This document shows, piece by piece, positions 1-64,000 of a stretch of 64,000 nucleotides of DNA. Positions within the stretch are counted from its first letter, which is position 1. Each line of letters begins with the position of its first letter. The stretch spans positions 1,922,001 through 1,986,000 of the forward strand of contig NC_014924.1 of assembly GCF_000185965.1 (NCBI RefSeq). The letters are read 5' to 3'. The translations under genes were made by a program, and so were the position numbers. The DNA is from Pseudoxanthomonas suwonensis 11-1 (lineage in GTDB: Bacteria > Pseudomonadota > Gammaproteobacteria > Xanthomonadales > Xanthomonadaceae). The notes beneath the pieces are model-generated. The model was not told the DNA's origin and did no database searches. It was given only the letters and a program-made list of their open reading frames with translations.

Positions 1-1
1 G

Positions 2-598
2 CTGCCGCTGGACGAACACCTGGCCTCGGCCGTTCTTACCCTGCCCGGCGAACAGGCCCGCGCCCTGGCGGCGATGGACGAGGCCGCATTCGCGGCCGAG
101 GTCGAGCGCCTGTTCGATGGCCGGCTGGGCCGGATGGAACTGGCCGGAACCCGCCACGTCTATCCGCTGGTGGCGACCTGGTCGCGGCGCTTCGTCGGAC
201 CGCGCCTGGCCCTGGCCGGCGACGCGGCCGTGGGCATGCATCCGGTCACCGCGCACGGCTTCAACCTTGGCCTGGCCGGCGTTGAGCGCCTGGCCGCCGT
301 GCTGCGCATCGCCGTACGGCAGGGCCGCGACCCGGGCGACCCGGCGCTGCTGGCCATGTACCAGCGCCGCCACCGCCAGGGCTGCTGGCCGCTGTTCCAG
401 GCCACGCGTGCGGTAGTCGGGCTGTACACCAACGACCGCCCGGCCGCGCGCGTGCTGCGTGCCGCGACCCTGCGCGCAGGCGCGGCACTGGCACCCTTCC
501 GGCGGCTGGTCGCGGCCTCGCTCACCGATGCCGGGCCGGTGGACGCCAGCCCGCTGCAGCGCCTGCGCGCGGGCCTGAGCCAGTTGCGGCCGTCGTGA
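2..598 (+). CDS. ubiM: FAD-dependent ubiquinone-biosynthesis hydroxylase, UbiH/UbiM type (5'-truncated)
   Basis: The reading frame is open from base 2 to the stop at 596-598, so only the last 198 residues of the gene lie in the window. They carry the second FAD-binding signature of the UbiH/Coq6 hydroxylases, GDAAVGMHPVTAHGFNLGLA, preceded by the usual aromatic stretch (YPLVATWSRRFVGPRLALAGDA). The wording of this motif is closest to what I know of UbiM, a flavin monooxygenase hydroxylating the ubiquinone ring, but UbiH, UbiF and UbiI share it. The N-terminal Rossmann GxGxxG part is outside the window. The gene converges on the FMN reductase with a 3-base gap. The family call is firm; the exact ring position hydroxylated is inference. 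Confidence 0.75.
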   Translation: MPLDEHLASAVLTLPGEQARALAAMDEAAFAAEVERLFDGRLGRMELAGTRHVYPLVATWSRRFVGPRLALAGDAAVGMHPVTAHGFNLGLAGVERLAAVLRIAVRQGRDPGDPALLAMYQRRHRQGCWPLFQATRAVVGLYTNDRPAARVLRAATLRAGAALAPFRRLVAASLTDAGPVDASPLQRLRAGLSQLRPS

Positions 599-601
599 GG
601 C

Positions 602-1162
602 TCAGGCCTCGCCGCGCTGGCGGTCGATCCAGGCCACGAAACGGTCGACGAAGTCCTCGAGGAAGTCGCGCGTATCCGGGCTGGTGATCCGGCCGTCGTC
701 GGCGACCAGGCCTTCCTTGAACTGGATGAAGGCCTCCGGCTGCGGCAGCACCGCCATGTCCAGGTAGGACAGCACGTTGCGCAGGTGCTGCTGGGCCAGG
801 GCGGTGCCGATCGCGCCGGGCGAGGCACCGGTCACCGCCGCCGGCAGGCCGGCGAAGGCGCTGTCGCCGTAAGGACGCGAGCCGATGTCGATCGCGTTCT
901 TGAGCACGCCCGGGAGCGAGCGGTTGTATTCCGGGGTCACGAACAGCACCGCGTCAGCATCGCGGACCTGCTGCTTGAACGCCGTGCACTCCGGCGGGTA
1001 GTCGCCGTCGAAGTCCTGGTTGTAGAGCGGCAGGTTGCCGATCTCGACGTAGTCGAACTCCAGCCGGTCCTCGCCGAGCCGCTCCAGCGCGCGCGCCAGC
1101 TGGCGGTTGATCGAGTCCTTGCGAAGGCTGCCGACGATGACCGCCACCTTGCGCCTGTTCAT
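602..1162 (-). CDS. NADPH-dependent FMN reductase (ChrR/azoreductase-like flavoprotein)
   Basis: The product has 186 residues and the flavodoxin-like fold of small NADPH:FMN/quinone/chromate reductases. The FMN phosphate loop is GSLRKDSINRQLARAL near the N-terminus, and the second flavin motif is PEYNRSLPGVLKNAID. The family reduces quinones, azo dyes or chromate by two-electron transfer and limits oxidative stress; the native substrate cannot be read from sequence. The frame stays open upstream to 1264, but the ATG at 1162 has a good ribosome site (AGGAG about 9 bases upstream) and gives the family's normal start (RRKVAVIVGSLR), so I use it. The gene stands alone on the minus strand, tail to tail with the UbiM-type gene. 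Confidence 0.85.
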   Translation of the reverse strand: MNRRKVAVIVGSLRKDSINRQLARALERLGEDRLEFDYVEIGNLPLYNQDFDGDYPPECTAFKQQVRDADAVLFVTPEYNRSLPGVLKNAIDIGSRPYGDSAFAGLPAAVTGASPGAIGTALAQQHLRNVLSYLDMAVLPQPEAFIQFKEGLVADDGRITSPDTRDFLEDFVDRFVAWIDRQRGEA

Positions 1163-1264
1163 GGGTCCTGCTCCTGCATGGGGTGGCCCGATGCTAGGAG
1201 CCGGCGCGCGTGGCCGGGGTGAAGGCGGCGTGGGCGGCTTGCCGGTACGGCGCCGCCCCGGCAC

Positions 1265-3196
1265 TCAGAGCCCGCGGCAGTCCCGCCAATGGCGGTGCCA
1301 GGCCTGGAACATCAGCACGTTCCACAGGTGGGTATGCCACTTTCGCTGGCCGCCGAGGAAATCCCGCCAGATCGCGCCCATCCGGTCGGCATCGAACAGG
1401 CCCTCGCGGCGCATGTCCGCCGGATGCAGCAGGTCCCCGGCCCACTGCTCCAGGTCGCCGCGCAGCCACTGCCCGACCGGCGCGCCGAAACCGCGCTTGG
1501 GGCGGTCGACCATGGTGTCCGGCAGGTAGTCGCGCAGCATCCGCTTGAGCAGGTACTTGCTGCTGCCCTCGCGCAGCTTCATCCGCTGCGGCAGCGACCA
1601 GGCCAGCTCCACCACCCGCCAGTCCAGCAACGGTGCGCGCGCTTCCAGGCCGGCCGCCATGCTGGTGCGGTCGACCTTGCACAGCAGGTCGTCCGGCAGG
1701 TAGGCCATGAAGTCGGCCAGCATCATCGCCTCGGCCTCGTGGCCGCGCAGGCCCAGCGGGTCGGCCTGGTGGTAGATGGTCGGCGGCTCGTGCGCGCCCG
1801 GCACCACCGCTGCCGGGTTGCGCCAGCGCGAGACCCGGTTGCGGTAGACGTCGCCGATGCCCTGCACCCCGGACTCGGCCAGCAGGGTCGCCAGGCCGCC
1901 GGTGCGCGCCGACTCGCCACGCGCGCCGGGCACCCGCGCAAGACCGCGGCGCAGCAGGCTGGGCACGGTCCGCGCCATGCGCCAGTTGCGCAGGGCGCGC
2001 TGGTAGCGGCCATAGCCGAAGAACAGCTCGTCGCCGCCGTCGCCGGACAGCACCACCGTCACCTCCTGGCGGGCCAGGCGGCAGACCATGGCGGTGGGGA
2101 TCTGCGAGGGATCGGCGAAGGGTTCGTCGAACATCGCCGGCAACTGCGGCACCACCGCCAGGGCATCGGCGCCGCCCACCTCGAACTCGGTATGCGCCGT
2201 ACCCAGGTGCGCGGCAACCTCGCGTGCCAGCGGCGCCTCGTCGCGGTCGGAGTCGCGGAAGCCAATGGTGAAGCTGCGCACCGGCGCGCTGCTCTGCGCC
2301 TGCATCAGCGCGGCCACGACGGAGGAATCGGTGCCGCCGGAAAGGAACACGCCAACCGGCACGTCGGCGACCATGCGCAGGCCGACCGAGTCGCGCAGCA
2401 GCGTATCCAGCGCCACCGTCGCCTCGCCGTCGTCGCCGGCGAACGGTCTGGCGATGGCCTCGCGCATGCGTGCCCGCGGGTCCCACCAGCGGCGCTGGTC
2501 GCGGTGCGGGTCGTGCGCGGAGGCCCCGGCCGCCACGGCGGCCGTATCCAGCCGCAGCAGGCTGCCCGGCATCAGCTTGAACGCGCGCTCGTGGATGCAG
2601 TACGGCGCCGGGATGTAGTTGAAACGCAGCAGCAGGGCGAGCGCGTCGCGGTCCACCCCATTGTCGAAACGCGGGTACCTCCACAGCGCCTTCAGTTCGG
2701 AGCCGAACACCACCGCATCCCCGGCCCAGCCGTAGTACATCGGCTTCTTGCCGACCCGGTCGCGGGCCAGCCACAGGCAGCGGTCGCGCCGGTCCCACAG
2801 GGCGATGGCGAACATGCCGTTGCAGCGCTGCAGGGTGTCCTCGATGCCCCACTCGGCGATGGCCGCCAGCAGCACCTCGGTATCGGAGTGGCCACGGAAG
2901 CGGTGGCCCAGGGTCGCCAGTGCCGAGCGCAGGGGCGCGAAGTTGTAGAGCTCGCCGTTGTAGGCCAGCACGTAGCGGCCATCGGCCGATTCCATCGGCT
3001 GGTGGCCCTGCGGCGACAGGTCGAGGATGCTCAGGCGCTGGTGGGCCAGGCCGATACCGGCCTGGGCATCGACCCAGGCGCCGGCATCATCCGGACCGCG
3101 ATGCTGCAGGGCCGCGCCCATTTCCCGTGCGTGCGCGGACAGCGCATCGCCATGGAGCCGGGGCTGGGCCAGCAACAGTCCTGCAAGTCCGCACAT
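1265..3196 (-). CDS. asnB: Asparagine synthase (glutamine-hydrolysing)
   Basis: This 643-residue enzyme begins MCGLAG. Cys2 is the nucleophile of the N-terminal glutaminase domain, followed by the RGPDD and YNGELYNF glutamine-site motifs; the synthetase domain has the SGGTDSS ATP-pyrophosphatase loop. It makes asparagine from aspartate, glutamine and ATP. The start is fixed because Cys2 must become N-terminal. The ATG follows the stop of the E1 gene with one base between (TGAGATG), so translation is very probably coupled. Several xanthomonad AsnB-like enzymes act in surface-polysaccharide or peptide clusters; nothing adjacent here shows that, so free asparagine synthesis is the default reading. 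Confidence 0.92.
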   Translation of the reverse strand: MCGLAGLLLAQPRLHGDALSAHAREMGAALQHRGPDDAGAWVDAQAGIGLAHQRLSILDLSPQGHQPMESADGRYVLAYNGELYNFAPLRSALATLGHRFRGHSDTEVLLAAIAEWGIEDTLQRCNGMFAIALWDRRDRCLWLARDRVGKKPMYYGWAGDAVVFGSELKALWRYPRFDNGVDRDALALLLRFNYIPAPYCIHERAFKLMPGSLLRLDTAAVAAGASAHDPHRDQRRWWDPRARMREAIARPFAGDDGEATVALDTLLRDSVGLRMVADVPVGVFLSGGTDSSVVAALMQAQSSAPVRSFTIGFRDSDRDEAPLAREVAAHLGTAHTEFEVGGADALAVVPQLPAMFDEPFADPSQIPTAMVCRLARQEVTVVLSGDGGDELFFGYGRYQRALRNWRMARTVPSLLRRGLARVPGARGESARTGGLATLLAESGVQGIGDVYRNRVSRWRNPAAVVPGAHEPPTIYHQADPLGLRGHEAEAMMLADFMAYLPDDLLCKVDRTSMAAGLEARAPLLDWRVVELAWSLPQRMKLREGSSKYLLKRMLRDYLPDTMVDRPKRGFGAPVGQWLRGDLEQWAGDLLHPADMRREGLFDADRMGAIWRDFLGGQRKWHTHLWNVLMFQAWHRHWRDCRGL

Positions 3197-3197
3197 C

Positions 3198-5462
3198 TCA
3201 GCGGTCCAGTTCCCCGGCTGCGGCGACGATGTCGTCCTCGCCCGGGATGACGAGGAAGGCGGCACCGGCCAGTGGAGTGTACGTGTCCGCACCGACCACG
3301 CGGCGCATCGGCAGCGCGCCGTGGCCGGCCTCGACGATCGCGCTGAGCACGCCCTCGCCCACGCCGGCGCTGCGCCGGCCCTCGTCCACCACCAGCACGC
3401 GCCGGGCCGAGGCCACTTCGCGGCGGATGAAGTCCTCGTTGAGCGGCACCAGCCAGCGCAGGTCGACCACCCGCACATTCCAGCCATGCTCAGCTTCGAT
3501 CCGGCGCGCGGCGCGCAGGCTCATCGGCACGCCGTTGCCATAGGTGAAGACCACCAGGTCGTCGTTGCCCTCGCCATACACCCGGCCCTCGCCCAGCGGC
3601 ATGGCCCTGCCCTGTCCCGGGTACGGGAATAGCCACTGGCCGTCGCCGGCCTCGTGCAGGTCCTTGGTCATGTACAGCGCGATCGGTTCCAGGAACACCG
3701 CCACCCGGCCATCGACCTTCGCCAGCGCCGCCAGGGTGCGCAGCATCTCCACCGCATCGTCGCCGCGGCTGGGACAGCCGACCACCAGGCCGGGGATGTC
3801 GCGCAGGGCGGTGATCGAGTTGTCGTTGTGGAAGTGGCCACCGAAGCCGCGCTGGTAGCCGAGGCCGGCGATGCGCACCAGCATCGGGTTGCGGTACTGG
3901 TCGTTGCTGAAGAACTGCAGCGAGCAGGCTTCGCCGCGGATCTGGTCGCAGGCGTTGTGGAAGTACGCCAGGTACTGGATCTCGGGCAGCGGCAGCATGC
4001 CCATGTTGGCGTAGCCCTGGGCCAGGCCGAGGATCATGGTCTCGTCCAGCAGGGTGTTGAACACGCGCGAGCCCCTGAAGGCCTTCTGCAGGCCCTTGGT
4101 CACGGTGTACACGCCGCCCTTCTGCGCCACGTCCTCGCCGAACAGCAGGGTCTCCGGATACTTGGCCATCAGCTCGTGCAGGCCCTGGTTGATCTGGATC
4201 GCCAGGTGGCGCGGTGCCAGTTTCTCCGGCAGCTTCTCCTCGCCACCGTAGGCGGCGATGCGCGCTGCCTCGGGTGCCGGGCGCGCGGCCTCGGCGGCGA
4301 CGGCGTCGGGCGTGTACGGCGCCAGCGGCGCGACCACCTCGGCCAGGCTGGCCAGCTTGGGCCGGCGGTCGGCCTCATCGGCCGCGGCGAAGCAGCGGCG
4401 ACGGGTGGACTCGTACAGCTCCAGCAGTTCGTCCTTCGAGTACAGGCCCGACTCCAGCGCGATCGCCGCGCTGCGCAGCAGCGGATCGGTGGCCTCGACC
4501 GCGCACAGCTCCTCGATGCTGCGCCACTCGATCTCGAAGTCGGTGCCGGCGTGGCCCATGATCCGGGTGGTGCGCAGGTGCAGGAAGGTCGGCCGGCGGG
4601 TGCGGCGGCAATGCTCCACCGCCGCCTCGACCTGGCCGTAGCCGTTGGCCAGGTCCAGGCCGTCGGCATGGAAGTAGTCCAGCCCCGGCATGTTGCGGAA
4701 GCGGTTGCCGATCCAGCCATCCGGAGTCTTCACCGAGATGCCGATGCCGTTGTCCTCGCACACGAACAGCACCGGCGCCGGCAGCTTCTGGTAGGCGGTC
4801 CAAGCCGCGGCGTTGAACGCGGTCTGCGCGGTAGCGTGGTTGGCCGAAGCGTCGCCGAAGGAGCAGATGGCGATGCTGTCGTCCGGCACCGGCAAGGCGT
4901 GGCCGATGCGCCGCGCCTGTTCGATGGCCACGGCGGTGCCCAGCGCCTTGGGCAGGTGCGAAGCGATCGTCGAGGTCTGCGGCAGCACCCACAGCGGCTT
5001 GCTGCCCCATACCTTGTGGCGACCGCCGGAGGCCGGGTCCTCGGCGCTGGCGGCGAAACTCAGCGCCGAATCCATCACCGGGTCCATGCCCGGCAGCTTG
5101 CGGAAGCGCTCGGCCATGAAGCCGCCGCTGCGGTAGTGCAGGAACGCCGGATCCGTGTGCCGGGTCGCGCGCGCGACCATGGCGTTGCCCTCGTGGCCGC
5201 TGCTGCCGATGGTGTAGAAGACCTTGTTCTGCACGCGCAGCACGCGCGCCATCAGGTCCAGGTGGCGGCTGACGAGCTGCGACTCGAACAGCTCGCGGAA
5301 GCCGCGCGCGTCCAGCACGCTGCCCGGCAGCACCGGTTCGTCGTCGCGCGGACGCGACCCCGGCGTGCCGTCCCAGGCGCGCACCGCCTCGGTGAAGTTG
5401 CGGTCGCAGATCTCGGCGCGGTTGATGCCCTTCTTCCAGGCGGGGATGGCGGCAGCGTTCAT
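3198..5462 (-). CDS. Fused alpha-beta 2-oxoacid dehydrogenase E1 component (thiamine diphosphate-dependent)
   Basis: The 754-residue protein joins both E1 subunits in one chain. The first half is E1-alpha: it has a ThDP pocket with a modified GDG motif (GDASANHATAQTAFN, then CEDNGIGISVKTPDGW). The second half, from about residue 400, is E1-beta (LFGEDVAQKGGVYTVTKGLQ, DETMILGLAQGYANMG, EPIALYMTKDL). It should decarboxylate a 2-oxo acid and load the acyl group on a lipoyl E2. No E2 or E3 gene lies next to it; the sucB/lpdA pair 43 kb away belongs to another operon. The ATG at 5462 gives a sensible N-terminus, but its ribosome site is weak (AGGA about 20 bases upstream). Pyruvate or branched-chain 2-oxo acids are the likely substrates. 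Confidence 0.85.
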   Translation of the reverse strand: MNAAAIPAWKKGINRAEICDRNFTEAVRAWDGTPGSRPRDDEPVLPGSVLDARGFRELFESQLVSRHLDLMARVLRVQNKVFYTIGSSGHEGNAMVARATRHTDPAFLHYRSGGFMAERFRKLPGMDPVMDSALSFAASAEDPASGGRHKVWGSKPLWVLPQTSTIASHLPKALGTAVAIEQARRIGHALPVPDDSIAICSFGDASANHATAQTAFNAAAWTAYQKLPAPVLFVCEDNGIGISVKTPDGWIGNRFRNMPGLDYFHADGLDLANGYGQVEAAVEHCRRTRRPTFLHLRTTRIMGHAGTDFEIEWRSIEELCAVEATDPLLRSAAIALESGLYSKDELLELYESTRRRCFAAADEADRRPKLASLAEVVAPLAPYTPDAVAAEAARPAPEAARIAAYGGEEKLPEKLAPRHLAIQINQGLHELMAKYPETLLFGEDVAQKGGVYTVTKGLQKAFRGSRVFNTLLDETMILGLAQGYANMGMLPLPEIQYLAYFHNACDQIRGEACSLQFFSNDQYRNPMLVRIAGLGYQRGFGGHFHNDNSITALRDIPGLVVGCPSRGDDAVEMLRTLAALAKVDGRVAVFLEPIALYMTKDLHEAGDGQWLFPYPGQGRAMPLGEGRVYGEGNDDLVVFTYGNGVPMSLRAARRIEAEHGWNVRVVDLRWLVPLNEDFIRREVASARRVLVVDEGRRSAGVGEGVLSAIVEAGHGALPMRRVVGADTYTPLAGAAFLVIPGEDDIVAAAGELDR

Positions 5463-5601
5463 GCGTGGGATGGCTCGGTGTTCCTGTGCGGGGCGGATGG
5501 CCGCCCCGGGATCGTGGAGGGTGTCGGTGCCACGCCGCGGCGCATGCATGCGTGCGCTGGCCGTGGCATCGGGGCCGCGAAGGCCGTCAGGTTTGCGGGA
5601 T

Positions 5602-6150
5602 TCATGGCCGCGTCGCACGGCCCGCGTGCCACTCGGCACGGGTCTGGCCCCAGACCTCCGCGATGGCACCGCTCGGCGGCGGCAGCTGGTCCATGCGCAG
5701 GTAGCGCGAGCCAAGCCGGGTGGCGACGGCCTTGGAAAGGTCGTTCGCCGGCGCGATGGTATGGATCACCTCGTCCCAGCCGAGCTGGTCGAAGGCCCAG
5801 TCGATGCAGGCCGCAGCCGCCTCGGTGGCATAGCCCCTGCCCCAGCGGCTGCGCACGATGCTCCAGCCTATCTCCGGACCCGGCCAGCCTTCCGGCTGCC
5901 ACGGCCCGACCCGGCCGATCCACTCGCCGCTGGCCTGCTCGATCACCGAGAACATCGCGTAACCCTGCAGGTGCCAGCTCCCGACCATCGCCGCCAGCCC
6001 GCGCCAGGCCACCGGCCGCGGCTGCAGCCCGCCGATATGGCGGGTGGCCTCCTCATCGGCCATGAACCTGGCCCAGGCGTCGAAGTCCTCCCGGCGCGGC
6101 ACGCGCAGCAGCAGGCGGGGGGTTTCCAGTTGCAGTCGGGTGAGGTCCAT
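5602..6150 (-). CDS. GNAT-family N-acetyltransferase (RimJ/RimL-like)
   Basis: The 182-residue protein starts TPRLLLRVPRREDFDAWARF, typical of RimJ/RimL-like acetyltransferases, and has the acetyl-CoA pyrophosphate loop region WGRGYATEAAAACIDWAFDQLG. It would acetylate a protein N-terminus, amino acid or small amine; the acceptor is unknown. The start has a GGAG site about 9 bases upstream. It is clearly paralogous to the next gene on this strand (6202-6747): both contain RHIGG, FSVI, GWPG-EIGW, GYATEAA, WDEVIH and WGQTRA blocks in the same order. They look like a tandem duplication 51 bases apart. Confidence 0.85.
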   Translation of the reverse strand: MDLTRLQLETPRLLLRVPRREDFDAWARFMADEEATRHIGGLQPRPVAWRGLAAMVGSWHLQGYAMFSVIEQASGEWIGRVGPWQPEGWPGPEIGWSIVRSRWGRGYATEAAAACIDWAFDQLGWDEVIHTIAPANDLSKAVATRLGSRYLRMDQLPPPSGAIAEVWGQTRAEWHAGRATRP

Positions 6151-6201
6151 CAGCCGGCTCCAGTGTGATCGGGGGAATGGCGATCGGCCGCGGCCAGGGT
6201 C

Positions 6202-6747
6202 TCAGCTCGCACGGGAACGTACCTGCCACTGCGCGCGGGTCTGGCCCCAGAGCTCGCAAGGCACGTCCGCATAAGGCTCCGGCATGCGGACAGGACCGCG
6301 GTTGCGCGAGCCCAGGCGCTGCGCGACCCGCTGCGAGGCGTGGTTGTCCGGGGCGATGCAGTGGATCACCTCGTCCCAGTCCAGCACGGTGAAAGCCCAG
6401 TCCATGGCCGCCTGCGCCGCCTCGGTCGCATAGCCGTGGCCCCAGGCCTGGGGGTGGAAGGCCCATCCGATCTCGTTGCCCGGCCAGCCATCGGGCCGCC
6501 AGGGGCCGGCCTGGCCCAGCCACAGGCCGGAGGACTTCCCGATCACCGAGAACATGGCGAAGCCCTGCAGGGCCCAGGCGCCGGGCATCTGCAGGAACCT
6601 GCGCCAGGCCGCCGCGCGCGGCTGGTGGCCGCCGATGTGGCGGCAGGCCTCCGGGTCGGCCATGAGCTCGGCGTAGCGCTCGAAATCCACGACCTGCGGC
6701 AGGCGCAGCAGCAGGCGTCCGGTCTCGATGACGGGGCCGCCGACCAT
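6202..6747 (-). CDS. GNAT-family N-acetyltransferase, tandem paralog
   Basis: This second RimJ/RimL-like acetyltransferase has 181 residues. Its acetyl-CoA site is WGHGYATEAAQAAMDWAFTVL, and the block order matches the downstream copy at 5602-6150. It starts five bases after the stop of the glutaryl-CoA dehydrogenase gene, so it is probably the second gene of that transcript. The two copies have diverged well past recent duplication, with the C-terminus of this one longer in the loop before WGQTRAQW. An acceptor cannot be named. A longer frame upstream only shadows the dehydrogenase gene and is not used. Confidence 0.83.
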   Translation of the reverse strand: MVGGPVIETGRLLLRLPQVVDFERYAELMADPEACRHIGGHQPRAAAWRRFLQMPGAWALQGFAMFSVIGKSSGLWLGQAGPWRPDGWPGNEIGWAFHPQAWGHGYATEAAQAAMDWAFTVLDWDEVIHCIAPDNHASQRVAQRLGSRNRGPVRMPEPYADVPCELWGQTRAQWQVRSRAS

Positions 6748-6752
6748 GGCCG

Positions 6753-7916
6753 TCAGAACGCGTTGATGCCGGTCAGCTCGCGTCCGATCACCAGCTGGTG
6801 CACGGTTTCGGTGCCCTCGTAGGTGATCACCGATTCCAGGTTCAGGGCATGGCGGATGGCCGCGTGCTCGGTGGTGATGCCGGCGCCACCGAGCAGGTCG
6901 CGGCACTCGCGGGCGATGTCGATGGCCATGCGGCAGTTGTTCCACTTGGCCAGCGAGACCTGCTGCGGCTGCATGGTGCCGGCGTCCTTCAGGCGCCCCA
7001 GCTGCAGCACCAGCAGCTGCGCCAGGGTGATGCGGCGGGCCATGTCGGCCAGCTTGATCTGCGCGCTCTGGGTCGCCGCGACCGGGCGGCCGAACAGGAT
7101 GCGCTCCTTGGAGTAGTTCAGCGCCTCGTCCAGGCAGGCGATGGCGGCGCCGACCGGACCCCAGGTGATGCCGTAGCGGGCCTGGGTCAGGCAGCCCAGC
7201 GGGCCCTTGAGGCCCTTGACGTTGGGCAGGCGGGCCGAGTCGGGCACGCGCACGTTGTCGAAGAACAGCGACGAGGTCACCGAAGCGCGCAGCGACATCT
7301 TGTGCTTGATCTCCTGGGCGGTGAAGCCGGGCGTGCCCTTCTCCACGATGAAGCCCTGGATGCCCTCGTCGGTCTGCGCCCAGACGATGGCGATATCGGC
7401 CAGGTTGCCGTTGGTGATCCACATCTTGGAACCGTTGATCACCCAGTCGCCGCCGTCCTTCTTGGCGTGGGTCTTCATGTTGGCCGGGTCCGAGCCGCCG
7501 TGCGGCTCGGTCAGGCCGAAGCAGCCGATCACCTCGCCGGCGGCCATGCGCGGCAACCACTGCCGGCGCTGCTCCTCCGAGCCGTAGGCGTAGATCGGGT
7601 ACATGCACAGCGAGGACTGCACGCTGACGAAGCTGCGCAGGCCGCTGTCGCCGCGTTCCAGTTCCTGGCAGATCAGGCCGTAGCTGACCGCGTTGAGGCC
7701 GGCGCAGCCGTACTCCTCCGGCAGCGAGGAACCGAGCAGGCCCAGCGAGGCGATCTCCGGCACCAGCTCCTTCGGGAAGCGGCCCTGGTCGAAGCAGTCG
7801 CCGATGATCGGCAGCACCCGCTCGTCGGTGAACCGGGCCACCGCCTCCTGCACGGCGCGCTCCTCGTCGGAGAGCATGGAACGCACGTCGTACAGGTCGT
7901 AAGCGGGAAGGGCCAT
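6753..7916 (-). CDS. gcdH: Glutaryl-CoA dehydrogenase-type acyl-CoA dehydrogenase
   Basis: The 387-residue flavoenzyme has the acyl-CoA dehydrogenase signatures LTEPHGGSDPANMKT and CRDLLGGAGITTEHAAIRHALN, and the catalytic glutamate sits in SVITYEGTETVHQ. The C-terminal wording (IRHALNLESVITYEGT...GRELTGINAF) matches glutaryl-CoA dehydrogenases better than fatty-acyl ones. It would oxidise and decarboxylate glutaryl-CoA to crotonyl-CoA in lysine/tryptophan breakdown, passing electrons to ETF. The ATG at 7916 gives MALPAYDLYD; the frame is open to 7988, but that extension is Arg/Pro-rich and non-homologous. No strong ribosome site is visible. A second acyl-CoA dehydrogenase is at 58252-59400. 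Confidence 0.85.
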   Translation of the reverse strand: MALPAYDLYDVRSMLSDEERAVQEAVARFTDERVLPIIGDCFDQGRFPKELVPEIASLGLLGSSLPEEYGCAGLNAVSYGLICQELERGDSGLRSFVSVQSSLCMYPIYAYGSEEQRRQWLPRMAAGEVIGCFGLTEPHGGSDPANMKTHAKKDGGDWVINGSKMWITNGNLADIAIVWAQTDEGIQGFIVEKGTPGFTAQEIKHKMSLRASVTSSLFFDNVRVPDSARLPNVKGLKGPLGCLTQARYGITWGPVGAAIACLDEALNYSKERILFGRPVAATQSAQIKLADMARRITLAQLLVLQLGRLKDAGTMQPQQVSLAKWNNCRMAIDIARECRDLLGGAGITTEHAAIRHALNLESVITYEGTETVHQLVIGRELTGINAF

Positions 7917-7986
7917 GTCGGATACCGTTGCGGGAAATGGTTGCGATTGTATCCACCGCGCCCTACCCCGCGGCAATGCGCGCCGC

Positions 7987-8014
7987 AAAAAAAAGGCCGC
8001 CCCTGGGGGCGGCC
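7987..8014 (-). terminator. Rho-independent terminator of the glycine-zipper protein gene
   Basis: Read on the minus strand, a perfect 9-bp stem (GGCCGCCCC with GGGGCGGCC, arms 8006-8014 and 7995-8003) is followed by eight consecutive T residues (the A run at 7987-7994). It lies 27 bases past the stop of the gene at 8041-8853 and before the glutaryl-CoA dehydrogenase start, so it separates these two transcripts. Confidence 0.9.
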
Positions 8015-8040
8015 CTCGTCAGGCGCCGTGGCCTGCTCGA

Positions 8041-8853
8041 TTACTGGCGGGCGGTGGCGCTGCCGGCGCCGGCGTCCACCCCGGCGGTGACGATCTTGCC
8101 GTCGACCACCGGCAGGCGGTCGGCCTGCGGCTCCTCGTCCAGGCGCACGGTGGCTTCCTGGCCCTGGTAGCGGTAGGTCACGTCGTAGCCGACCACCTTG
8201 TCCTCGGTGCCCAGCGCGACGCGCTCGCCCGGCTTGCTGCCCAGGCGCATGGTGCCGGTGGTGCCGTCCGGGTTGCGGTAGGTCACGTTGTAGCCGACGA
8301 CCTTGCTCGACTCGGTGGTGGCGTACTCGGTGCGGCACTGGCGTTCAGTGCGGGTGACGACCTTGCCGCCCACATGGCGCTTGTCGACCTGGTTGCCGAT
8401 CACGCCACCGGCGACCGCGCCGGCCGCGGTGGCGGCCTTCTTGCCCTTGCCGCCGCCGACCTGGTTGCCGATCAGGCCGCCGATGACGGCGCCGGCCACG
8501 GTGCCGCCGACGTTGCCGTCACGCTCCGGCAGGCGCTCCTGCACGACCACGTCCTCGCACACTTCGTGCGGCACGCTCTGGCTGGTGGCTTCGCGCACCG
8601 GATCGGTGGCGATCACGGTGCCGTAGCGCTTTTCCTTCTCGGTCACCGGGGCGACCGCGACGATGTCGGCGTATTCCAGCGCCGGCTCCTGCGGCAGCAG
8701 CACCTCGCTGGCCGGGGTATCACCCTCGAGCGCCGGCGCGGTGACCGCAGCCACGTCCGGGCTGGAATCACGGTTGTTCATGTATGCGGCGGTGGCGATG
8801 CCGCCGACCAGCAGGGCACCTGCTGCGATAAGAACGGTAGTGGCTTGCTTCAT
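8041..8853 (-). CDS. Glycine-zipper 2TM-domain envelope protein
   Basis: The 270-residue protein starts with a hydrophobic signal-anchor (TTVLIAAGALLVGGIATAAY, residues 5-24). Around residues 115-155 lies a glycine zipper, two GxxxG-rich hairpin segments (GGTVAGAVIGGLIGNQVGGG and AATAAGAVAGGVIGNQV), as in the 17-kDa surface antigen/SlyB type. The C-terminal part repeats a short beta unit twice (VVGYNVTYRNPDGTTGTMRL and VVGYDVTYRYQGQEATVRL). There is no lipobox cysteine, so it is probably inner-membrane anchored or periplasmic. Function is unknown beyond envelope integrity. The start has AGGAG nine bases upstream and the gene ends in a strong terminator, so it appears monocistronic. Confidence 0.8.
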   Translation of the reverse strand: MKQATTVLIAAGALLVGGIATAAYMNNRDSSPDVAAVTAPALEGDTPASEVLLPQEPALEYADIVAVAPVTEKEKRYGTVIATDPVREATSQSVPHEVCEDVVVQERLPERDGNVGGTVAGAVIGGLIGNQVGGGKGKKAATAAGAVAGGVIGNQVDKRHVGGKVVTRTERQCRTEYATTESSKVVGYNVTYRNPDGTTGTMRLGSKPGERVALGTEDKVVGYDVTYRYQGQEATVRLDEEPQADRLPVVDGKIVTAGVDAGAGSATARQ

Positions 8854-9005
8854 GGCCCTGGCTCCTGCGGGACTGTCCCGCTGTTTGACGGCCGCATTCC
8901 ATCACGGCGAACCTGAACAGGAGCAGGAACAAATTTCCAACATCCGCACGCGCCCGCTGCTCCGCGGCATTCTGGTACCCAGTCCCATCCACCGGAGCCC
9001 ACGTC

Positions 9006-9233
9006 ATGGCCAACCCTATGCTGCTGCCATTCCTGGAATGGGCGCGCCGGCTGCGCTTCCCCACCCTGTTCAAGCTCACCGCCGCGGTGTTCGCGATCAG
9101 CGTGCTGCTGCCCGATCCGATCCCTTTCATCGACGAGATCGCGCTGGGCCTTGGCACCCTGGTGCTGGCCAACTGGAAGCGCCGCAAGGATCCGCTGCCG
9201 CCCCGCACGCAGGTATTGCCGCGTCGCCGCTGA
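9006..9233 (+). CDS. Small conserved membrane-associated protein (DUF6116-like)
   Basis: This 75-residue protein has one or two hydrophobic stretches (FPTLFKLTAAVFAISVLLPD and FIDEIALGLGTLVLANW) and a basic C-terminal tail (KRRKDPLPPRTQVLPRRR). I recognise the pattern as the short family found just upstream of tatD in xanthomonads, but no function is known. It precedes tatD by 10 bases and is probably cotranscribed with it. A GGAG site lies about 11 bases before the ATG. The family name is from memory and could be wrong; the gene itself is well supported by position and composition. Confidence 0.7.
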   Translation: MANPMLLPFLEWARRLRFPTLFKLTAAVFAISVLLPDPIPFIDEIALGLGTLVLANWKRRKDPLPPRTQVLPRRR

Positions 9234-9243
9234 GGCCCCACGG

Positions 9244-10038
9244 ATGGAGCTGGTCGACAGCCATTGCCACCTGGACGTGGCCGAGTTCGATGCCGATCGC
9301 GACGCGGTGATCGCCCGTGCGCGCGAAGCCGGCGTGCGCCGCCAGGTGGTGCCGGCGATCAATGCGGCGGGCTGGCCCGGACTGCGCGATGCCTGCCGCG
9401 CGGCGCCGGGCCTGTACCCGGCCTATGGCCTGCATCCGGTGTTCCTGGCCGGGCACGAGCCCGCGCACCTGGACCAGCTGCGCGAATGGGTCGAGCGCGA
9501 GCGCCCGGTGGCGATCGGCGAATGTGGCCTGGATTTCTTCATCCAGGACCTGGACCGCAGCGCGCAGTCCGGCTATTTCGATGCCCAGCTGCGGCTGGCG
9601 CGGGATACCGGCCTGCCGGTGATCGTGCACGCGCGCCGCGCGGTGGACGCGGTGATCGCCGCGATCCGCCGCATCGGTGGTGCCGCCTCGGGCCAGCCCT
9701 CGCGCCTGCGCGGCGTGGTCCACAGCTTCTCCGGCAGCCCGGAACAGGCACGCCAGCTGTGGGACCTTGGCTTCCTCGTCGGCCTCGGCGGCCCGGTCAC
9801 CTACGAGCGTGCCCAGCGCCTGCGCCGGCTGGTAGCCGACATGCCGCTGGAGTTCCTGCTTTTGGAAACCGACGCCCCGGACCAGCCGGGCGCCTGCCAT
9901 CGCGGCCAGCGCAACGAGCCGGCACATCTGGTCGAGGTGCTGGAGACGATCGCCCGCCTGCGCGACGAGGATCCGGCGGTGATCGCCGCGGCCACCACGG
10001 CCAACGCCGAGCGCCTGTTCGGCCTGCCGCCGGCCTGA
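9244..10038 (+). CDS. TatD-family metal-dependent hydrolase
   Basis: The 264-residue TIM-barrel hydrolase opens with DSHCHLD (metal-binding HxH). It has GECGLDFF, where the Glu bridges the metals, then IVHARRA, VVHSFSG and LLETDAPD, the full TatD ladder. TatD enzymes are metal-dependent nucleases with 3'-exonuclease and AP-endonuclease activity used in DNA quality control, despite the historical Tat name. An ATG at 9244, ten bases after the DUF6116-like gene, is the natural start; the longer open frame from 9151 is only a shadow. The gene converges on tcdA with a 4-base gap. Confidence 0.9.
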   Translation: MELVDSHCHLDVAEFDADRDAVIARAREAGVRRQVVPAINAAGWPGLRDACRAAPGLYPAYGLHPVFLAGHEPAHLDQLREWVERERPVAIGECGLDFFIQDLDRSAQSGYFDAQLRLARDTGLPVIVHARRAVDAVIAAIRRIGGAASGQPSRLRGVVHSFSGSPEQARQLWDLGFLVGLGGPVTYERAQRLRRLVADMPLEFLLLETDAPDQPGACHRGQRNEPAHLVEVLETIARLRDEDPAVIAAATTANAERLFGLPPA

Positions 10039-10042
10039 CCGC

Positions 10043-10888
10043 TCAGCTGGCTACGGCGCAGGCGAAGCCGCCTGCCCCGGTGCTGACCGCCGGCCGCCCC
10101 TTGAGCAGCAGTTCCAGCGCCTTGCCGGCGGCGGCGAAGGCGAACGCGCCGGTGACGTGGGTCGCCGCGCCGAGCCCGCCGCCGCAGTCGAGCTTCAGCG
10201 CCGCCTGCGCATCCAGTTTCGGGCGGATGCCGCTGACGCTGCCGTCGATCTGCGGGTACTTCACGTTCTCCAGCGAGTACACCGCCGGCACGCCGAAGAA
10301 ACGGTCGGGATTGCGCGGGAAGCCGAAATCCGCGCGCAGCTTCTTGCGCACCAGCGCCAGCATGGCGTCGTGCTCGGTGCGCGAGAGGTCGCGCACCCGC
10401 ACCAGGGTCGGGTCGGTGCGGCCGCCCGCCGAGCCCACGGTCAGCACTGGCTGCCGCCGGCGCCTGCACCAGGCGATGGCCTCGAGCTTGGTGCGGAAGC
10501 TGTCGCAGGCATCGACCACCAGGTCATAGCCCCCGCCCAGCAGCTCCTGCAGGTTGCCCGGGGTCAGGAACTGCACCACCGGGCGCGCGTCCACCTGCGG
10601 GTTGATCAGGCGGCAGCGTTCGGCCATGGCCTCGGCCTTGCCGCGGCCGTACTGGCCGGCCAGCGCCGGCAGTTGGCGGTTGGTGTTGGACACGCACAGG
10701 TCGTCGGCATCGATCAGCACCAGGGTGCCGACCGCCGAGCGCGCCAGCGCCTCGACCAGCCACGATCCCACGCCGCCGAGGCCGACCACCGCCACGCGGC
10801 GCCCGGACAGCCATTGCGCGGCGCCAACGCCGTAGAGCCGGTCGATGCCGGCAAACCGTTCCTGCAAAGTCGCTTCCATGGCGCACAT
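10043..10888 (-). CDS. tcdA: tRNA threonylcarbamoyladenosine dehydratase
   Basis: The 281-residue E1/ThiF-like enzyme has the ATP-binding GLGGVGSWLVEALARSAVG loop, then DADDLCVSNTNRQ and the DACDSFRTKLEAI segment. In Escherichia coli TcdA (CsdL/YgdL) uses ATP to cyclise t6A37 of tRNA to the hydantoin form ct6A, which strengthens decoding of ANN codons. Two in-frame starts are possible, ATG at 10888 and ATG at 10879 (MEATLQERF); I keep the longer, and homology alone cannot separate them. The first bases are within 90 bases of the divergent cytochrome gene, so the two share an upstream region. Confidence 0.9.
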   Translation of the reverse strand: MCAMEATLQERFAGIDRLYGVGAAQWLSGRRVAVVGLGGVGSWLVEALARSAVGTLVLIDADDLCVSNTNRQLPALAGQYGRGKAEAMAERCRLINPQVDARPVVQFLTPGNLQELLGGGYDLVVDACDSFRTKLEAIAWCRRRRQPVLTVGSAGGRTDPTLVRVRDLSRTEHDAMLALVRKKLRADFGFPRNPDRFFGVPAVYSLENVKYPQIDGSVSGIRPKLDAQAALKLDCGGGLGAATHVTGAFAFAAAGKALELLLKGRPAVSTGAGGFACAVAS

Positions 10889-10971
10889 TCTACCGGCGCG
10901 CCATGCCCGGACGGCTGCAAGCAGCGGCGGCGGCCCCTTATCATTACGCGCCTTCCACCGGAGCCCGCCTG

Positions 10972-11406
10972 ATGGCCAGCCAGCCCACCCGTAGTCCTTC
11001 CACCGCCAAGCGCTACCTCGTCGTCTTCATCATCGGCCTGATGGTCGGCGTGGTCGCGGCGGTGATGCTGCTGCGGGCGCTGCAGGCGCGCCAGGATCCG
11101 TTCCCGGGCGCGGTGATGCAGGTGATGGCGCACCAGACCCAGGCCCTGAAGGCCACCGCCGCGGCCAACCGCTGCTCCGCGCACGACTCGGTGCCGCGCC
11201 TGCAGTCGCTGCGTGCCGTGGCCAACGACCTGGAGGCGGCCTTCCCGGGCCTGGGCGACGACTCCCGCTTCGCCGGCGCCGCCAGCAGCCTGCGCGCCAA
11301 CCTCGACCAGGCCCTGGCCGCGCCGCCGGCCAACTGCGCCGAGGTCACCGCGACCCTGGAGAAGATCGGCAACGACTGCCGCGCCTGCCACCAGGATTTC
11401 CGCTGA
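10972..11406 (+). CDS. Membrane-anchored c-type cytochrome with C-terminal CxxCH
   Basis: The 144-residue protein has one N-terminal membrane segment (YLVVFIIGLMVGVVAAVMLL, about residues 15-34) and a helical periplasmic part. It ends with CRACHQDFR, a CxxCH haem c motif at residues 136-140, only four residues from the C-terminus. That layout, four helices with the haem site at the very end, fits class II cytochromes (cytochrome c' type). It could carry electrons or bind NO/CO in the periplasm; the partner is unknown. The ATG at 10972 has a GGAG site about 9 bases upstream; the frame is open to 10903 but without sense. It stands alone, divergent from tcdA. Confidence 0.75.
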   Translation: MASQPTRSPSTAKRYLVVFIIGLMVGVVAAVMLLRALQARQDPFPGAVMQVMAHQTQALKATAAANRCSAHDSVPRLQSLRAVANDLEAAFPGLGDDSRFAGAASSLRANLDQALAAPPANCAEVTATLEKIGNDCRACHQDFR

Positions 11407-11543
11407 ACCATCGCTGATGGTGGGCGCCCCCGGCGCCCTCCACATCGCCCGTGGTTGGCACTCCATTCACGGGGTCGCGGCAAGGATGCAGCCACGGACG
11501 CGGCCAGACCGCCTCCTCCGGACCACCGCCAAGGAGATCCATC

Positions 11544-12020
11544 ATGAAGTCCCGCATCCTCTGCGTCGCCGCGCTCGGCACCCTCGCCCTCGCCGGCTGC
11601 GCCAGCACCTCGCCCAACTACGGCTACGGCTCGTCCTATCCGTCCGGCCCCTCCTATCCGGTGCAGCAGTCGTGCATGGACTGCGGCATCGTCACCCGCA
11701 TCGACGCGATCGCTTCCGGCCGCAGCGCGCCCTCGGCCACCGGTGCGATCCTCGGCGGCATCGTCGGCGCGGTCGCCGGCCATGAGATCTCCGACAAGAC
11801 CGGCGGCAGCAAGGGCAACCAGAACATCTCCGCGGCCGCCGGCGCCGCTGCCGGCGCGGTCGCCGGCAACTCGATCCAGAACCGCGTCACCGGCGACACC
11901 TACAACATCCACGTGCGCATGGACGATGGCCGCACCGTGGTCGTGAACCAGCGCGACCTCGGCGGCATCCGCGAGAACACCTACGTCCGCGTGGTCAATG
12001 GCAAGGTCGTGATCCGCTGA
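11544..12020 (+). CDS. Glycine-zipper outer-membrane lipoprotein (SlyB/PcpY-like)
   Basis: The 158-residue protein has a type II signal peptide with lipobox LALAGC (Cys19 becomes lipidated). A Tyr/Ser/Pro-rich linker follows, then a glycine zipper at about residues 62-115 (GAILGGIVGAVAGHEI and AAAGAAAGAVAGNSI), and a short C-terminal beta domain (RMDDGRTVVVNQRDLGGIRENTYVRVVNGKVVIR). This is the SlyB/17-kDa antigen architecture; SlyB-like proteins stabilise the outer membrane under stress. The ATG has AAGGAG seven bases upstream. The gene ends at a strong hairpin shared with the convergent cold-shock gene. It is a distant relative of the protein at 8041-8853, which lacks the lipobox. Confidence 0.85.
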   Translation: MKSRILCVAALGTLALAGCASTSPNYGYGSSYPSGPSYPVQQSCMDCGIVTRIDAIASGRSAPSATGAILGGIVGAVAGHEISDKTGGSKGNQNISAAAGAAAGAVAGNSIQNRVTGDTYNIHVRMDDGRTVVVNQRDLGGIRENTYVRVVNGKVVIR

Positions 12021-12046
12021 GCGGACCTGCCCCAACCCCGCAAAAA

Positions 12047-12073
12047 GAAACGGCCCGCAATGCGGGCCGTTTC
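12047..12073. terminator. Bidirectional terminator between the SlyB-like gene and cspA
   Basis: A perfect 13-bp inverted repeat (arms 12047-12059 and 12061-12073, core CGGCCCGC/GCGGGCCG) lies between two convergent genes. It has an A-rich run on its left side (12042-12050), which reads as a T-run for the minus strand, and a TTT on its right side. It can therefore end both transcripts. Confidence 0.85.
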
Positions 12074-12096
12074 GGTACTGCAGGATGTCGCCCCGC

Positions 12097-12306
12097 TCAG
12101 GCGGCCTGCACCGCGTCGGCCTGCAGGCCCTTCTGGCCCTGGACCACGGTGAAGGTCACCTTCTGGCCTTCCTTGAGGCTCTTGAAGCCCTGCATCTGGA
12201 TGGCACGGAAGTGGACGAACACGTCCTCGCCGTTCTCACGGCTGATGAAGCCAAAGCCCTTGGCGTCGTTGAACCATTTGACGGTCCCGGTCTCGCGCTC
12301 TGCCAT
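12097..12306 (-). CDS. cspA: Cold-shock-domain RNA chaperone
   Basis: The 69-residue single OB-fold protein has RNP1 (KGFGFI, residues 16-21) and RNP2 (VFVHF, 29-33), and the family start [15 protein letters not shown]. It binds single-stranded RNA and DNA and melts structure at low temperature or during rapid growth. The ATG has AGGAG at eight bases. About 200 bases upstream on this strand hold no gene before the divergent DUF456 gene; csp genes commonly carry a long regulatory 5' leader, which would fit here, although I cannot assign a fold. Which of the several Csp paralogs this is cannot be told, so the symbol is generic. Confidence 0.93.
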
Positions 12307-12520
12307 TACTGCTACTCCTGGAACTTTGCTGGGTGGTGGTTACGCCGTTGCCACGGCGGCTGGTTGCAAGGAGTACGCGAGGTGGAACGATGAAGCAGAC
12401 CATCACCGGAGGACCTACCGCATCACGGTGACCTTGCCAAGCGCAGCGGCCCCAAACTTACCGCCGGCCCACGGCGAATGCAATCATCCCCGGGCCACCC
12501 CGATTCCCAAGGAAAACCAT

Positions 12521-13006
12521 ATGGATATAACGGTCTTGTGGTACCTGCTGGCCGGGCTGCTGGTGCTGGCCGGACTGGCCGGCGTGGTGCTCCCCGCCCT
12601 GCCCGGCCTGCCGCTGGTGTTCACCGGAATGGTGCTTGCGGCCTGGGTGGATGGGTTCGACCGGGTCGGCGGCTGGACCATCGCCGTGCTGGGGTTCCTC
12701 ACGCTGCTTTCGGTCGCGGCTGACATCCTTGCCGGCGCGGTCGGCGCACGCCGCCATGGTGCAGGCCGGATGGCGGTGGCCGGGGCGGCGCTTGGCACCA
12801 TCGTGGGGATCTTCTTCGGACTGCCGGGGCTGCTGCTCGGGCCGTTCGTGGGCGCGGTACTGGGTGAGCTCTGGCATACCCGGGACCTGCCCCAGGCCGC
12901 CCGCGTGGGTGTTGCGACCTGGATCGGGCTGCTGCTGGGCGCGGCCTTGAAGGTCGCACTCGCCTTCGCCATGCTCGGCCTGTTCGTGCTGGCCTGGCTT
13001 TTCTGA
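12521..13006 (+). CDS. DUF456 membrane protein
   Basis: The 161-residue protein is almost entirely hydrophobic, with about four to five membrane segments and glycine-rich hairpins (LVLAGLAGVVLPALPGLPLV and GAALGTIVGIFFGLPGLLLG). This is the DUF456 (PF04306) pattern, with its two repeated GxxLPGLPG-like turns. No activity is established for the family. The ATG at 12521 follows AAGGAAAACCAT, a usable ribosome site. It lies 29 bases before the phospholipase gene on the same strand, so the two may share a transcript. Confidence 0.8.
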   Translation: MDITVLWYLLAGLLVLAGLAGVVLPALPGLPLVFTGMVLAAWVDGFDRVGGWTIAVLGFLTLLSVAADILAGAVGARRHGAGRMAVAGAALGTIVGIFFGLPGLLLGPFVGAVLGELWHTRDLPQAARVGVATWIGLLLGAALKVALAFAMLGLFVLAWLF

Positions 13007-13034
13007 ATACGTAACAGCACTGCAGGAGCATTCC

Positions 13035-14183
13035 TTGAACCGGAAGTCCCCCCTCGCCGCGGCCCTTGGCGCCGTGCTTGCCTGCGCCCCGCCCGTGCTG
13101 GCGGCGCAGGAAATCACCGCGCGACCGGCCACCGCCGACGCCTGCCTGGCGATCTCGTCCAACGCCCAGCGCCTGGCCTGCTATGACGCCGCGCTGGGCT
13201 ACGCCACCCCCTCGCCCCAGGAGGCCGACTTGGCCGCCGACGCCGCCGAGCGCGCGGTCGCCGTGGTCGAGGAGGCCGTCGATGCCGGCGAGGCCGACGC
13301 CCGCCAGGCCGAGCTGTTCAAGCGCGACCTCGATCCGCAGGCCCGCGCCACCATCGCCAATGCCGGCCGCGGCTCGCTGCTGGACAGCCGCTGGGAGCTG
13401 GCCAAGGACTCCAAGCTGGGCATCTTCCAGCTGCGCGCCTACAAGCCGGTGTACGTGCTGCCGGGCTTCTGGACCAGCAAGGTCAACGCCACGCCGTCCT
13501 CGCCCAACCCGTCCAACACGGTGACCACGCCGGAGCAGCTGGACAGCATCGAGGCCAAGTTCCAGCTGAGCTTCAAGACCAAGGTTGCCGAGGACCTGTT
13601 CGGCGACAACGGCGACGTCTGGGTCGGCTACACCCAGAGCTCGCGCTGGCAGGCCTACAGCTCCGAGACCTCGCGCCCGTTCCGCGAGACCAACTACGAA
13701 CCAGAAGTGATGCTGGTGTTCCGCAACAACTACAGCCTGTTCGGCTGGAAGGGGCGGATGGCCGGGATCAGCCTCAACCACCAGTCCAACGGCCGCAGCG
13801 ATCCGTTCTCGCGCAGCTGGAACCGGGTGATCCTCAACGTCGGCCTGGACCGCGACAACTGGGCGCTGATGCTGCGCCCCTGGCACCGGATCGAGGAGAG
13901 CCGCGGCGACGACAACAACCCGGACATCGAGGACTACATCGGCCGCGGCGACGCGCTGCTGGTGTACAACCGCAACGGCCACGAGCTGAGCCTGACCGCG
14001 CGCCACTCGCTGCGTGGCGGCGACCGTGCCCACGGCTCGCTGCAGTTCGACTGGGGATTCCCGATCAACAACCTCCTGCGCGGCCACGTGCAGGTCTTCG
14101 ATGGCTATGGCGAAAGCATGATCGACTACAACCACAAGGCCACCTACATCGGCATCGGCTTCGCCCTGCTGGAATGGTTCTGA
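13035..14183 (+). CDS. pldA: Outer-membrane phospholipase A
   Basis: The 382-residue protein has a signal peptide (cleavage near VLAAQE, residue 24), an Ala/Glu-rich spacer to about residue 110, then a 12-strand beta-barrel. The catalytic residues are visible: His249 and Ser251 in LNHQSNGRSD, and Asn263 in SRSWNR. Their spacing of 2 and 14 residues equals His142, Ser144 and Asn156 of E. coli OMPLA. It hydrolyses phospholipids that reach the outer leaflet. The start is TTG at 13035, with AGGAG nine bases upstream. Its stop overlaps the arsC-like start (TGATG). The protein is about 90 residues longer than E. coli PldA because of the N-terminal spacer. Confidence 0.92.
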   Translation: MNRKSPLAAALGAVLACAPPVLAAQEITARPATADACLAISSNAQRLACYDAALGYATPSPQEADLAADAAERAVAVVEEAVDAGEADARQAELFKRDLDPQARATIANAGRGSLLDSRWELAKDSKLGIFQLRAYKPVYVLPGFWTSKVNATPSSPNPSNTVTTPEQLDSIEAKFQLSFKTKVAEDLFGDNGDVWVGYTQSSRWQAYSSETSRPFRETNYEPEVMLVFRNNYSLFGWKGRMAGISLNHQSNGRSDPFSRSWNRVILNVGLDRDNWALMLRPWHRIEESRGDDNNPDIEDYIGRGDALLVYNRNGHELSLTARHSLRGGDRAHGSLQFDWGFPINNLLRGHVQVFDGYGESMIDYNHKATYIGIGFALLEWF

Positions 14184-14524
14184 TGCGTGCGACGATCTGG
14201 CACAACCCCCGCTGCTCCAAGTCCCGCGCCGTGCTCGAGCTGCTGCGCGCGCAGGGCATCGAGCCGGTGATGTTCAACTACCTGGCGCATGCGCCGGATC
14301 CGCAGACCCTGCGCCGGGTGGCGTCCGAATGCGGCGGCGCCCGCGCCCTGGTCCGCGATGGCGAGGCGATCTACGGCGAGCTGGGCCTGGACGAGGCGGA
14401 CGACGAAGCGCTGCTGGAAGCGATGCACGCGCATCCGCAACTGATCAACCGTCCGGTGGTGATCACCCGCCGCGGCGCGCGCCTGTGCCGGCCGCCCGAG
14501 ACGGTGATGGAACTGCTCGAATGA
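14183..14524 (+). CDS. ArsC-family (glutaredoxin-type) arsenate reductase-like protein
   Basis: The 113-residue thioredoxin-fold protein carries HNPRCSKSRAVLELL with the nucleophilic Cys11, and the NRPVVITRRGARLCRPPE segment that supplies anion-binding arginine residues in ArsC. Glutaredoxin-coupled ArsC enzymes reduce arsenate to arsenite. There is no arsB, acr3 or arsR nearby, so this is the stand-alone YfgD/ArsC type present in many genomes, whose real role may differ. Its ATG overlaps the pldA stop by one base, so it is translated by coupling from pldA. Confidence 0.85.
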   Translation: MRATIWHNPRCSKSRAVLELLRAQGIEPVMFNYLAHAPDPQTLRRVASECGGARALVRDGEAIYGELGLDEADDEALLEAMHAHPQLINRPVVITRRGARLCRPPETVMELLE

Positions 14525-14572
14525 GCCACGCCGCTGCACGGCCACCGCTGCCCGTGGTGGCCGGGGGCAGGC

Positions 14573-15208
14573 TCAGGTCCAGTCGCTGATGCCTTCGCGG
14601 CGGTAGACCTCGGCAAAACTGGGCAGCGCTTTCATCCGCCTCGCGTAATCCTGCAGCACCGGCCAGCTGTCGGTCGGCCTGGGCATGTTGCGCGACCAGC
14701 GCATCAGCATGGTCAGCACGAAATCCACCGCCGTGCGCTGCCTGCCAAGCATGTACGGGCCATTGCCCTCCAGGTGGTGGGCCACCTGCTGCCAGGCCGC
14801 TTCAAGCGCGATGCGTGCCTGGGCCTTGGCCGCCTCCCCGTTGCCCGGGCCCGCCGGCTCGGCCGGATAGAACCAGGCGCGGTAGTGCGGCATCAGCGTG
14901 TATACGCAGAAGCACATCCAGCGGTAGTAGTCGCCGCGCGCCGGGGTGCCCGGCGCCGGTGCGAGCCCGGCCTGCGGATACAGGTCGGCAAGGTGCATGG
15001 CGATGGCCGCCGACTCGGTCAGCACCTGGCCGTCGATCACCAGGGTGGGCACGCGACCGGCGGGATTGAGGGCCAGGTACTCCGGTGACTTCTGCTCGCG
15101 CCTGTCGAAGTCCAGCTGGTGCAGCTCGTGTTCAATGCCCAGTTCGACCAGCAGCCAGTGCACCACCAGCGAGGCGGTGCTTGGGGAACCATAGAGGACG
15201 ACAGGCAT
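14573..15208 (-). CDS. Glutathione S-transferase
   Basis: The 211-residue protein has the N-terminal thioredoxin fold of GSTs (VVLYGSPSTASLVVHWLLVELG, then NPAGRVPTLVIDGQVLTESAAIAMHL with the cis-Pro and the ESxAI glutathione site). A helical C-terminal domain follows (MLGRQRTAVDFVLTML). It conjugates or reduces with glutathione; the electrophile is unknown. The ATG at 15208 has AAGGAGC about 9 bases upstream. The gene follows the class I fumarase on the same strand, but a strong terminator (15259-15290) separates them, so it is likely transcribed on its own. Confidence 0.9.
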   Translation of the reverse strand: MPVVLYGSPSTASLVVHWLLVELGIEHELHQLDFDRREQKSPEYLALNPAGRVPTLVIDGQVLTESAAIAMHLADLYPQAGLAPAPGTPARGDYYRWMCFCVYTLMPHYRAWFYPAEPAGPGNGEAAKAQARIALEAAWQQVAHHLEGNGPYMLGRQRTAVDFVLTMLMRWSRNMPRPTDSWPVLQDYARRMKALPSFAEVYRREGISDWT

Positions 15209-15258
15209 CGCGCGGCTCCTTGGGATGGAAGCGGCGATTATCGCCCCGCCCCGGCCGC

Positions 15259-15290
15259 AAAAAGCACGGGCCGGCATTGCTGCCGGCCCG
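15259..15290 (-). terminator. Rho-independent terminator of the class I fumarase gene
   Basis: On the minus strand a perfect 10-bp stem (arms 15281-15290 and 15267-15276, CGGGCCGGCA) with a 4-base loop is followed by GC and a T5 run (15259-15263). It lies 26 bases after the fumarase stop. Confidence 0.9.
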
Positions 15291-15315
15291 TCGGTGCGAA
15301 GCGATGGAGCCTGGC

Positions 15316-16869
15316 TCAGGCCACGACCACCGGGATCTTGCCGATCCGGGCCTGCCACTGCTTCGGGCCGGTCCTGTGCACCGATTCGCCGGTCGAATCC
15401 ACGGCGACGGTCACCGGCATGTCCTTGACCTCGAACTCGTAGATCGCCTCCATGCCCAGGTCCTCGAACGCGACCACGCGGCTGGCCTTGATCGCCTTGG
15501 ACACCAGGTAGGCCGAACCGCCGACCGCCATCAGGTACACGGCCTTGTTGTCGCGGATGGCATCGATCGCCGCCTCGCCACGCTCGGCCTTGCCGACCAT
15601 GCCCAGCAGGCCGGTCTGCTCCAGCATCTGCCGGGTGAACTTGTCCATGCGGGTGGCGGTGGTCGGGCCGGCCGGGCCGACGACCTCGTCGCGCACCGGA
15701 TCGACCGGGCCGACGTAGTAGATGAAGCGGTTGGTGAAGTCCACCGGCAGCTTCTCGCCGCGGTTGAGCATGTCGACCATGCGCTTGTGCGCGGCGTCGC
15801 GGCCGGTCAGCAGCTTGCCGTTGAGCAGCAGGACCTCGCCCGGCTTGAAGCTGGCCACTTCCTCGCGGGTGATGCTGTCCAGGTCCACGCGGCGGGCGTT
15901 GGTCGGGTTGTAGGTCAGCTTCGGCCAGTCCTCCAGCGACGGCGGGTCGAGGGCGACCGGGCCGCTGCCGTCCAGGGTGAAGTGGGCGTGGCGGGTGGCC
16001 GCGCAGTTGGGGATCATCGCCACCGGCAGGTTGGCCGCGTGGGTCGGGTAATCCTTGATCTTGATGTCCAGCACCGTGGTCAGGCCGCCCAGGCCCTGGG
16101 CGCCGATGCCCAGCGCGTTGACCTTCTCGTACAGCTCAAGGCGCAGCTCCTCGACCCGGTTGGACGGGCCGCGGGCGACCAGTTCCTGGATGTCGATCGG
16201 CTCCATCAGCGCTTCCTTGGCCAGCAGCATCGCCTTCTCGGCGGTGCCGCCGATGCCGATGCCGAGCATGCCCGGCGGGCACCAGCCGGCGCCCATGGTC
16301 GGCACGGTCTTCATCACCCAGTCGATGATCGAGTCGGACGGGTTGAGCATGGCGAACTTGCTCTTGGCCTCCGAACCGCCGCCCTTGGCCGCGACGATCA
16401 CGTCCACCTTGTTGCCCGGCACGACCTTGACGTTGACCACGGCCGGGGTGTTGTCGCGGGTGTTGAGGCGCTTGCCGGCCGGATCGGCCAGCACCGAGGC
16501 GCGCAGCTTGTTGTCCGGGTGGTTGTAGGCGCGGCGCACGCCCTCGTTGACCATGTCCTCCACGCCCATGGTCGCGTCGTCCCAGCGCACGTGCATGCCG
16601 ATCTCGAGGAACACGGTGACGATGCCGGTGTCCTGGCAGATCGGACGGTGGCCCTCGGCGCACATGCGCGAGTTGATCAGGATCTGCGCCATCGCGTCCT
16701 TGGCCGCGGGCGATTCCTCGCGCTCGTACGCGGCGGCGAGGTTCCGGATGTAGTCGACCGGGTGGTAGTAGCTGATGTACTGCAGCGCGTCGGCGACCGA
16801 CTGGATCAGGTCCTCCTGGCGGATGGACACCGGGGTGCTGGACGGGCTGGACGAGGCGGAAGCGGTCAC
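15316..16869 (-). CDS. fumA: Class I fumarate hydratase, iron-sulfur type
   Basis: The 517-residue enzyme interconverts fumarate and malate in the citric acid cycle. Three cysteines in the conserved contexts RPICQDTG, GWCPPGMLG and IPNCAATRH are the ligands expected for the oxygen-sensitive 4Fe-4S cluster of class I fumarases. N- and C-terminal domains are joined in one chain, as in E. coli FumA. The first 12 residues are Ser/Thr/Pro-rich and dispensable-looking. The unrelated, iron-free class II enzyme is encoded at 36937-38415, so the cell carries both types. A terminator follows directly; the divergent SigJ-like gene shares a 103-bp upstream region. Confidence 0.93.
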   Translation of the reverse strand: MTASASSSPSSTPVSIRQEDLIQSVADALQYISYYHPVDYIRNLAAAYEREESPAAKDAMAQILINSRMCAEGHRPICQDTGIVTVFLEIGMHVRWDDATMGVEDMVNEGVRRAYNHPDNKLRASVLADPAGKRLNTRDNTPAVVNVKVVPGNKVDVIVAAKGGGSEAKSKFAMLNPSDSIIDWVMKTVPTMGAGWCPPGMLGIGIGGTAEKAMLLAKEALMEPIDIQELVARGPSNRVEELRLELYEKVNALGIGAQGLGGLTTVLDIKIKDYPTHAANLPVAMIPNCAATRHAHFTLDGSGPVALDPPSLEDWPKLTYNPTNARRVDLDSITREEVASFKPGEVLLLNGKLLTGRDAAHKRMVDMLNRGEKLPVDFTNRFIYYVGPVDPVRDEVVGPAGPTTATRMDKFTRQMLEQTGLLGMVGKAERGEAAIDAIRDNKAVYLMAVGGSAYLVSKAIKASRVVAFEDLGMEAIYEFEVKDMPVTVAVDSTGESVHRTGPKQWQARIGKIPVVVA

Positions 16870-16972
16870 GGCTGGCTCATTGGCAGGCGGAAAACCCGCC
16901 CATTTTAGGCCAAAGTGGGCCTGCGACCGGGCCCCCTGTCACACCGGCACACGCTGTTCCGTCCTGGGACCA

Positions 16973-17890
16973 ATGCAACCTGTTGATCATTTCCATCGAC
17001 ATCAGCACCGCCTGCTGGCCCTGGCCTACCGGCTGCTGGGCACGCGCGCGGACGCCGAGGACGTGGTCCAGGACACCTGGCTGCGCTGGCACCGGGCCGA
17101 CCAGGCCGCAATCGCCGATCCGGAAGCCTGGCTGGTGACCGCCGCCACCCGGCTGGGGATCGACCGCCTGCGCGCAGCCCGGCGCCGGCGCGAGGTCTAT
17201 CCGGGCCCGTGGCTGCCGGAGCCGGCCTCCGTCGCCGCCGACGCCCCGGCCGCGAACGAGCCCGCCGACGAGGCACCTGGCCCGGCGCGGGCGCTGGAGC
17301 GGGCCGAGGAGGTGTCGCTGGCCTTCCTGGCCGTGCTGGAGCGGCTGGGTCCGGAGGAGCGCGCCGCCTTCCTGCTGCGGGAAGTCTTCGACTACGACTA
17401 CGCCGCCATCGCGGAACTGCTGGGACGCAACGAGGCGGCATGCCGGCAGATGGTGCATCGGGCGCGCGGCCGCGTCGCCGAGGCGCGGCCGCGCTTCGGG
17501 GTCGATCCGCGCCACCACCGCCGGCTGCTGGACAAGTTCATGCACGCCGCGCGCGACGGCGACCGCGAAGCGCTGCAGGACCTGCTCCACGCCGACGCGC
17601 AGCTGGTCTCCGATGGCGGCGGCAAGGCACTGGCCGCGATCCGTCCGCTGCATGGGGCTGAGCGCATCGCCCGGCTGTTCTGGGCCGTGGCACGCCGGCG
17701 CGACCCGGCGGTGCGCTGGCAGCTCGGCCTGGCCAACGGCGAACCGGCGATCCTGCGCTATCGCGGCGGCGAACTGGTGGGCATCACGGTGGCCACCAGC
17801 GAGGACGGACGCATCACTGCGCTCTACACCGTCGCCAATCCGGACAAGCTGGCTGTCACGAACGCATCGCCCGGTGCGTCCTCGTGGTGA
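16973..17890 (+). CDS. ECF sigma factor with C-terminal SnoaL-like domain (SigJ/ECF41 type)
   Basis: The 305-residue protein has sigma-70 region 2 (LALAYRLLGTRADAEDVVQDTWLRW, residues 15-39) and region 4 (LGPEERAAFLLREVFDYDYAAIAELLGRNEAACRQMVHRAR). About 110 C-terminal residues with SnoaL/NTF2 character follow (LLDKFMHAARDGDREALQDLL). In the ECF41/SigJ group this extension replaces a separate anti-sigma factor and controls activity. The next gene encodes a carboxymuconolactone-decarboxylase-like protein, the classic genomic partner and usual target of this group. The ATG at 16973 matches the family start; the open frame further upstream covers the fumarase gene's promoter. Confidence 0.87.
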   Translation: MQPVDHFHRHQHRLLALAYRLLGTRADAEDVVQDTWLRWHRADQAAIADPEAWLVTAATRLGIDRLRAARRRREVYPGPWLPEPASVAADAPAANEPADEAPGPARALERAEEVSLAFLAVLERLGPEERAAFLLREVFDYDYAAIAELLGRNEAACRQMVHRARGRVAEARPRFGVDPRHHRRLLDKFMHAARDGDREALQDLLHADAQLVSDGGGKALAAIRPLHGAERIARLFWAVARRRDPAVRWQLGLANGEPAILRYRGGELVGITVATSEDGRITALYTVANPDKLAVTNASPGASSW

Positions 17891-17925
17891 AGGCGGCCAT
17901 GGTGGCCGCCGCAGCAGAGAGCCAC

Positions 17926-18366
17926 ATGGACTTCCACCGCGTCGAATACCCGAAGCTTGTCCCCGCCGCATTCAAGGCGCTGTACACGGCCAGCACCGCC
18001 GTCCACGAGGGCGTCCTGGAACCCGCCCTGGTCGAACTGGTGTTCCTGCGCGTATCGCAGCTCAACGGCTGCGCCTACTGCATGGACATGCACGGGACCG
18101 CGCTGCGCAAGGCCGGCATCGAACCGCGCAAGCTCGATACCCTGGCTGGCTGGCGCGACAGTCGGTTCTTCGATGCGCGCGAGCGCGCCGCACTGGCCTG
18201 GGCCGAGGCGCTGACCACCCTGCCCTCCGGCGCGCCGGCCGATGCCACCTACGAGGCGCTGAAGGCGCACTTCGACGATGCCGGCATCGCCACCCTGACG
18301 ATGGCCGCGGCCCTGATCCAGGCCTGGAACCGGCTCGGCGTGGGCCTGCAACCCGAGCTGCCCTGA
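17926..18366 (+). CDS. Carboxymuconolactone decarboxylase/AhpD-like protein
   Basis: The 146-residue helical protein has NGCAYCMDMHG, with Cys49, Cys52 and His56 spaced as in the CxxC-x3-H proton-relay of the alkylhydroperoxidase AhpD. It probably reduces peroxides or acts as a thiol redox protein, rather than decarboxylating carboxymuconolactone. It follows the ECF41/SigJ-like sigma gene, which probably drives it. The frame is open from a GTG at 17884 overlapping the sigma gene's end; I chose the ATG at 17926 because MDFHRVEYPKLVPAAFKAL is the family's usual start, but the ribosome site there is weak, so the start is uncertain by up to 14 codons. Confidence 0.82.
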   Translation: MDFHRVEYPKLVPAAFKALYTASTAVHEGVLEPALVELVFLRVSQLNGCAYCMDMHGTALRKAGIEPRKLDTLAGWRDSRFFDARERAALAWAEALTTLPSGAPADATYEALKAHFDDAGIATLTMAAALIQAWNRLGVGLQPELP

Positions 18367-18376
18367 CCGCGACCGC

Positions 18377-19261
18377 TCAGCCCTGCGCGTCGAAGCGCTC
18401 GCGCAGGGCCTGGCGGTAGCGGCGGCTGCACGGCAGTACGCTGCCGTCCTTCAGGTGGACGCGCGCGTCGCCACTGTCCAGCGGCTCGATCGAGGCGACC
18501 TGGGACAGGGCGACCACGTGGCTGCGGTGGATCCGGGCGAAGCGGCCCGGGTCCAGCTGCTCCTCGACCCGGGCCAGGGTGCTGCGCAGCGGGTAATCGC
18601 GGCCACGCACGCGCAGGTTCACGTAGTTGCCCGAGGCCTGCAGCCACTCGATCTCGTCGATCGCCACCAGGAACTCGCGGCCCAGCTTGCGCACCAGGAA
18701 CCGCTCCGGCCGCGGCGCGGGCCCGGCCGCCGGGCCGTCGTCCTCCACGCCGCTACCCGGCAGGCTGGCCTCGCCCTGCCAGCGCCGCATCAGGAACCGG
18801 TAGCCCTCCATCAGCACCACCATGGCGGCGAAGTCGCGTGCGTCCTTGAGGTACTCGTAGGCCAGGCCGCGCGGCCAGGGGCCGAAGTCGTAGTCAGCGC
18901 CCATCGCGGCGTAGGCCAGCTCGCGCAGGCCGACCATGGCCAGCACGTGGACCAGGCACAGCACCACGCTGGCGACGGCATACAGCGCCAGCCGCCGCCA
19001 CAGCCGGTGCCAGTAGAAGGGGAAGCGGCCGGTGAACCAGGCCACGCCGGGGACCAGCACCAGCAGCCACACCAGCGCGCTGGAGCCCTCCCACACCACC
19101 GGCTCCCAGGACGCCGAACCGGCGCCCAGGCGGCGCAGGTCGATCAGGGTGGTCAGGCTGTTGCCGAGGAAGTTGGCCAGGATCAGCGCGGTCCACAGCC
19201 CCGCCTCAACCCAGGGTTTCCAGGGGAGGTAGCGCTGGTAGGACAGGGGCTGGTTCGGCAT
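18377..19261 (-). CDS. Membrane-bound LytTR-family transcriptional regulator
   Basis: The 294-residue protein has an N-terminal membrane domain of about four helices (VEAGLWTALILANFLGNSLT, SALVWLLVLVPGVAWFTG, ALYAVASVVLCLVHVLAMVG and a fourth weaker one). A C-terminal LytTR DNA-binding domain spans about residues 195-290 (FLVRKLGREFLVAIDEIEWLQ, GNYVNLRVRGRDYPLRSTL, FARIHRSHVVAL). No response-regulator receiver domain is present, so sensing is by the membrane part. It is divergent from an acyltransferase gene with 151 bases between, where phased direct repeats fit LytTR operators. Regulation of that neighbour and of itself is the obvious inference. Confidence 0.88.
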   Translation of the reverse strand: MPNQPLSYQRYLPWKPWVEAGLWTALILANFLGNSLTTLIDLRRLGAGSASWEPVVWEGSSALVWLLVLVPGVAWFTGRFPFYWHRLWRRLALYAVASVVLCLVHVLAMVGLRELAYAAMGADYDFGPWPRGLAYEYLKDARDFAAMVVLMEGYRFLMRRWQGEASLPGSGVEDDGPAAGPAPRPERFLVRKLGREFLVAIDEIEWLQASGNYVNLRVRGRDYPLRSTLARVEEQLDPGRFARIHRSHVVALSQVASIEPLDSGDARVHLKDGSVLPCSRRYRQALRERFDAQG

Positions 19262-19303
19262 CGGCGCATTCTAGCCACCGTGTCCCGCCGGCCGGCCCCG
19301 GTT

Positions 19304-19351
19304 CGTCCCTGCCAGCCCGCGATCCGTCCCGGCGGGCGGTCGACTCGTCAC
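19304..19351. promoter_or_regulatory. Three direct repeats at 21-bp period, candidate LytTR operator
   Basis: Between the divergent LytTR and acyltransferase genes, CGTCCC occurs at 19304-19309 and 19325-19330, and CGTCAC at 19346-19351. The starts are exactly 21 bases apart, two helical turns, and the first two copies share longer context (TTCGTCCCTGCC and TCCGTCCCGGCG). LytTR regulators typically bind 9-bp direct repeats separated by 12 bp, which is a 21-bp period. The arrangement is seen in the sequence; binding is inference. Confidence 0.45.
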
Positions 19352-19412
19352 CCTGCGTGCCGGCCACGGCCGCGCCGGTGCGAGCCTTGCCGGCCTCGAC
19401 CCCGGAGCCGCC

Positions 19413-20684
19413 ATGGATACGCCGACCTCCAGCACCACCCTTCCCGCCACCCGTCGCCACGACCTGGACTGGGTGCGGGTCTGCGCCTTCGGCCTGCTCG
19501 TCCTGTACCACGTGGGCATGTATTACGTGACCTGGGACTGGCACGTGAACAGCCCCTTCGCCAGCCACGCGCTGGAGCCGGCGATGATGCTCACCGCACC
19601 CTGGCGGCTGTCTCTGCTGTTCCTGGTCTCCGGCGTGGCCACCGCCTTCCTGCTGGCCCGGGCCCGGCGCCAGGCCGAGACCGGCGGCGGCCGGGCCAGG
19701 TTCCTAGGCGCACGCTCCTGGCGGCTGCTGGTGCCGCTGCTGTTCGGAATGGCCGTGGTCGTGGTCCCGCAGTCCTACTACGAAGTCGTGGAGAAGCTGC
19801 CCGGCGGCTACCACGACGGTTTCCTCGCGTTCTGGGGTCGCTACCTGCATGGCGACCAGGGCTTCTGCGGGCCTGAAGGCTGCCTGGTCCTGCCGACCTG
19901 GAACCACCTGTGGTTCGTGGCCTACCTGTGGGTCTACACCGTGGCGCTGTGGCTGCTCTGGCGCCTCGCCCGGCCCCTGCTGGAGCGCACCGCTCCTGTC
20001 CTTGGGCGGGCGCTGTCGGGCTGGGGCCTGCTGTTGTGGCCGGCGCTGGCGCTGGCCCTGGCGCGGCTGCTGCTGGTCGGCCGTTTCGGCTCGACCCATG
20101 CACTGGTGGACGACTGGTACAACCACGTGCAGTACTTCGGCGTGTTCCTGCTCGGATTCCTGGTGGCGCGCAGCGCCGGCTTCTGGGGTGCAGCCGAACG
20201 CCTGCGCTGGCCGGCGCTGCTGGCGTGGCTCGCCACCTGGGCCGCGCTGGCCGGCTACATGCACGCCTATGCGGACAGCGATCCGCCCGAGGCGCTGCGC
20301 ATGGCGATGCGCGTGGCCTGGGGCGTGGACCAGTGGTGCGCGATCGTGGCGGTGCTGGGCTTCGCGCGGCGGCTGGCGCCGGGCGACGGCCCGCTGCTGC
20401 GCTACCTGGTGCCGGCGGTATTCCCGGTCTACATCCTCCACCAGACGCTGATCGTGGTCGCCGCGCACAACCTCAAGCCGCTGGCGCTGCACCCGCTGCT
20501 GGAAGGCCCGCTGCTGGTGGTGCTGGCGTTCGGCGCCTGCTTCGCCGCCTACGAGGTCATCCGCCGGGTGCCGCCGCTGCGGCCGCTGTTCGGGTTGCGG
20601 TACCGCGAGCGTGCGGCACCGGTCGCGGCTCAGGCCGGCGCGGCGTGCTCGACCACCAGCTGCACCGCGGCGCCGCCGCGGTAG
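19413..20684 (+). CDS. Integral membrane acyltransferase (acyltransferase 3 family)
   Basis: The 423-residue protein opens with RRHDLDWVRVCAFGLLVLYHVGMYY, the acyltransferase-3 signature with the conserved Arg-Asp and His in the first helices. It has about ten membrane segments and the late motif FPVYILHQTLIVVAAHNL. The family (OafA, NodX, MdoC relatives) transfers acetyl or succinyl groups to extracytoplasmic sugars or glucans. The substrate is unknown, but periplasmic glucan or lipopolysaccharide is plausible. It is paired divergently with the LytTR regulator. The last 55 bases overlap the end of recJ on the other strand, and the 20 residues there (after RYRERAAPVA) look non-conserved. Confidence 0.87.
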   Translation: MDTPTSSTTLPATRRHDLDWVRVCAFGLLVLYHVGMYYVTWDWHVNSPFASHALEPAMMLTAPWRLSLLFLVSGVATAFLLARARRQAETGGGRARFLGARSWRLLVPLLFGMAVVVVPQSYYEVVEKLPGGYHDGFLAFWGRYLHGDQGFCGPEGCLVLPTWNHLWFVAYLWVYTVALWLLWRLARPLLERTAPVLGRALSGWGLLLWPALALALARLLLVGRFGSTHALVDDWYNHVQYFGVFLLGFLVARSAGFWGAAERLRWPALLAWLATWAALAGYMHAYADSDPPEALRMAMRVAWGVDQWCAIVAVLGFARRLAPGDGPLLRYLVPAVFPVYILHQTLIVVAAHNLKPLALHPLLEGPLLVVLAFGACFAAYEVIRRVPPLRPLFGLRYRERAAPVAAQAGAACSTTSCTAAPPR

Positions 20685-22357
20685 TCGTCCGGCTGCAGGC
20701 GGTAGGCCAGGTGCAAGTGCGGCGCCGGCGCACCGCCCTGCCAGCCGCCGAAGTGGATCGCCGCCAGCGGCTCGCGCCGTTCGGGATGGCGCAGCCGCAG
20801 GCGCAGGTGGCGTTCGCCGATCGGGCGCCACTCCAGCACCTCGAAATGGCCATCGAACAGCGGCTCGGGGAAGCCCTGTCCCCACGGCCCGCCATCGCGC
20901 AGCGCCTCGGCGTGGAAACGGTCGAACTCCTGCGGCAGCAGCTCCCCGTCGCTCAGCAGCTCCGCCTGCAGCAGGCCGTCGTCCAGCGCCGCCTGCGCAT
21001 GCGCCAGCCAGGCCTGTTCGAACGCCGGCAGGTTGGCCAGGTCCAGGGTCAGGCCGGCGGCCATGGCGTGGCCGCCGAAGCGCTGGACCAGGCCGGGGTG
21101 GCGCGCATCCACCGCCGCCAGCGCGTCGCGGATATGGAAGCCCGGGATCGATCGGGCCGAACCGCGCAGCACCTGCGCGCCAGGCTCGGCCGGGGCGAAG
21201 GCCAGCACCGGGCGGTGCAGGCGCTCCTTCATCTTCGAGGCCACCAGCCCGACCACGCCGGGATGCCATTCCGGGTCGAACAGGCACGGCGCCAGCGGCG
21301 GCGCGCCCTCGCCGATCCGTGCGCGGGACAGCGCGGCCTCGGCATCGTCGGTCATCGCCTGCTGCACGGCGCGGCGTTCGGCGTTGATGTCGTTGAGGAT
21401 GCCGGCCAGCTCGCGCGCCCGTGCCGGGTCGTCGGTGAGCAGGCACTCGATGCCCAGGGCCATGTCCTCGAGCCGGCCCGCAGCATTGAGCCGCGGGCCG
21501 ACCGCGAAGCCGATGTCCGCGGCGGTCAGGCAGGCCATGTCGCGGCCGCAGACTTCGACCAGCGCACGCAGCCCTGCACAGCCCTGGCCCGCGCGCAGGC
21601 GGCGCAGCCCGGCGGCGGCCAGGGCGCGGTTGTTCGCATCCAGCGGCACCAGGTCGGCGATGGTGCCGACCGCGACCAGGTCCAGCAGGGTCGACAGGTC
21701 GGGCTCGCCCTGCGGGAACGCACCGGCCTGGCGCAGGTGCCGGCGCAGCGCCACCAGCACGTAGAAGATCACGCCCACGCCGGCCAGGCACTTGCTCGGG
21801 AAGGCGTCGCCGGCGCAGTTCGGATTGACGATGGCATCGGCCGGCGGCAACTGCTGGCCCGGCAGGTGGTGGTCGGTGACCAGCACCTGCCAGCCGCGCG
21901 CGCGCGCCGCGGCGACGCCGGCATGGCAGGCGATGCCGTGGTCCACGGTGACCAGCAGTTCCGGCTGCAGCGCGGCCAGTTCGTCCACCAGCGCCGGCGA
22001 GAGGCCATAGCCGTGGACCATGCGGTTGGGCACCGCGTGCGAGACCCGCTTGGCGCCGAGCATCCGCAGGCCGCGCACGCCCACGGCGCAGGCGGTGGCG
22101 CCGTCGCAGTCGAAGTCGCCGACCACCACGATATGGCGGCCGTCGCGGATGGCCGCGGCGAGCAGCTCCAGCGCCGCCGCCAGGCCACCCAGCGCATCCG
22201 GCGGCAGCAGGTCGGACAGGCGCGGGCGCGCCAGCTCGAAGCGGTCGGCGCCGCGCGCGGCATAGATACGGCGCAGCAGCGGCGGCACGTTTCCGGGCCA
22301 GGACTCGCCCGGGGTGACCGGATCGCGGCGGCGGATGCGGGGTGCGGCCGGGGTCAT
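20630..22357 (-). CDS. recJ: Single-stranded-DNA-specific 5'-3' exonuclease RecJ
   Basis: The 575-residue nuclease has the DHH-superfamily motifs in order: GDFDCDGATA (motif I), VTVDHGI, the DHH motif in VTDHHLPGQ, and the DHHA1 part with GPRLNAAGRL and FGGHAMAAGLTL. It degrades single strands from the 5' end in RecFOR recombination and mismatch/base-excision repair, using Mn/Mg. The start at 22357 lies 19 bases after the RpfE-like stop, so both genes are in one transcript. Its 3' end overlaps the convergent acyltransferase gene by 55 bases. Length is normal for the family. Confidence 0.94.
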   Translation of the reverse strand: MTPAAPRIRRRDPVTPGESWPGNVPPLLRRIYAARGADRFELARPRLSDLLPPDALGGLAAALELLAAAIRDGRHIVVVGDFDCDGATACAVGVRGLRMLGAKRVSHAVPNRMVHGYGLSPALVDELAALQPELLVTVDHGIACHAGVAAARARGWQVLVTDHHLPGQQLPPADAIVNPNCAGDAFPSKCLAGVGVIFYVLVALRRHLRQAGAFPQGEPDLSTLLDLVAVGTIADLVPLDANNRALAAAGLRRLRAGQGCAGLRALVEVCGRDMACLTAADIGFAVGPRLNAAGRLEDMALGIECLLTDDPARARELAGILNDINAERRAVQQAMTDDAEAALSRARIGEGAPPLAPCLFDPEWHPGVVGLVASKMKERLHRPVLAFAPAEPGAQVLRGSARSIPGFHIRDALAAVDARHPGLVQRFGGHAMAAGLTLDLANLPAFEQAWLAHAQAALDDGLLQAELLSDGELLPQEFDRFHAEALRDGGPWGQGFPEPLFDGHFEVLEWRPIGERHLRLRLRHPERREPLAAIHFGGWQGGAPAPHLHLAYRLQPDDYRGGAAVQLVVEHAAPA

Positions 22358-22376
22358 GCGGGCCGGGATGCAGCGG

Positions 22377-23324
22377 TCATGCTTCCAGCGTGCGCAGCGG
22401 GCCGCGCCAGAACCGCCAGCGCTGGCCGCGGCGCAGGTGCAGCCGGGTGCCGTCCTCGAAATCCAGCAGCAGGGTGTCGAACTCGTCGCGCTCCATCGAC
22501 GCCAGCAGCGGCGGCAGCACCTGGCTGCCCAGCACCTCGAGCGAACGCAGGTGGCGCAGGTCGACCAGGCTGTCGCCGATCGCACCGCGCGGCGCATCGG
22601 CCGCAGGCGCGGCGATCGCGGCACCGGACTCGCCGGCCAGGGCCTGCAGCAGCGGATCGGGACTACGCACGTTCATGTAGCCGGACTGCACGCTGTCCGG
22701 CGCGACGCCGGCGCCCCAGAACCACAGCGAATTGACCGCGACCCGGCCATGGTCGACCCGGGCACGGTTCCAGGGATGCTGGTGCAGGGCGATCTGGACC
22801 TCGGTGATCAGTGCACGCCAGCGGCGCGCGACCGCATCCTCGCCCTGCGGCAGCGCGGCGAACAGGTCGTCGCCGACCGCATCCTCCGGCGCGGTGAACT
22901 CCGGCAGCGGGGTGCCGGGCGGCATGCGCAGGTACCAGCGCGCCGGATGCGGGGCATCCAGCTCGAAGCCAGCATCGCCGAACAGCGGACGCAGGATCGG
23001 CAGCAGCGCCTGCGCGTCCAGCACGTCCATGCCCAGGCCCTCGCCCCAGCCCAGCAGGCGGACGCCGTTGAGGTCGGGCGCCACGTGCGCCGGATCGGCG
23101 CGCAGCCACAGCGAATCGCCGGCATCGCTGCCGGCATCGGCGCGGCGGGTCAACGCGGCGACCGGCCAGTGGTCGGGGGTGAGGCGGAAATGGCGGCGCA
23201 GCTGGGCGCGGCTGCCGCCCTCGAGCTGCTCGCGGTCGGCCCGCCCGCAGGCGCGCGCGGCGACCGGGGGCAGCTCGCCGGGCAACCTCGCCCGGGCCGG
23301 CAGCAGCAGCGCGATGGCGGTCAT
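22377..23324 (-). CDS. Conserved hypothetical protein, RpfE-like (often misnamed phosphoglycerate mutase)
   Basis: The 315-residue protein has no catalytic motif I can name. It has conserved-looking patches RWYLRMPPGTPLPEFTAPED, ALHQHPWNRARVDHGRVAVN and NSLWFWGAG, and a C-terminal stretch ending LDFEDGTRLHLRRGQRWRFWRGP. From memory, this family sits immediately upstream of recJ in xanthomonads and Xylella, where it is called RpfE, and in other genomes it is annotated as a cofactor-independent phosphoglycerate mutase homolog without support. The position between greA and recJ fits that. RpfE was named for a pathogenicity-regulation cluster, but its biochemistry is unknown. No signal peptide or membrane segment is visible. 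Confidence 0.6.
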   Translation of the reverse strand: MTAIALLLPARARLPGELPPVAARACGRADREQLEGGSRAQLRRHFRLTPDHWPVAALTRRADAGSDAGDSLWLRADPAHVAPDLNGVRLLGWGEGLGMDVLDAQALLPILRPLFGDAGFELDAPHPARWYLRMPPGTPLPEFTAPEDAVGDDLFAALPQGEDAVARRWRALITEVQIALHQHPWNRARVDHGRVAVNSLWFWGAGVAPDSVQSGYMNVRSPDPLLQALAGESGAAIAAPAADAPRGAIGDSLVDLRHLRSLEVLGSQVLPPLLASMERDEFDTLLLDFEDGTRLHLRRGQRWRFWRGPLRTLEA

Positions 23325-23334
23325 CGCCGGTGGC

Positions 23335-23807
23335 TCAGCCCAGGTACTCGACGCTGACGATCTCGTACTCGCGCTGGCCGGCGGGAGCGTCGATCACGAT
23401 CGCATCGCCCTCCTCCTTGCCGATCAGCGCACGCGCCACCGGCGAGGAGATCGCGATCAGGCCCTGCTTGATGTCGGCCTCCAGGTCGCCAACGATCTGG
23501 TAGCGCACTTCCTCGTCGGTCTCGACGTCGGCCAAGGTCACGGTGGCGCCGAACACCACCTTGCTGCCGGCATTGAGCTTGGTCACGTCGATCAGGTCGG
23601 CGTGCGACAGCTCGCTCTCCAGCTGCTTGATCCGGCCTTCGATGAAGCCCTGCTGCTCGCGCGCGGCGTGGTACTCGGCGTTCTCCTTGAGGTCGCCGTG
23701 GCCACGCGCCTCGGCGATGGCCGCGATCACTTCCGGACGCTTGACCGTCTTGAGGTGGTCAAGCTCCTCGCGCAGGCGCTGGGCGCCTTTCAGGGTCATG
23801 GGGGCTC

Positions 23808-23811
<4 letters not shown>
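23335..23811 (-). CDS. greA: Transcription elongation factor GreA
   Basis: The 158-residue protein has the N-terminal coiled coil with acidic tip ([20 protein letters not shown]) and the C-terminal FKBP-like domain ([14 protein letters not shown]). It enters the RNA polymerase secondary channel and stimulates transcript cleavage to rescue backtracked complexes. I start it at the GTG at 23811, because GGAG lies 8 bases upstream and the GTG overlaps the carB stop (GTGA); the ATG at 23799, four codons in, is the alternative. Gene order carB-greA is as in pseudomonads and xanthomonads. Confidence 0.94.
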
Positions 23812-27050
<3,239 letters not shown>

Positions 27051-27122
27051 TTCGTTCTCTGGATTGCGGGGAGCGCGCCTGGTGGCTGCGGCTCCCGGGC
27101 CGGTAGGCGTGTCGAGGGGCGG

Positions 27123-28244
27123 TCAGGCCGCCATCGACGCCACGAAGCGGTCGAACAGGGGCGATACGTCGTGCGGGCCCGGCGAGGCTTCCGGGTGGCC
27201 CTGGAACGAGAACGCCGGTGCGTCGGTCAGCTCGATGCCCTGGTTGGTGCCGTCGAACAGCGAGCGGTGGGTGACGCGCACGTTGGCCGGCAGGCTGGCC
27301 TCGTCCACCGCGAAACCGTGGTTCTGCGAGGTGATCAGCACGCGACCGGTGTCAAGGTCCTGCACCGGGTGGTTGGCGCCATGGTGGCCGTTGGCCATCT
27401 TCATGGTGCGCGCGCCGGCGGCCAGGGCCAGCAGCTGGTGGCCCAGGCAGATGCCGAACAGCGGGACCTTCCTGGCCACGAACTCGCGGATCGCCGCGAT
27501 CGCGTAGTCGCACGGCTCCGGATCGCCAGGCCCGTTGGACATGAACACGCCGTCCGGGTCGAGCGCCAGCACCTCGGCGGCCGGGGTCTTCGCCGGCACC
27601 ACGGTCACTTCGCAGCCGCGCTCGGCGAGCATGCGCAGGATGTTGGTCTTCATGCCAAAGTCGTAGGCCACCACGCGGAACTTCTTCTCCGCGGTCACGA
27701 AGGCGTTGGCGTCCAGGTCCAGCTGGCCCTCGGTCCAGGCGTAGCGCTCGGTGGTGCTGACCACCTGGGCCAGGTCCATGCCCTTCAGGCCTGGGAACTT
27801 GCGCGCCGCTTCCAGCGCGGTCTCGACGTCGATGCCCTCGCCTGCCATCAGCGCGCCGTTCTGGGCGCCGCGCTCGCGCAGCAGGCGGGTCAGCTTGCGG
27901 GTGTCGATGCCGGCGATGGCGACCACGCCGCGGGCGGCCAGCCAGTCCTGCAGCGGAGCCTCGCTGCGCCAGTTGCTGGGACGTCGCGGGACGTCGCGCA
28001 CGATCAGGCCGGCCGACCAGACCTTGGCGGCCTCGTCGTCCTGCCCGGTGCAGCCGGTGTTGCCGATGTGGGGATAGGTCAAGGTGACCAGCTGGCGCGC
28101 ATAGGACGGATCGGTCACGATCTCCTGGTAGCCGGTCATGGCGGTGTTGAACACCACTTCACCCACGGCCAGGCCACTGGCGCCTACGGATTCGCCCTCG
28201 AACACGGTGCCGTCTTCGAGGACGAGGATTGCGGGATGGGTCAC
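27123..28244 (-). CDS. carA: Carbamoyl-phosphate synthase small subunit
   Basis: The 373-residue glutaminase subunit has the class I amidotransferase nucleophile in [16 protein letters not shown] and the His/Glu pair in [15 protein letters not shown]. It hydrolyses glutamine and channels ammonia to CarB. The start is GTG at 28244: the protein then begins [16 protein letters not shown], aligned with the E. coli start, and GAAGG lies 9 bases upstream. The frame runs open further upstream, including an ATG 32 codons earlier in the leader, but that part is not conserved in the family as I know it. Confidence 0.96.
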
Positions 28245-28357
28245 GTCGTTCGCCTTCAGGTGGAGGAGCCCTGTCGCCGGCCCGCCAGAGGCAGGCTGCA
28301 AAAAACCGCGGACTGGCATCTCTCCGGTCCGGGCATGGGGGTAACAGGCGAGCGGGA

Positions 28358-28386
28358 ATTGTACCGGCGACGCCCCCAAAAGGGAA
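28358..28386 (-). promoter_or_regulatory. Candidate carA promoter and leader
   Basis: On the minus strand TTCCCT (28381-28386) and TACAAT (28358-28363) are 17 bases apart, a good -10 with a weak -35, about 115 bases before the carA GTG. The leader then contains a 5-bp hairpin (arms 28327-28331 and 28309-28313) followed by a T6 run (28300-28305), which could act as a weak attenuator. carAB is commonly controlled by pyrimidines and arginine; no ArgR site was recognised. All of this is inference from sequence pattern. Confidence 0.4.
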
Positions 28387-28423
28387 CGCCGCCGTTTACC
28401 TGGCGAATGGTTTCCCGGGTGAC

Positions 28424-29149
28424 TCAGTCCTGCCCGAAAAGCAGGCCCCGCATGGTGTACAGGCCCGGCGGGCGGCCCGCGAGCACGCTCGCGGCCTGCA
28501 GCGCGCCGCGGGCGAAGATGTCGCGGTTGGTGGCGCGGTGGACCAGCTCGATACGCTCGCCCTGCCCGGCGAACTGCACCGTATGCTCGCCGACGATGTC
28601 GCCGGCGCGCAGGCTCGCGTAACGCGGCCCGGCGCCGCCGCGGGCGGCGGACTCGCCCAGGGTCAGGGCGGTGCCGGACGGCGCATCCTTCTTGTGGACG
28701 TGGTGCTGCTCGAGGATGTCGCAATCCCAGCCCTCGAGCGCGCGCGCGGCCTGCTCGACCAGGGCATTGAGCACGGCCACGCCGACGCTGAAGTTCGAGG
28801 CCCACAGCACCGGGATCGAGCCAGCGGCACCCTCCAGGGCCTGGCGCTGGGCATCGGAGATGCCGGTGGTACCGGACACCAGCGCCCGCCCGCGCTTGAC
28901 GCACTGCACCAGCACCGGGTCGAAGCCCTGCGGCAGGCTGAAGTCGATGGCCACGTCGTAGTCGGGCACGCCGGAGAGCTCGGCGGCGGCGAACTGCGGG
29001 ATTCCCTCCACAACCCGCTGCAGCGGCGCCCGCCCGGTGACGGCGGCGACCACCTGCCAGCGCTCCGGCGCTTCAGCTGCCAGTCGCAGCAAGGCCCGGC
29101 CCATGCGCCCGGAAGCGCCGTGAATGAGTACCCGCAGAGGCTTGTCCAT
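28424..29149 (-). CDS. dapB: 4-hydroxy-tetrahydrodipicolinate reductase
   Basis: The 241-residue protein has the NAD(P)-binding loop [16 protein letters not shown] at residues 8-23, and the catalytic/substrate motif [16 protein letters not shown], with the His pair and the Lys of DapB. It reduces hydroxy-tetrahydrodipicolinate in diaminopimelate/lysine biosynthesis, feeding peptidoglycan. It is about 30 residues shorter than E. coli DapB, within the family range. It precedes carA by 179 bases that contain a separate candidate promoter, so it may or may not be cotranscribed with carAB. Confidence 0.95.
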
Positions 29150-29234
29150 AGGCCACGCAGGCTAGCCGTCCGGCATGGGCGCCGGCAAGCTCGCGGGTGG
29201 ATCCATGTGGAAGCGCGGCCAGCGGCCGCGCGGA

Positions 29235-29879
29235 TCACCAGACCAGGTCGTCGGGGACCTGGTAGCGCGGATCGGCGTAGGGATCCTCTTCCGCGGTGGC
29301 GTTGGGATCGACCTTCAGCGCCACGGCCTGCGGGAAGATCTGCTCGGCCTGGGCCAGCACCGCCCCTTCAACCAGGATGTAGCGGCCGTTGAGCTGGATC
29401 ACGCCCAGCTCGCCGGCGTTGAGCCTGCGCAGCTGTTCGGCGTTGACGTAGACACGCTTGATCTTGCCGCCGTACTCGAAGTGGCGGGCGATGTCGGCCG
29501 CCTCGTCGTTGAGCACCTTGTCCTTCAGCAGCTCCTCCAGCCTGGCCCGCGCCTCGCGCCGCTGGCGCGCCTCTTCCTGGCGGCGCTGCTCGGCCTCGAG
29601 CCGCTCCTGCTTCTCCTGCTGCGCGCGTAGCGCCCAGGCCTTGCCCAGGTCCATCTCGCTGGCCGGCTTGCGCTGGGGCGCGGCGTCGCGGCGCTGGCCC
29701 GGCTTCTGGCCGGCGTCGCGGCCACGGCCACCTTGCCCCTGCGGCCCGCCCTTGCGGTTGCCGGACGGATGCTGCGGGCGCGGCTTGCCGCCGCCATCCC
29801 TGCGCGGCTGCGGGCGGCGTTCGGGCTCGGGCGCCTTGAAGCCGAGGGTGAGGAGCTGGTCGCGGAGGCTGTCGGTCAT
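29235..29879 (-). CDS. DUF2058 family protein (YaiL-like)
   Basis: The 214-residue protein has a start typical of DUF2058 (DSLRDQLLTLGFK), a long basic Gly/Arg/Gln-rich linker, a charged coiled coil (about residues 75-118) and a conserved C-terminal domain (RHFEYGGKIKRVYVNAEQLRRLNAG, LNGRYILVE). E. coli YaiL belongs here and has been linked to ribosome/RNA association, but the function is not settled. The ATG at 29879 is chosen for the family N-terminus; another ATG at 29906 is possible. It is followed by dapB on the same strand after 85 bases. Confidence 0.82.
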   Translation of the reverse strand: MTDSLRDQLLTLGFKAPEPERRPQPRRDGGGKPRPQHPSGNRKGGPQGQGGRGRDAGQKPGQRRDAAPQRKPASEMDLGKAWALRAQQEKQERLEAEQRRQEEARQRREARARLEELLKDKVLNDEAADIARHFEYGGKIKRVYVNAEQLRRLNAGELGVIQLNGRYILVEGAVLAQAEQIFPQAVALKVDPNATAEEDPYADPRYQVPDDLVW

Positions 29880-29942
29880 GTCTTCGGTCGGGCGCGGGCC
29901 CGGCATGCGTGGCGGCGGCGTGGCCGCCGCGCGTTCGTCGGA

Positions 29943-30167
29943 TCAGTAGTGAGGCGGCGGCGGTTCGCTGCCGGGATCGGAGTACAGCGCGCCGCGCAGG
30001 CCGCGCAGGTCGGCCAGCACCGCCTGCAGCAGCGCGTCGGTGCGGGTGCGCTCCAGGCGCGCCTCGGCCAGCGCCTCGCTCATGTCCGACAGCGCCTGCT
30101 CCTGGAACGCCAGCCGCGTTTCCAGTTCAACCAGGCGTTGCTCGAGTTCGTCCTGCCCGTACTGCAT
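29943..30167 (-). CDS. slyX: SlyX-like protein
   Basis: The 74-residue protein is a short coiled coil (ELEQRLVELETRLAFQEQALSDMSEAL is the core) ending in a Pro-rich tail PPPPHY. That C-terminal P-P-H-Y and the heptad pattern are diagnostic of SlyX. The function is unknown; it was first noted beside slyD, an FKBP isomerase, in E. coli. Here too it lies directly downstream of an FKBP-type isomerase gene. The ATG at 30167 gives the family length; GGAACGG lies about 7-13 bases upstream. Confidence 0.88.
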   Translation of the reverse strand: MQYGQDELEQRLVELETRLAFQEQALSDMSEALAEARLERTRTDALLQAVLADLRGLRGALYSDPGSEPPPPHY

Positions 30168-30209
30168 GTCTTGCCGTTCCCTGCCGGCGCGCGTGCACCG
30201 GCGAATACT

Positions 30210-30235
30210 GGCCACGCCGCGGTCGCGGCGTGGCC
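30210..30235 (-). terminator. Hairpin after the FKBP isomerase gene, possible terminator
   Basis: A perfect 11-bp inverted repeat (arms 30210-30220 and 30225-30235, loop GGTC) lies 11 bases past the isomerase stop and before slyX. No T-run follows on the minus strand, so it may be a weak terminator or an mRNA 3'-end stabiliser that allows partial readthrough into slyX. Confidence 0.5.
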
Positions 30236-30245
30236 GTGCCCTGCC

Positions 30246-31178
30246 TCAGCGGGCGATGTCGAGCAGCTCGACGTCGAAGGTCAGGGTCGCGTCCGGACCG
30301 ATCACGCCGCCCGGAGCGCCGTTGGCGCCGTAGGCCAGGTCGGACGGGATCCAAAAGCGGTACTTGGCACCGACCGGCATCAACGCCACGCCCTCGGTCC
30401 AGCCGGCGATCACGTTGCCCAGCGGGAACACGGCGGGCTCGCCCCGGGTGTAGGAGCTGTCGAACACGGTGCCGTCCAGCAGCTTGCCCTCGTAGTTCAC
30501 GCGGACGGTGTCGCTGGGCATCGGGCGCGGGCCGTTGCCCTGGCGCAGGACCATGTACTGCAGGCCAGACGGGGTGGTGATCACGCCCTTCTGCTTGCGG
30601 TTCTCGGCCAGGAACGCGGCACCCTGGCTGCGGTTGTTCTCGGCCTGGGCCTGCTGCTTGCGCACCAGGTAGCCCTGCACGGCGGCAGCGGCCTCGTCCT
30701 GGGTCATCAGCGGGGTGCCCTTGGCGAAGGCGGTACGCACGGCCTGCATCAGCACGGCCAGGTCGATGTCGTCCTTGAGCGGGGCCAGCGAGGGGCCGAC
30801 CATGCGGTCGCCGACCAGCAGGCCGACCTGCTCGGCCGGCGGAACCGGCGGCTCGGCGCCCGGGGCCATGCCCGGGACGCGCTGGCCGGCACGCGCCGCC
30901 AGGGCGGTGCGCAGGGCGGCGTCGGTGGCGCGGGCCTGCTCCTCGGACTGCAGCGGCTCTTTGCCGGCGAAGGCATTGGCGACGGCGCGCTGCATGGCAT
31001 CCAGGTCGACATGCGGGGCCAGCGGCTCGAACGAGCTGGCCACGTCCAGGCCCACGGCATAGCTGACCTTGTCCTTCTCGGTCGCCAGCGTGGCCTTGTC
31101 CTGGGCCATCGCCGCGCCAGTCATGACGCTCGCTCCCATCACCAGCGACGCCAGCGCGCCGCGCATGCGGTTGTTCAT
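30246..31178 (-). CDS. fkpA: Periplasmic FKBP-type peptidyl-prolyl isomerase with duplicated N-domain
   Basis: The 310-residue protein has a signal peptide (cleaved near AAMAQD, residue 26) and a C-terminal FKBP domain from about residue 198 (TPSGLQYMVLRQGNG, VNYEGKLLDGTVFDSSY, GWTEGVALMPVGAKYRFWIP). It catalyses proline isomerisation and chaperones envelope proteins. The N-terminal dimerisation module appears twice: residues 36-90 (VSYAVGLDVASSFEPLAPHVDLD) and 116-170 (EQVGLLVGDRMVGPSLAPLKDDIDL) share the same pattern, each followed by a TPLM/EPLQ-type helix. FkpA and Mip have one copy. It heads the slyX-side transcript. Confidence 0.88.
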   Translation of the reverse strand: MNNRMRGALASLVMGASVMTGAAMAQDKATLATEKDKVSYAVGLDVASSFEPLAPHVDLDAMQRAVANAFAGKEPLQSEEQARATDAALRTALAARAGQRVPGMAPGAEPPVPPAEQVGLLVGDRMVGPSLAPLKDDIDLAVLMQAVRTAFAKGTPLMTQDEAAAAVQGYLVRKQQAQAENNRSQGAAFLAENRKQKGVITTPSGLQYMVLRQGNGPRPMPSDTVRVNYEGKLLDGTVFDSSYTRGEPAVFPLGNVIAGWTEGVALMPVGAKYRFWIPSDLAYGANGAPGGVIGPDATLTFDVELLDIAR

Positions 31179-31258
31179 TCGTTACCTTTCCAATGAGGTG
31201 GATCGTTTGCCGGCGCATGGCCGGTCCGGGCGCATTGTCGCACGCGCGGCGACGGCGG

Positions 31259-31837
31259 TCAGCGCGTGCCGGCGGCGGCCCCGCGCGGTGCCGGGCGGGC
31301 CAGTTCGCGCTCGATCGCGGCCACCAGCGCCGGGTCGCCCGGCTCGACCTTGCTCGGCCAGTTGCCGACCACCCGCCCGCCCCGCGACACCAGGTACTTG
31401 TGGAAGTTCCAGCCCGGCTGCACGCCGGTGGCGGCGGCCAGGCGGCGGTAAAGCGGCGTGGCCTCCTCGCCGATCACGTGCACCTTCTCGTACATGGGGA
31501 ACTCCACCCCGTAGGTCAGGGTGCAGAACTCCTGGATCTGGGCCTCGTCGCCCGGCTCCTGGCCGCGGAAATCGTTGGACGGGAAGCCGACCACCGAGAA
31601 ACCGCGGGCGGCATAGCGCTTCTGCAGCGCCTCCAGGCCCTCGTACTGGGGGGTGAAGCCGCACTTGCTGGCGGTATTGACCACCAGCAGCACCTGCCCG
31701 GCGTGGCGCTCGGCCAGGTTCACCGGGCTGCGCGAGGCCAGCGGCCGGTACTCAAGGTCCAGCAGGTCGGCGCCCGCGGCCAGGGCCGCGCCCGGCCCCG
31801 TCATCATCAAACCCAATGCAATCAGCCACCTGGACAT
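31259..31837 (-). CDS. Glutathione peroxidase-family protein, exported
   Basis: The 192-residue protein starts with a signal peptide (WLIALGLMMTGPGAALAAGA). The catalytic triad is visible: Cys in NTASKCGFTPQYEGLE, Gln replaced in GFPSNDFRGQEPG (the usual motif is FPCNQF, so the resolving Cys is absent and Asn-Asp stands there), and Trp-Asn in WNFHKYLV. Bacterial Cys-type members usually use thioredoxin. The missing second cysteine suggests a 1-Cys mechanism or another reductant. The ATG at 31837 has AGGAG nine bases upstream. It is divergent from the YtrA operon with 122 bases between. Confidence 0.87.
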   Translation of the reverse strand: MSRWLIALGLMMTGPGAALAAGADLLDLEYRPLASRSPVNLAERHAGQVLLVVNTASKCGFTPQYEGLEALQKRYAARGFSVVGFPSNDFRGQEPGDEAQIQEFCTLTYGVEFPMYEKVHVIGEEATPLYRRLAAATGVQPGWNFHKYLVSRGGRVVGNWPSKVEPGDPALVAAIERELARPAPRGAAAGTR

Positions 31838-31895
31838 CTTTCTGAACTCCTGGGGTCGTGGCCTGGCATAGGCCATCAGTTGGGGTAACCGGCGT

Positions 31896-31936
31896 TTGAC
31901 ATCCCGTGTGTAGGTGTTATAGTTGAATACAACACC
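31896..31936 (+). promoter_or_regulatory. Near-consensus promoter with embedded YtrA-type palindromic operator
   Basis: TTGACA (31896-31901) and TATAGT (31918-31923) are separated by 16 bases, the best sigma-70 promoter in the window. The palindrome GGTGTT-N12-AACACC (31913-31918 and 31931-31936; the inner TA/TA positions also pair) covers the -10 box and the start point. GntR regulators of the YtrA group bind such palindromes and repress their own operon; the second gene downstream encodes one. The operator assignment is inference from symmetry and position. Confidence 0.7.
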
Positions 31937-31959
31937 AGTCACCCAAAGCAGGGAGCACC

Positions 31960-32211
31960 ATGAACCGCACTACCTACGCAGGTCGCCATTCCTGGCTCGT
32001 CGCGTCGGGCGCTGCCATGGCCCTGTGGACCTTGGCCTGGCTGCTACCCGCCCATCAGGGACGTGGGGGTGATTATGGCTCCGCCGAGGCCGTGATGGAG
32101 CGTGCCGAAGCCGAGCTGGAAGCAGCGACGGAGCGCCCGGCCCACCGGCTCCGCGCGTCGCTGTCCATGCCCTATTTCTCCTTTGCGCAGGCGCTGCGCA
32201 CCCGGAGCTGA
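31960..32211 (+). CDS. Small single-pass membrane protein at head of the YtrA operon
   Basis: The 83-residue protein has one membrane segment (WLVASGAAMALWTLAWLLPA, residues 12-31), a Glu/Ala-rich helix (GSAEAVMERAEAELEAATERP) and a short tail. I do not recognise a family. It starts 24 bases after the operator, with AGGGAG at eight bases, and ends four bases before the GntR gene, so it is the first gene of that operon. A role as an accessory or sensor subunit of the ABC transporter encoded downstream is possible but unsupported. Confidence 0.65.
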   Translation: MNRTTYAGRHSWLVASGAAMALWTLAWLLPAHQGRGGDYGSAEAVMERAEAELEAATERPAHRLRASLSMPYFSFAQALRTRS

Positions 32212-32215
32212 CCGA

Positions 32216-32578
32216 ATGAGCGACATCCAGTGGAGCGACGGAGCTCCGATCTACCGTCAATTGAAGGAGCGCGTGATCGCCATGATGCTCGACGGAATCC
32301 TCAAACCGGGCGATGCCCTGCCCTCGGTCCGCCAGGTGGCGGCCGAATACCAGCTCAACCCGATCACCGTCTCCCGCGCCTACCAGGAACTGGCCGACGA
32401 GGGACTGGTCGAGAAACGCCGTGGCCTGGGCATGTTCGTCACCGAGGAGGCCTCGCGGAAGCTGCGCAGCAGCGAACGCGAACGCTTCCTCACCGAGGAA
32501 TGGCCCGCGGTCGTCGAGCGCATCCAGCGCCTCGGCCTGTCGGCACAGGAACTGCTCGAGTCCGTGGGGAAGAACTGA
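32216..32578 (+). CDS. GntR-family transcriptional regulator, YtrA subfamily
   Basis: The 120-residue protein consists of the GntR winged helix (IYRQLKERVIAMMLDGILKP, LPSVRQVAAEYQLNPITVSRAYQELADEGLVEKRRGLGMFV) plus a short two-helix dimerisation tail, the YtrA layout. It lacks the large effector domain of FadR or HutC types. YtrA regulators control adjacent ABC transporter genes; in Xanthomonas a YtrA-type protein, HpaR1, is also a wider virulence regulator, to which this could correspond. It probably binds the palindrome at 31913-31936. Its stop is followed after one base by the ATPase ATG. Confidence 0.9.
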   Translation: MSDIQWSDGAPIYRQLKERVIAMMLDGILKPGDALPSVRQVAAEYQLNPITVSRAYQELADEGLVEKRRGLGMFVTEEASRKLRSSERERFLTEEWPAVVERIQRLGLSAQELLESVGKN

Positions 32579-32579
32579 C

Positions 32580-33464
32580 ATGAATGCAACGTCTGCAACC
32601 GCTGCCGCGCCGGTCGTGTCCGCGCGCGGCCTGCGCAAGGCCTACAAGCACAAGCTCGCGGTCGCCGGCGCCGATTTCGACATCGGCGCGGGCCGCATCG
32701 TCGGCCTGATCGGCCCCAACGGAGCGGGCAAGACCACCGCGCTCAAGGCGATCCTCGGCCTGACCCGCTTCGAGGGCGAGCTGAGCGTGCTGGGGCTGGA
32801 CCCGCGCACCCAGCGCGACGAACTGATGAACCAGGTCTGCTTCATCGCCGACGTGGCGGTGCTGCCGCGCTGGATGCGGGTGCGCGAGGCGATCGACTTC
32901 GTCGCCGGCGTGCATCCGCGCTTCGACCGCGCCAAGTGCGAGCGCTTCCTGGCCAACACCAAACTGGACCCGAAGCTGCGGGTGCGCGAGATGTCCAAGG
33001 GCATGATCGTGCAGCTGCACCTGGCCCTGGTGATGGCCATCGACGCGCGCCTGCTGGTGCTGGACGAGCCCACCCTGGGCCTGGACATCCTCTACCGCAA
33101 GCAGTTCTACCAGCGCCTGCTGGAGGACTACTTCGACGAACAGAAGACCATCCTGGTCACGACCCACCAGGTCGAGGAGATCGAGAACATCCTCACCGAC
33201 GTGCTGTTCATCCGCGATGGCCGGATCGTGCTGTCGGCCGAGATGGAACACCTGGCCGAGCGCTACAGCGAGGTCCTGGTCGGCGCCGACCGCGCCGCCG
33301 AGGCGCGTGCCCTCGGCCCGGTCGACGAGCGCGCCCTGCCCTTCGGCAAGTCCGTTTTCCTGTTCGACGGCCTGGCGCCGGAACGCGCCGCCGCCCTCGG
33401 CGAGGTCCGCAATCCCGGACTTGCCGACCTGTTCGTGGCCCTGATGAAAGGAACCTACGCATGA
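32580..33464 (+). CDS. ABC transporter ATP-binding protein
   Basis: The 294-residue ATPase has Walker A (GPNGAGKTT, from residue 45), a modified signature REMSKGM in place of LSGGQ, Walker B (LLVLDEPTLGLD) and the H-loop (LVTTHQ). The M-S-K-G-M signature is typical of the ABC-2/Ytr group of exporters. A C-terminal extension of about 75 residues follows the nucleotide-binding domain. It energises the permease encoded next, whose start overlaps its stop (ATGA). Substrate unknown; related systems respond to cell-wall or membrane-active compounds. Confidence 0.92.
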   Translation: MNATSATAAAPVVSARGLRKAYKHKLAVAGADFDIGAGRIVGLIGPNGAGKTTALKAILGLTRFEGELSVLGLDPRTQRDELMNQVCFIADVAVLPRWMRVREAIDFVAGVHPRFDRAKCERFLANTKLDPKLRVREMSKGMIVQLHLALVMAIDARLLVLDEPTLGLDILYRKQFYQRLLEDYFDEQKTILVTTHQVEEIENILTDVLFIRDGRIVLSAEMEHLAERYSEVLVGADRAAEARALGPVDERALPFGKSVFLFDGLAPERAAALGEVRNPGLADLFVALMKGTYA

Positions 33465-34459
33465 ATGCCATTGCCGCAAACTTCGCCGGCAACCGCTGGA
33501 ACCGGACCTTCGGCTGGCTGCTGCGCCGCGAGTTCTGGGAGAACCGTGGCGGCTTCCTGTGGGCCCCGGTGATCACCGGCGGCATCGCCGTCGTCATGGC
33601 CTCGCTGCTGGCCATCGCCACCGCGATCCAGTCACGCTCGGAGGCCAATGAGGCGGTCACCAACATGGCCGCCTACCTCGGCGCCGTGGGCGCTACCGCC
33701 GACGGCCTGCTGATGACCGGCTGCAGCATGACCGGCACGGTGCTGGGCTTCGTGGTGTTCTTCTATGCCCTCGGCAGCCTGTACGACGACCGCCGCGACC
33801 GCAGCGCCCTGTTCTGGAAGTCGCTGCCGGTCTCCGATACCCAGACCGTACTGTCCAAGGCCGCCTGGGCCCTGCTGCTGGCGCCGCTGATGTCGCTGGC
33901 CATCGGCCTGGTCGTGGGCGTGATCCTGTGGCTGGTCGCCGCTGTGACCATGCTGGCCGGCAACCTGCCCGGCACCAGCGCCCTGTTCACCCACTCGCAC
34001 CCGTTCACCGTCGCCGGGCACATGCTGGCGACCGTGCCGCTGGACATGCTGTGGATGCTGCCGGCGGTCGGCTGGCTGATGTTCTGCTCGGCCCTGGTGC
34101 GAAGCAAGCCGTTCCTGTGGGCGGTGGTGGTCCCGGTGCTGGGCTGCGTGATGATCAGCATCCTCGGCTTCACCGCCGGCCGCGTGGTGCCGTCGCTGGA
34201 ACTGCCGCTGGGCGCGATCTGGTACGCGGCGGTGTACCGCGGACTGATGAGCGTGATGCCGGGCACCCGTGCCCTGCGCGACATCGAGAACCTGCAGAAC
34301 ATCAACGTCGATGACCCGAGCCAGGTGATCGTCAGGCTGTTGAACGAGGCCAGCAACTGGCACGTGCTGGGCACCTGGGACCTGTGGATCGGCGTGGCCG
34401 TCGGCGTGGGCCTGATCGCCGCCGCCATCCCGCTGCGCCGCTGGCGCGACGAAGCCTGA
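33461..34459 (+). CDS. ABC-2-type transporter permease
   Basis: The 332-residue protein has about six membrane segments (WAPVITGGIAVVMASLLAIA, VLGFVVFFYALGSLY, WALLLAPLMSLAIGLVVGVI, MLWMLPAVGWLMFCSALV, FLWAVVVPVLGCVMISILGF, LWIGVAVGVGLIAAAIPL). Between the second and third is the cytoplasmic YDDRRDRSALFWKSLPVSD loop, the coupling region with the ATPase in ABC-2 exporters. It overlaps the ATPase gene by four bases (ATGA). The substrate is unknown. Confidence 0.88.
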   Translation: MNAIAANFAGNRWNRTFGWLLRREFWENRGGFLWAPVITGGIAVVMASLLAIATAIQSRSEANEAVTNMAAYLGAVGATADGLLMTGCSMTGTVLGFVVFFYALGSLYDDRRDRSALFWKSLPVSDTQTVLSKAAWALLLAPLMSLAIGLVVGVILWLVAAVTMLAGNLPGTSALFTHSHPFTVAGHMLATVPLDMLWMLPAVGWLMFCSALVRSKPFLWAVVVPVLGCVMISILGFTAGRVVPSLELPLGAIWYAAVYRGLMSVMPGTRALRDIENLQNINVDDPSQVIVRLLNEASNWHVLGTWDLWIGVAVGVGLIAAAIPLRRWRDEA

Positions 34460-34488
34460 CCCCGGCGCGCATCCAACGGAGAACCGAC

Positions 34489-35313
34489 ATGCGGAACCTG
34501 CTTCCCCTGCTGCTGTGCCTGGCCATCGTTCCCGGCACCGCCCTGGCTGAAAAGCGCTGCGACAAGTCCGAGGCGCGCGACCTGCAGCTGGACCTGGACG
34601 GCGTGCGCACGGTGCGCGTGGAAACCGCCCAGCACACGCTGCGCCTGGCCGCTGCCGCCGCCGGCCAGCACCGCATCACCGGCCGCGCCTGCGCTCCTTC
34701 CAGCGAGGCCCTGGCCGCGCTGGAGCTGGTGCAGAAGCGCGAGGGCGACACCCTGGTGGTGAGCGCGCGCGGTCCGGACTGGAAGCTGCTGGGCCTGCGC
34801 CCGCAGTCCGACGTCTGGATGGACCTGGCCGGCACCGTGCCGGACGACGTCCTGGTGCAGCTGGTGGTCGGTTCCGGAGACGTGTTCCTCGACGGTGGCG
34901 CCCGCGCCAGCGCCGATGTCGGCTCCGGCGACGCCAGGGTGCGCGACGTGCGCGGCCTGGTGACCGGCAAGGTCGGTTCGGGCGATCTCGAGGTGGTCCG
35001 CGCCGGAGCGCTGAAGGTGCTGGCAATCGGATCGGGCGACGTCAAGGCGTCCGGCATCCGTGGCGATGTCGAGGTCGGCAGCATCGGCTCCGGCGACTTC
35101 GAACTGGAAGACGCTGGCGGCAACGTGGAGATCGGTTCGATCGGCTCCGGCGACGCCGAGCTGGAGCGGATCGGCGGCACGGTCAAGGTCGGCAGCATCG
35201 GTTCCGGCGACCTCGAGGTGCTGGGCGCCGCGGCCCTGCAGGTCAGCCGGGTCGGCAGCGGCGACGTCAGCCACCGCGACGTTCCCCAGGTCGAACTCCC
35301 CCGCCGCAAGTAA
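34489..35313 (+). CDS. Secreted GSGD-repeat beta-helix protein (DUF2807/GIN-like)
   Basis: The 274-residue protein has a signal peptide (LLPLLLCLAIVPGTALAEK) and a repetitive C-terminal half. There the tetrad GSGD occurs eight times at about 17-21-residue intervals (for example VVGSGDVFL, DVGSGDARV, SIGSGDFEL, SIGSGDLEV). This is the pattern of the DUF2807/GIN beta-solenoid, where each turn ends in a Gly-Ser-Gly-Asp bend. It should be a periplasmic or surface stalk. It is in the YtrA operon with CGGAGAA before its ATG. A ligand-binding or scaffold role for the exporter is conceivable; no catalytic site is visible. Confidence 0.8.
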   Translation: MRNLLPLLLCLAIVPGTALAEKRCDKSEARDLQLDLDGVRTVRVETAQHTLRLAAAAAGQHRITGRACAPSSEALAALELVQKREGDTLVVSARGPDWKLLGLRPQSDVWMDLAGTVPDDVLVQLVVGSGDVFLDGGARASADVGSGDARVRDVRGLVTGKVGSGDLEVVRAGALKVLAIGSGDVKASGIRGDVEVGSIGSGDFELEDAGGNVEIGSIGSGDAELERIGGTVKVGSIGSGDLEVLGAAALQVSRVGSGDVSHRDVPQVELPRRK

Positions 35314-35338
35314 CCGGCCCGGAAACGAGGAGAGCATC

Positions 35339-36007
35339 ATGCATGCACGCACGTCCGCCGCATCCCGCATCCGCCCCCTGCTGCTCACCGTGCTGCTGCC
35401 GCTGTCGGCCCTGGCCGCGCCGCCGGCAGCGGCCGGTGAACTGCGCGGAAGCCTGGCCGAGGCACGCGCCGAGGTCCGCCGCGAGATGGCCACCGCCCGC
35501 GCCGAGCTGCGGGACGAGAACCTGGAACTGGGCCAGTCGCTGCGGTTCCGCTCCGGCGGCACGCGCAGCGACGCAGCAGACAGTACGGGACCACGCGGCG
35601 AGATCACGCCGGACGGCGAGCTGCTGATCGACGGCGAGGCGGTCACGGTCGATGCACGCCAGCGCGCGCAGCTGCTGGCCTACCGCAACCAGGTGATCGA
35701 GGTTGCGCTCGCCGGCATGGACGTCGGCGAGAAGGCCGCGGAGGTCGCGCTGGAGAGCGTGGACCGCAGCGTGATCGGCCTGGTCTTCAGCGCCATGACC
35801 GGGCGCCTGGAACGGCAGCTGGAGCAGACCATCCGCACCACCCTGGAGCCCGGGATCCTGCAGCTGTGCCGCAGCCTGCCGCCGCTGCTTGAATCGCAGC
35901 AGGCGCTGGCCGCCAGCGTGCCGGAGTTCCAGCCCTATGCCACCCTGGAGCGGGACGAGGTCGAGTCCTGCGAAACTGAAATGCGGCGCGAGTTCGCGCG
36001 GATCTGA
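35339..36007 (+). CDS. DUF2884 (YggN-like) periplasmic protein
   Basis: The 222-residue protein has a signal peptide (LLLTVLLPLSALAAPPAAAG), a charged helix, and the DUF2884 core (GEITPDGELLIDGEAVTVDARQRAQLLAYRNQVIEVALAG). Late cysteine residues Cys176 (LQLCRSL) and Cys212 (VESCETEM) could form a disulfide. The family function is unknown. It starts after a clear AGGAG site and is followed after 10 bases by a paralog with the same core, so the operon carries two related proteins, one soluble and one lipidated. Confidence 0.78.
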   Translation: MHARTSAASRIRPLLLTVLLPLSALAAPPAAAGELRGSLAEARAEVRREMATARAELRDENLELGQSLRFRSGGTRSDAADSTGPRGEITPDGELLIDGEAVTVDARQRAQLLAYRNQVIEVALAGMDVGEKAAEVALESVDRSVIGLVFSAMTGRLERQLEQTIRTTLEPGILQLCRSLPPLLESQQALAASVPEFQPYATLERDEVESCETEMRREFARI

Positions 36008-36017
36008 GGACGCCACC

Positions 36018-36797
36018 ATGACCAGGTTCAATGCCCCGATGCTCGCCCTCATCACGGCAGCCATCATGGCCCTCGCCGGCTGCGGCCGCGACGCCCCGGC
36101 CCCGCCCGATCCGCCTGCGCAGCAGAGCGACTCCTTCATCACCCGCACCGTGCAGGCCGCGATGCAGCGCGCCGTGACCTCGATGGAGAAGGAGAACATC
36201 GCCATCGGCGGCAAGGGCCACACCCCGGTCAACTTCGGCGACAGCACGGCCGACCTGCCGAGGGCGGAGATCACGCCCGAGGGCGACCTGCTGGTCGAAG
36301 GCACGCGGGTGCAGCTGGACGAGGAACAGCGCCAGCTGTTGCTGGCCTATCGCAAGGAGATCGTCGAGGTCGCCAAGGCCGGCGTTGCCATCGGCATGCA
36401 GGGCGCGGACCTGGGCCTGCAGGCGGCCAAGGGCGCGCTGAAGGCCGCCTTCACCGGTGGCACCGACGAGTTCGAACAGCGGATGGAAGCGGAAGGCAAG
36501 AAGATCGAGGCCCAGGCCGAAGCCCTGATCTGCGCGCGCATGCCTGGCCTCTACGCCTCGCAGCAGGCGGTGGCCGCGCGCGTGCCGGAATTCCGCCCTT
36601 ACGCGAAACTGGACCAGGACCAGGTGGACAACTGTGGCAAGGATGGACATGTCGCCAATGCCCCCACCCTCACCCTGTCGGACCTGGACCTGGGCGATGA
36701 CGACGGGGCGGATGCCAACGGGACCAGCGATACCAGCCACGGCTCCGACCCGGCCAGCGAGGCCGAACAGGCCGCGCGCGGCGCCTCGCGCCAGTAG
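36018..36797 (+). CDS. DUF2884 (YggN-like) lipoprotein, paralog of the preceding gene
   Basis: The 259-residue protein has a lipoprotein signal peptide ending IMALAGC (Cys22). It shares the core AEITPEGDLLVEGTRVQLDEEQRQLLLAYRKEIVEVAKAGV with the gene before it, and the SQQAVAARVPEFRPYAKLDQDQVDNC end with the second cysteine. An acidic Asp/Ser tail (DLDLGDDDGADANG onward) is extra. It is the last gene of the YtrA operon; a strong terminator follows at 36907. Membrane-tethered scaffold or chaperone roles are possible; none is shown. Confidence 0.78.
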   Translation: MTRFNAPMLALITAAIMALAGCGRDAPAPPDPPAQQSDSFITRTVQAAMQRAVTSMEKENIAIGGKGHTPVNFGDSTADLPRAEITPEGDLLVEGTRVQLDEEQRQLLLAYRKEIVEVAKAGVAIGMQGADLGLQAAKGALKAAFTGGTDEFEQRMEAEGKKIEAQAEALICARMPGLYASQQAVAARVPEFRPYAKLDQDQVDNCGKDGHVANAPTLTLSDLDLGDDDGADANGTSDTSHGSDPASEAEQAARGASRQ

Positions 36798-36829
36798 CAC
36801 CTGCCGCCGCGGCCCGGCCGTGGCGGTAA

Positions 36830-36934
36830 CATATCCGGCCCGCCGCGATCCGCGTCGCGACCGGTGCGTATCCCCAACCGTCGCGGCAGCGCCGCGACGG
36901 ATTCCCAGGCCGCCCCGTAGCGGCCTTCTTTTTT
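36830..36934 (+). ncRNA. Candidate small RNA or structured 3' UTR with terminator
   Basis: After the YtrA operon, the strand holds a perfect 10-bp hairpin (arms 36878-36887 and 36891-36900, loop AGC) and then a rho-independent terminator. A TAACAT box (36827-36832) might be a weak -10, without a recognisable -35. The segment is about 100 bases long and has no reading frame. It could be a free sRNA, a processed 3'-end RNA of the operon, or only a double terminator structure. Confidence 0.35.
36907..36934 (+). terminator. Rho-independent terminator of the YtrA operon
   Basis: A perfect 7-bp stem (arms 36907-36913 and 36920-36926, AGGCCGC/GCGGCCT) with a CCCGTA loop is followed by a T-rich run (TTCTTTTTT type, 36926-36934). 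It lies just before the convergent fumC stop. Confidence 0.88.
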
Positions 36935-36936
36935 GC

Positions 36937-38415
<1,479 letters not shown>

Positions 38416-38566
38416 GGCCAACTCCGGTGCGGATGGGATTACCCGAGCATAGCGCCGGCCACGTAAGACGCTGTCGGCAGCCCTGGCACAGGTTTGTTCC
38501 GCAGCTGCGCTTGCACGACGAGGGGGAGGACGTCCACAAGCAGGAGCGCTGGCTCCGGAGGGGAGC

Positions 38567-38672
38567 CGCGGTAGCGCGGGGGCATGACGCATTGCGCGGC
38601 TCCGCGTCCTGCTCCAACGCGCGAGCGCAGCACAGCCTTGTGCTGCTTGCGTCATGCCCCCGCGCTACCGCG
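38567..38672. repeat. Structured inverted-repeat element, copy 1
   Basis: Perfect 25-bp arms (38567-38591 and 38648-38672) flank a 56-base centre. The centre holds GCGCGGCTCCGC (38594-38605), GCTCCAACGCGCGA (38611-38624) and an inner perfect hairpin (GCAGCACA at 38627-38634, TGTGCTGC at 38639-38646). The same two unpaired blocks occur, in opposite orientation, in copy 2 at 38875-38989, whose stems have different but still complementary sequence. There is no reading frame. It resembles an intergenic repeat family, or one structured RNA in two copies. Confidence 0.75.
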
Positions 38673-38803
38673 TCTTCGCGAGCTTCCAGTCTCCGACCCT
38701 CCTCTTTCCCGGTCGGTGAGGCGGCATGTTTCCGCGCCCTGTCGACGCGCTCCGGGGCGCCCGGAGAGGGTGAGGGTCGGGATTCGATCCACGCGCACAC
38801 GGG

Positions 38804-38836
38804 CCCTCTCCCCAACCCACTCCCACAGGGAGAGGG
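38804..38836. repeat. Short CCCTCTCCC/GGGAGAGGG inverted repeat
   Basis: Nine-bp complementary arms (38804-38812 and 38828-38836) with a 15-base loop lie between the two large elements. Similar CTCTCC/GGAGAG motifs recur at 50598-50700. Such REP-like hairpins are common between xanthomonad genes. The surrounding 38673-38874 has no credible gene. Confidence 0.6.
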
Positions 38837-38874
38837 GCTATCTCCACCGAAGTCCGAAACCCAAAGGCGCAAGC

Positions 38875-38989
38875 GGCCGTCGTCCCAAGGGGGCATGGGG
38901 CAAGCAGGCCATGGATGGCCTGCGGTCGCGCGTTGGAGCCATGGACGGCGGAGCCGCGCGATGCCCCATGCCCCCTTGGGACGGCGGCC
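38875..38989. repeat. Structured inverted-repeat element, copy 2 (opposite orientation)
   Basis: Arms of 28 bp with one mismatch (38875-38902 and 38962-38989) flank a 59-base centre. The centre contains, on the minus strand, exactly the blocks of copy 1: GCTCCAACGCGCGA (38926-38939) and GCGCGGCTCCGC (38948-38959). It also has its own inner hairpin (GCAGGCCAT at 38904-38912, ATGGCCTGC at 38915-38923). It lies 135 bases before purB. Loop blocks are conserved while stems differ yet remain paired, which suggests selection for the folded shape. Confidence 0.75.
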
Positions 38990-39087
38990 CCATCCGGAGC
39001 CGGTGCACCTTCCATCCCACTGTTCCGATCCGCTCCAGGCCCACCCCAGCCCCACCCCGCCCGGCACGTCCCGCCGGCACGGCTTAG

Positions 39088-40491
<1,404 letters not shown>

Positions 40492-40497
40492 TCCAGC

Positions 40498-40523
40498 AAC
40501 CGGCCCGCACCCGCGGGCCGGTT
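40498..40523 (+). terminator. Hairpin terminator after purB
   Basis: A perfect 11-bp stem (arms 40498-40508 and 40513-40523, AACCGGCCCGC) with a 4-base loop begins six bases after the purB stop. The following T-run is poor (TTCCGTT), so termination may be partial. Confidence 0.65.
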
Positions 40524-40678
40524 CCGTTGCGGGGTACCGAAGCCGCCCATCTCGGCACGCATCATCGGGCTTGACCCTGCTCAAGGCGGCCCTCCTTCCC
40601 TGCGATATCCTGCGCGCGTCGCAACTGCCTGACCGCGCCCGCGCTGCGGCGTTCCACCCGCACCGCAAAGTCGACGCC

Positions 40679-41077
40679 ATGCACCTGCTGATCAACATCG
40701 ACGTCGACGACCTGGCCCGCGCCGAAGCGTTCTACCGCGACGCCTTCGGGCTGTCAGCCGCGCGCCGTTTCGGCGATGGCGCGGTGGAGATGCTGGGTGC
40801 GCAGGCTCCCATCCATCTGCTGCGCAAGCCGGCCGGTTCCAATGCCGCCGGCGACGCACGGCGTGACTACCACCGACACTGGACCCCACTCCACCTGGAT
40901 GTCGTGGTCGAGGACCTGGACGCGGCCCTGGCCCGCGCCCTCGCTGCCGGCGCCCGCGCCGAGGGCGAGGTGCGCGAGGCTGCCTGGGGCCGCATCGTGC
41001 AGCTGGCCGACCCGTTCGGGCACGGCTGGTGCCTGCTCCAGTTCCTCGGCCGCGGCTACGACGAGATCGCCCAATGA
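40679..41077 (+). CDS. VOC-superfamily (glyoxalase-like) protein
   Basis: The 132-residue protein has two beta-alpha-beta-beta-beta modules of the vicinal-oxygen-chelate fold: residues 1-50 (LLINIDVDDLARAEAFYRDAFGLSAARRFGDG) and 65-130 (HLDVVVEDLDAALARALAAGA, RIVQLADPFGHGWCLLQF). Metal ligands are likely His and Glu at the module edges but are not certain. Substrate unknown. It is the first gene of a coupled operon: its stop overlaps the ribosomal-oxygenase ATG (ATGA). Confidence 0.82.
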   Translation: MHLLINIDVDDLARAEAFYRDAFGLSAARRFGDGAVEMLGAQAPIHLLRKPAGSNAAGDARRDYHRHWTPLHLDVVVEDLDAALARALAAGARAEGEVREAAWGRIVQLADPFGHGWCLLQFLGRGYDEIAQ

Positions 41078-42528
41078 CCACCAAGCGCCCCACGAAAACC
41101 ACCACGCGCGGCAAGACCGCCAGCGCCGCCAGGCCTGCGAAGGCCGCCAGATCCACGAAGGCTGCGAAGGCCACGAAGCCTGCGAAGGCGACGAAGTCCA
41201 CCCGGGCCACCACGGCCACCCGTGCGGCCAGGCCCGCCAGCTCTACCCGGGCCGCGGCATCCCCGCGCAAGGCCGCGCCCCGCGCCCGCAGCCTGCCGTT
41301 CGAGGTCGACGCCAGCCGCAACCAGCCGCTGGGCATGTCGCCGGCGGCCTTCCTGCGCGACTACTGGCACAAGCGCCCGCTGCTGATCCGCAACGCCTTC
41401 CCCGGCTACCAGACCCCGGTGATGCCCGAGGACCTGGCCGGCCTGGCCTGCGAGGAAGGCGTGCTGGCGCGCCTGATCAGCCACGACCGCGGCAGCGACA
41501 GCTGGGACGTGCGCCACGGCCCGTTCCAGGAAGAGGACTTCCCGGACATGCCCGACCACGACTGGACCCTGCTGGTCCAGGACGTGGACAAGTGGGACGC
41601 CGACGTGGCCGCGCTGCTGGAGCAGTTCCGCTTCCTGCCGCGCTGGCGCATCGACGACGTCATGATCAGCTTCGCCGCCACCGGCGGCTCGGTCGGCGCC
41701 CATGTCGACCATTACGACGTGTTCCTGCTGCAGGCTTACGGCCACCGCCGCTGGCAGATCGACGCCTCGGTCGCGATGGGCCGCCCGGCCCCGGACCTGT
41801 CGTTCCGCGAGGACGCGGCGATCAAGCTGCTGCGCGAGTTCAATCCGAGCCACGACTGGGTCCTGGCCCCCGGCGACATGCTCTACCTGCCGCCGCTGGT
41901 GCCGCACCACGGCGTGGCCGAGGATCCGTGCCTGACCTTCTCGGTCGGCATGCGCGCGCCGGCCGCCTCCGAGCTGATCGGCGACTGGCTGGACGAGGTC
42001 CTGATCGATGCCGACGAGGCGATCCGCTACCACGACGAGGACCTGGCCCTGCCGGCGGATCCGAACGAGATCGACGTGGCGGCCATGAACCGCGTGGTCG
42101 AGGCGCTCAACGCGATCCGCATGAACGACCCGGACCGCCTGGGCGACTGGTTCGGCCGCTTCATCACCACTTACCGCGCGGCCGGCGACGTGATGCCCTC
42201 CGGCCAGGAGCTGCCGCGCGAAGGAGTTGAGGAAGTGCTGGCCCAGGGTGGGCTCCTGCACCGCCACCCGGCCTCGCGCCTGGCCTGGCGCCGCCGCCAC
42301 GCCGGCCGCAACGCCAGCCTGTACTGCAGCGGCCGCGCCCTGGAACTGCCGCAGGCCGACGCCCGCCGCCTGGCCGACGCCACGGTGCTGGACCTGGCCG
42401 CCTGGCAGGCCCTGTCGGCCGCCGGCCGCGACGCCGCCTTCGCCCTGTACGAGGCTGGCCACTACGCCCTGGATGCCGGCGGCGACAGCGACGAGGCCGA
42501 CGACGACGTGGAAAACGCCAGCGGATGA
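41074..42528 (+). CDS. roxA: JmjC/cupin ribosomal oxygenase, RoxA (YcfD)-like, with Lys/Ala-rich N-terminal tail
   Basis: The 484-residue protein is an Fe(II)/2-oxoglutarate dioxygenase of the RoxA/YcfD type, which hydroxylates an arginine of ribosomal protein L16 in E. coli. The iron ligands are His210 and Asp212 (GAHVDHYDVF) and His278 (LVPHHGVAED), and the LYLPPLVPHHG context matches YcfD. A helical C-terminal domain follows. The first 72 residues are extra: low-complexity Lys/Ala/Thr/Arg (TKRPTKTTTRGKTASAARPA) like a histone H1 tail, not found in YcfD. Overlaps the VOC gene stop and the acetyltransferase start (both ATGA). Confidence 0.87.
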   Translation: MTTKRPTKTTTRGKTASAARPAKAARSTKAAKATKPAKATKSTRATTATRAARPASSTRAAASPRKAAPRARSLPFEVDASRNQPLGMSPAAFLRDYWHKRPLLIRNAFPGYQTPVMPEDLAGLACEEGVLARLISHDRGSDSWDVRHGPFQEEDFPDMPDHDWTLLVQDVDKWDADVAALLEQFRFLPRWRIDDVMISFAATGGSVGAHVDHYDVFLLQAYGHRRWQIDASVAMGRPAPDLSFREDAAIKLLREFNPSHDWVLAPGDMLYLPPLVPHHGVAEDPCLTFSVGMRAPAASELIGDWLDEVLIDADEAIRYHDEDLALPADPNEIDVAAMNRVVEALNAIRMNDPDRLGDWFGRFITTYRAAGDVMPSGQELPREGVEEVLAQGGLLHRHPASRLAWRRRHAGRNASLYCSGRALELPQADARRLADATVLDLAAWQALSAAGRDAAFALYEAGHYALDAGGDSDEADDDVENASG

Positions 42529-43421
42529 GCGCCAGCGTCGCCCTGGCCGACTACGCGCGCGAGCATGCGCAGGTGCATGCCGTGCGCACGACGGTGTTCG
42601 TCGAAGGCCAGGGCGTCCCCGCCGGGCTGGAACGCGACGCCCTGGACCCGCTCAGCACCCATGTGCTGGCACGGGATTCGGACGGCACTCCGGTCGGCAC
42701 CGCGCGCCTGACCCCGGAGCGCCGCATCGGCCGGATGGCGGTGCTGGAATCCCATCGCGGCCGCGGCATTGGCGAGGCCATGCTGGCGGCCCTGGTCGCC
42801 CATGCACGGGCCGAAGGCTGGCCCGAGGTGGGCCTGCACGCCCAGCTGCACGCCCTGCCGTTCTATGCACGTGCCGGGTTCGTGCCCTGCGGTCCGGTGT
42901 TCACCGAGGCCGGCATCCTCCATCGCCACATGGTCCGCCGCCTGCCCGGAGCCAGCCCGGTCGAGGATGTCGACGCCGCCGCGGCGGTGGTGGTCGCCCT
43001 GGCCGGCCACGCCCGCCGCGGGCTGGGCATCTACAGCCGGGCGCTGGATCCGGGCCTGCTCGATCGCCGCGACGTGGTCGACGCCCTGCGCCGCTTCGCC
43101 ACCCGCCCCGGCCGCTGCCAGGTGCGGGTCCTGCTGCAGGACGCCGGCAGCCCGCAGCGCGAGGACGCACCTCTGCTGGCCCTGGCCCAGCGCCTGCCCA
43201 GCGTGTTCGAGTTCCGCCAGACCAGCGATCCGGTCGACGACCGCTACCCCTCCGCCTACGTCTTCAACGACACCGGCGGCGCCCTGTTCCGTCCGCTTGG
43301 CCAGCGCTTCGAGGGCGAAGGCGGGATCGAGGCCGGCCACGTCGCGCGCCGCCTGGCCCATGCCTTCGACCCGGTGTGGGAACGTTCGCGCCCCTGCACC
43401 GAGCTGCGCGCGCTGGGCTGA
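42525..43421 (+). CDS. GNAT-family acetyltransferase with extra C-terminal domain
   Basis: The 298-residue protein is two-part. Residues 1-145 are a GNAT domain of the ElaA/YjcF kind (GTARLTPERRIGRMAVLESHRGRGIGEAML, ACHAQ-like GLHAQLHALPFYARAGF). Residues 150-298 form an additional domain (LGIYSRALDPGLLDRRDVVDALRRFATR, QVRVLLQDAG, YVFNDTGGALFRPLGQRF) that resembles the DUF7931-type tail seen in xanthomonad orthologs. The extension suggests it acts on a large substrate, perhaps nucleotide-sugar or protein. It is third in the VOC-RoxA operon, overlapping by four bases. Confidence 0.8.
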   Translation: MSASVALADYAREHAQVHAVRTTVFVEGQGVPAGLERDALDPLSTHVLARDSDGTPVGTARLTPERRIGRMAVLESHRGRGIGEAMLAALVAHARAEGWPEVGLHAQLHALPFYARAGFVPCGPVFTEAGILHRHMVRRLPGASPVEDVDAAAAVVVALAGHARRGLGIYSRALDPGLLDRRDVVDALRRFATRPGRCQVRVLLQDAGSPQREDAPLLALAQRLPSVFEFRQTSDPVDDRYPSAYVFNDTGGALFRPLGQRFEGEGGIEAGHVARRLAHAFDPVWERSRPCTELRALG

Positions 43422-43673
43422 TCGCCGCGTAACCGGTTCCAGCGCACCACCTGCGCACCCCGTCACATCGCGTCCAGCGCCATCGCCGCAGCATTGCGCA
43501 CGGCGAGTGTGAACAGGACCACGACAGTACATGGCCGGAACAGGCCATCCGCCCTTTGGATAAGGCCCCCCGCCGATGAATGGGGGTTATACTTTTGCGG
43601 CTTTCCGGCCCGGCCAAGGGGCCAGGTCCGGGGCCCAGCGGCGCGCCCGCCCTTCCTCCAGACGCGACATATC

Positions 43674-46505
43674 GTGGACAACCTACTCAAGCAGTTTGCG
43701 CAGTCTTCGCAGCTCGGCAGCAATGCCGCCTTCATCGAGGACCTGTACGAGCAGTACCTGGTCTCCCCCGACAGCGTGGACCCGAAGTGGAAAGCCTACT
43801 TCGACGGGTTCAAGGGTCGCGAAGCCGGAGACGTGCCGCACTCGGCGGTGATCGCCCACGTGGCCGAGGCCGCCCGCACTGCCGCCACCGCCGCGCCGGC
43901 CGCCCAGGGCGCCGGTGACGAGCGCGAGCGCAACGTCGGCCGCCTGATCACCGCCTACCGTTCGCGTGGCCACCTCGGCGCCAGGCTCGATCCGCTGGGC
44001 CTGACCCCGCCGATGAACCCGCCGGACCTGGGCCTGGAGTTCCACAGCCTGTCCGAGCGCGACCTGGACGCCGAGTTCAGCACCGGCGGCCTGGCCGGCC
44101 AGCCGCGGATGAAGCTGCGCGACCTGCTGGCGCGCCTGAAGGCGACCTACACCGGCTCGATCGGCGCCGAGTTCATGCACATGGCCGAGGTCGAGCAGCG
44201 CCAGTGGCTGTACCAGCGCCTGGAGCTGGCCGGCGGCGACTACAACCTCAGCGCCGAGACCCGCAAGCGCGTGCTGGAGCGGCTGACCGCCGCCGAGGGC
44301 CTGGAGCGCTACCTGCACACCAAGTACGTCGGCCAGAAGCGCTTCTCGCTGGAAGGCGGCGAATCGCTGATCCCGCTGCTGGACACCGTGATCCGCCAGT
44401 CCGGCGTGGACAAGGTCAAGGACATCGTCATCGGCATGGCCCACCGCGGCCGCCTGAACGTCCTGGTCAACACCCTCGGCAAGAACCCGCGCAAGCTGTT
44501 CGACGAGTTCGAGGGCAAGTTCGAGCACGACGCCCTGGCCCACGCCGGCGACGTGAAGTACCACATGGGCTTCTCGGCCGACATCGCCACCCCGGGCGAC
44601 CCGGTCCACCTGGCCCTGGCGTTCAACCCGTCGCACCTGGAGATCGTCGACCCGGTGGTCGCCGGTTCCGCGCGTTCGCGCCAGGAGCGCCGCGGCGACA
44701 CCGAGCGCTCCAAGGTCCTGCCGATCCTGATCCACGGCGACGCGGCCTTCGCCGGCCAGGGCGTGGTGATGGAGCTGTTCCAGATGTCGCAGGCGCGCGG
44801 CTTCGCCGTCGGCGGCACCGTGCACGTGGTGGTCAACAACCAGGTCGGCTTCACCACCAGCAACAAGGAAGACGCCCGCTCCACCCTGTACTGCACCGAC
44901 GTGGCCAAGATGGTCGGCGCCCCGGTGTTCCACGTGAACGGCGACGACCCGGAAGCGGTGGTGTTCGTGGCCACCCTGGCCTACGAGTTCCGCCAGAAGT
45001 TCAAGAAGGACGTGGTCATCGACCTGGTCTGCTACCGCCGCCACGGCCACAACGAGGCCGACGAGCCGGCGGCGACCCAGCCGGTGATGTACCAGACCAT
45101 CCGCAAGCACCCGACCACCCGCGAGCTGTATGCCAGCCGCCTGGAGAAGGCCGGCGTGATCGCCGCCGACGAGGGCAAGGCACTGGCCGACGGCTTCCGC
45201 GACAAGCTCGACGCCGGCGAGGTCACCACCGAGCTGGCCCCGTCCAAGCCGGAGGACTACGAGCTGACCATCGACTGGTCGAAGTACCTGTCGGGCAAGG
45301 TCTCCGATCCGGTCGATACCCGGGTCAAGAAGACCACGCTGCAGCAGCTGGCCAAGCTGATCAACACCATCCCGCAGGGCGTGTCGCTGCACCCGCGCGT
45401 GGCCAAGATCTACGAGGACCGCGCGAAGATGAGCGCCGGCGAACTGCCGGGCGACTGGGGCTTCGCCGAGAACCTGGCCTACGCCACCCTGCTGGCCGAG
45501 GGCCATGGCCTGCGCCTGGTCGGCCAGGACGCCGGTCGCGGCACCTTCTTCCACCGCCACGCGATCCTGCACGAGCAGAAGACCGACAGCTACTACCTGC
45601 CGCTGCGCCAGCTGGTCGACAGCCCGGAGCGCTGCACCATCATCGACTCGCTGCTGAGCGAGGAGGCGGTGATGGCGTTCGAGTACGGCTTCTCCACCAC
45701 CGACCCGAACACCCTGGACATCTGGGAGGCCCAGTTCGGCGACTTCGCCAATGGCGCCCAGGTCGTGATCGACCAGTTCATCGCCGCCGGCGAGGCCAAG
45801 TGGGGCCGCATCTCCGGCCTGACGCTGCTGCTGCCGCACGGCTACGAAGGCCAGGGCCCGGAGCACAGCTCCGCGCGCCTGGAGCGCTTCCTGCAGCTGT
45901 GCGCGCTGGAGAACATGCTGGTCTGCGTGCCGACCACCCCGGCCCAGTGCTTCCACATGCTGCGCCGGCAGATGAAGATGGCCACCCGCAAGCCGCTGGT
46001 GGTCATGTCGCCGAAGTCGCTGCTGCGCCACAAGCTGGCCGTGTCGACCCTGGACGAGCTGGCCAACGGCGAGTTCCAGCACCTGATCCCGGACGCCTCC
46101 GCCGACGCGAAGAAGGTCAAGCGCGTGGTGCTGTGCTCGGGCAAGGTCTACTACGACCTGCTGGAGGACGCCCAGAAGCGCGGCCAGGACGATGTCGCCA
46201 TCATCCGCGTCGAGCAGCTGTACCCGTTCCCGCGCGCCCAGCTCACGGCCGAACTGCAGCAGAAGTACACCAAGGCCACCGACGTCATCTGGTGCCAGGA
46301 AGAACCGCAGAACCAGGGTGCGTGGTACCAGATCAAGCACCACCTGCAGGCGTGCCTCGGCAAGGGCCAGGCCCTCAGCTACGCTGGCCGCAGCCGCTCG
46401 CCCTCGCCCGCCGTCGGCCATTTCGCCGACCACGTGGCCGAGCAGCAGCAGCTGGTCGCCGACGCGCTGGTCAACCCGCCCGGCAGCCAGCTCGTCGCCG
46501 AATAA
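43674..46505 (+). CDS. sucA: 2-oxoglutarate dehydrogenase E1 component
   Basis: The 943-residue thiamine-diphosphate enzyme decarboxylates 2-oxoglutarate and loads succinyl onto SucB. Its N-terminal targeting segment (DNLLKQFAQSSQLGSNAAFIEDLYEQYLVSPDSV) is typical; central motifs include IGMAHRGRLNVLVN, HGDAAFAGQGVV and the LPHGYEGQGPEHSSARLERFLQL loop. I start it at the GTG at 43674, since the protein then begins VDNLLKQF as in xanthomonad homologs; the ribosome site there is weak. A TATACT box lies at 43588-43593. It is followed after 60 bases by sucB. Confidence 0.95.
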   Translation: MDNLLKQFAQSSQLGSNAAFIEDLYEQYLVSPDSVDPKWKAYFDGFKGREAGDVPHSAVIAHVAEAARTAATAAPAAQGAGDERERNVGRLITAYRSRGHLGARLDPLGLTPPMNPPDLGLEFHSLSERDLDAEFSTGGLAGQPRMKLRDLLARLKATYTGSIGAEFMHMAEVEQRQWLYQRLELAGGDYNLSAETRKRVLERLTAAEGLERYLHTKYVGQKRFSLEGGESLIPLLDTVIRQSGVDKVKDIVIGMAHRGRLNVLVNTLGKNPRKLFDEFEGKFEHDALAHAGDVKYHMGFSADIATPGDPVHLALAFNPSHLEIVDPVVAGSARSRQERRGDTERSKVLPILIHGDAAFAGQGVVMELFQMSQARGFAVGGTVHVVVNNQVGFTTSNKEDARSTLYCTDVAKMVGAPVFHVNGDDPEAVVFVATLAYEFRQKFKKDVVIDLVCYRRHGHNEADEPAATQPVMYQTIRKHPTTRELYASRLEKAGVIAADEGKALADGFRDKLDAGEVTTELAPSKPEDYELTIDWSKYLSGKVSDPVDTRVKKTTLQQLAKLINTIPQGVSLHPRVAKIYEDRAKMSAGELPGDWGFAENLAYATLLAEGHGLRLVGQDAGRGTFFHRHAILHEQKTDSYYLPLRQLVDSPERCTIIDSLLSEEAVMAFEYGFSTTDPNTLDIWEAQFGDFANGAQVVIDQFIAAGEAKWGRISGLTLLLPHGYEGQGPEHSSARLERFLQLCALENMLVCVPTTPAQCFHMLRRQMKMATRKPLVVMSPKSLLRHKLAVSTLDELANGEFQHLIPDASADAKKVKRVVLCSGKVYYDLLEDAQKRGQDDVAIIRVEQLYPFPRAQLTAELQQKYTKATDVIWCQEEPQNQGAWYQIKHHLQACLGKGQALSYAGRSRSPSPAVGHFADHVAEQQQLVADALVNPPGSQLVAE

Positions 46506-46565
46506 GCGACGACGAACGAACACACCGCCTTTCCGCCATAACGACATACGCCCCAAGGACGCCCC

Positions 46566-47771
46566 ATGGCCACCGAAGTCAAAGTTCCGGTCCTCCCCGA
46601 ATCCGTCTCCGACGCCACCATCGCCAGCTGGCACAAGAAGGCCGGTGACTCGGTCAAGCGCGACGAGAACCTGGTGGACCTGGAGACCGACAAGGTCGTG
46701 CTCGAAGTCCCCTCGCCGGTCGACGGCGTCCTGAAGGAGATCAAGTTCTCCGAGGGCGACACCGTGACCAGCCAGCAGGTGCTGGCGATCATCGAGGAAG
46801 GCGCGGTAGCCGAGGCCGCCCCGGCGGAAGAGAAGAAGGCCGAAGCGCCCAAGGCCGAGGCCCCGAAGGCCGAGGCTCCGGCCAAGGCGGCCGCTCCGGC
46901 CCCGGCCGCCAGGACCGGCGGCGCAGAGCTGCCCCCGGGCGCCCGCGCCACCGCTGCCCGTGAAGGCGTCGACGCCTCGCAGGTCGAGGGCACCGGCCGC
47001 CGCGGCGCGGTGACCAAGGAAGACATCCTCAACTACGCCCGCACCGGCGGCGCCGGCAAGGCCGGCGGCGCGCGTCCGGAAGAGCGCGTGCCGATGACCC
47101 GCATCCGCAAGCGCATCGCCGAGCGCCTGATGCAGTCCAAGGACTCCATCGCCATGCTGACTTCGTTCAATGAGGTCAACCTGGCCAAGGTGTCGGCCGC
47201 CCGCAAGCAGCTGGGCGAGGACTTCCAGAAGACCCACGGCATCAAGCTGGGCTTCATGAGCTTCTTCGTGAAGGCCGCGGCCAACGCCCTGCAGCGCTTC
47301 CCGATCATCAACGCCTCGGTCGACGGCGACGACATCATCTACCACGGCTATTCGGACATTTCGATCGCCGTGTCCACCGACAAGGGCCTGGTCACCCCGG
47401 TCCTGCGCAACGTCGAGCGCATGGGCTTCGCCGACATCGAGCAGGGAATCGCCGACTACGCCAAGAAGGCGCGCGACGGCAAGCTGGGCCTGGACGACCT
47501 GCAGGGCGGCACCTTCACCATCACCAACGGCGGCACCTTCGGCTCGCTGATGTCGACCCCGATCGTCAACCCGCCGCAGAGCGCCATCCTGGGCATGCAC
47601 ACCATCAAGGAGCGCCCGATCGCCGAGAACGGCCAGGTCGTGATCGCGCCGATGATGTACATCGCGCTGTCCTACGACCACCGCATCATCGACGGCAAGG
47701 ACGCGGTGCAGTTCCTGGTCGACATCAAGAACCAGCTCGAGAACCCGAACCGCATGCTGTTCGGTCTGTAA
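46566..47771 (+). CDS. sucB: 2-oxoglutarate dehydrogenase E2 (dihydrolipoyl succinyltransferase)
   Basis: The 401-residue protein has one lipoyl domain ([12 protein letters not shown], lipoylated Lys43), an Ala/Pro/Lys-rich hinge (about 78-115), a peripheral-subunit-binding domain ([32 protein letters not shown]) and the catalytic core with His372 and Asp376 in SYDHRIIDG. It accepts succinyl from SucA and passes it to CoA. Start and AAGGA site are clear. The lpdA gene follows after a repeat-containing gap of 105 bases. Confidence 0.96.
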
Positions 47772-49313
<1,542 letters not shown>

Positions 49314-49456
49314 GTTCGCCTCGTGGATGCAGGCATCCGCGCTGCGGATGGCTGCATGCGTGTCGCCATCCCCGCCGTTCCGCGCCCTTGGCGCGGACCG
49401 CCCCCCAACCTGGGGGCTACGGCACAACGCCGGCTCCCGCGTGGAGCTGCGGTACA

Positions 49457-49486
49457 GAAGCCGGGCTATGCCCGGCTTCGCGTTTT
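49457..49486 (+). terminator. Rho-independent terminator after lpdA
   Basis: A perfect 10-bp stem (arms 49457-49466 and 49470-49479, GAAGCCGGGC) with a TAT loop is followed by GCG and T4. A second, imperfect 14-bp hairpin lies at 49327-49357 just after the lpdA stop. It ends the 2-oxoglutarate dehydrogenase operon. Confidence 0.8.
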
Positions 49487-49515
49487 CCGGTTCCAGCAGG
49501 ACGAGGAGCTGATCC

Positions 49516-49689
49516 ATGGACAAACAGGGACTTTCCCCGCAGGCCACCGCTGCGCTGTACGCAGGCGCCGGCGTCCTCTTCATCATCGGTGCCTTCCATG
49601 GCGGTCGCCCGGGCTTCAGCGTGGTCGGCCTGGCCTTCATTGCCCTGGCCGCGATGATCTACCTGCGCCGCAACCGGAAGCCCGACTGA
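49516..49689 (+). CDS. Small membrane protein (57 residues)
   Basis: The start at 49516 has GAGGAG about eight bases upstream, and the frame ends with TGA at 49687-49689. The 57-residue product starts MDKQGLSPQATAALYAGAGV. It has two short hydrophobic helices (ALYAGAGVLFIIGAFHG and FSVVGLAFIALAAMIYL) with a GRPGF turn between, and ends in a basic tail RRNRKPD. I do not recognise a family. The good ribosome site, the hairpin-like topology and the positive-inside tail support a real gene, encoded after the operon terminator and thus probably with its own promoter. Confidence 0.7.
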   Translation: MDKQGLSPQATAALYAGAGVLFIIGAFHGGRPGFSVVGLAFIALAAMIYLRRNRKPD

Positions 49690-49878
49690 GATGTCGTGCG
49701 CGTGGCGGCAGACCGGCTCCCACGCTTCCCTGCGGCCACGCCTGCGCCCAATTCCCGCCATCGCGCTTCCCGCCTGCCTTGCCGGAAGCCCAGGTGGAGG
49801 AAACCGAATGCGCGTTCGAACCCGCTGGCGCGACCGCTTCTTTCCCTCCCCTCCCCTTCCCCCTGACGGAGTGATTCC

Positions 49879-50472
49879 ATGCGCTCGATCTGCGTCTATT
49901 GCGGCTCCAACGCCGGCAGCAAGCCGGCCTACGCCGAACGCGCCATCGCCCTCGGCGACCTCATTGCCCGCGAGGGCCTGCGCCTGGTCTACGGTGGTGG
50001 CAACGTCGGCCTGATGGGCACGGTCGCCAACGCCGTGCTGGCCGCTGGCGGCGAAGTCACCGGCGTGATCCCGCAGCAGCTGGCCGACTGGGAAGTCGCG
50101 CACCGCGGCCTGACCGAGCTGGAGATCGTTGGCTCCATGCACGAGCGCAAGATGCGCATGTTCGAGCTGTCCGACGCCTTCGTCGCCCTGCCCGGCGGCT
50201 TCGGCACCATGGAGGAGATCTTCGAAATGCTCACCTGGCGCCAGCTCGGCATCGGCAACAAGCCCTGCGCCTTCCTCGACATCGAGGGCTTCTACGCACC
50301 GCTGATCGGCATGATCGACCGCATGGTCGAGGAACGCTTCCTGCACCCGGACCAGCGTGCGGACCTCTGGTACGGCAGCGACATCAACGAAATGCTGGCC
50401 TGGATGCGGAACTACTCGCCGGCGCAGGCGAGCAAGTGGATCGACGAGAAGCGCCGCGCTGTCATGAAGTAA
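49879..50472 (+). CDS. LOG-family nucleotide-monophosphate phosphoribohydrolase
   Basis: The 197-residue Rossmann protein has the LOG signature PGGFGTMEE (residues 105-113) and the preceding MHERKMRMF that supplies Arg90-Lys91. LOG enzymes remove ribose 5-phosphate from nucleotides; the plant type activates cytokinins, and bacterial members may salvage or make cytokinin-like bases. The start VYCGSNAGSKPAYAE at residues 6-20 is the family nucleotide loop. The 3' end of the gene seems to be partly duplicated 110 bases downstream (50548-50586). Confidence 0.9.
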   Translation: MRSICVYCGSNAGSKPAYAERAIALGDLIAREGLRLVYGGGNVGLMGTVANAVLAAGGEVTGVIPQQLADWEVAHRGLTELEIVGSMHERKMRMFELSDAFVALPGGFGTMEEIFEMLTWRQLGIGNKPCAFLDIEGFYAPLIGMIDRMVEERFLHPDQRADLWYGSDINEMLAWMRNYSPAQASKWIDEKRRAVMK

Positions 50473-50774
50473 GCCGCGCAGGCGGTTGGGCCAATGGCGC
50501 GTGGCGACGCGTCAAACAGCAATGGCGCATTCCTGCCTGCCTGGCGCGGATCGACGAGAGGCGCCGGAGCGCCATGAAGCAAGCCGTTCCCGGGAGCCTC
50601 TCTCTGTCCGGGAGAGGAGTTGGGGGAAAGTGTCGGTCCCGCAGCATGCCCAGGACCCGGCTCTCGAGCTGCCCTCTCTCCCTCCAAGAGAGAGGGATAG
50701 CAGCCCCCCTGGTTCCCACGGGCATGGCGCCTTCTCTGGGCTGCGGCTAGAGTCGGAAGACCCCAGAGCCGTAC
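50473..50774. repeat. Gene-free gap with a partial LOG 3'-end copy and CTCTCC/GAGAGG repeats
   Basis: This 302-base gap holds no credible gene. At 50548-50586 lies a 39-base segment that matches the LOG gene's own end (50438-50476) at 32 of 39 positions, including the bases over the stop. At 50598-50700 are CTCTC/GAGAG hairpins, one with a perfect 9-bp stem (50672-50680 and 50688-50696), of the kind also seen at 38804-38836. The gap separates the LOG gene from the reductase gene on the same strand. Confidence 0.65.
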
Positions 50775-51782
50775 ATGCAGCCCATGACCATCCCGCACAC
50801 CTTCCCCGCCTTCCGCATCCACAACGACGACGCCGGTTACCGCAGCGGCGTGGAGCCGGTCACGCTTGATGACCTGGCGCCGGGCGAGGTCGTGGTCAAG
50901 GCCGCCTGGTCCTCGGTCAACTACAAGGACGCCCTTGCTGGTACCGGCAAGGGCAAGATCCTGCGCCGCTTCCCGCTGGTGGGCGGCATCGACGTGTCCG
51001 GACACGTGGTCGCCTCCACCGATCCGAAGTTCCGCGAGGGCGACGAGGTACTGGTCACCGGCTGCGGCCTCAGCGAGACCCGCGACGGCGGCTACTCGGC
51101 CTACGTGCGCCTGCCGGCCGAATGGGTGATCGCCCTGCCCCGCGGCCTGGACCTGCGCCAGGGCATGGTGCTGGGCACCGCCGGATTCACCGCGGCGCTG
51201 GCCCTGTACCGCCTGCGCGAGAACCGCCAGCGCCCGGAGCTGGGCCCGCTGGCGGTCACCGGTGCCACCGGCGGCGTCGGCTCGATGGCGGTGGCGATCT
51301 TCAGCAAGGCCGGCTACGAGGTGCACGCGATCAGCGGCAAGGCCGACCAGGCCGGTTACCTGAAGTCGCTCGGTGCCAGCGAGGTGCTGGGCCGGGACGC
51401 CCTGGCCGCCAACCGCCCGCTGGAATCAGTGCGCTTCGGCGGCGGCCTGGACAACGTCGGCGGCCCGATGCTGGTCAGCCTGCTGGCGCAGACCGCGCCC
51501 TATGGCAACGTCGCCTCCGCCGGCCTCGCCGCGACCCCAGGCCTGGACGCGCTGACGGTGATGCCCTTCATCCTGCGTGGCGTGTCGCTGCTGGGCATCG
51601 GCTCGGCCGGCACGGCGCGCGATATCCGCGACGACATCTGGGCGCTGCTGGCGGACGAGTGGAAGCCGGCACGGCTGGACGCGATCGCCACCGCCGAAGT
51701 CAGCCTCGGCGAACTGCCCCAGGTGTTCGAGCGCATGCTCGCCGGGCAGTCGCTGGGCCGCACCGTGGTGCGGATCGACTAA
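50775..51782 (+). CDS. acuI: Acrylyl-CoA reductase-like quinone oxidoreductase (YhdH/AcuI family)
   Basis: The 335-residue zinc-free MDR protein has SSVNYKDALAGTGKGKILR, VTGATGGVGSMAVAI (NADPH loop at about residue 157) and a C-terminal LPQVFERMLAGQSLGRTVV. The YhdH/YhfP order is clear. AcuI and YhdH reduce acrylyl-CoA to propionyl-CoA with NADPH and protect from acrylate. The ATG at 50775 is five codons before a second possible ATG-like start; both are compatible. It is monocistronic as far as visible. Confidence 0.87.
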   Translation: MQPMTIPHTFPAFRIHNDDAGYRSGVEPVTLDDLAPGEVVVKAAWSSVNYKDALAGTGKGKILRRFPLVGGIDVSGHVVASTDPKFREGDEVLVTGCGLSETRDGGYSAYVRLPAEWVIALPRGLDLRQGMVLGTAGFTAALALYRLRENRQRPELGPLAVTGATGGVGSMAVAIFSKAGYEVHAISGKADQAGYLKSLGASEVLGRDALAANRPLESVRFGGGLDNVGGPMLVSLLAQTAPYGNVASAGLAATPGLDALTVMPFILRGVSLLGIGSAGTARDIRDDIWALLADEWKPARLDAIATAEVSLGELPQVFERMLAGQSLGRTVVRID

Positions 51783-51906
51783 GGAGCGACGGACACCCGC
51801 GCCATCGGCCAGACGAGCATACAAGCCTCGCCGAGGCCCCTCTCCACGATGGGCGAGGGCGTCCCTAGTCGTTGTTGCGCTGCCTTGCCCTGGCAGGCGA
51901 CGTGCC

Positions 51907-52785
51907 TTACTGCGGCGCGTTCTCCAGCGGATACACCCGCACGTAGTCGACTTCCATCCAGATCGGGAAGGCCTCGTCGTCCACGCCCTGCTGGCCGGCC
52001 CAGTTGCCGCCCACCGCGAGGTTCATCAGCAGGTGGAAGCGCTGGTCGAACGGCCAGGCGTCCGGGCCGGTGCCCTCGTTGGCGAACTCGAACACCTTCT
52101 CGTCATCGATGTAGCCGTGGATGTAGTCCGGGGTCCAGTCCACACGGTAGCGGTGGAACTTCGTGTCCAGCTCCTCGACCCGCTTCTGCGCGGCGCGCTG
52201 GGTGCCCTTGGTGTGGTTGTAGGCCTGGGTGTGGACCGTCTGGTGGACCACGCCGCGGTCGAAGCCGACGTGCTCCATGATGTCGATCTCGCCCGAGCGC
52301 GGCCAGTTCCCGTACTTGTTGTCGGTCGGCAGCATCCACAGCGCCGGCCAGCTGCCGCGTGCTACCGGCAAGCGGGCGCGGAACTCGACTCGGCCGTAGC
52401 GGAAGTCGCCCTTGCCGCGCGAGACCAGGCGCGCGGAGCTGTAGCGCAGTTTCCCGGCGCGCTGGCGGTGGGCGACGATGGTCAGCAGGCCATCGCTGAC
52501 GAAGGCGTTGGCCGGCTTGTCGGTGTAGTACTGCAGCTCGTTGTTGCCCCAGCCATGGCCGCCGGTGTCGTAGCTCCAGCGCGCCGGATCGGGCACGCCT
52601 TCGCCGTCGAACTCGTCCTGCCAGAGCGGCGTGCTGCCGAAGGTCCAATGGGTGCCGGCCTGCGTGCCGGCCTGCGTGCCCTGCGCGGGCTGGGCCGCCT
52701 CGTCGGCGCTGGCCGCACCGCTGGCCAGCAGGCCGAGGACCAGAACGCGGGCCCACCGCGCCATCAACGCGTTGCGTCTTGCCAT
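51907..52785 (-). CDS. Secreted glycoside hydrolase family 16 beta-glucanase
   Basis: The 292-residue protein has a signal peptide (VLVLGLLASGAASADEA), a short Gln-Ala-Gly-Thr repeat linker (QGTQAGTQAGTH, residues 35-46) and a GH16 domain with the catalytic motif GEIDIMEHVG, where Glu166 is the nucleophile and Glu171 the acid/base. It should cut beta-1,3- or 1,3-1,4-glucans such as laminarin. The start at 52785 has an AAGGAA just upstream, spaced too closely; ATG at 52764 is the other choice. A run of nine cytosines (52792-52800) lies just upstream, on the coding strand a G9 tract. Confidence 0.87.
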   Translation of the reverse strand: MARRNALMARWARVLVLGLLASGAASADEAAQPAQGTQAGTQAGTHWTFGSTPLWQDEFDGEGVPDPARWSYDTGGHGWGNNELQYYTDKPANAFVSDGLLTIVAHRQRAGKLRYSSARLVSRGKGDFRYGRVEFRARLPVARGSWPALWMLPTDNKYGNWPRSGEIDIMEHVGFDRGVVHQTVHTQAYNHTKGTQRAAQKRVEELDTKFHRYRVDWTPDYIHGYIDDEKVFEFANEGTGPDAWPFDQRFHLLMNLAVGGNWAGQQGVDDEAFPIWMEVDYVRVYPLENAPQ

Positions 52786-52959
52786 TTCCTTCCCCCCCCC
52801 AGAAAGTCCGGCCGCCGGCTGCGGCCGGTGCCGGATTCTAGGCGCAACCGGCCGCGGCTGCGCCAGCACCACCGGTCGGCCTGCCCGCAGCTCAGGCTTC
52901 CGGCTGCGCCCCCCACCGTCTACACTCGCCGCAAAGGGGTAATACAACGGGGAATCAGC

Positions 52960-53376
52960 ATGGCCCGCATTCTGATCGTGGACGATTCGCCTTCCCAGCT
53001 CCTGGGAATCCAGCGCATCGTGGAAAAGCTCGGCCACCAGACGCTCACCGCCGAGGATGGCGCGGCCGGCGTGGAGGTGGCGAAGGCCGAACTGCCCGAC
53101 CTGATCCTGATGGACGTGGTCATGCCCAACCTCAACGGTTTCCAGGCCACCCGCACCCTGGGACGCGAAGCTACGACCCGCGACATCCCGGTGGTCCTGG
53201 TGACCACCAAGGACCAGGACACCGACCGCATGTGGGGCATGCGCCAGGGCGCCCGCGCCTACCTGACCAAGCCCTTCTCCGAGACCGAGCTGTCGGAAGT
53301 CATCAACCGCCTGCTGGGCGAGCGCGAAGTCGCCGCGCCGGCCGAGCCTGGCGAGCCGACCGACGGCACCGCCTGA
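52960..53376 (+). CDS. pilH: Twitching-motility response regulator PilH-type
   Basis: The 138-residue single-domain CheY-like receiver has the acidic pocket IVDDS, phosphoacceptor Asp52 (LILMDVVMPNLNG), Thr82 and Lys104 (LTKPF). The wording TTKDQDTDRMWGMRQGARAYLTKPFSE matches PilH, one of two response regulators of the Pil-Chp chemosensory system controlling type IV pili. The usual partners (pilG, pilI, pilJ, chpA) are not next to it. The last 18 residues are an Ala/Pro/Glu tail. The ATG has GGGGAA about six bases upstream. Confidence 0.88.
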   Translation: MARILIVDDSPSQLLGIQRIVEKLGHQTLTAEDGAAGVEVAKAELPDLILMDVVMPNLNGFQATRTLGREATTRDIPVVLVTTKDQDTDRMWGMRQGARAYLTKPFSETELSEVINRLLGEREVAAPAEPGEPTDGTA

Positions 53377-53399
53377 CCGGCGGGCCTCGCTGGTTGCAG

Positions 53400-53429
53400 C
53401 GCCCGGCGCCCGCCTGCGGGAGCCGGGCG
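53400..53429 (+). terminator. Hairpin between pilH and cbpA (both converge)
   Basis: An 8-bp outer stem (53400-53407 with 53422-53429, CGCCCGGC/GCCGGGCG) encloses a smaller CCCGC/CGGGA helix. It lies about 24 bases after the pilH stop; a T-poor tail (TTGTCGTTT) follows. It may end the pilH transcript, and from the other side the cbpA transcript. Confidence 0.5.
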
Positions 53430-53531
53430 TTGTCGTTTCCGGGGCTTGGACGGCAGGTTCCTGCTGCTGCGGAGCCCCGACACACACGGCACCGTTGTCC
53501 GCGTAGCGCGGGCCAGCAGCGCGGCCCCGCC

Positions 53532-54416
53532 CTATTCCCCGAACGCCTTGGCCAGGTCGCGGTAGGCCTGGCGCTGGGCCTCGTTGACCGGGGTCGGTGC
53601 CTGCACTTCCAGCTCGACGATCTGGTCGCCCGGCGGGTCGCCCGGCAGGCCGCGGCCGCGCAGGCGCAGCTTGCGGCCGGTATCCGAATCGGCCGGCACC
53701 CTCAGCTCCACCGTGCCGCCCAGGGTCGGGACCGACACCGTGGTGCCCAGCGCCGCCTGCCAGGGCTGCACCGGCAGGGTGTGGAGGATGTTGCGGCCGT
53801 CCACCTCGAACTGCGGATGAGCCTGGTACTCGACCTCCAGCAGCAGGTTGCCGCCATTGTTGCCCTGCCCGGCCAGGCGTATCGACTGGCCGGCGCGGAT
53901 GCCCTTGGGCACGCGCACGTCCAGCTGGCGGCCGTTGAGGTTGATGCGCACGCTGTCGCCGCGGTAGACGGCCTCCAGCGGCACCGCAAGCTTGGCCCTG
54001 GTATCCCTGCCCGGCTGCGCGCCCGGGCCGGCCGGGCCACGCCCAGCGCCGGCACGCTGGCGCGCGAACAGGCTCTCGAAGAAGTCGCTGAAGCCGCCGC
54101 CACCCGGGCGGCCGCCCATGTCGCCGAAGACCTCCTCGAAGTCGAAGCCGGCGCCATCGAACCCGCCCGGCGGCGGATGGAACTCCTGGCCGGGACGGTA
54201 GCCGCGTGCGCGCAGCTGGTCGTAGGCGGCGCGCTTCTGCGGATCGCGCAGGGCCTCGTAGGCCTCGCCGACGGCCTTGAACTTCTCCTCGGCGTCCGGC
54301 TCCTTGCTCACGTCCGGGTGGTACTTGCGGGCGAGCCTGCGGTAGGCCGAGCGGATCTCGGCCTCGCCGGCGCCCGGCTCGACCCCGAGGATCGCGTAGT
54401 AATCCTTGAACTCCAT
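53532..54416 (-). CDS. cbpA: Curved DNA-binding protein/DnaJ-like cochaperone
   Basis: The 294-residue protein has an N-terminal J-domain (DYYAILGVEPGAGEAEIRSAYRRLARKYHPDVSK, HPD at 33-35) and a Gly/Phe-rich linker (about 75-135). Two C-terminal beta domains follow (LAVPLEAVYRGDSVRINLNG; VSVPTLGGTVELRVPADS); there is no zinc finger, so it is CbpA rather than DnaJ. It stimulates DnaK ATPase and can bind DNA. The start at 54416 is MEFKDYYAILG. It is preceded on the same strand by an Hsp20 gene after 164 bases. Confidence 0.92.
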   Translation of the reverse strand: MEFKDYYAILGVEPGAGEAEIRSAYRRLARKYHPDVSKEPDAEEKFKAVGEAYEALRDPQKRAAYDQLRARGYRPGQEFHPPPGGFDGAGFDFEEVFGDMGGRPGGGGFSDFFESLFARQRAGAGRGPAGPGAQPGRDTRAKLAVPLEAVYRGDSVRINLNGRQLDVRVPKGIRAGQSIRLAGQGNNGGNLLLEVEYQAHPQFEVDGRNILHTLPVQPWQAALGTTVSVPTLGGTVELRVPADSDTGRKLRLRGRGLPGDPPGDQIVELEVQAPTPVNEAQRQAYRDLAKAFGE

Positions 54417-54580
54417 GCAAACACCCTGCTGGTGCCCCGGCCATCGCCCGGGGCTGGAAACACGACGGCCCGCGGCGCGGACGCCACGGGCCGGGATTCT
54501 AAGGCCTGCCGCCACCACACCGTGGCAACGGCGCTGCCGATGGTGGTGCCCGCCCGCGGCTGCAGGAGGGCACCTGCGGC

Positions 54581-55030
54581 TTACTGCACCTCGATGCGGC
54601 GCGGCGTGGTCTCGGGACGCTTCGGGATGTCGATGCGCAGCACCCCGTGGCGGCCGGTGGCGGTGATGCCATCCGGGTCGGCGCTGTCCGGCAGGGCGAA
54701 GCGGCGGTAGAAGCTGCCCCACTGGCGCTCGCGGCGGGTGTAGCGCTCGTTCTCCTCCTTCTGCTCGCTGGCACGCTCGCCCTTGAGGGTCAGCATGCCG
54801 CGGTCCATCTGCACCTCGATGTCCTTCGGGTCCACGCCCGGGATATCGGCGAGGATCACGAAGCGGTCGGTCTCTTCGCGGATGTCCACGCGCGGCGCCC
54901 ACTGGCTGGTCACCACGTCGGACTGGTCGGCCACCGCGTCGCCGAAGAAGCGCTCGAAGACCTGCTTGAACTCCTCCTGCAGGTTGCGGCCAGGCACGCT
55001 GTTGAGGGTGTTGTAACGGACGATGCTCAT
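54581..55030 (-). CDS. Small heat-shock protein (Hsp20/alpha-crystallin)
   Basis: The 149-residue protein has an N-terminal arm and an alpha-crystallin domain from about residue 45 (WAPRVDIREETDRFVILADIPGV, GVLRIDIPKRPE). It binds unfolding proteins as oligomers. I start at ATG 55030 (MSIVRYN), because AGGAG lies 11 bases upstream; a GTG at 55039 would be too close to that site. The C-terminal IPKRPE stands in for the I-x-I/V motif region. It precedes cbpA, which suggests a small heat-shock group, although no heat-shock promoter is assigned. Confidence 0.92.
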   Translation of the reverse strand: MSIVRYNTLNSVPGRNLQEEFKQVFERFFGDAVADQSDVVTSQWAPRVDIREETDRFVILADIPGVDPKDIEVQMDRGMLTLKGERASEQKEENERYTRRERQWGSFYRRFALPDSADPDGITATGRHGVLRIDIPKRPETTPRRIEVQ

Positions 55031-55183
55031 GTCGGTCACTCTCCTTTGTCAGGGGCCGCCAGGCGGCCATGCCCGCAAGATGGGAACGCCCGCGGCGGTT
55101 TCAACACCCCTGCACGGACGCCACGTGCTGCAGCGGCTAGACTGCATTCAGCCACCGCACGCGCGCCGCGCAGAGGAACCCGC

Positions 55184-55666
55184 ATGACCATCCAGATTGG
55201 CGACCAGATCCCCGAAGTCGTGCTCAAGCGCATCCGCGAAGGCGTGGAAAGCGTGGACACGCCCACCCTGTTCGAGGCCCGCAAGGTGGTGCTGTTCGCG
55301 GTGCCCGGCGCGTTCACCCCGACCTGTTCGGAGAAGCACCTGCCCGGCTTCATCGAGCGCTTCGAGGACTTCCGCAACCGCGGCATCGAGGTGATCTGCA
55401 TGGCGGTCAACGACCCCTTCGTGATGCAGGCCTGGGGCCGCACCCTGGACGCGCCCGAGGGCCTGCAGCTGGTCTCCGACGGCAATGCCGACCTGACTCG
55501 CGCCCTGGGCCTGGAGATGGACGCCAGCGGCTACGGCATGGGCATCCGCGCCAAACGCTTCGCCCTGTACGCCGAGAACGGCGTCGTGCGCGAGCTGTTC
55601 GTCGAGGCTCCGGGCGAGTTCAAGGTGTCCTCGGCGGACTACGTGCTGGAACACCTGCCGGCCTGA
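55184..55666 (+). CDS. Peroxiredoxin, Prx5 type
   Basis: The 160-residue protein has PGAFTPTCSEKHLPGF with the peroxidatic Cys48, the AhpE/Prx5-like order, and the Arg in the RAKRFALYAENG segment. This group reduces hydrogen or organic peroxides, often with glutaredoxin as donor. The ATG at 55184 has AGAGGAA about 7 bases upstream. It is divergent from the Hsp20 gene and convergent with pbpC (19 bases apart). Confidence 0.9.
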   Translation: MTIQIGDQIPEVVLKRIREGVESVDTPTLFEARKVVLFAVPGAFTPTCSEKHLPGFIERFEDFRNRGIEVICMAVNDPFVMQAWGRTLDAPEGLQLVSDGNADLTRALGLEMDASGYGMGIRAKRFALYAENGVVRELFVEAPGEFKVSSADYVLEHLPA

Positions 55667-55685
55667 GTCCGGCCCCGAACCGGCA

Positions 55686-58124
55686 TCAGGGCGGCGCCGC
55701 GCGCGCCGCCCCTTCCGCGTCTCCCACGGGCGTGTGCGTCGCACCCACGCCCGCCACCCGGAACTGCACCTGCGCCCAGGCCCCGTTGTCGGCCAGCGCC
55801 GACAGCAGGTGGGTACCGGCGCCGGCCGTCGCGTAGTCGTGGGCGAACGGGCGTCCGCCCTCGGTACGCGCGATCCAGCGCCCGTCCAGCAGCCACTGCA
55901 CCGGCGAAGTCGTGCCCAGTGCGCGCACCTGCAGCTGCAGGCGGCCGCTCCCGCCCGGTGCCGGCGCCAGGGTGGCACGATCCGCGATCCCCGATATGTG
56001 CAGGGCGACGGTCGCCTCGCGGCCGTCGTCGGCGCAGTCCGGCGCCAGCGCCGGCAAGGCCGAGGCCTGGCGCTGGGCCGCGGTGAGCCAGGGCGAGAGC
56101 AGCGCCGGCCAGCGCGCGATCTCGGCCTCGCGAACCGGATGCTCGAGACTGCAGGAAGCGGACAGACGCAGGCCGCTGCGCGCATCAACCTGGAAGCGTT
56201 CGCGGCCCGGACTCCACAGCCGCGCCTCGCGCTCGGCGAAGGTCGGCGGAACGGCGCCATCCAGGCTCCAGGCACGCAGCCGGCGCTGGCATAGCGGCGC
56301 GGGGGTATCGGCCGCGGCGATGCCCAGCGGCCAGCACACGTCGACCGCTTCGACCGGAGCCGGCCGCGGCAGCGGGTCGGCATCGCCGGGCTGGTGCGGC
56401 AGTCCGTCCAGGGTGTCCAGCAGCAACGGCAACGCCGTGACCGCGCCGTACTGGCCGGGCAGCGGCGTGCCGTCCGGCCGTCCTACCCACACGCCCACCG
56501 TGTAGCGGCGGGTGCCGCCGATCGCCCAGGCGTCGCGGAAGCCGTAACTGGTGCCGGTTTTCCACGCCACGGGCGGCGTACGCGAGCCGAACGCGCCGCT
56601 CGCATATCCGGGCCGCGGCGCCGCCTGCAGCACCTCGCGTACGATCCAGGCCGCGCCCGGCGACAGCAGGCGCCGCTCCAGTAGCGGATCCTCGTCGCGG
56701 TAGCGCACCTGTCCGGCCACGCCGCCGCGCTGCAGAGCGGTATAGGCGCCGACCAGGTCCTCCAGTCGCGCGGAGGTACCGCCCAGGATCAGCGGCAGCC
56801 CCGGACGCGCACCGCGCGGGAAACGCAGTGGCAGGCCCGCGTGTCCAAGCCGTGCCGCGAACCGCGCCGGGCCAACCCGCTCCAGCAGGTCCACCGCCGG
56901 CACGTTGAGCGACAGCCGCAACGCCGCGGCGGCACTGACCGGGCCGTTGAAGGCCTCGCCGAAGTTGCCGGGGCGGTAGCCGCCGAAGTCCTGCGGCGCG
57001 TCCACCAGCAGGCTCTCCGAGTGGACCAGGCCCTGGTCCAGGGCCATGCCGTACAGGAACGGCTTGAGGGTGGATCCGGGCGAGCGCCAGGCCCGGACCA
57101 TGTCCACGTGGCCCAGGCGTCCGCTGTCGGCGAACTCCGCCGAACCGATGTAGGCCAGGGTCTTCAGGCTGGCGTTGTCGACCACCAGCAGGGCCGCCGA
57201 GGTGCGCGGCGGCAGCGCGCTGAAGTAGGCGGCGACGCGCTCCTCCAGGTCGCGCTGCAGGTTGGCGTCGACCGTGGTCGCAAGGCGACGCGCGCGTGGA
57301 TGGTCCTGGCGCAGGCGCTGCGCCAGCAAGGCTGCGTGCTGCGGGACACGCAGCGAACGCGCGACCACCGGTTCGAGCCTGGCGTCCTCGACCTGTTCCG
57401 GCGTCCACCGGCCCAGCGCCTGCATCCGCGCCAGCACCTTGTCGCGCGCCGCGCGCGCGGCTTCCGGATGGCGGTCCGGGCGCAGCCGGCTGGGTGCCTG
57501 CGGCAGCACCGCCAGCAGCGCCGCCTCGGCCGGGGACAGCGCCGCGGCCGGCTTGCCCAGGTAGGCCCAGCTGGCCGCCTCCACGCCCTCGATGGTGCCG
57601 CCGAACGGCGCGCGCTCCAGGTACAGCTGCAGGATCTGGTCCTTGGACAGGCGCATTTCCAGCTGCACCGCGCGCGCCATCTGCCGCAGCTTGCCCGGGC
57701 CGCTGCGGGTGTCGTGTCCGTCGAGGATGCGCGCGACCTGCATGCTCAGGGTCGAACCGCCGGAGACGATGCGGCCGCTGCGCAGCCACTGCCAGCCCGC
57801 GCGCGCCATCGCCACCGGATTGATGCCCGGATGCCGCCGGAACCAGCGGTCCTCGTAGGTCAGCAGCGCATCCAGGTACAGCGGCGAGACCGACTCGACC
57901 GTGGCCGGATAGCGCCAGATCCCGTCGCGGTCGGCGAACGCGCGCAGCGGCGTGCCGTCGGCGGCGGTGACCACGGTGGCGGTGCCATCGGCCCCGGGCA
58001 GCGGCGGCGGGAACGCCAGGTCCAGCACCAGCAGGAGCACGAGCACGGCGGCCAGGCCCAGGCGTAGCCAGGTCCAGGCGCGCCGGCGGCGCGATGCCCG
58101 TGTGGTGTCCGTATCCCGCCGCAT
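55686..58124 (-). CDS. pbpC: Penicillin-binding protein 1C
   Basis: The 812-residue bifunctional peptidoglycan synthase has one membrane anchor (LRLGLAAVLVLLLVLDLAF, residues 20-38) and a GT51 transglycosylase domain with the catalytic Glu91 in EDRWFRRHPGINPVAMARA. The transpeptidase motifs are STLK (Ser351), SLN (405-407) and KTG (522-524). The C-terminal BiPBP-type domain starts near residue 720. PbpC is accessory to the main PBP1a/1b. In many gammaproteobacteria it is next to an alpha-2-macroglobulin (yfhM) gene; no such gene lies here. The start at 58124 has a weak GGGAAC ribosome site. Confidence 0.93.
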   Translation of the reverse strand: MRRDTDTTRASRRRRAWTWLRLGLAAVLVLLLVLDLAFPPPLPGADGTATVVTAADGTPLRAFADRDGIWRYPATVESVSPLYLDALLTYEDRWFRRHPGINPVAMARAGWQWLRSGRIVSGGSTLSMQVARILDGHDTRSGPGKLRQMARAVQLEMRLSKDQILQLYLERAPFGGTIEGVEAASWAYLGKPAAALSPAEAALLAVLPQAPSRLRPDRHPEAARAARDKVLARMQALGRWTPEQVEDARLEPVVARSLRVPQHAALLAQRLRQDHPRARRLATTVDANLQRDLEERVAAYFSALPPRTSAALLVVDNASLKTLAYIGSAEFADSGRLGHVDMVRAWRSPGSTLKPFLYGMALDQGLVHSESLLVDAPQDFGGYRPGNFGEAFNGPVSAAAALRLSLNVPAVDLLERVGPARFAARLGHAGLPLRFPRGARPGLPLILGGTSARLEDLVGAYTALQRGGVAGQVRYRDEDPLLERRLLSPGAAWIVREVLQAAPRPGYASGAFGSRTPPVAWKTGTSYGFRDAWAIGGTRRYTVGVWVGRPDGTPLPGQYGAVTALPLLLDTLDGLPHQPGDADPLPRPAPVEAVDVCWPLGIAAADTPAPLCQRRLRAWSLDGAVPPTFAEREARLWSPGRERFQVDARSGLRLSASCSLEHPVREAEIARWPALLSPWLTAAQRQASALPALAPDCADDGREATVALHISGIADRATLAPAPGGSGRLQLQVRALGTTSPVQWLLDGRWIARTEGGRPFAHDYATAGAGTHLLSALADNGAWAQVQFRVAGVGATHTPVGDAEGAARAAPP

Positions 58125-58195
58125 CCCGTGTTCCCTGCCCGCGCAGCCGCCATTTGAAGCGATCCGGCGGCCGCGCGGAAGCCGCCTGCCCTGCA

Positions 58196-58225
58196 CAAAA
58201 GCAAAGGGGCCGGTTGCCCGGCCCC
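58196..58225 (-). terminator. Rho-independent terminator of the acyl-CoA dehydrogenase gene
   Basis: On the minus strand a perfect 8-bp stem (arms 58218-58225 and 58206-58213, GGGGCCGG) with a TTGC loop on the top strand is followed by T-rich sequence (the A-rich 58197-58205). It lies 26 bases after the dehydrogenase stop and separates it from pbpC. Confidence 0.85.
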
Positions 58226-58251
58226 CTGCACGTCACTCCACCGCCTGCGGA

Positions 58252-59400
58252 TCAGCGCAGGCCGGTCTCGCTGCGGGCGATGACCAGGCGCTGGATCTCC
58301 GAGGTGCCCTCGTAGATTTCGGTGATCTTGGCGTCGCGGAAGTACCGCTCCAGCGGCATCTCCTTCGAATAGCCCATGCCGCCGTGGATCTGCACCGCCT
58401 GGTGGGTGATCCACATTGCCGCCTCGGAGGCGGTCAGCTTGGCGATCGCGGCCTCGGCCGAGAACGGCTTGCCCTGGCCCTTCAGCCACGCCGCGCGCAG
58501 CGTCAGCAGCAGCGCTGCGTCGAGCTTGCACTTCATGTCGGCGATCTTGGCCTGGGTCATCTGGAAGGTGCCGATCGGCGAACCGAAGGCCTTGCGCTCC
58601 CTCACGTACTCGATGGTCTTCTCGTAGGCGGCCCTGGCAATGCCGATGGCCTGCGAGGCGATGCCGATGCGGCCGGCGTCCAGCACGCTCATGGCGATCT
58701 TGAAGCCCTGGCCCTCGACGCCGACGACCTCTTCCGGACGCGCGACGTAGTCGGCGAACTCGATCTCGCAGGTGGCCGAGGCGCGGATGCCCAGCTTCGG
58801 CTCGGTCTTGCCGCGGTGGAAGCCCTCGCGGCTGGTGTCGATCATGAAGGCGGTGATGCCGCGCGAACCCTGCTCCGGGTTGGTGACCGCGAACAGGATG
58901 ATGTAGCGGGCGACCGGACCGGAGGTGATCCAGCTCTTCTTGCCGTTGATGACGTAGCTGCCGTCGTCCTGGCGCACGGCGCGGCAGCGCATGTTCGAGG
59001 CGTCCGAACCGGACTGCGGCTCGGTCAGGGCGAACGCGCCGATCTCGCGGCCCTCGGCCACGGCGCGCACGTACAGCTGCTTCTGCTCCTCGTTGCCGTT
59101 CTTGAGGATGCCGGTGCAGAACAGCGAGTTGTTGACCGACATGATCGTGGAATGGGCCGCGTCGCCAGCGGCGATCTCGATCATCGCCAGCGCGTAGGCG
59201 ACCGGGTCCATGCCGGCGCCGCCGTACTCGGCCGGCACCTCGATGCCCATCAGGCCGTTCTCGCCCAGCAGCCTGATGTTGTCCAGCGGGAACTCGCCGT
59301 TGCGGTCGAAGTGCTCGGCGCTCGGCGCGATCACTTCCTGCGCGATGCGGCGGGCCACGTCCTGCAGCATCAGTTGTTCTTCGGTGAAGCTGAAATCCAC
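58252..59400 (-). CDS. Short-chain acyl-CoA dehydrogenase
   Basis: The 382-residue flavoenzyme has FALTEPQSGSDASNM and NGKKSWITSGPVARY for FAD and substrate, and the catalytic Glu in TEIYEGTSEIQRLVI. The length and the TEIYEGTSEIQR motif fit the butyryl/short-branched-chain group. It probably works in fatty-acid or branched-chain amino-acid breakdown with ETF. It is divergent from the SahR-like gene across 123 bases, and closed by a strong terminator. It is unlike the glutaryl-CoA type at 6753-7916. Confidence 0.9.
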   Translation of the reverse strand: MDFSFTEEQLMLQDVARRIAQEVIAPSAEHFDRNGEFPLDNIRLLGENGLMGIEVPAEYGGAGMDPVAYALAMIEIAAGDAAHSTIMSVNNSLFCTGILKNGNEEQKQLYVRAVAEGREIGAFALTEPQSGSDASNMRCRAVRQDDGSYVINGKKSWITSGPVARYIILFAVTNPEQGSRGITAFMIDTSREGFHRGKTEPKLGIRASATCEIEFADYVARPEEVVGVEGQGFKIAMSVLDAGRIGIASQAIGIARAAYEKTIEYVRERKAFGSPIGTFQMTQAKIADMKCKLDAALLLTLRAAWLKGQGKPFSAEAAIAKLTASEAAMWITHQAVQIHGGMGYSKEMPLERYFRDAKITEIYEGTSEIQRLVIARSETGLR

Positions 59401-59464
59401 GATGACCCCTCCGGTCGGTATTTGTCGCGATTGTAACCACTACGCCATTCGCTGGCGTATGCGG

Positions 59465-59512
59465 TTGACCGCCGCCAGCGTGACGGCGGACAATCATCGC
59501 TATATCGCGATA
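59465..59512 (+). promoter_or_regulatory. Candidate promoter with TATCGCGATA palindrome before the SahR-metH operon
   Basis: TTGACC (59465-59470) and GACAAT (59489-59494) are 18 bases apart. Just behind, near the start point, is the perfect palindrome TATCGCGATA (59503-59512), which abuts the AGGAAG ribosome site of the regulator gene. A dimeric ArsR protein could block transcription from there. The palindrome is seen; the binding is inferred by analogy with SahR autoregulation. Confidence 0.6.
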
Positions 59513-59523
59513 GGAAGATATTC

Positions 59524-60453
59524 ATGGATCTGGAGGACTGGTCGACCCGGCTGAAGGTGTTCGCGGACGCGACCCGGGTACGCCTGCTCGCCCTGCTGGA
59601 ACTGGAGGAGCTGACCGTGGCCGAGCTGTCGGCCGTCACCCGCCTGGCCCAGCCGCGCGTGTCCACCCACCTGGCCCGGCTCAAGGAGGCCGGCCTGGTC
59701 CGCGACCGCCGCGCGGGCGTGTCCGCCTACTACCGTTTCGACGAGGCCATCCTGGACCCGGCGCAGCGCGCATTGTGGCAGGCGCTGAGCACCGGAAGCG
59801 ACGACCCCCTGCTGCGCCAGGACGCCGAGCGCCTGCCGTCGGTGCTGGCGGCCCGCGCCGCCGACCAGAACTGGGCCGACAGCGTGGCCGGCGACATGGA
59901 GCGCCACTACTCCCCCGGGCGCACCTGGGAGGCGCTGGCGCGCAGCGCGCTGCCGCTGCTGCACACCGGCGACGTGCTCGACATCGCCTCCGGCGACGGC
60001 GTGCTGGCCGAGCTGCTGGCGCCGCATTCGCGCCGCTACGTCTGCGTCGACACCAGCGCCCGCGTGGTCGCCGCCGCCAGCGAGCGCCTGCGCCGGCTGG
60101 AGAACGTCGAGGTGCGCGAGGGCGACATGCACGCCCTGCCCTTCGGACCCGGCAGCTTCGACCTGGTGGTGCTGATGCACGCCCTCACCTACGCCGAACG
60201 CCCGGCGGTGGCGGTGGCCGAAGGCGCGCGCGTGCTGCGCAAGGGCGGGCGCCTGCTGCTGACCAGCCTGGCCCGGCACGAGCACAAGGCGGTGGTCGAC
60301 ACCTACGGCCACGTCAACCTCGGCTTTGCCGCCAAGGACCTGCGCAAGTTCGCGGAGAAGGCCGGACTGGTGGTCACCAGCCTGGAGACCGTGACCCGCG
60401 AGCGCCGCCCGCCGCACTTCGAAGTGATCTCGCTGATCGCCCACAAGCCCTGA
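59524..60453 (+). CDS. sahR: SahR-like ArsR regulator fused to a SAM-dependent methyltransferase domain
   Basis: The 309-residue protein has an N-terminal ArsR winged helix ([52 protein letters not shown], residues 10-70) and a C-terminal class I methyltransferase fold from about residue 125 (VLDIASGDG at 151-159, [14 protein letters not shown]). SahR was described in Proteobacteria as an ArsR-type regulator with such a domain that senses S-adenosylhomocysteine and controls metH, metF and ahcY. Position directly before the split metH fits. No metal-binding cysteines of classical ArsR are seen. Seven bases separate it from the next gene. Confidence 0.85.
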
Positions 60454-60460
60454 GACCGAC

Positions 60461-61551
60461 ATGCCCCGTTCCCTGCCCTGGCTGCATCCCGAACGCGTCG
60501 CCCTGCTCGAGCGCGCCCTGCGCGAACGCATCCTGGTCATCGACGGGGCCATGGGCACGATGATCCAGCGCCACCAGCTGGAAGAGGCCGACTACCGCGG
60601 CGAGCGTTTCGCCGAAGGTTACGACCGCCAGCACCACGCCGCGCACGACGGCCACGGCCCGGGTTGCGGCCACGACCTCAAGGGCAACAACGACCTGCTG
60701 CTGCTGACCCGGCCGGAGGTGATCGAGGGCATCCACCGCGCCTACCTGGAGGCTGGCGCCGACCTGGTCGAGACCAACACATTCAACGCCACCTCGGTCA
60801 GCCAGGCCGACTACCACCTCGAGCACCTGGTGCATGAGTTGAACAGGGCCGGCGCCGCGCTGGCGCGCAAGGCCTGCGACGAGGTGGAGAAGGCCACGGA
60901 CCAGCCGCGCTTCGTGATCGGCGTGCTCGGCCCGACCAGCCGCACTGCATCGATCAGTCCGGACGTCAACGATCCCGGCTTCCGCAACACCAGCTTCGAC
61001 GAACTGCGCGGCGCCTATCGCGAAGCCGTGGAAGGACTCATCGACGGTGGCGCCGACACGATCATGGTCGAGACCATCTTCGACACGCTCAACGCCAAGG
61101 CCGCGCTGTTCGCCATCGAGGAAGTGTTCGAGGCACGCGGCGCGCGCCTGCCGGTGATGATCTCCGGCACCATCACCGACGCCTCCGGCCGCACCCTGTC
61201 CGGGCAGACCGCGGAGGCCTTCCACACCTCGCTCGCCCATGCGCGGCCGCTGTCGATCGGCCTGAACTGCGCGCTGGGCGCGCGTGACCTGCGTCCGCAC
61301 GTGGAGGCGCTGGCTAAGGTCTCGCCGTACTACGTCAGTGCCCATCCCAATGCCGGCCTGCCCAACGCCTTCGGCGGCTACGACGAGACACCGGAGGAGA
61401 TGGCCGCGACCCTGCGCGAATTCGCCGAGGCCGGCCTGCTCAACCTGGTCGGTGGCTGTTGCGGCACCACGCCCGACCATATCCGCGCCATCGCCGAGGC
61501 CGTGCGTGGACTGCCGCCACGTGTTCCCGCCGGCGCGCTGGAGCAGGCCGC

Positions 61552-61555
<4 letters not shown>
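60461..61555 (+). CDS. metH: Methionine synthase, homocysteine-binding module (split MetH part 1)
   Basis: The 364-residue protein equals only the first domain of MetH. Zinc ligands are Cys270 (GLNCALG), Cys333 and Cys334 ([10 protein letters not shown]), and the start [22 protein letters not shown] is canonical. It binds and activates homocysteine. Residues 58-72 hold a His/Gly-rich insertion ([16 protein letters not shown]) absent from E. coli MetH. The remaining domains are in the next gene, whose ATG overlaps this stop (ATGA). Such split MetH genes are usual in xanthomonads. Confidence 0.93.

Positions 61556-64000
<2,445 letters not shown>

Follow-up and report, generated by a model that had tools for sequence, protein, structure and literature searches.

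RsmA/CsrA is a global regulator, and the host of the DNA described here, Pseudoxanthomonas suwonensis 11-1, is presumably related to X. campestris and a member of the same bacterial family as S. maltophilia. According to excerpts of PMC7652899, NMR analysis of RsmE revealed a bound ANGGAN hexaloop and SELEX yielded RUACARGGAUGU for CsrA; an excerpt of PMC3937308 gives ACARGGAUG. The latter also states that rsmB homologues were not identified in Xanthomonas, and that RsmA regulation there may involve an undiscovered mechanism. RsmU, a novel RsmA-sequestering sRNA of Xanthomonas, was reported in 2020 (PMC7694677, in part). At the level of DNA repeats, excerpts of PMC3733652 describe families of TIRs in S. 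maltophilia that are linked to TIRYT genes, one of them self-complementary and mostly found at short mutual distance.

The window analyzed in this study, a stretch of 64,000 nucleotides, holds two inverted elements in the gap between a divergent fumarase-like gene and purB (Table 1). The initial annotation had placed two inverted-repeat elements with two shared sequence blocks at this site, and both elements and both blocks were located. The outer arms are 28 nt long and 96% complementary in the left element (38564-38591/38648-38675) and 35 nt long and 89% complementary in the right element (38868-38902/38962-38996). Block GCGCGGCTCCGC lies at 38594-38605 on the + strand and at 38948-38959 on the - strand, and block GCTCCAACGCGCGA at 38611-38624 on the + strand and at 38926-38939 on the - strand. 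RNA folding z-scores were -9.4 (left) and -8.9 (right) on the model strand, with 0/200 shuffles folding as well, and -8.3 and -7.8 on the other strand. When the whole 471-nt unit was folded, both local outer-stem folds survived on either strand. A sigma-70 scan in and around the window unit revealed no promoter-like site, and none was seen by eye in compact spacers of other genomes. The spacer of the window unit contains a CCCTCTCCC/GGGAGAGGG repeat (38758-38860), and similar stretches occur in other intergenic islands that were examined.

Table 1. Coordinates of the inverted unit, its parts and its flanking genes in the window
Feature	Position	Strand	Remarks
Flanking gene, fumarase/aspartase family	36940..38415	-	fumC_II 532.6 bits (below cut-off 664.75); PRK12273 522.9 bits (above cut-off 510)
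Left element of unit	38551..38679	+ (model strand)	R1 133.4 bits, E 1.9e-23 (copy among R1's own building sequences); ANGGA strand -, toward fumarase-like gene
Left: terminal hairpin A / outer end	38551..38567	+	pairs with right element's outer end in whole-unit fold
Left: outer stem 5' arm	38568..38591	+	
Left: inner hairpin C	38592..38624	+	complement strand: CAGGACG at 38605-38611
Left: inner hairpin D	38627..38646	+	complement loop AAGGCT, GGA lost
Left: outer stem 3' arm	38648..38671	+	
Spacer of unit	38680..38870		CCCTCTCCC-type repeat inside
Right element of unit	38871..39001	- (model strand)	R1 142.5 bits, E 3.2e-25 (copy among R1's own building sequences); ANGGA strand +, toward purB
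Right: outer stem 3' arm	38879..38902	-	
Right: inner hairpin D	38904..38923	-	+ strand loop CATGGATG at 38910-38917 (ANGGAN hexaloop)
Right: inner hairpin C	38926..38961	-	+ strand loop CATGGACG at 38940-38947
Right: outer stem 5' arm	38962..38985	-	
Right: terminal hairpin A / outer end	38986..39001	-	
Flanking gene purB, adenylosuccinate lyase	39124..40491	+	

Given the high GC content of the genome, the short blocks alone are no more frequent than chance would give: the 12-mer occurred at 10 places compared with 20 for a reversed control, and the 14-mer, with up to one mismatch, at 12 places in the 3,419,049-base genome compared with 9 for its control. All 12 places of the 14-mer aligned to one structure with 92.3% of cells paired; in their free minimum-energy folds, copy 243562 took another outer stem and copy 353474 was without hairpin D. 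Covariation in these 12 copies was 0.245 compared with 0.120 for shuffled alignments (0/500), in agreement with the compensatory change in the stems that had been proposed from the window pair alone. A covariance model, R1, was built from the 12 copies, window pair included. R1 identified 24 matches in the own genome at E up to 1, seven of which were the second strand of a listed place, giving 17 distinct places, one of them weak. Among 41 genomes (the own genome and 40 relatives), at least 17 matched R1, comprising 15/17 Pseudoxanthomonas genomes (own included) and 2/8 genomes of other genera in the family; no match was found among 16 genomes from other families of the order, which is a weak zero. 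A second model, R2, was built from 119 matches with the window pair in the alignment. With R2, the congener G011 displayed 141 matches representing at least 137 distinct places, and matches were found in at least 34/149 sampled genomes and 16/54 genera of the bacterial family. Between 23 and 150 candidates (83, 150 or 23) were scored per genome in these whole-genome searches, so the counts are lower bounds and the zeros weak. The number of matches was very uneven among congeners, from 0 to at least 137. Further copies, with covariation among them, were thus present in the own genome and in related ones, contrary to the refuting outcome named in the initial annotation. No known RNA of Rfam 15 matched the whole window above gathering score, the best sub-threshold match in the region being the miRNA model MIR1437 (30.2 of 168 bits). 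A narrow test for phage origin, with one pattern, identified no stretch in viral_contigs, and no report of the repeat family was found in open-licence PubMed Central papers.

Each element, about 130 nt long with an outer end (hairpin A), is a three-way junction formed by a long outer stem and two inner hairpins, C and D, and its stems evolve through compensatory change. Analysis of 115 distinct copies, in an alignment that was fitted to the structure, revealed that 93.5% of cells pair and that 40/47 pairs change on both sides. The number of cells changed on both sides was 867 compared with 232 after shuffling, and the covariation score was 0.467 compared with 0.147 for shuffled and at most 0.071 for slid alignments. 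The same layout recurred in the 35 matches examined from 14 other genera, where the stem sequences differed widely. The C-G pair beside the loop of hairpin D was kept in 110 of the 115 distinct copies, with gaps in 3, and the two pairs that follow it swapped freely; stem pairs 175/215 and 178/212 of hairpin D were also nearly fixed. In G003 and G012, copies about 65 nt longer, with the extra sequence in hairpin C, were observed (L100:620-815, L106:468-662, L129:534-730). Most copies have nearly perfect arms, which would also be expected of neutral long palindromes, whose complementarity is kept by template switching in replication (quasipalindrome correction) and which spread by recombination without any function. 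We consider this explanation improbable, since the loops are kept in 15 genera (own and 14 others) while the stems change, and since it accounts neither for the fixed pair beside the loop nor for the junction geometry.

Two different types of element are joined in recurrent convergent pairs, and the initial view of the window pair as two copies of one element was revised accordingly. In G011, 47/48 multi-copy clusters were convergent (+ then -), one was tandem and none was divergent; a further 41 copies were single. The sequences of 119/137 places, in 71/89 clusters, were read, and by sequence all 47 convergent clusters were heterodimers, with 33 of types 5-1, 13 of types 4-1 and one of types 2-3. 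Among 15 loci with two matches in other genera (L315, being of the own genus, was left out), 13 were convergent, two tandem and none divergent. The spacers of several units contained GTAG-type REPs, (GCAACA)n and other repeats. Microsatellite-like runs of (GCAACA)n or (GTTGCT)n were also seen at the outer end of elements (upstream in L009 and L010, and at about L201:9795-9830).

Such strict convergence, like the uneven counts among congeners, is in keeping with a purely DNA-level mobile palindrome, BIME/TIR-like and of giant size. In that case, an enzyme specific for single strands (HUH/Y1 or another) would recognize the folded ends during replication through the loop motif, which would resemble RsmA sites only by accident. 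We regard this explanation as a real possibility, though on the whole a doubtful one. The self-complementary TIR families tied to TIRYT genes in S. maltophilia offer a precedent (excerpts of PMC3733652), and the placement of the units bears on it in both directions. In G011, 27/33 of the 5-1 units shared one orientation with respect to the presumed replichores (P = 3e-4), in favour of this explanation, but the 4-1 units ran the opposite way in 10/13 (P = 0.09). The replichore bias for all clusters was significant by Fisher's test (P = 2e-4) with cruder, length-based types. The dif site had a match in 2/5 genomes and none in G011, so the G011 boundary was assumed to lie at 1.95 Mb; over boundary positions between 1.5 and 2.4 Mb, the agreement varied little (57 to 62 of 87). 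Of the 68 places in G011 with both neighbours called, 24 lay between convergent, 38 between co-directional and 6 between divergent genes, the last being a scarcity also known of REPs, which favours the DNA-level explanation. These calls came from a simple ORF and codon-position heuristic, in which a called gene overlapped the element in 14/71 loci. Single copies between co-directional genes were sense in four and antisense in six cases. In one G011 locus (L297, G011:C1:3196800-3198700), an element stands 543 nt after the rsmA/csrA start, behind a tRNA-Ser gene (L297:956-1048); the rsmA loci of G006 and G012 had no element match, and placement next to rsmA was not upheld as a pattern.

Upstream of purB, a pair was present in G000, G015, G008, G012 and G007; G003 and G013 each had one clear copy there, and no match above 13.5 bits was found in nine other genomes (of 16). 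Because elements stand there in several genomes, the site is an old one. Within this gap the best paralogue was closer than the orthologues in G000 and G012, which favours the DNA-level explanation, and partly so in G015, but not in G008. Between G003 and G012, orthologues were closest at 3/9 sites, which also speaks against a purely DNA-level element. Three unshared sites of G003 and G012 revealed no clean empty site with a target duplication, which likewise counts against that explanation; all three were mosaics in which REPs, (GCAACA)n and other repeats are mixed, so that an element may as well have been lost between repeats as inserted. With regard to MITEs, the inverted outer ends, which are short, pair with each other over the length of the unit, and neither a clean target duplication nor a parent transposon was seen at the three sites.

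We also examined the association with transposase genes that a REP/RAYT-like reading in the initial annotation implied, and this reading was not upheld. The element was searched for at 25 PF01797 (RAYT/Y1) loci from 15/17 genomes of the genus, each covering at most 1.5 kb either side of the domain match and less at contig ends. This search gave three weak hits (16.6-23.8 bits), and no RAYT/TIRYT gene in Pseudoxanthomonas was flanked by the element at any of the 25 loci. G005, with at least 12 element matches, had no PF01797 match. Both results count against the DNA-level explanation. The repeats around the Y1 genes of the genus were listed for 13 loci: L067-L071 were flanked by GGGGTCAG-type ends; L073 had a GGGGACGG-type, TIRYT-like end; L074 (G011) and L076 (G002) lay among GTAGGAGC-type REPs; L072 had a 133-bp perfect inverted repeat, which is another repeat than this element; and L075, L080, L082 and L083 had weak flanking repeats or none. 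REPs of the GTAGGAGC type were also observed inside the spacers of 130-nt units in G011. By eye, no fixed GTAG or CGTC foot was present among the copies listed of 130 matches and of 35 matches of other genera; some copies hold GTAG within the stem. Thus, as neither the tag (by eye) nor the transposase association (at the 25 loci) was found, membership of the element in the REP/RAYT group is not supported.

Both inner loops hold one motif in most copies. The loop of hairpin D reads RTCCNT in 106/111 copies, and hairpin C contains RTCC in 107/111. On the other strand RTCCNT becomes ANGGAY, which matches the ANGGAN hexaloop of CsrA/RsmA, and with the fixed C-G pair of hairpin D the sequence is CANGGAYG. 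A pattern of this kind, with just those two variable positions, is not predicted by the DNA-level explanation. We folded the ANGGA strand of 72 representatives, one per genome/type cluster (from 257 copies in 40 genomes; the window pair was folded separately). One or more A(N)GGA apical loops were present in 72/72 and two or more in 55/72, leaving 17/72 with fewer than two motif loops; dinucleotide shuffles had at least one in 30/216 and at least two in 2/216. The zero count of A(N)GGA on the model strand is no independent control, since its loops are the complement. The spacing between the motif loops was 22-40 nt, mostly 28-29. Of the window pair, the right element carries the two motif loops, ATGGAT and CATGGACG. 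The left element has none in its minimum-energy fold: GGA is lost in hairpin D, and the motif of hairpin C lies outside any apical loop when the complement strand is folded.

The CsrA family was found in 17/17 Pseudoxanthomonas genomes, and the protein of the own genome scored above both CsrA equivalog cut-offs. In G009 and G010 csrA was present and no element match was found, again a weak zero. G007 had three CsrA-family matches (C1:47152, C77:40009 and C77:5027), two of them on one contig. CsrA binding may be disfavoured where stems are very stable (PMC7652899, in part), and RsmU bound RsmA even with all four of its GGA motifs altered (PMC7694677, in part), so GGA alone decides little.

Across the family, the strand with the ANGGA loops is the strand with the better-kept fold. 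Among the 72 representatives, the ANGGA strand was more stable in 62 and the other strand in 8, with 2 ties; 4/130 copies of at least 140 nt and every sequence with N were dropped from this comparison. G·U pairs totalled 115 on the ANGGA strand compared with 57 on the model strand. Counted by genome, the ANGGA strand was favoured 25 to 6 with 9 ties, an asymmetry for which neutral palindromes do not account, and outside Pseudoxanthomonas 19 to 5 with 9 ties. The model strand without hairpin A had 153 A·C and 59 G·U cells, i.e. G·U is kept on the other strand (8/119 aligned matches were dropped from the wobble count: four of at least 140 nt and four duplicate places in L156 and L157). In hairpin A the preference is reversed, with G·U 121 compared with A·C 10 on the model strand. 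When it was included the totals were about equal (G·U 180, A·C 163), which would suit neutral palindromes. In the outer stem, 84/144 A·C cells came from two column pairs. Given these two column pairs and the opposite preference of hairpin A, shared ancestry accounts for part of the strand signal; strand-biased deamination or mutation could also imitate the G·U asymmetry. The window pair without hairpin A had almost no preference (ANGGA compared with model strand, left -83.7 and -83.0, right -85.3 and -84.6). With hairpin A and flanks, the right element preferred the ANGGA strand (-103.7 compared with -100.9) and the left element the model strand (-92.0 compared with -87.6).

This preference of the left element, together with the two conserved UCC loops, would fit an RNA from the model strand whose UCC apical loops are anti-Shine-Dalgarno motifs, like those of C-rich loop sRNAs. 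The loops of cuckoo/CcsR and the UCCC loops of S. aureus are examples of such anti-SD C-rich loops. We judge such an RNA highly improbable, as the model strand was the worse folder in 62/72 representatives and had fewer G·U pairs, and the UCC core is short for an anti-SD motif. More generally, the proposal in the initial annotation of a folded nucleic acid rather than passive repeats is borne out by the covariation, by loops conserved over 15 genera of changing stems and by the strand preference.

Binding by RsmA is the best supported reading, though unproven, and we infer both RsmA binding and transcription from sequence. It is weakened by the outcome of the promoter scan, by single copies in G011 whose orientation does not follow that of the genes, by the near lack of strand preference in the window pair and by a left window element lacking the motif in apical loops. 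Taken together, we tentatively regard the element, with a confidence somewhat short of an even chance, as a family-wide interspersed repeat, mobile now or formerly and resembling a very large BIME, in which the conserved information is a double RsmA/CsrA-binding module. The ANGGA strand would act as RNA. As a unit consists of two inverted elements, every transcript that crosses it, from whichever side, would carry exactly one of them in sense, and the two ANGGAN hexaloops of that element, at the predominant 28-29 nt spacing, could hold one RsmA dimer. In the divergent gap between the fumarase-like gene and purB, the leader of each flanking gene would contain the adjacent element in sense. In G011, where most units lie at gene 3' ends, they may affect the stability of mRNA or serve as a dispersed decoy for RsmA. 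The units themselves would spread at the DNA level.

A wider proposal, which we think rather unlikely, is that Xanthomonadaceae-type bacteria carry RsmA sites as an interspersed repeat, in numbers that reach 100 and more, mostly as inverted pairs that each give a sense two-hexaloop module on either strand. Spread and loss of units would rewire the RsmA regulon between species, and their total dose would titrate it. A repeat family in which two RsmA-type hexaloops are the most constant letters would be an unexpected further answer to how RsmA is regulated in Xanthomonas without rsmB homologues, and an instance of a bacterial post-transcriptional regulator whose sites come from mobile repeats. 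Should the RsmA link fail, the element would still be a repeat that spans the bacterial family and displays unusually strong covariation.

The copies stand as dispersed pairs and not in cassette arrays such as those of attC sites. ERIC elements fold as palindromes, and we know of no two-loop motif in them. By description, ERIC/RU-1 (127 bp) resembles the element in its size, its intergenic location and its occurrence at many places (excerpts of PMC2759123). As in the CsrB, RsmB and RsmX/Y/Z RNAs, GGA motifs lie in hairpin loops (PMC3937308 and PMC7652899, both in part), but here they belong to tens of dispersed two-loop elements, in inverted pairs and with a long outer stem, and not to one sRNA gene. 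RsmU/sRX061 of X. campestris, also an RsmA-binding RNA, is set apart by its description as a single mRNA-derived sRNA conserved in Xanthomonas (PMC7694677, in part). The closest likeness in genomic habit is to REP/BIME/REPIN repeats with RAYT, which, according to excerpts of PMC3733652, are likewise extragenic, of high copy number, palindromic, present as inverted heterodimers and rare between divergent genes. REPs are described there as hairpins of 20-40 nt with a GTAG/CGTC foot, whereas the element is a three-way junction of about 130 nt with two motif loops. It flanked no RAYT gene at the 25 loci searched, and GTAG-type REPs occur as separate repeats in some of the unit spacers.
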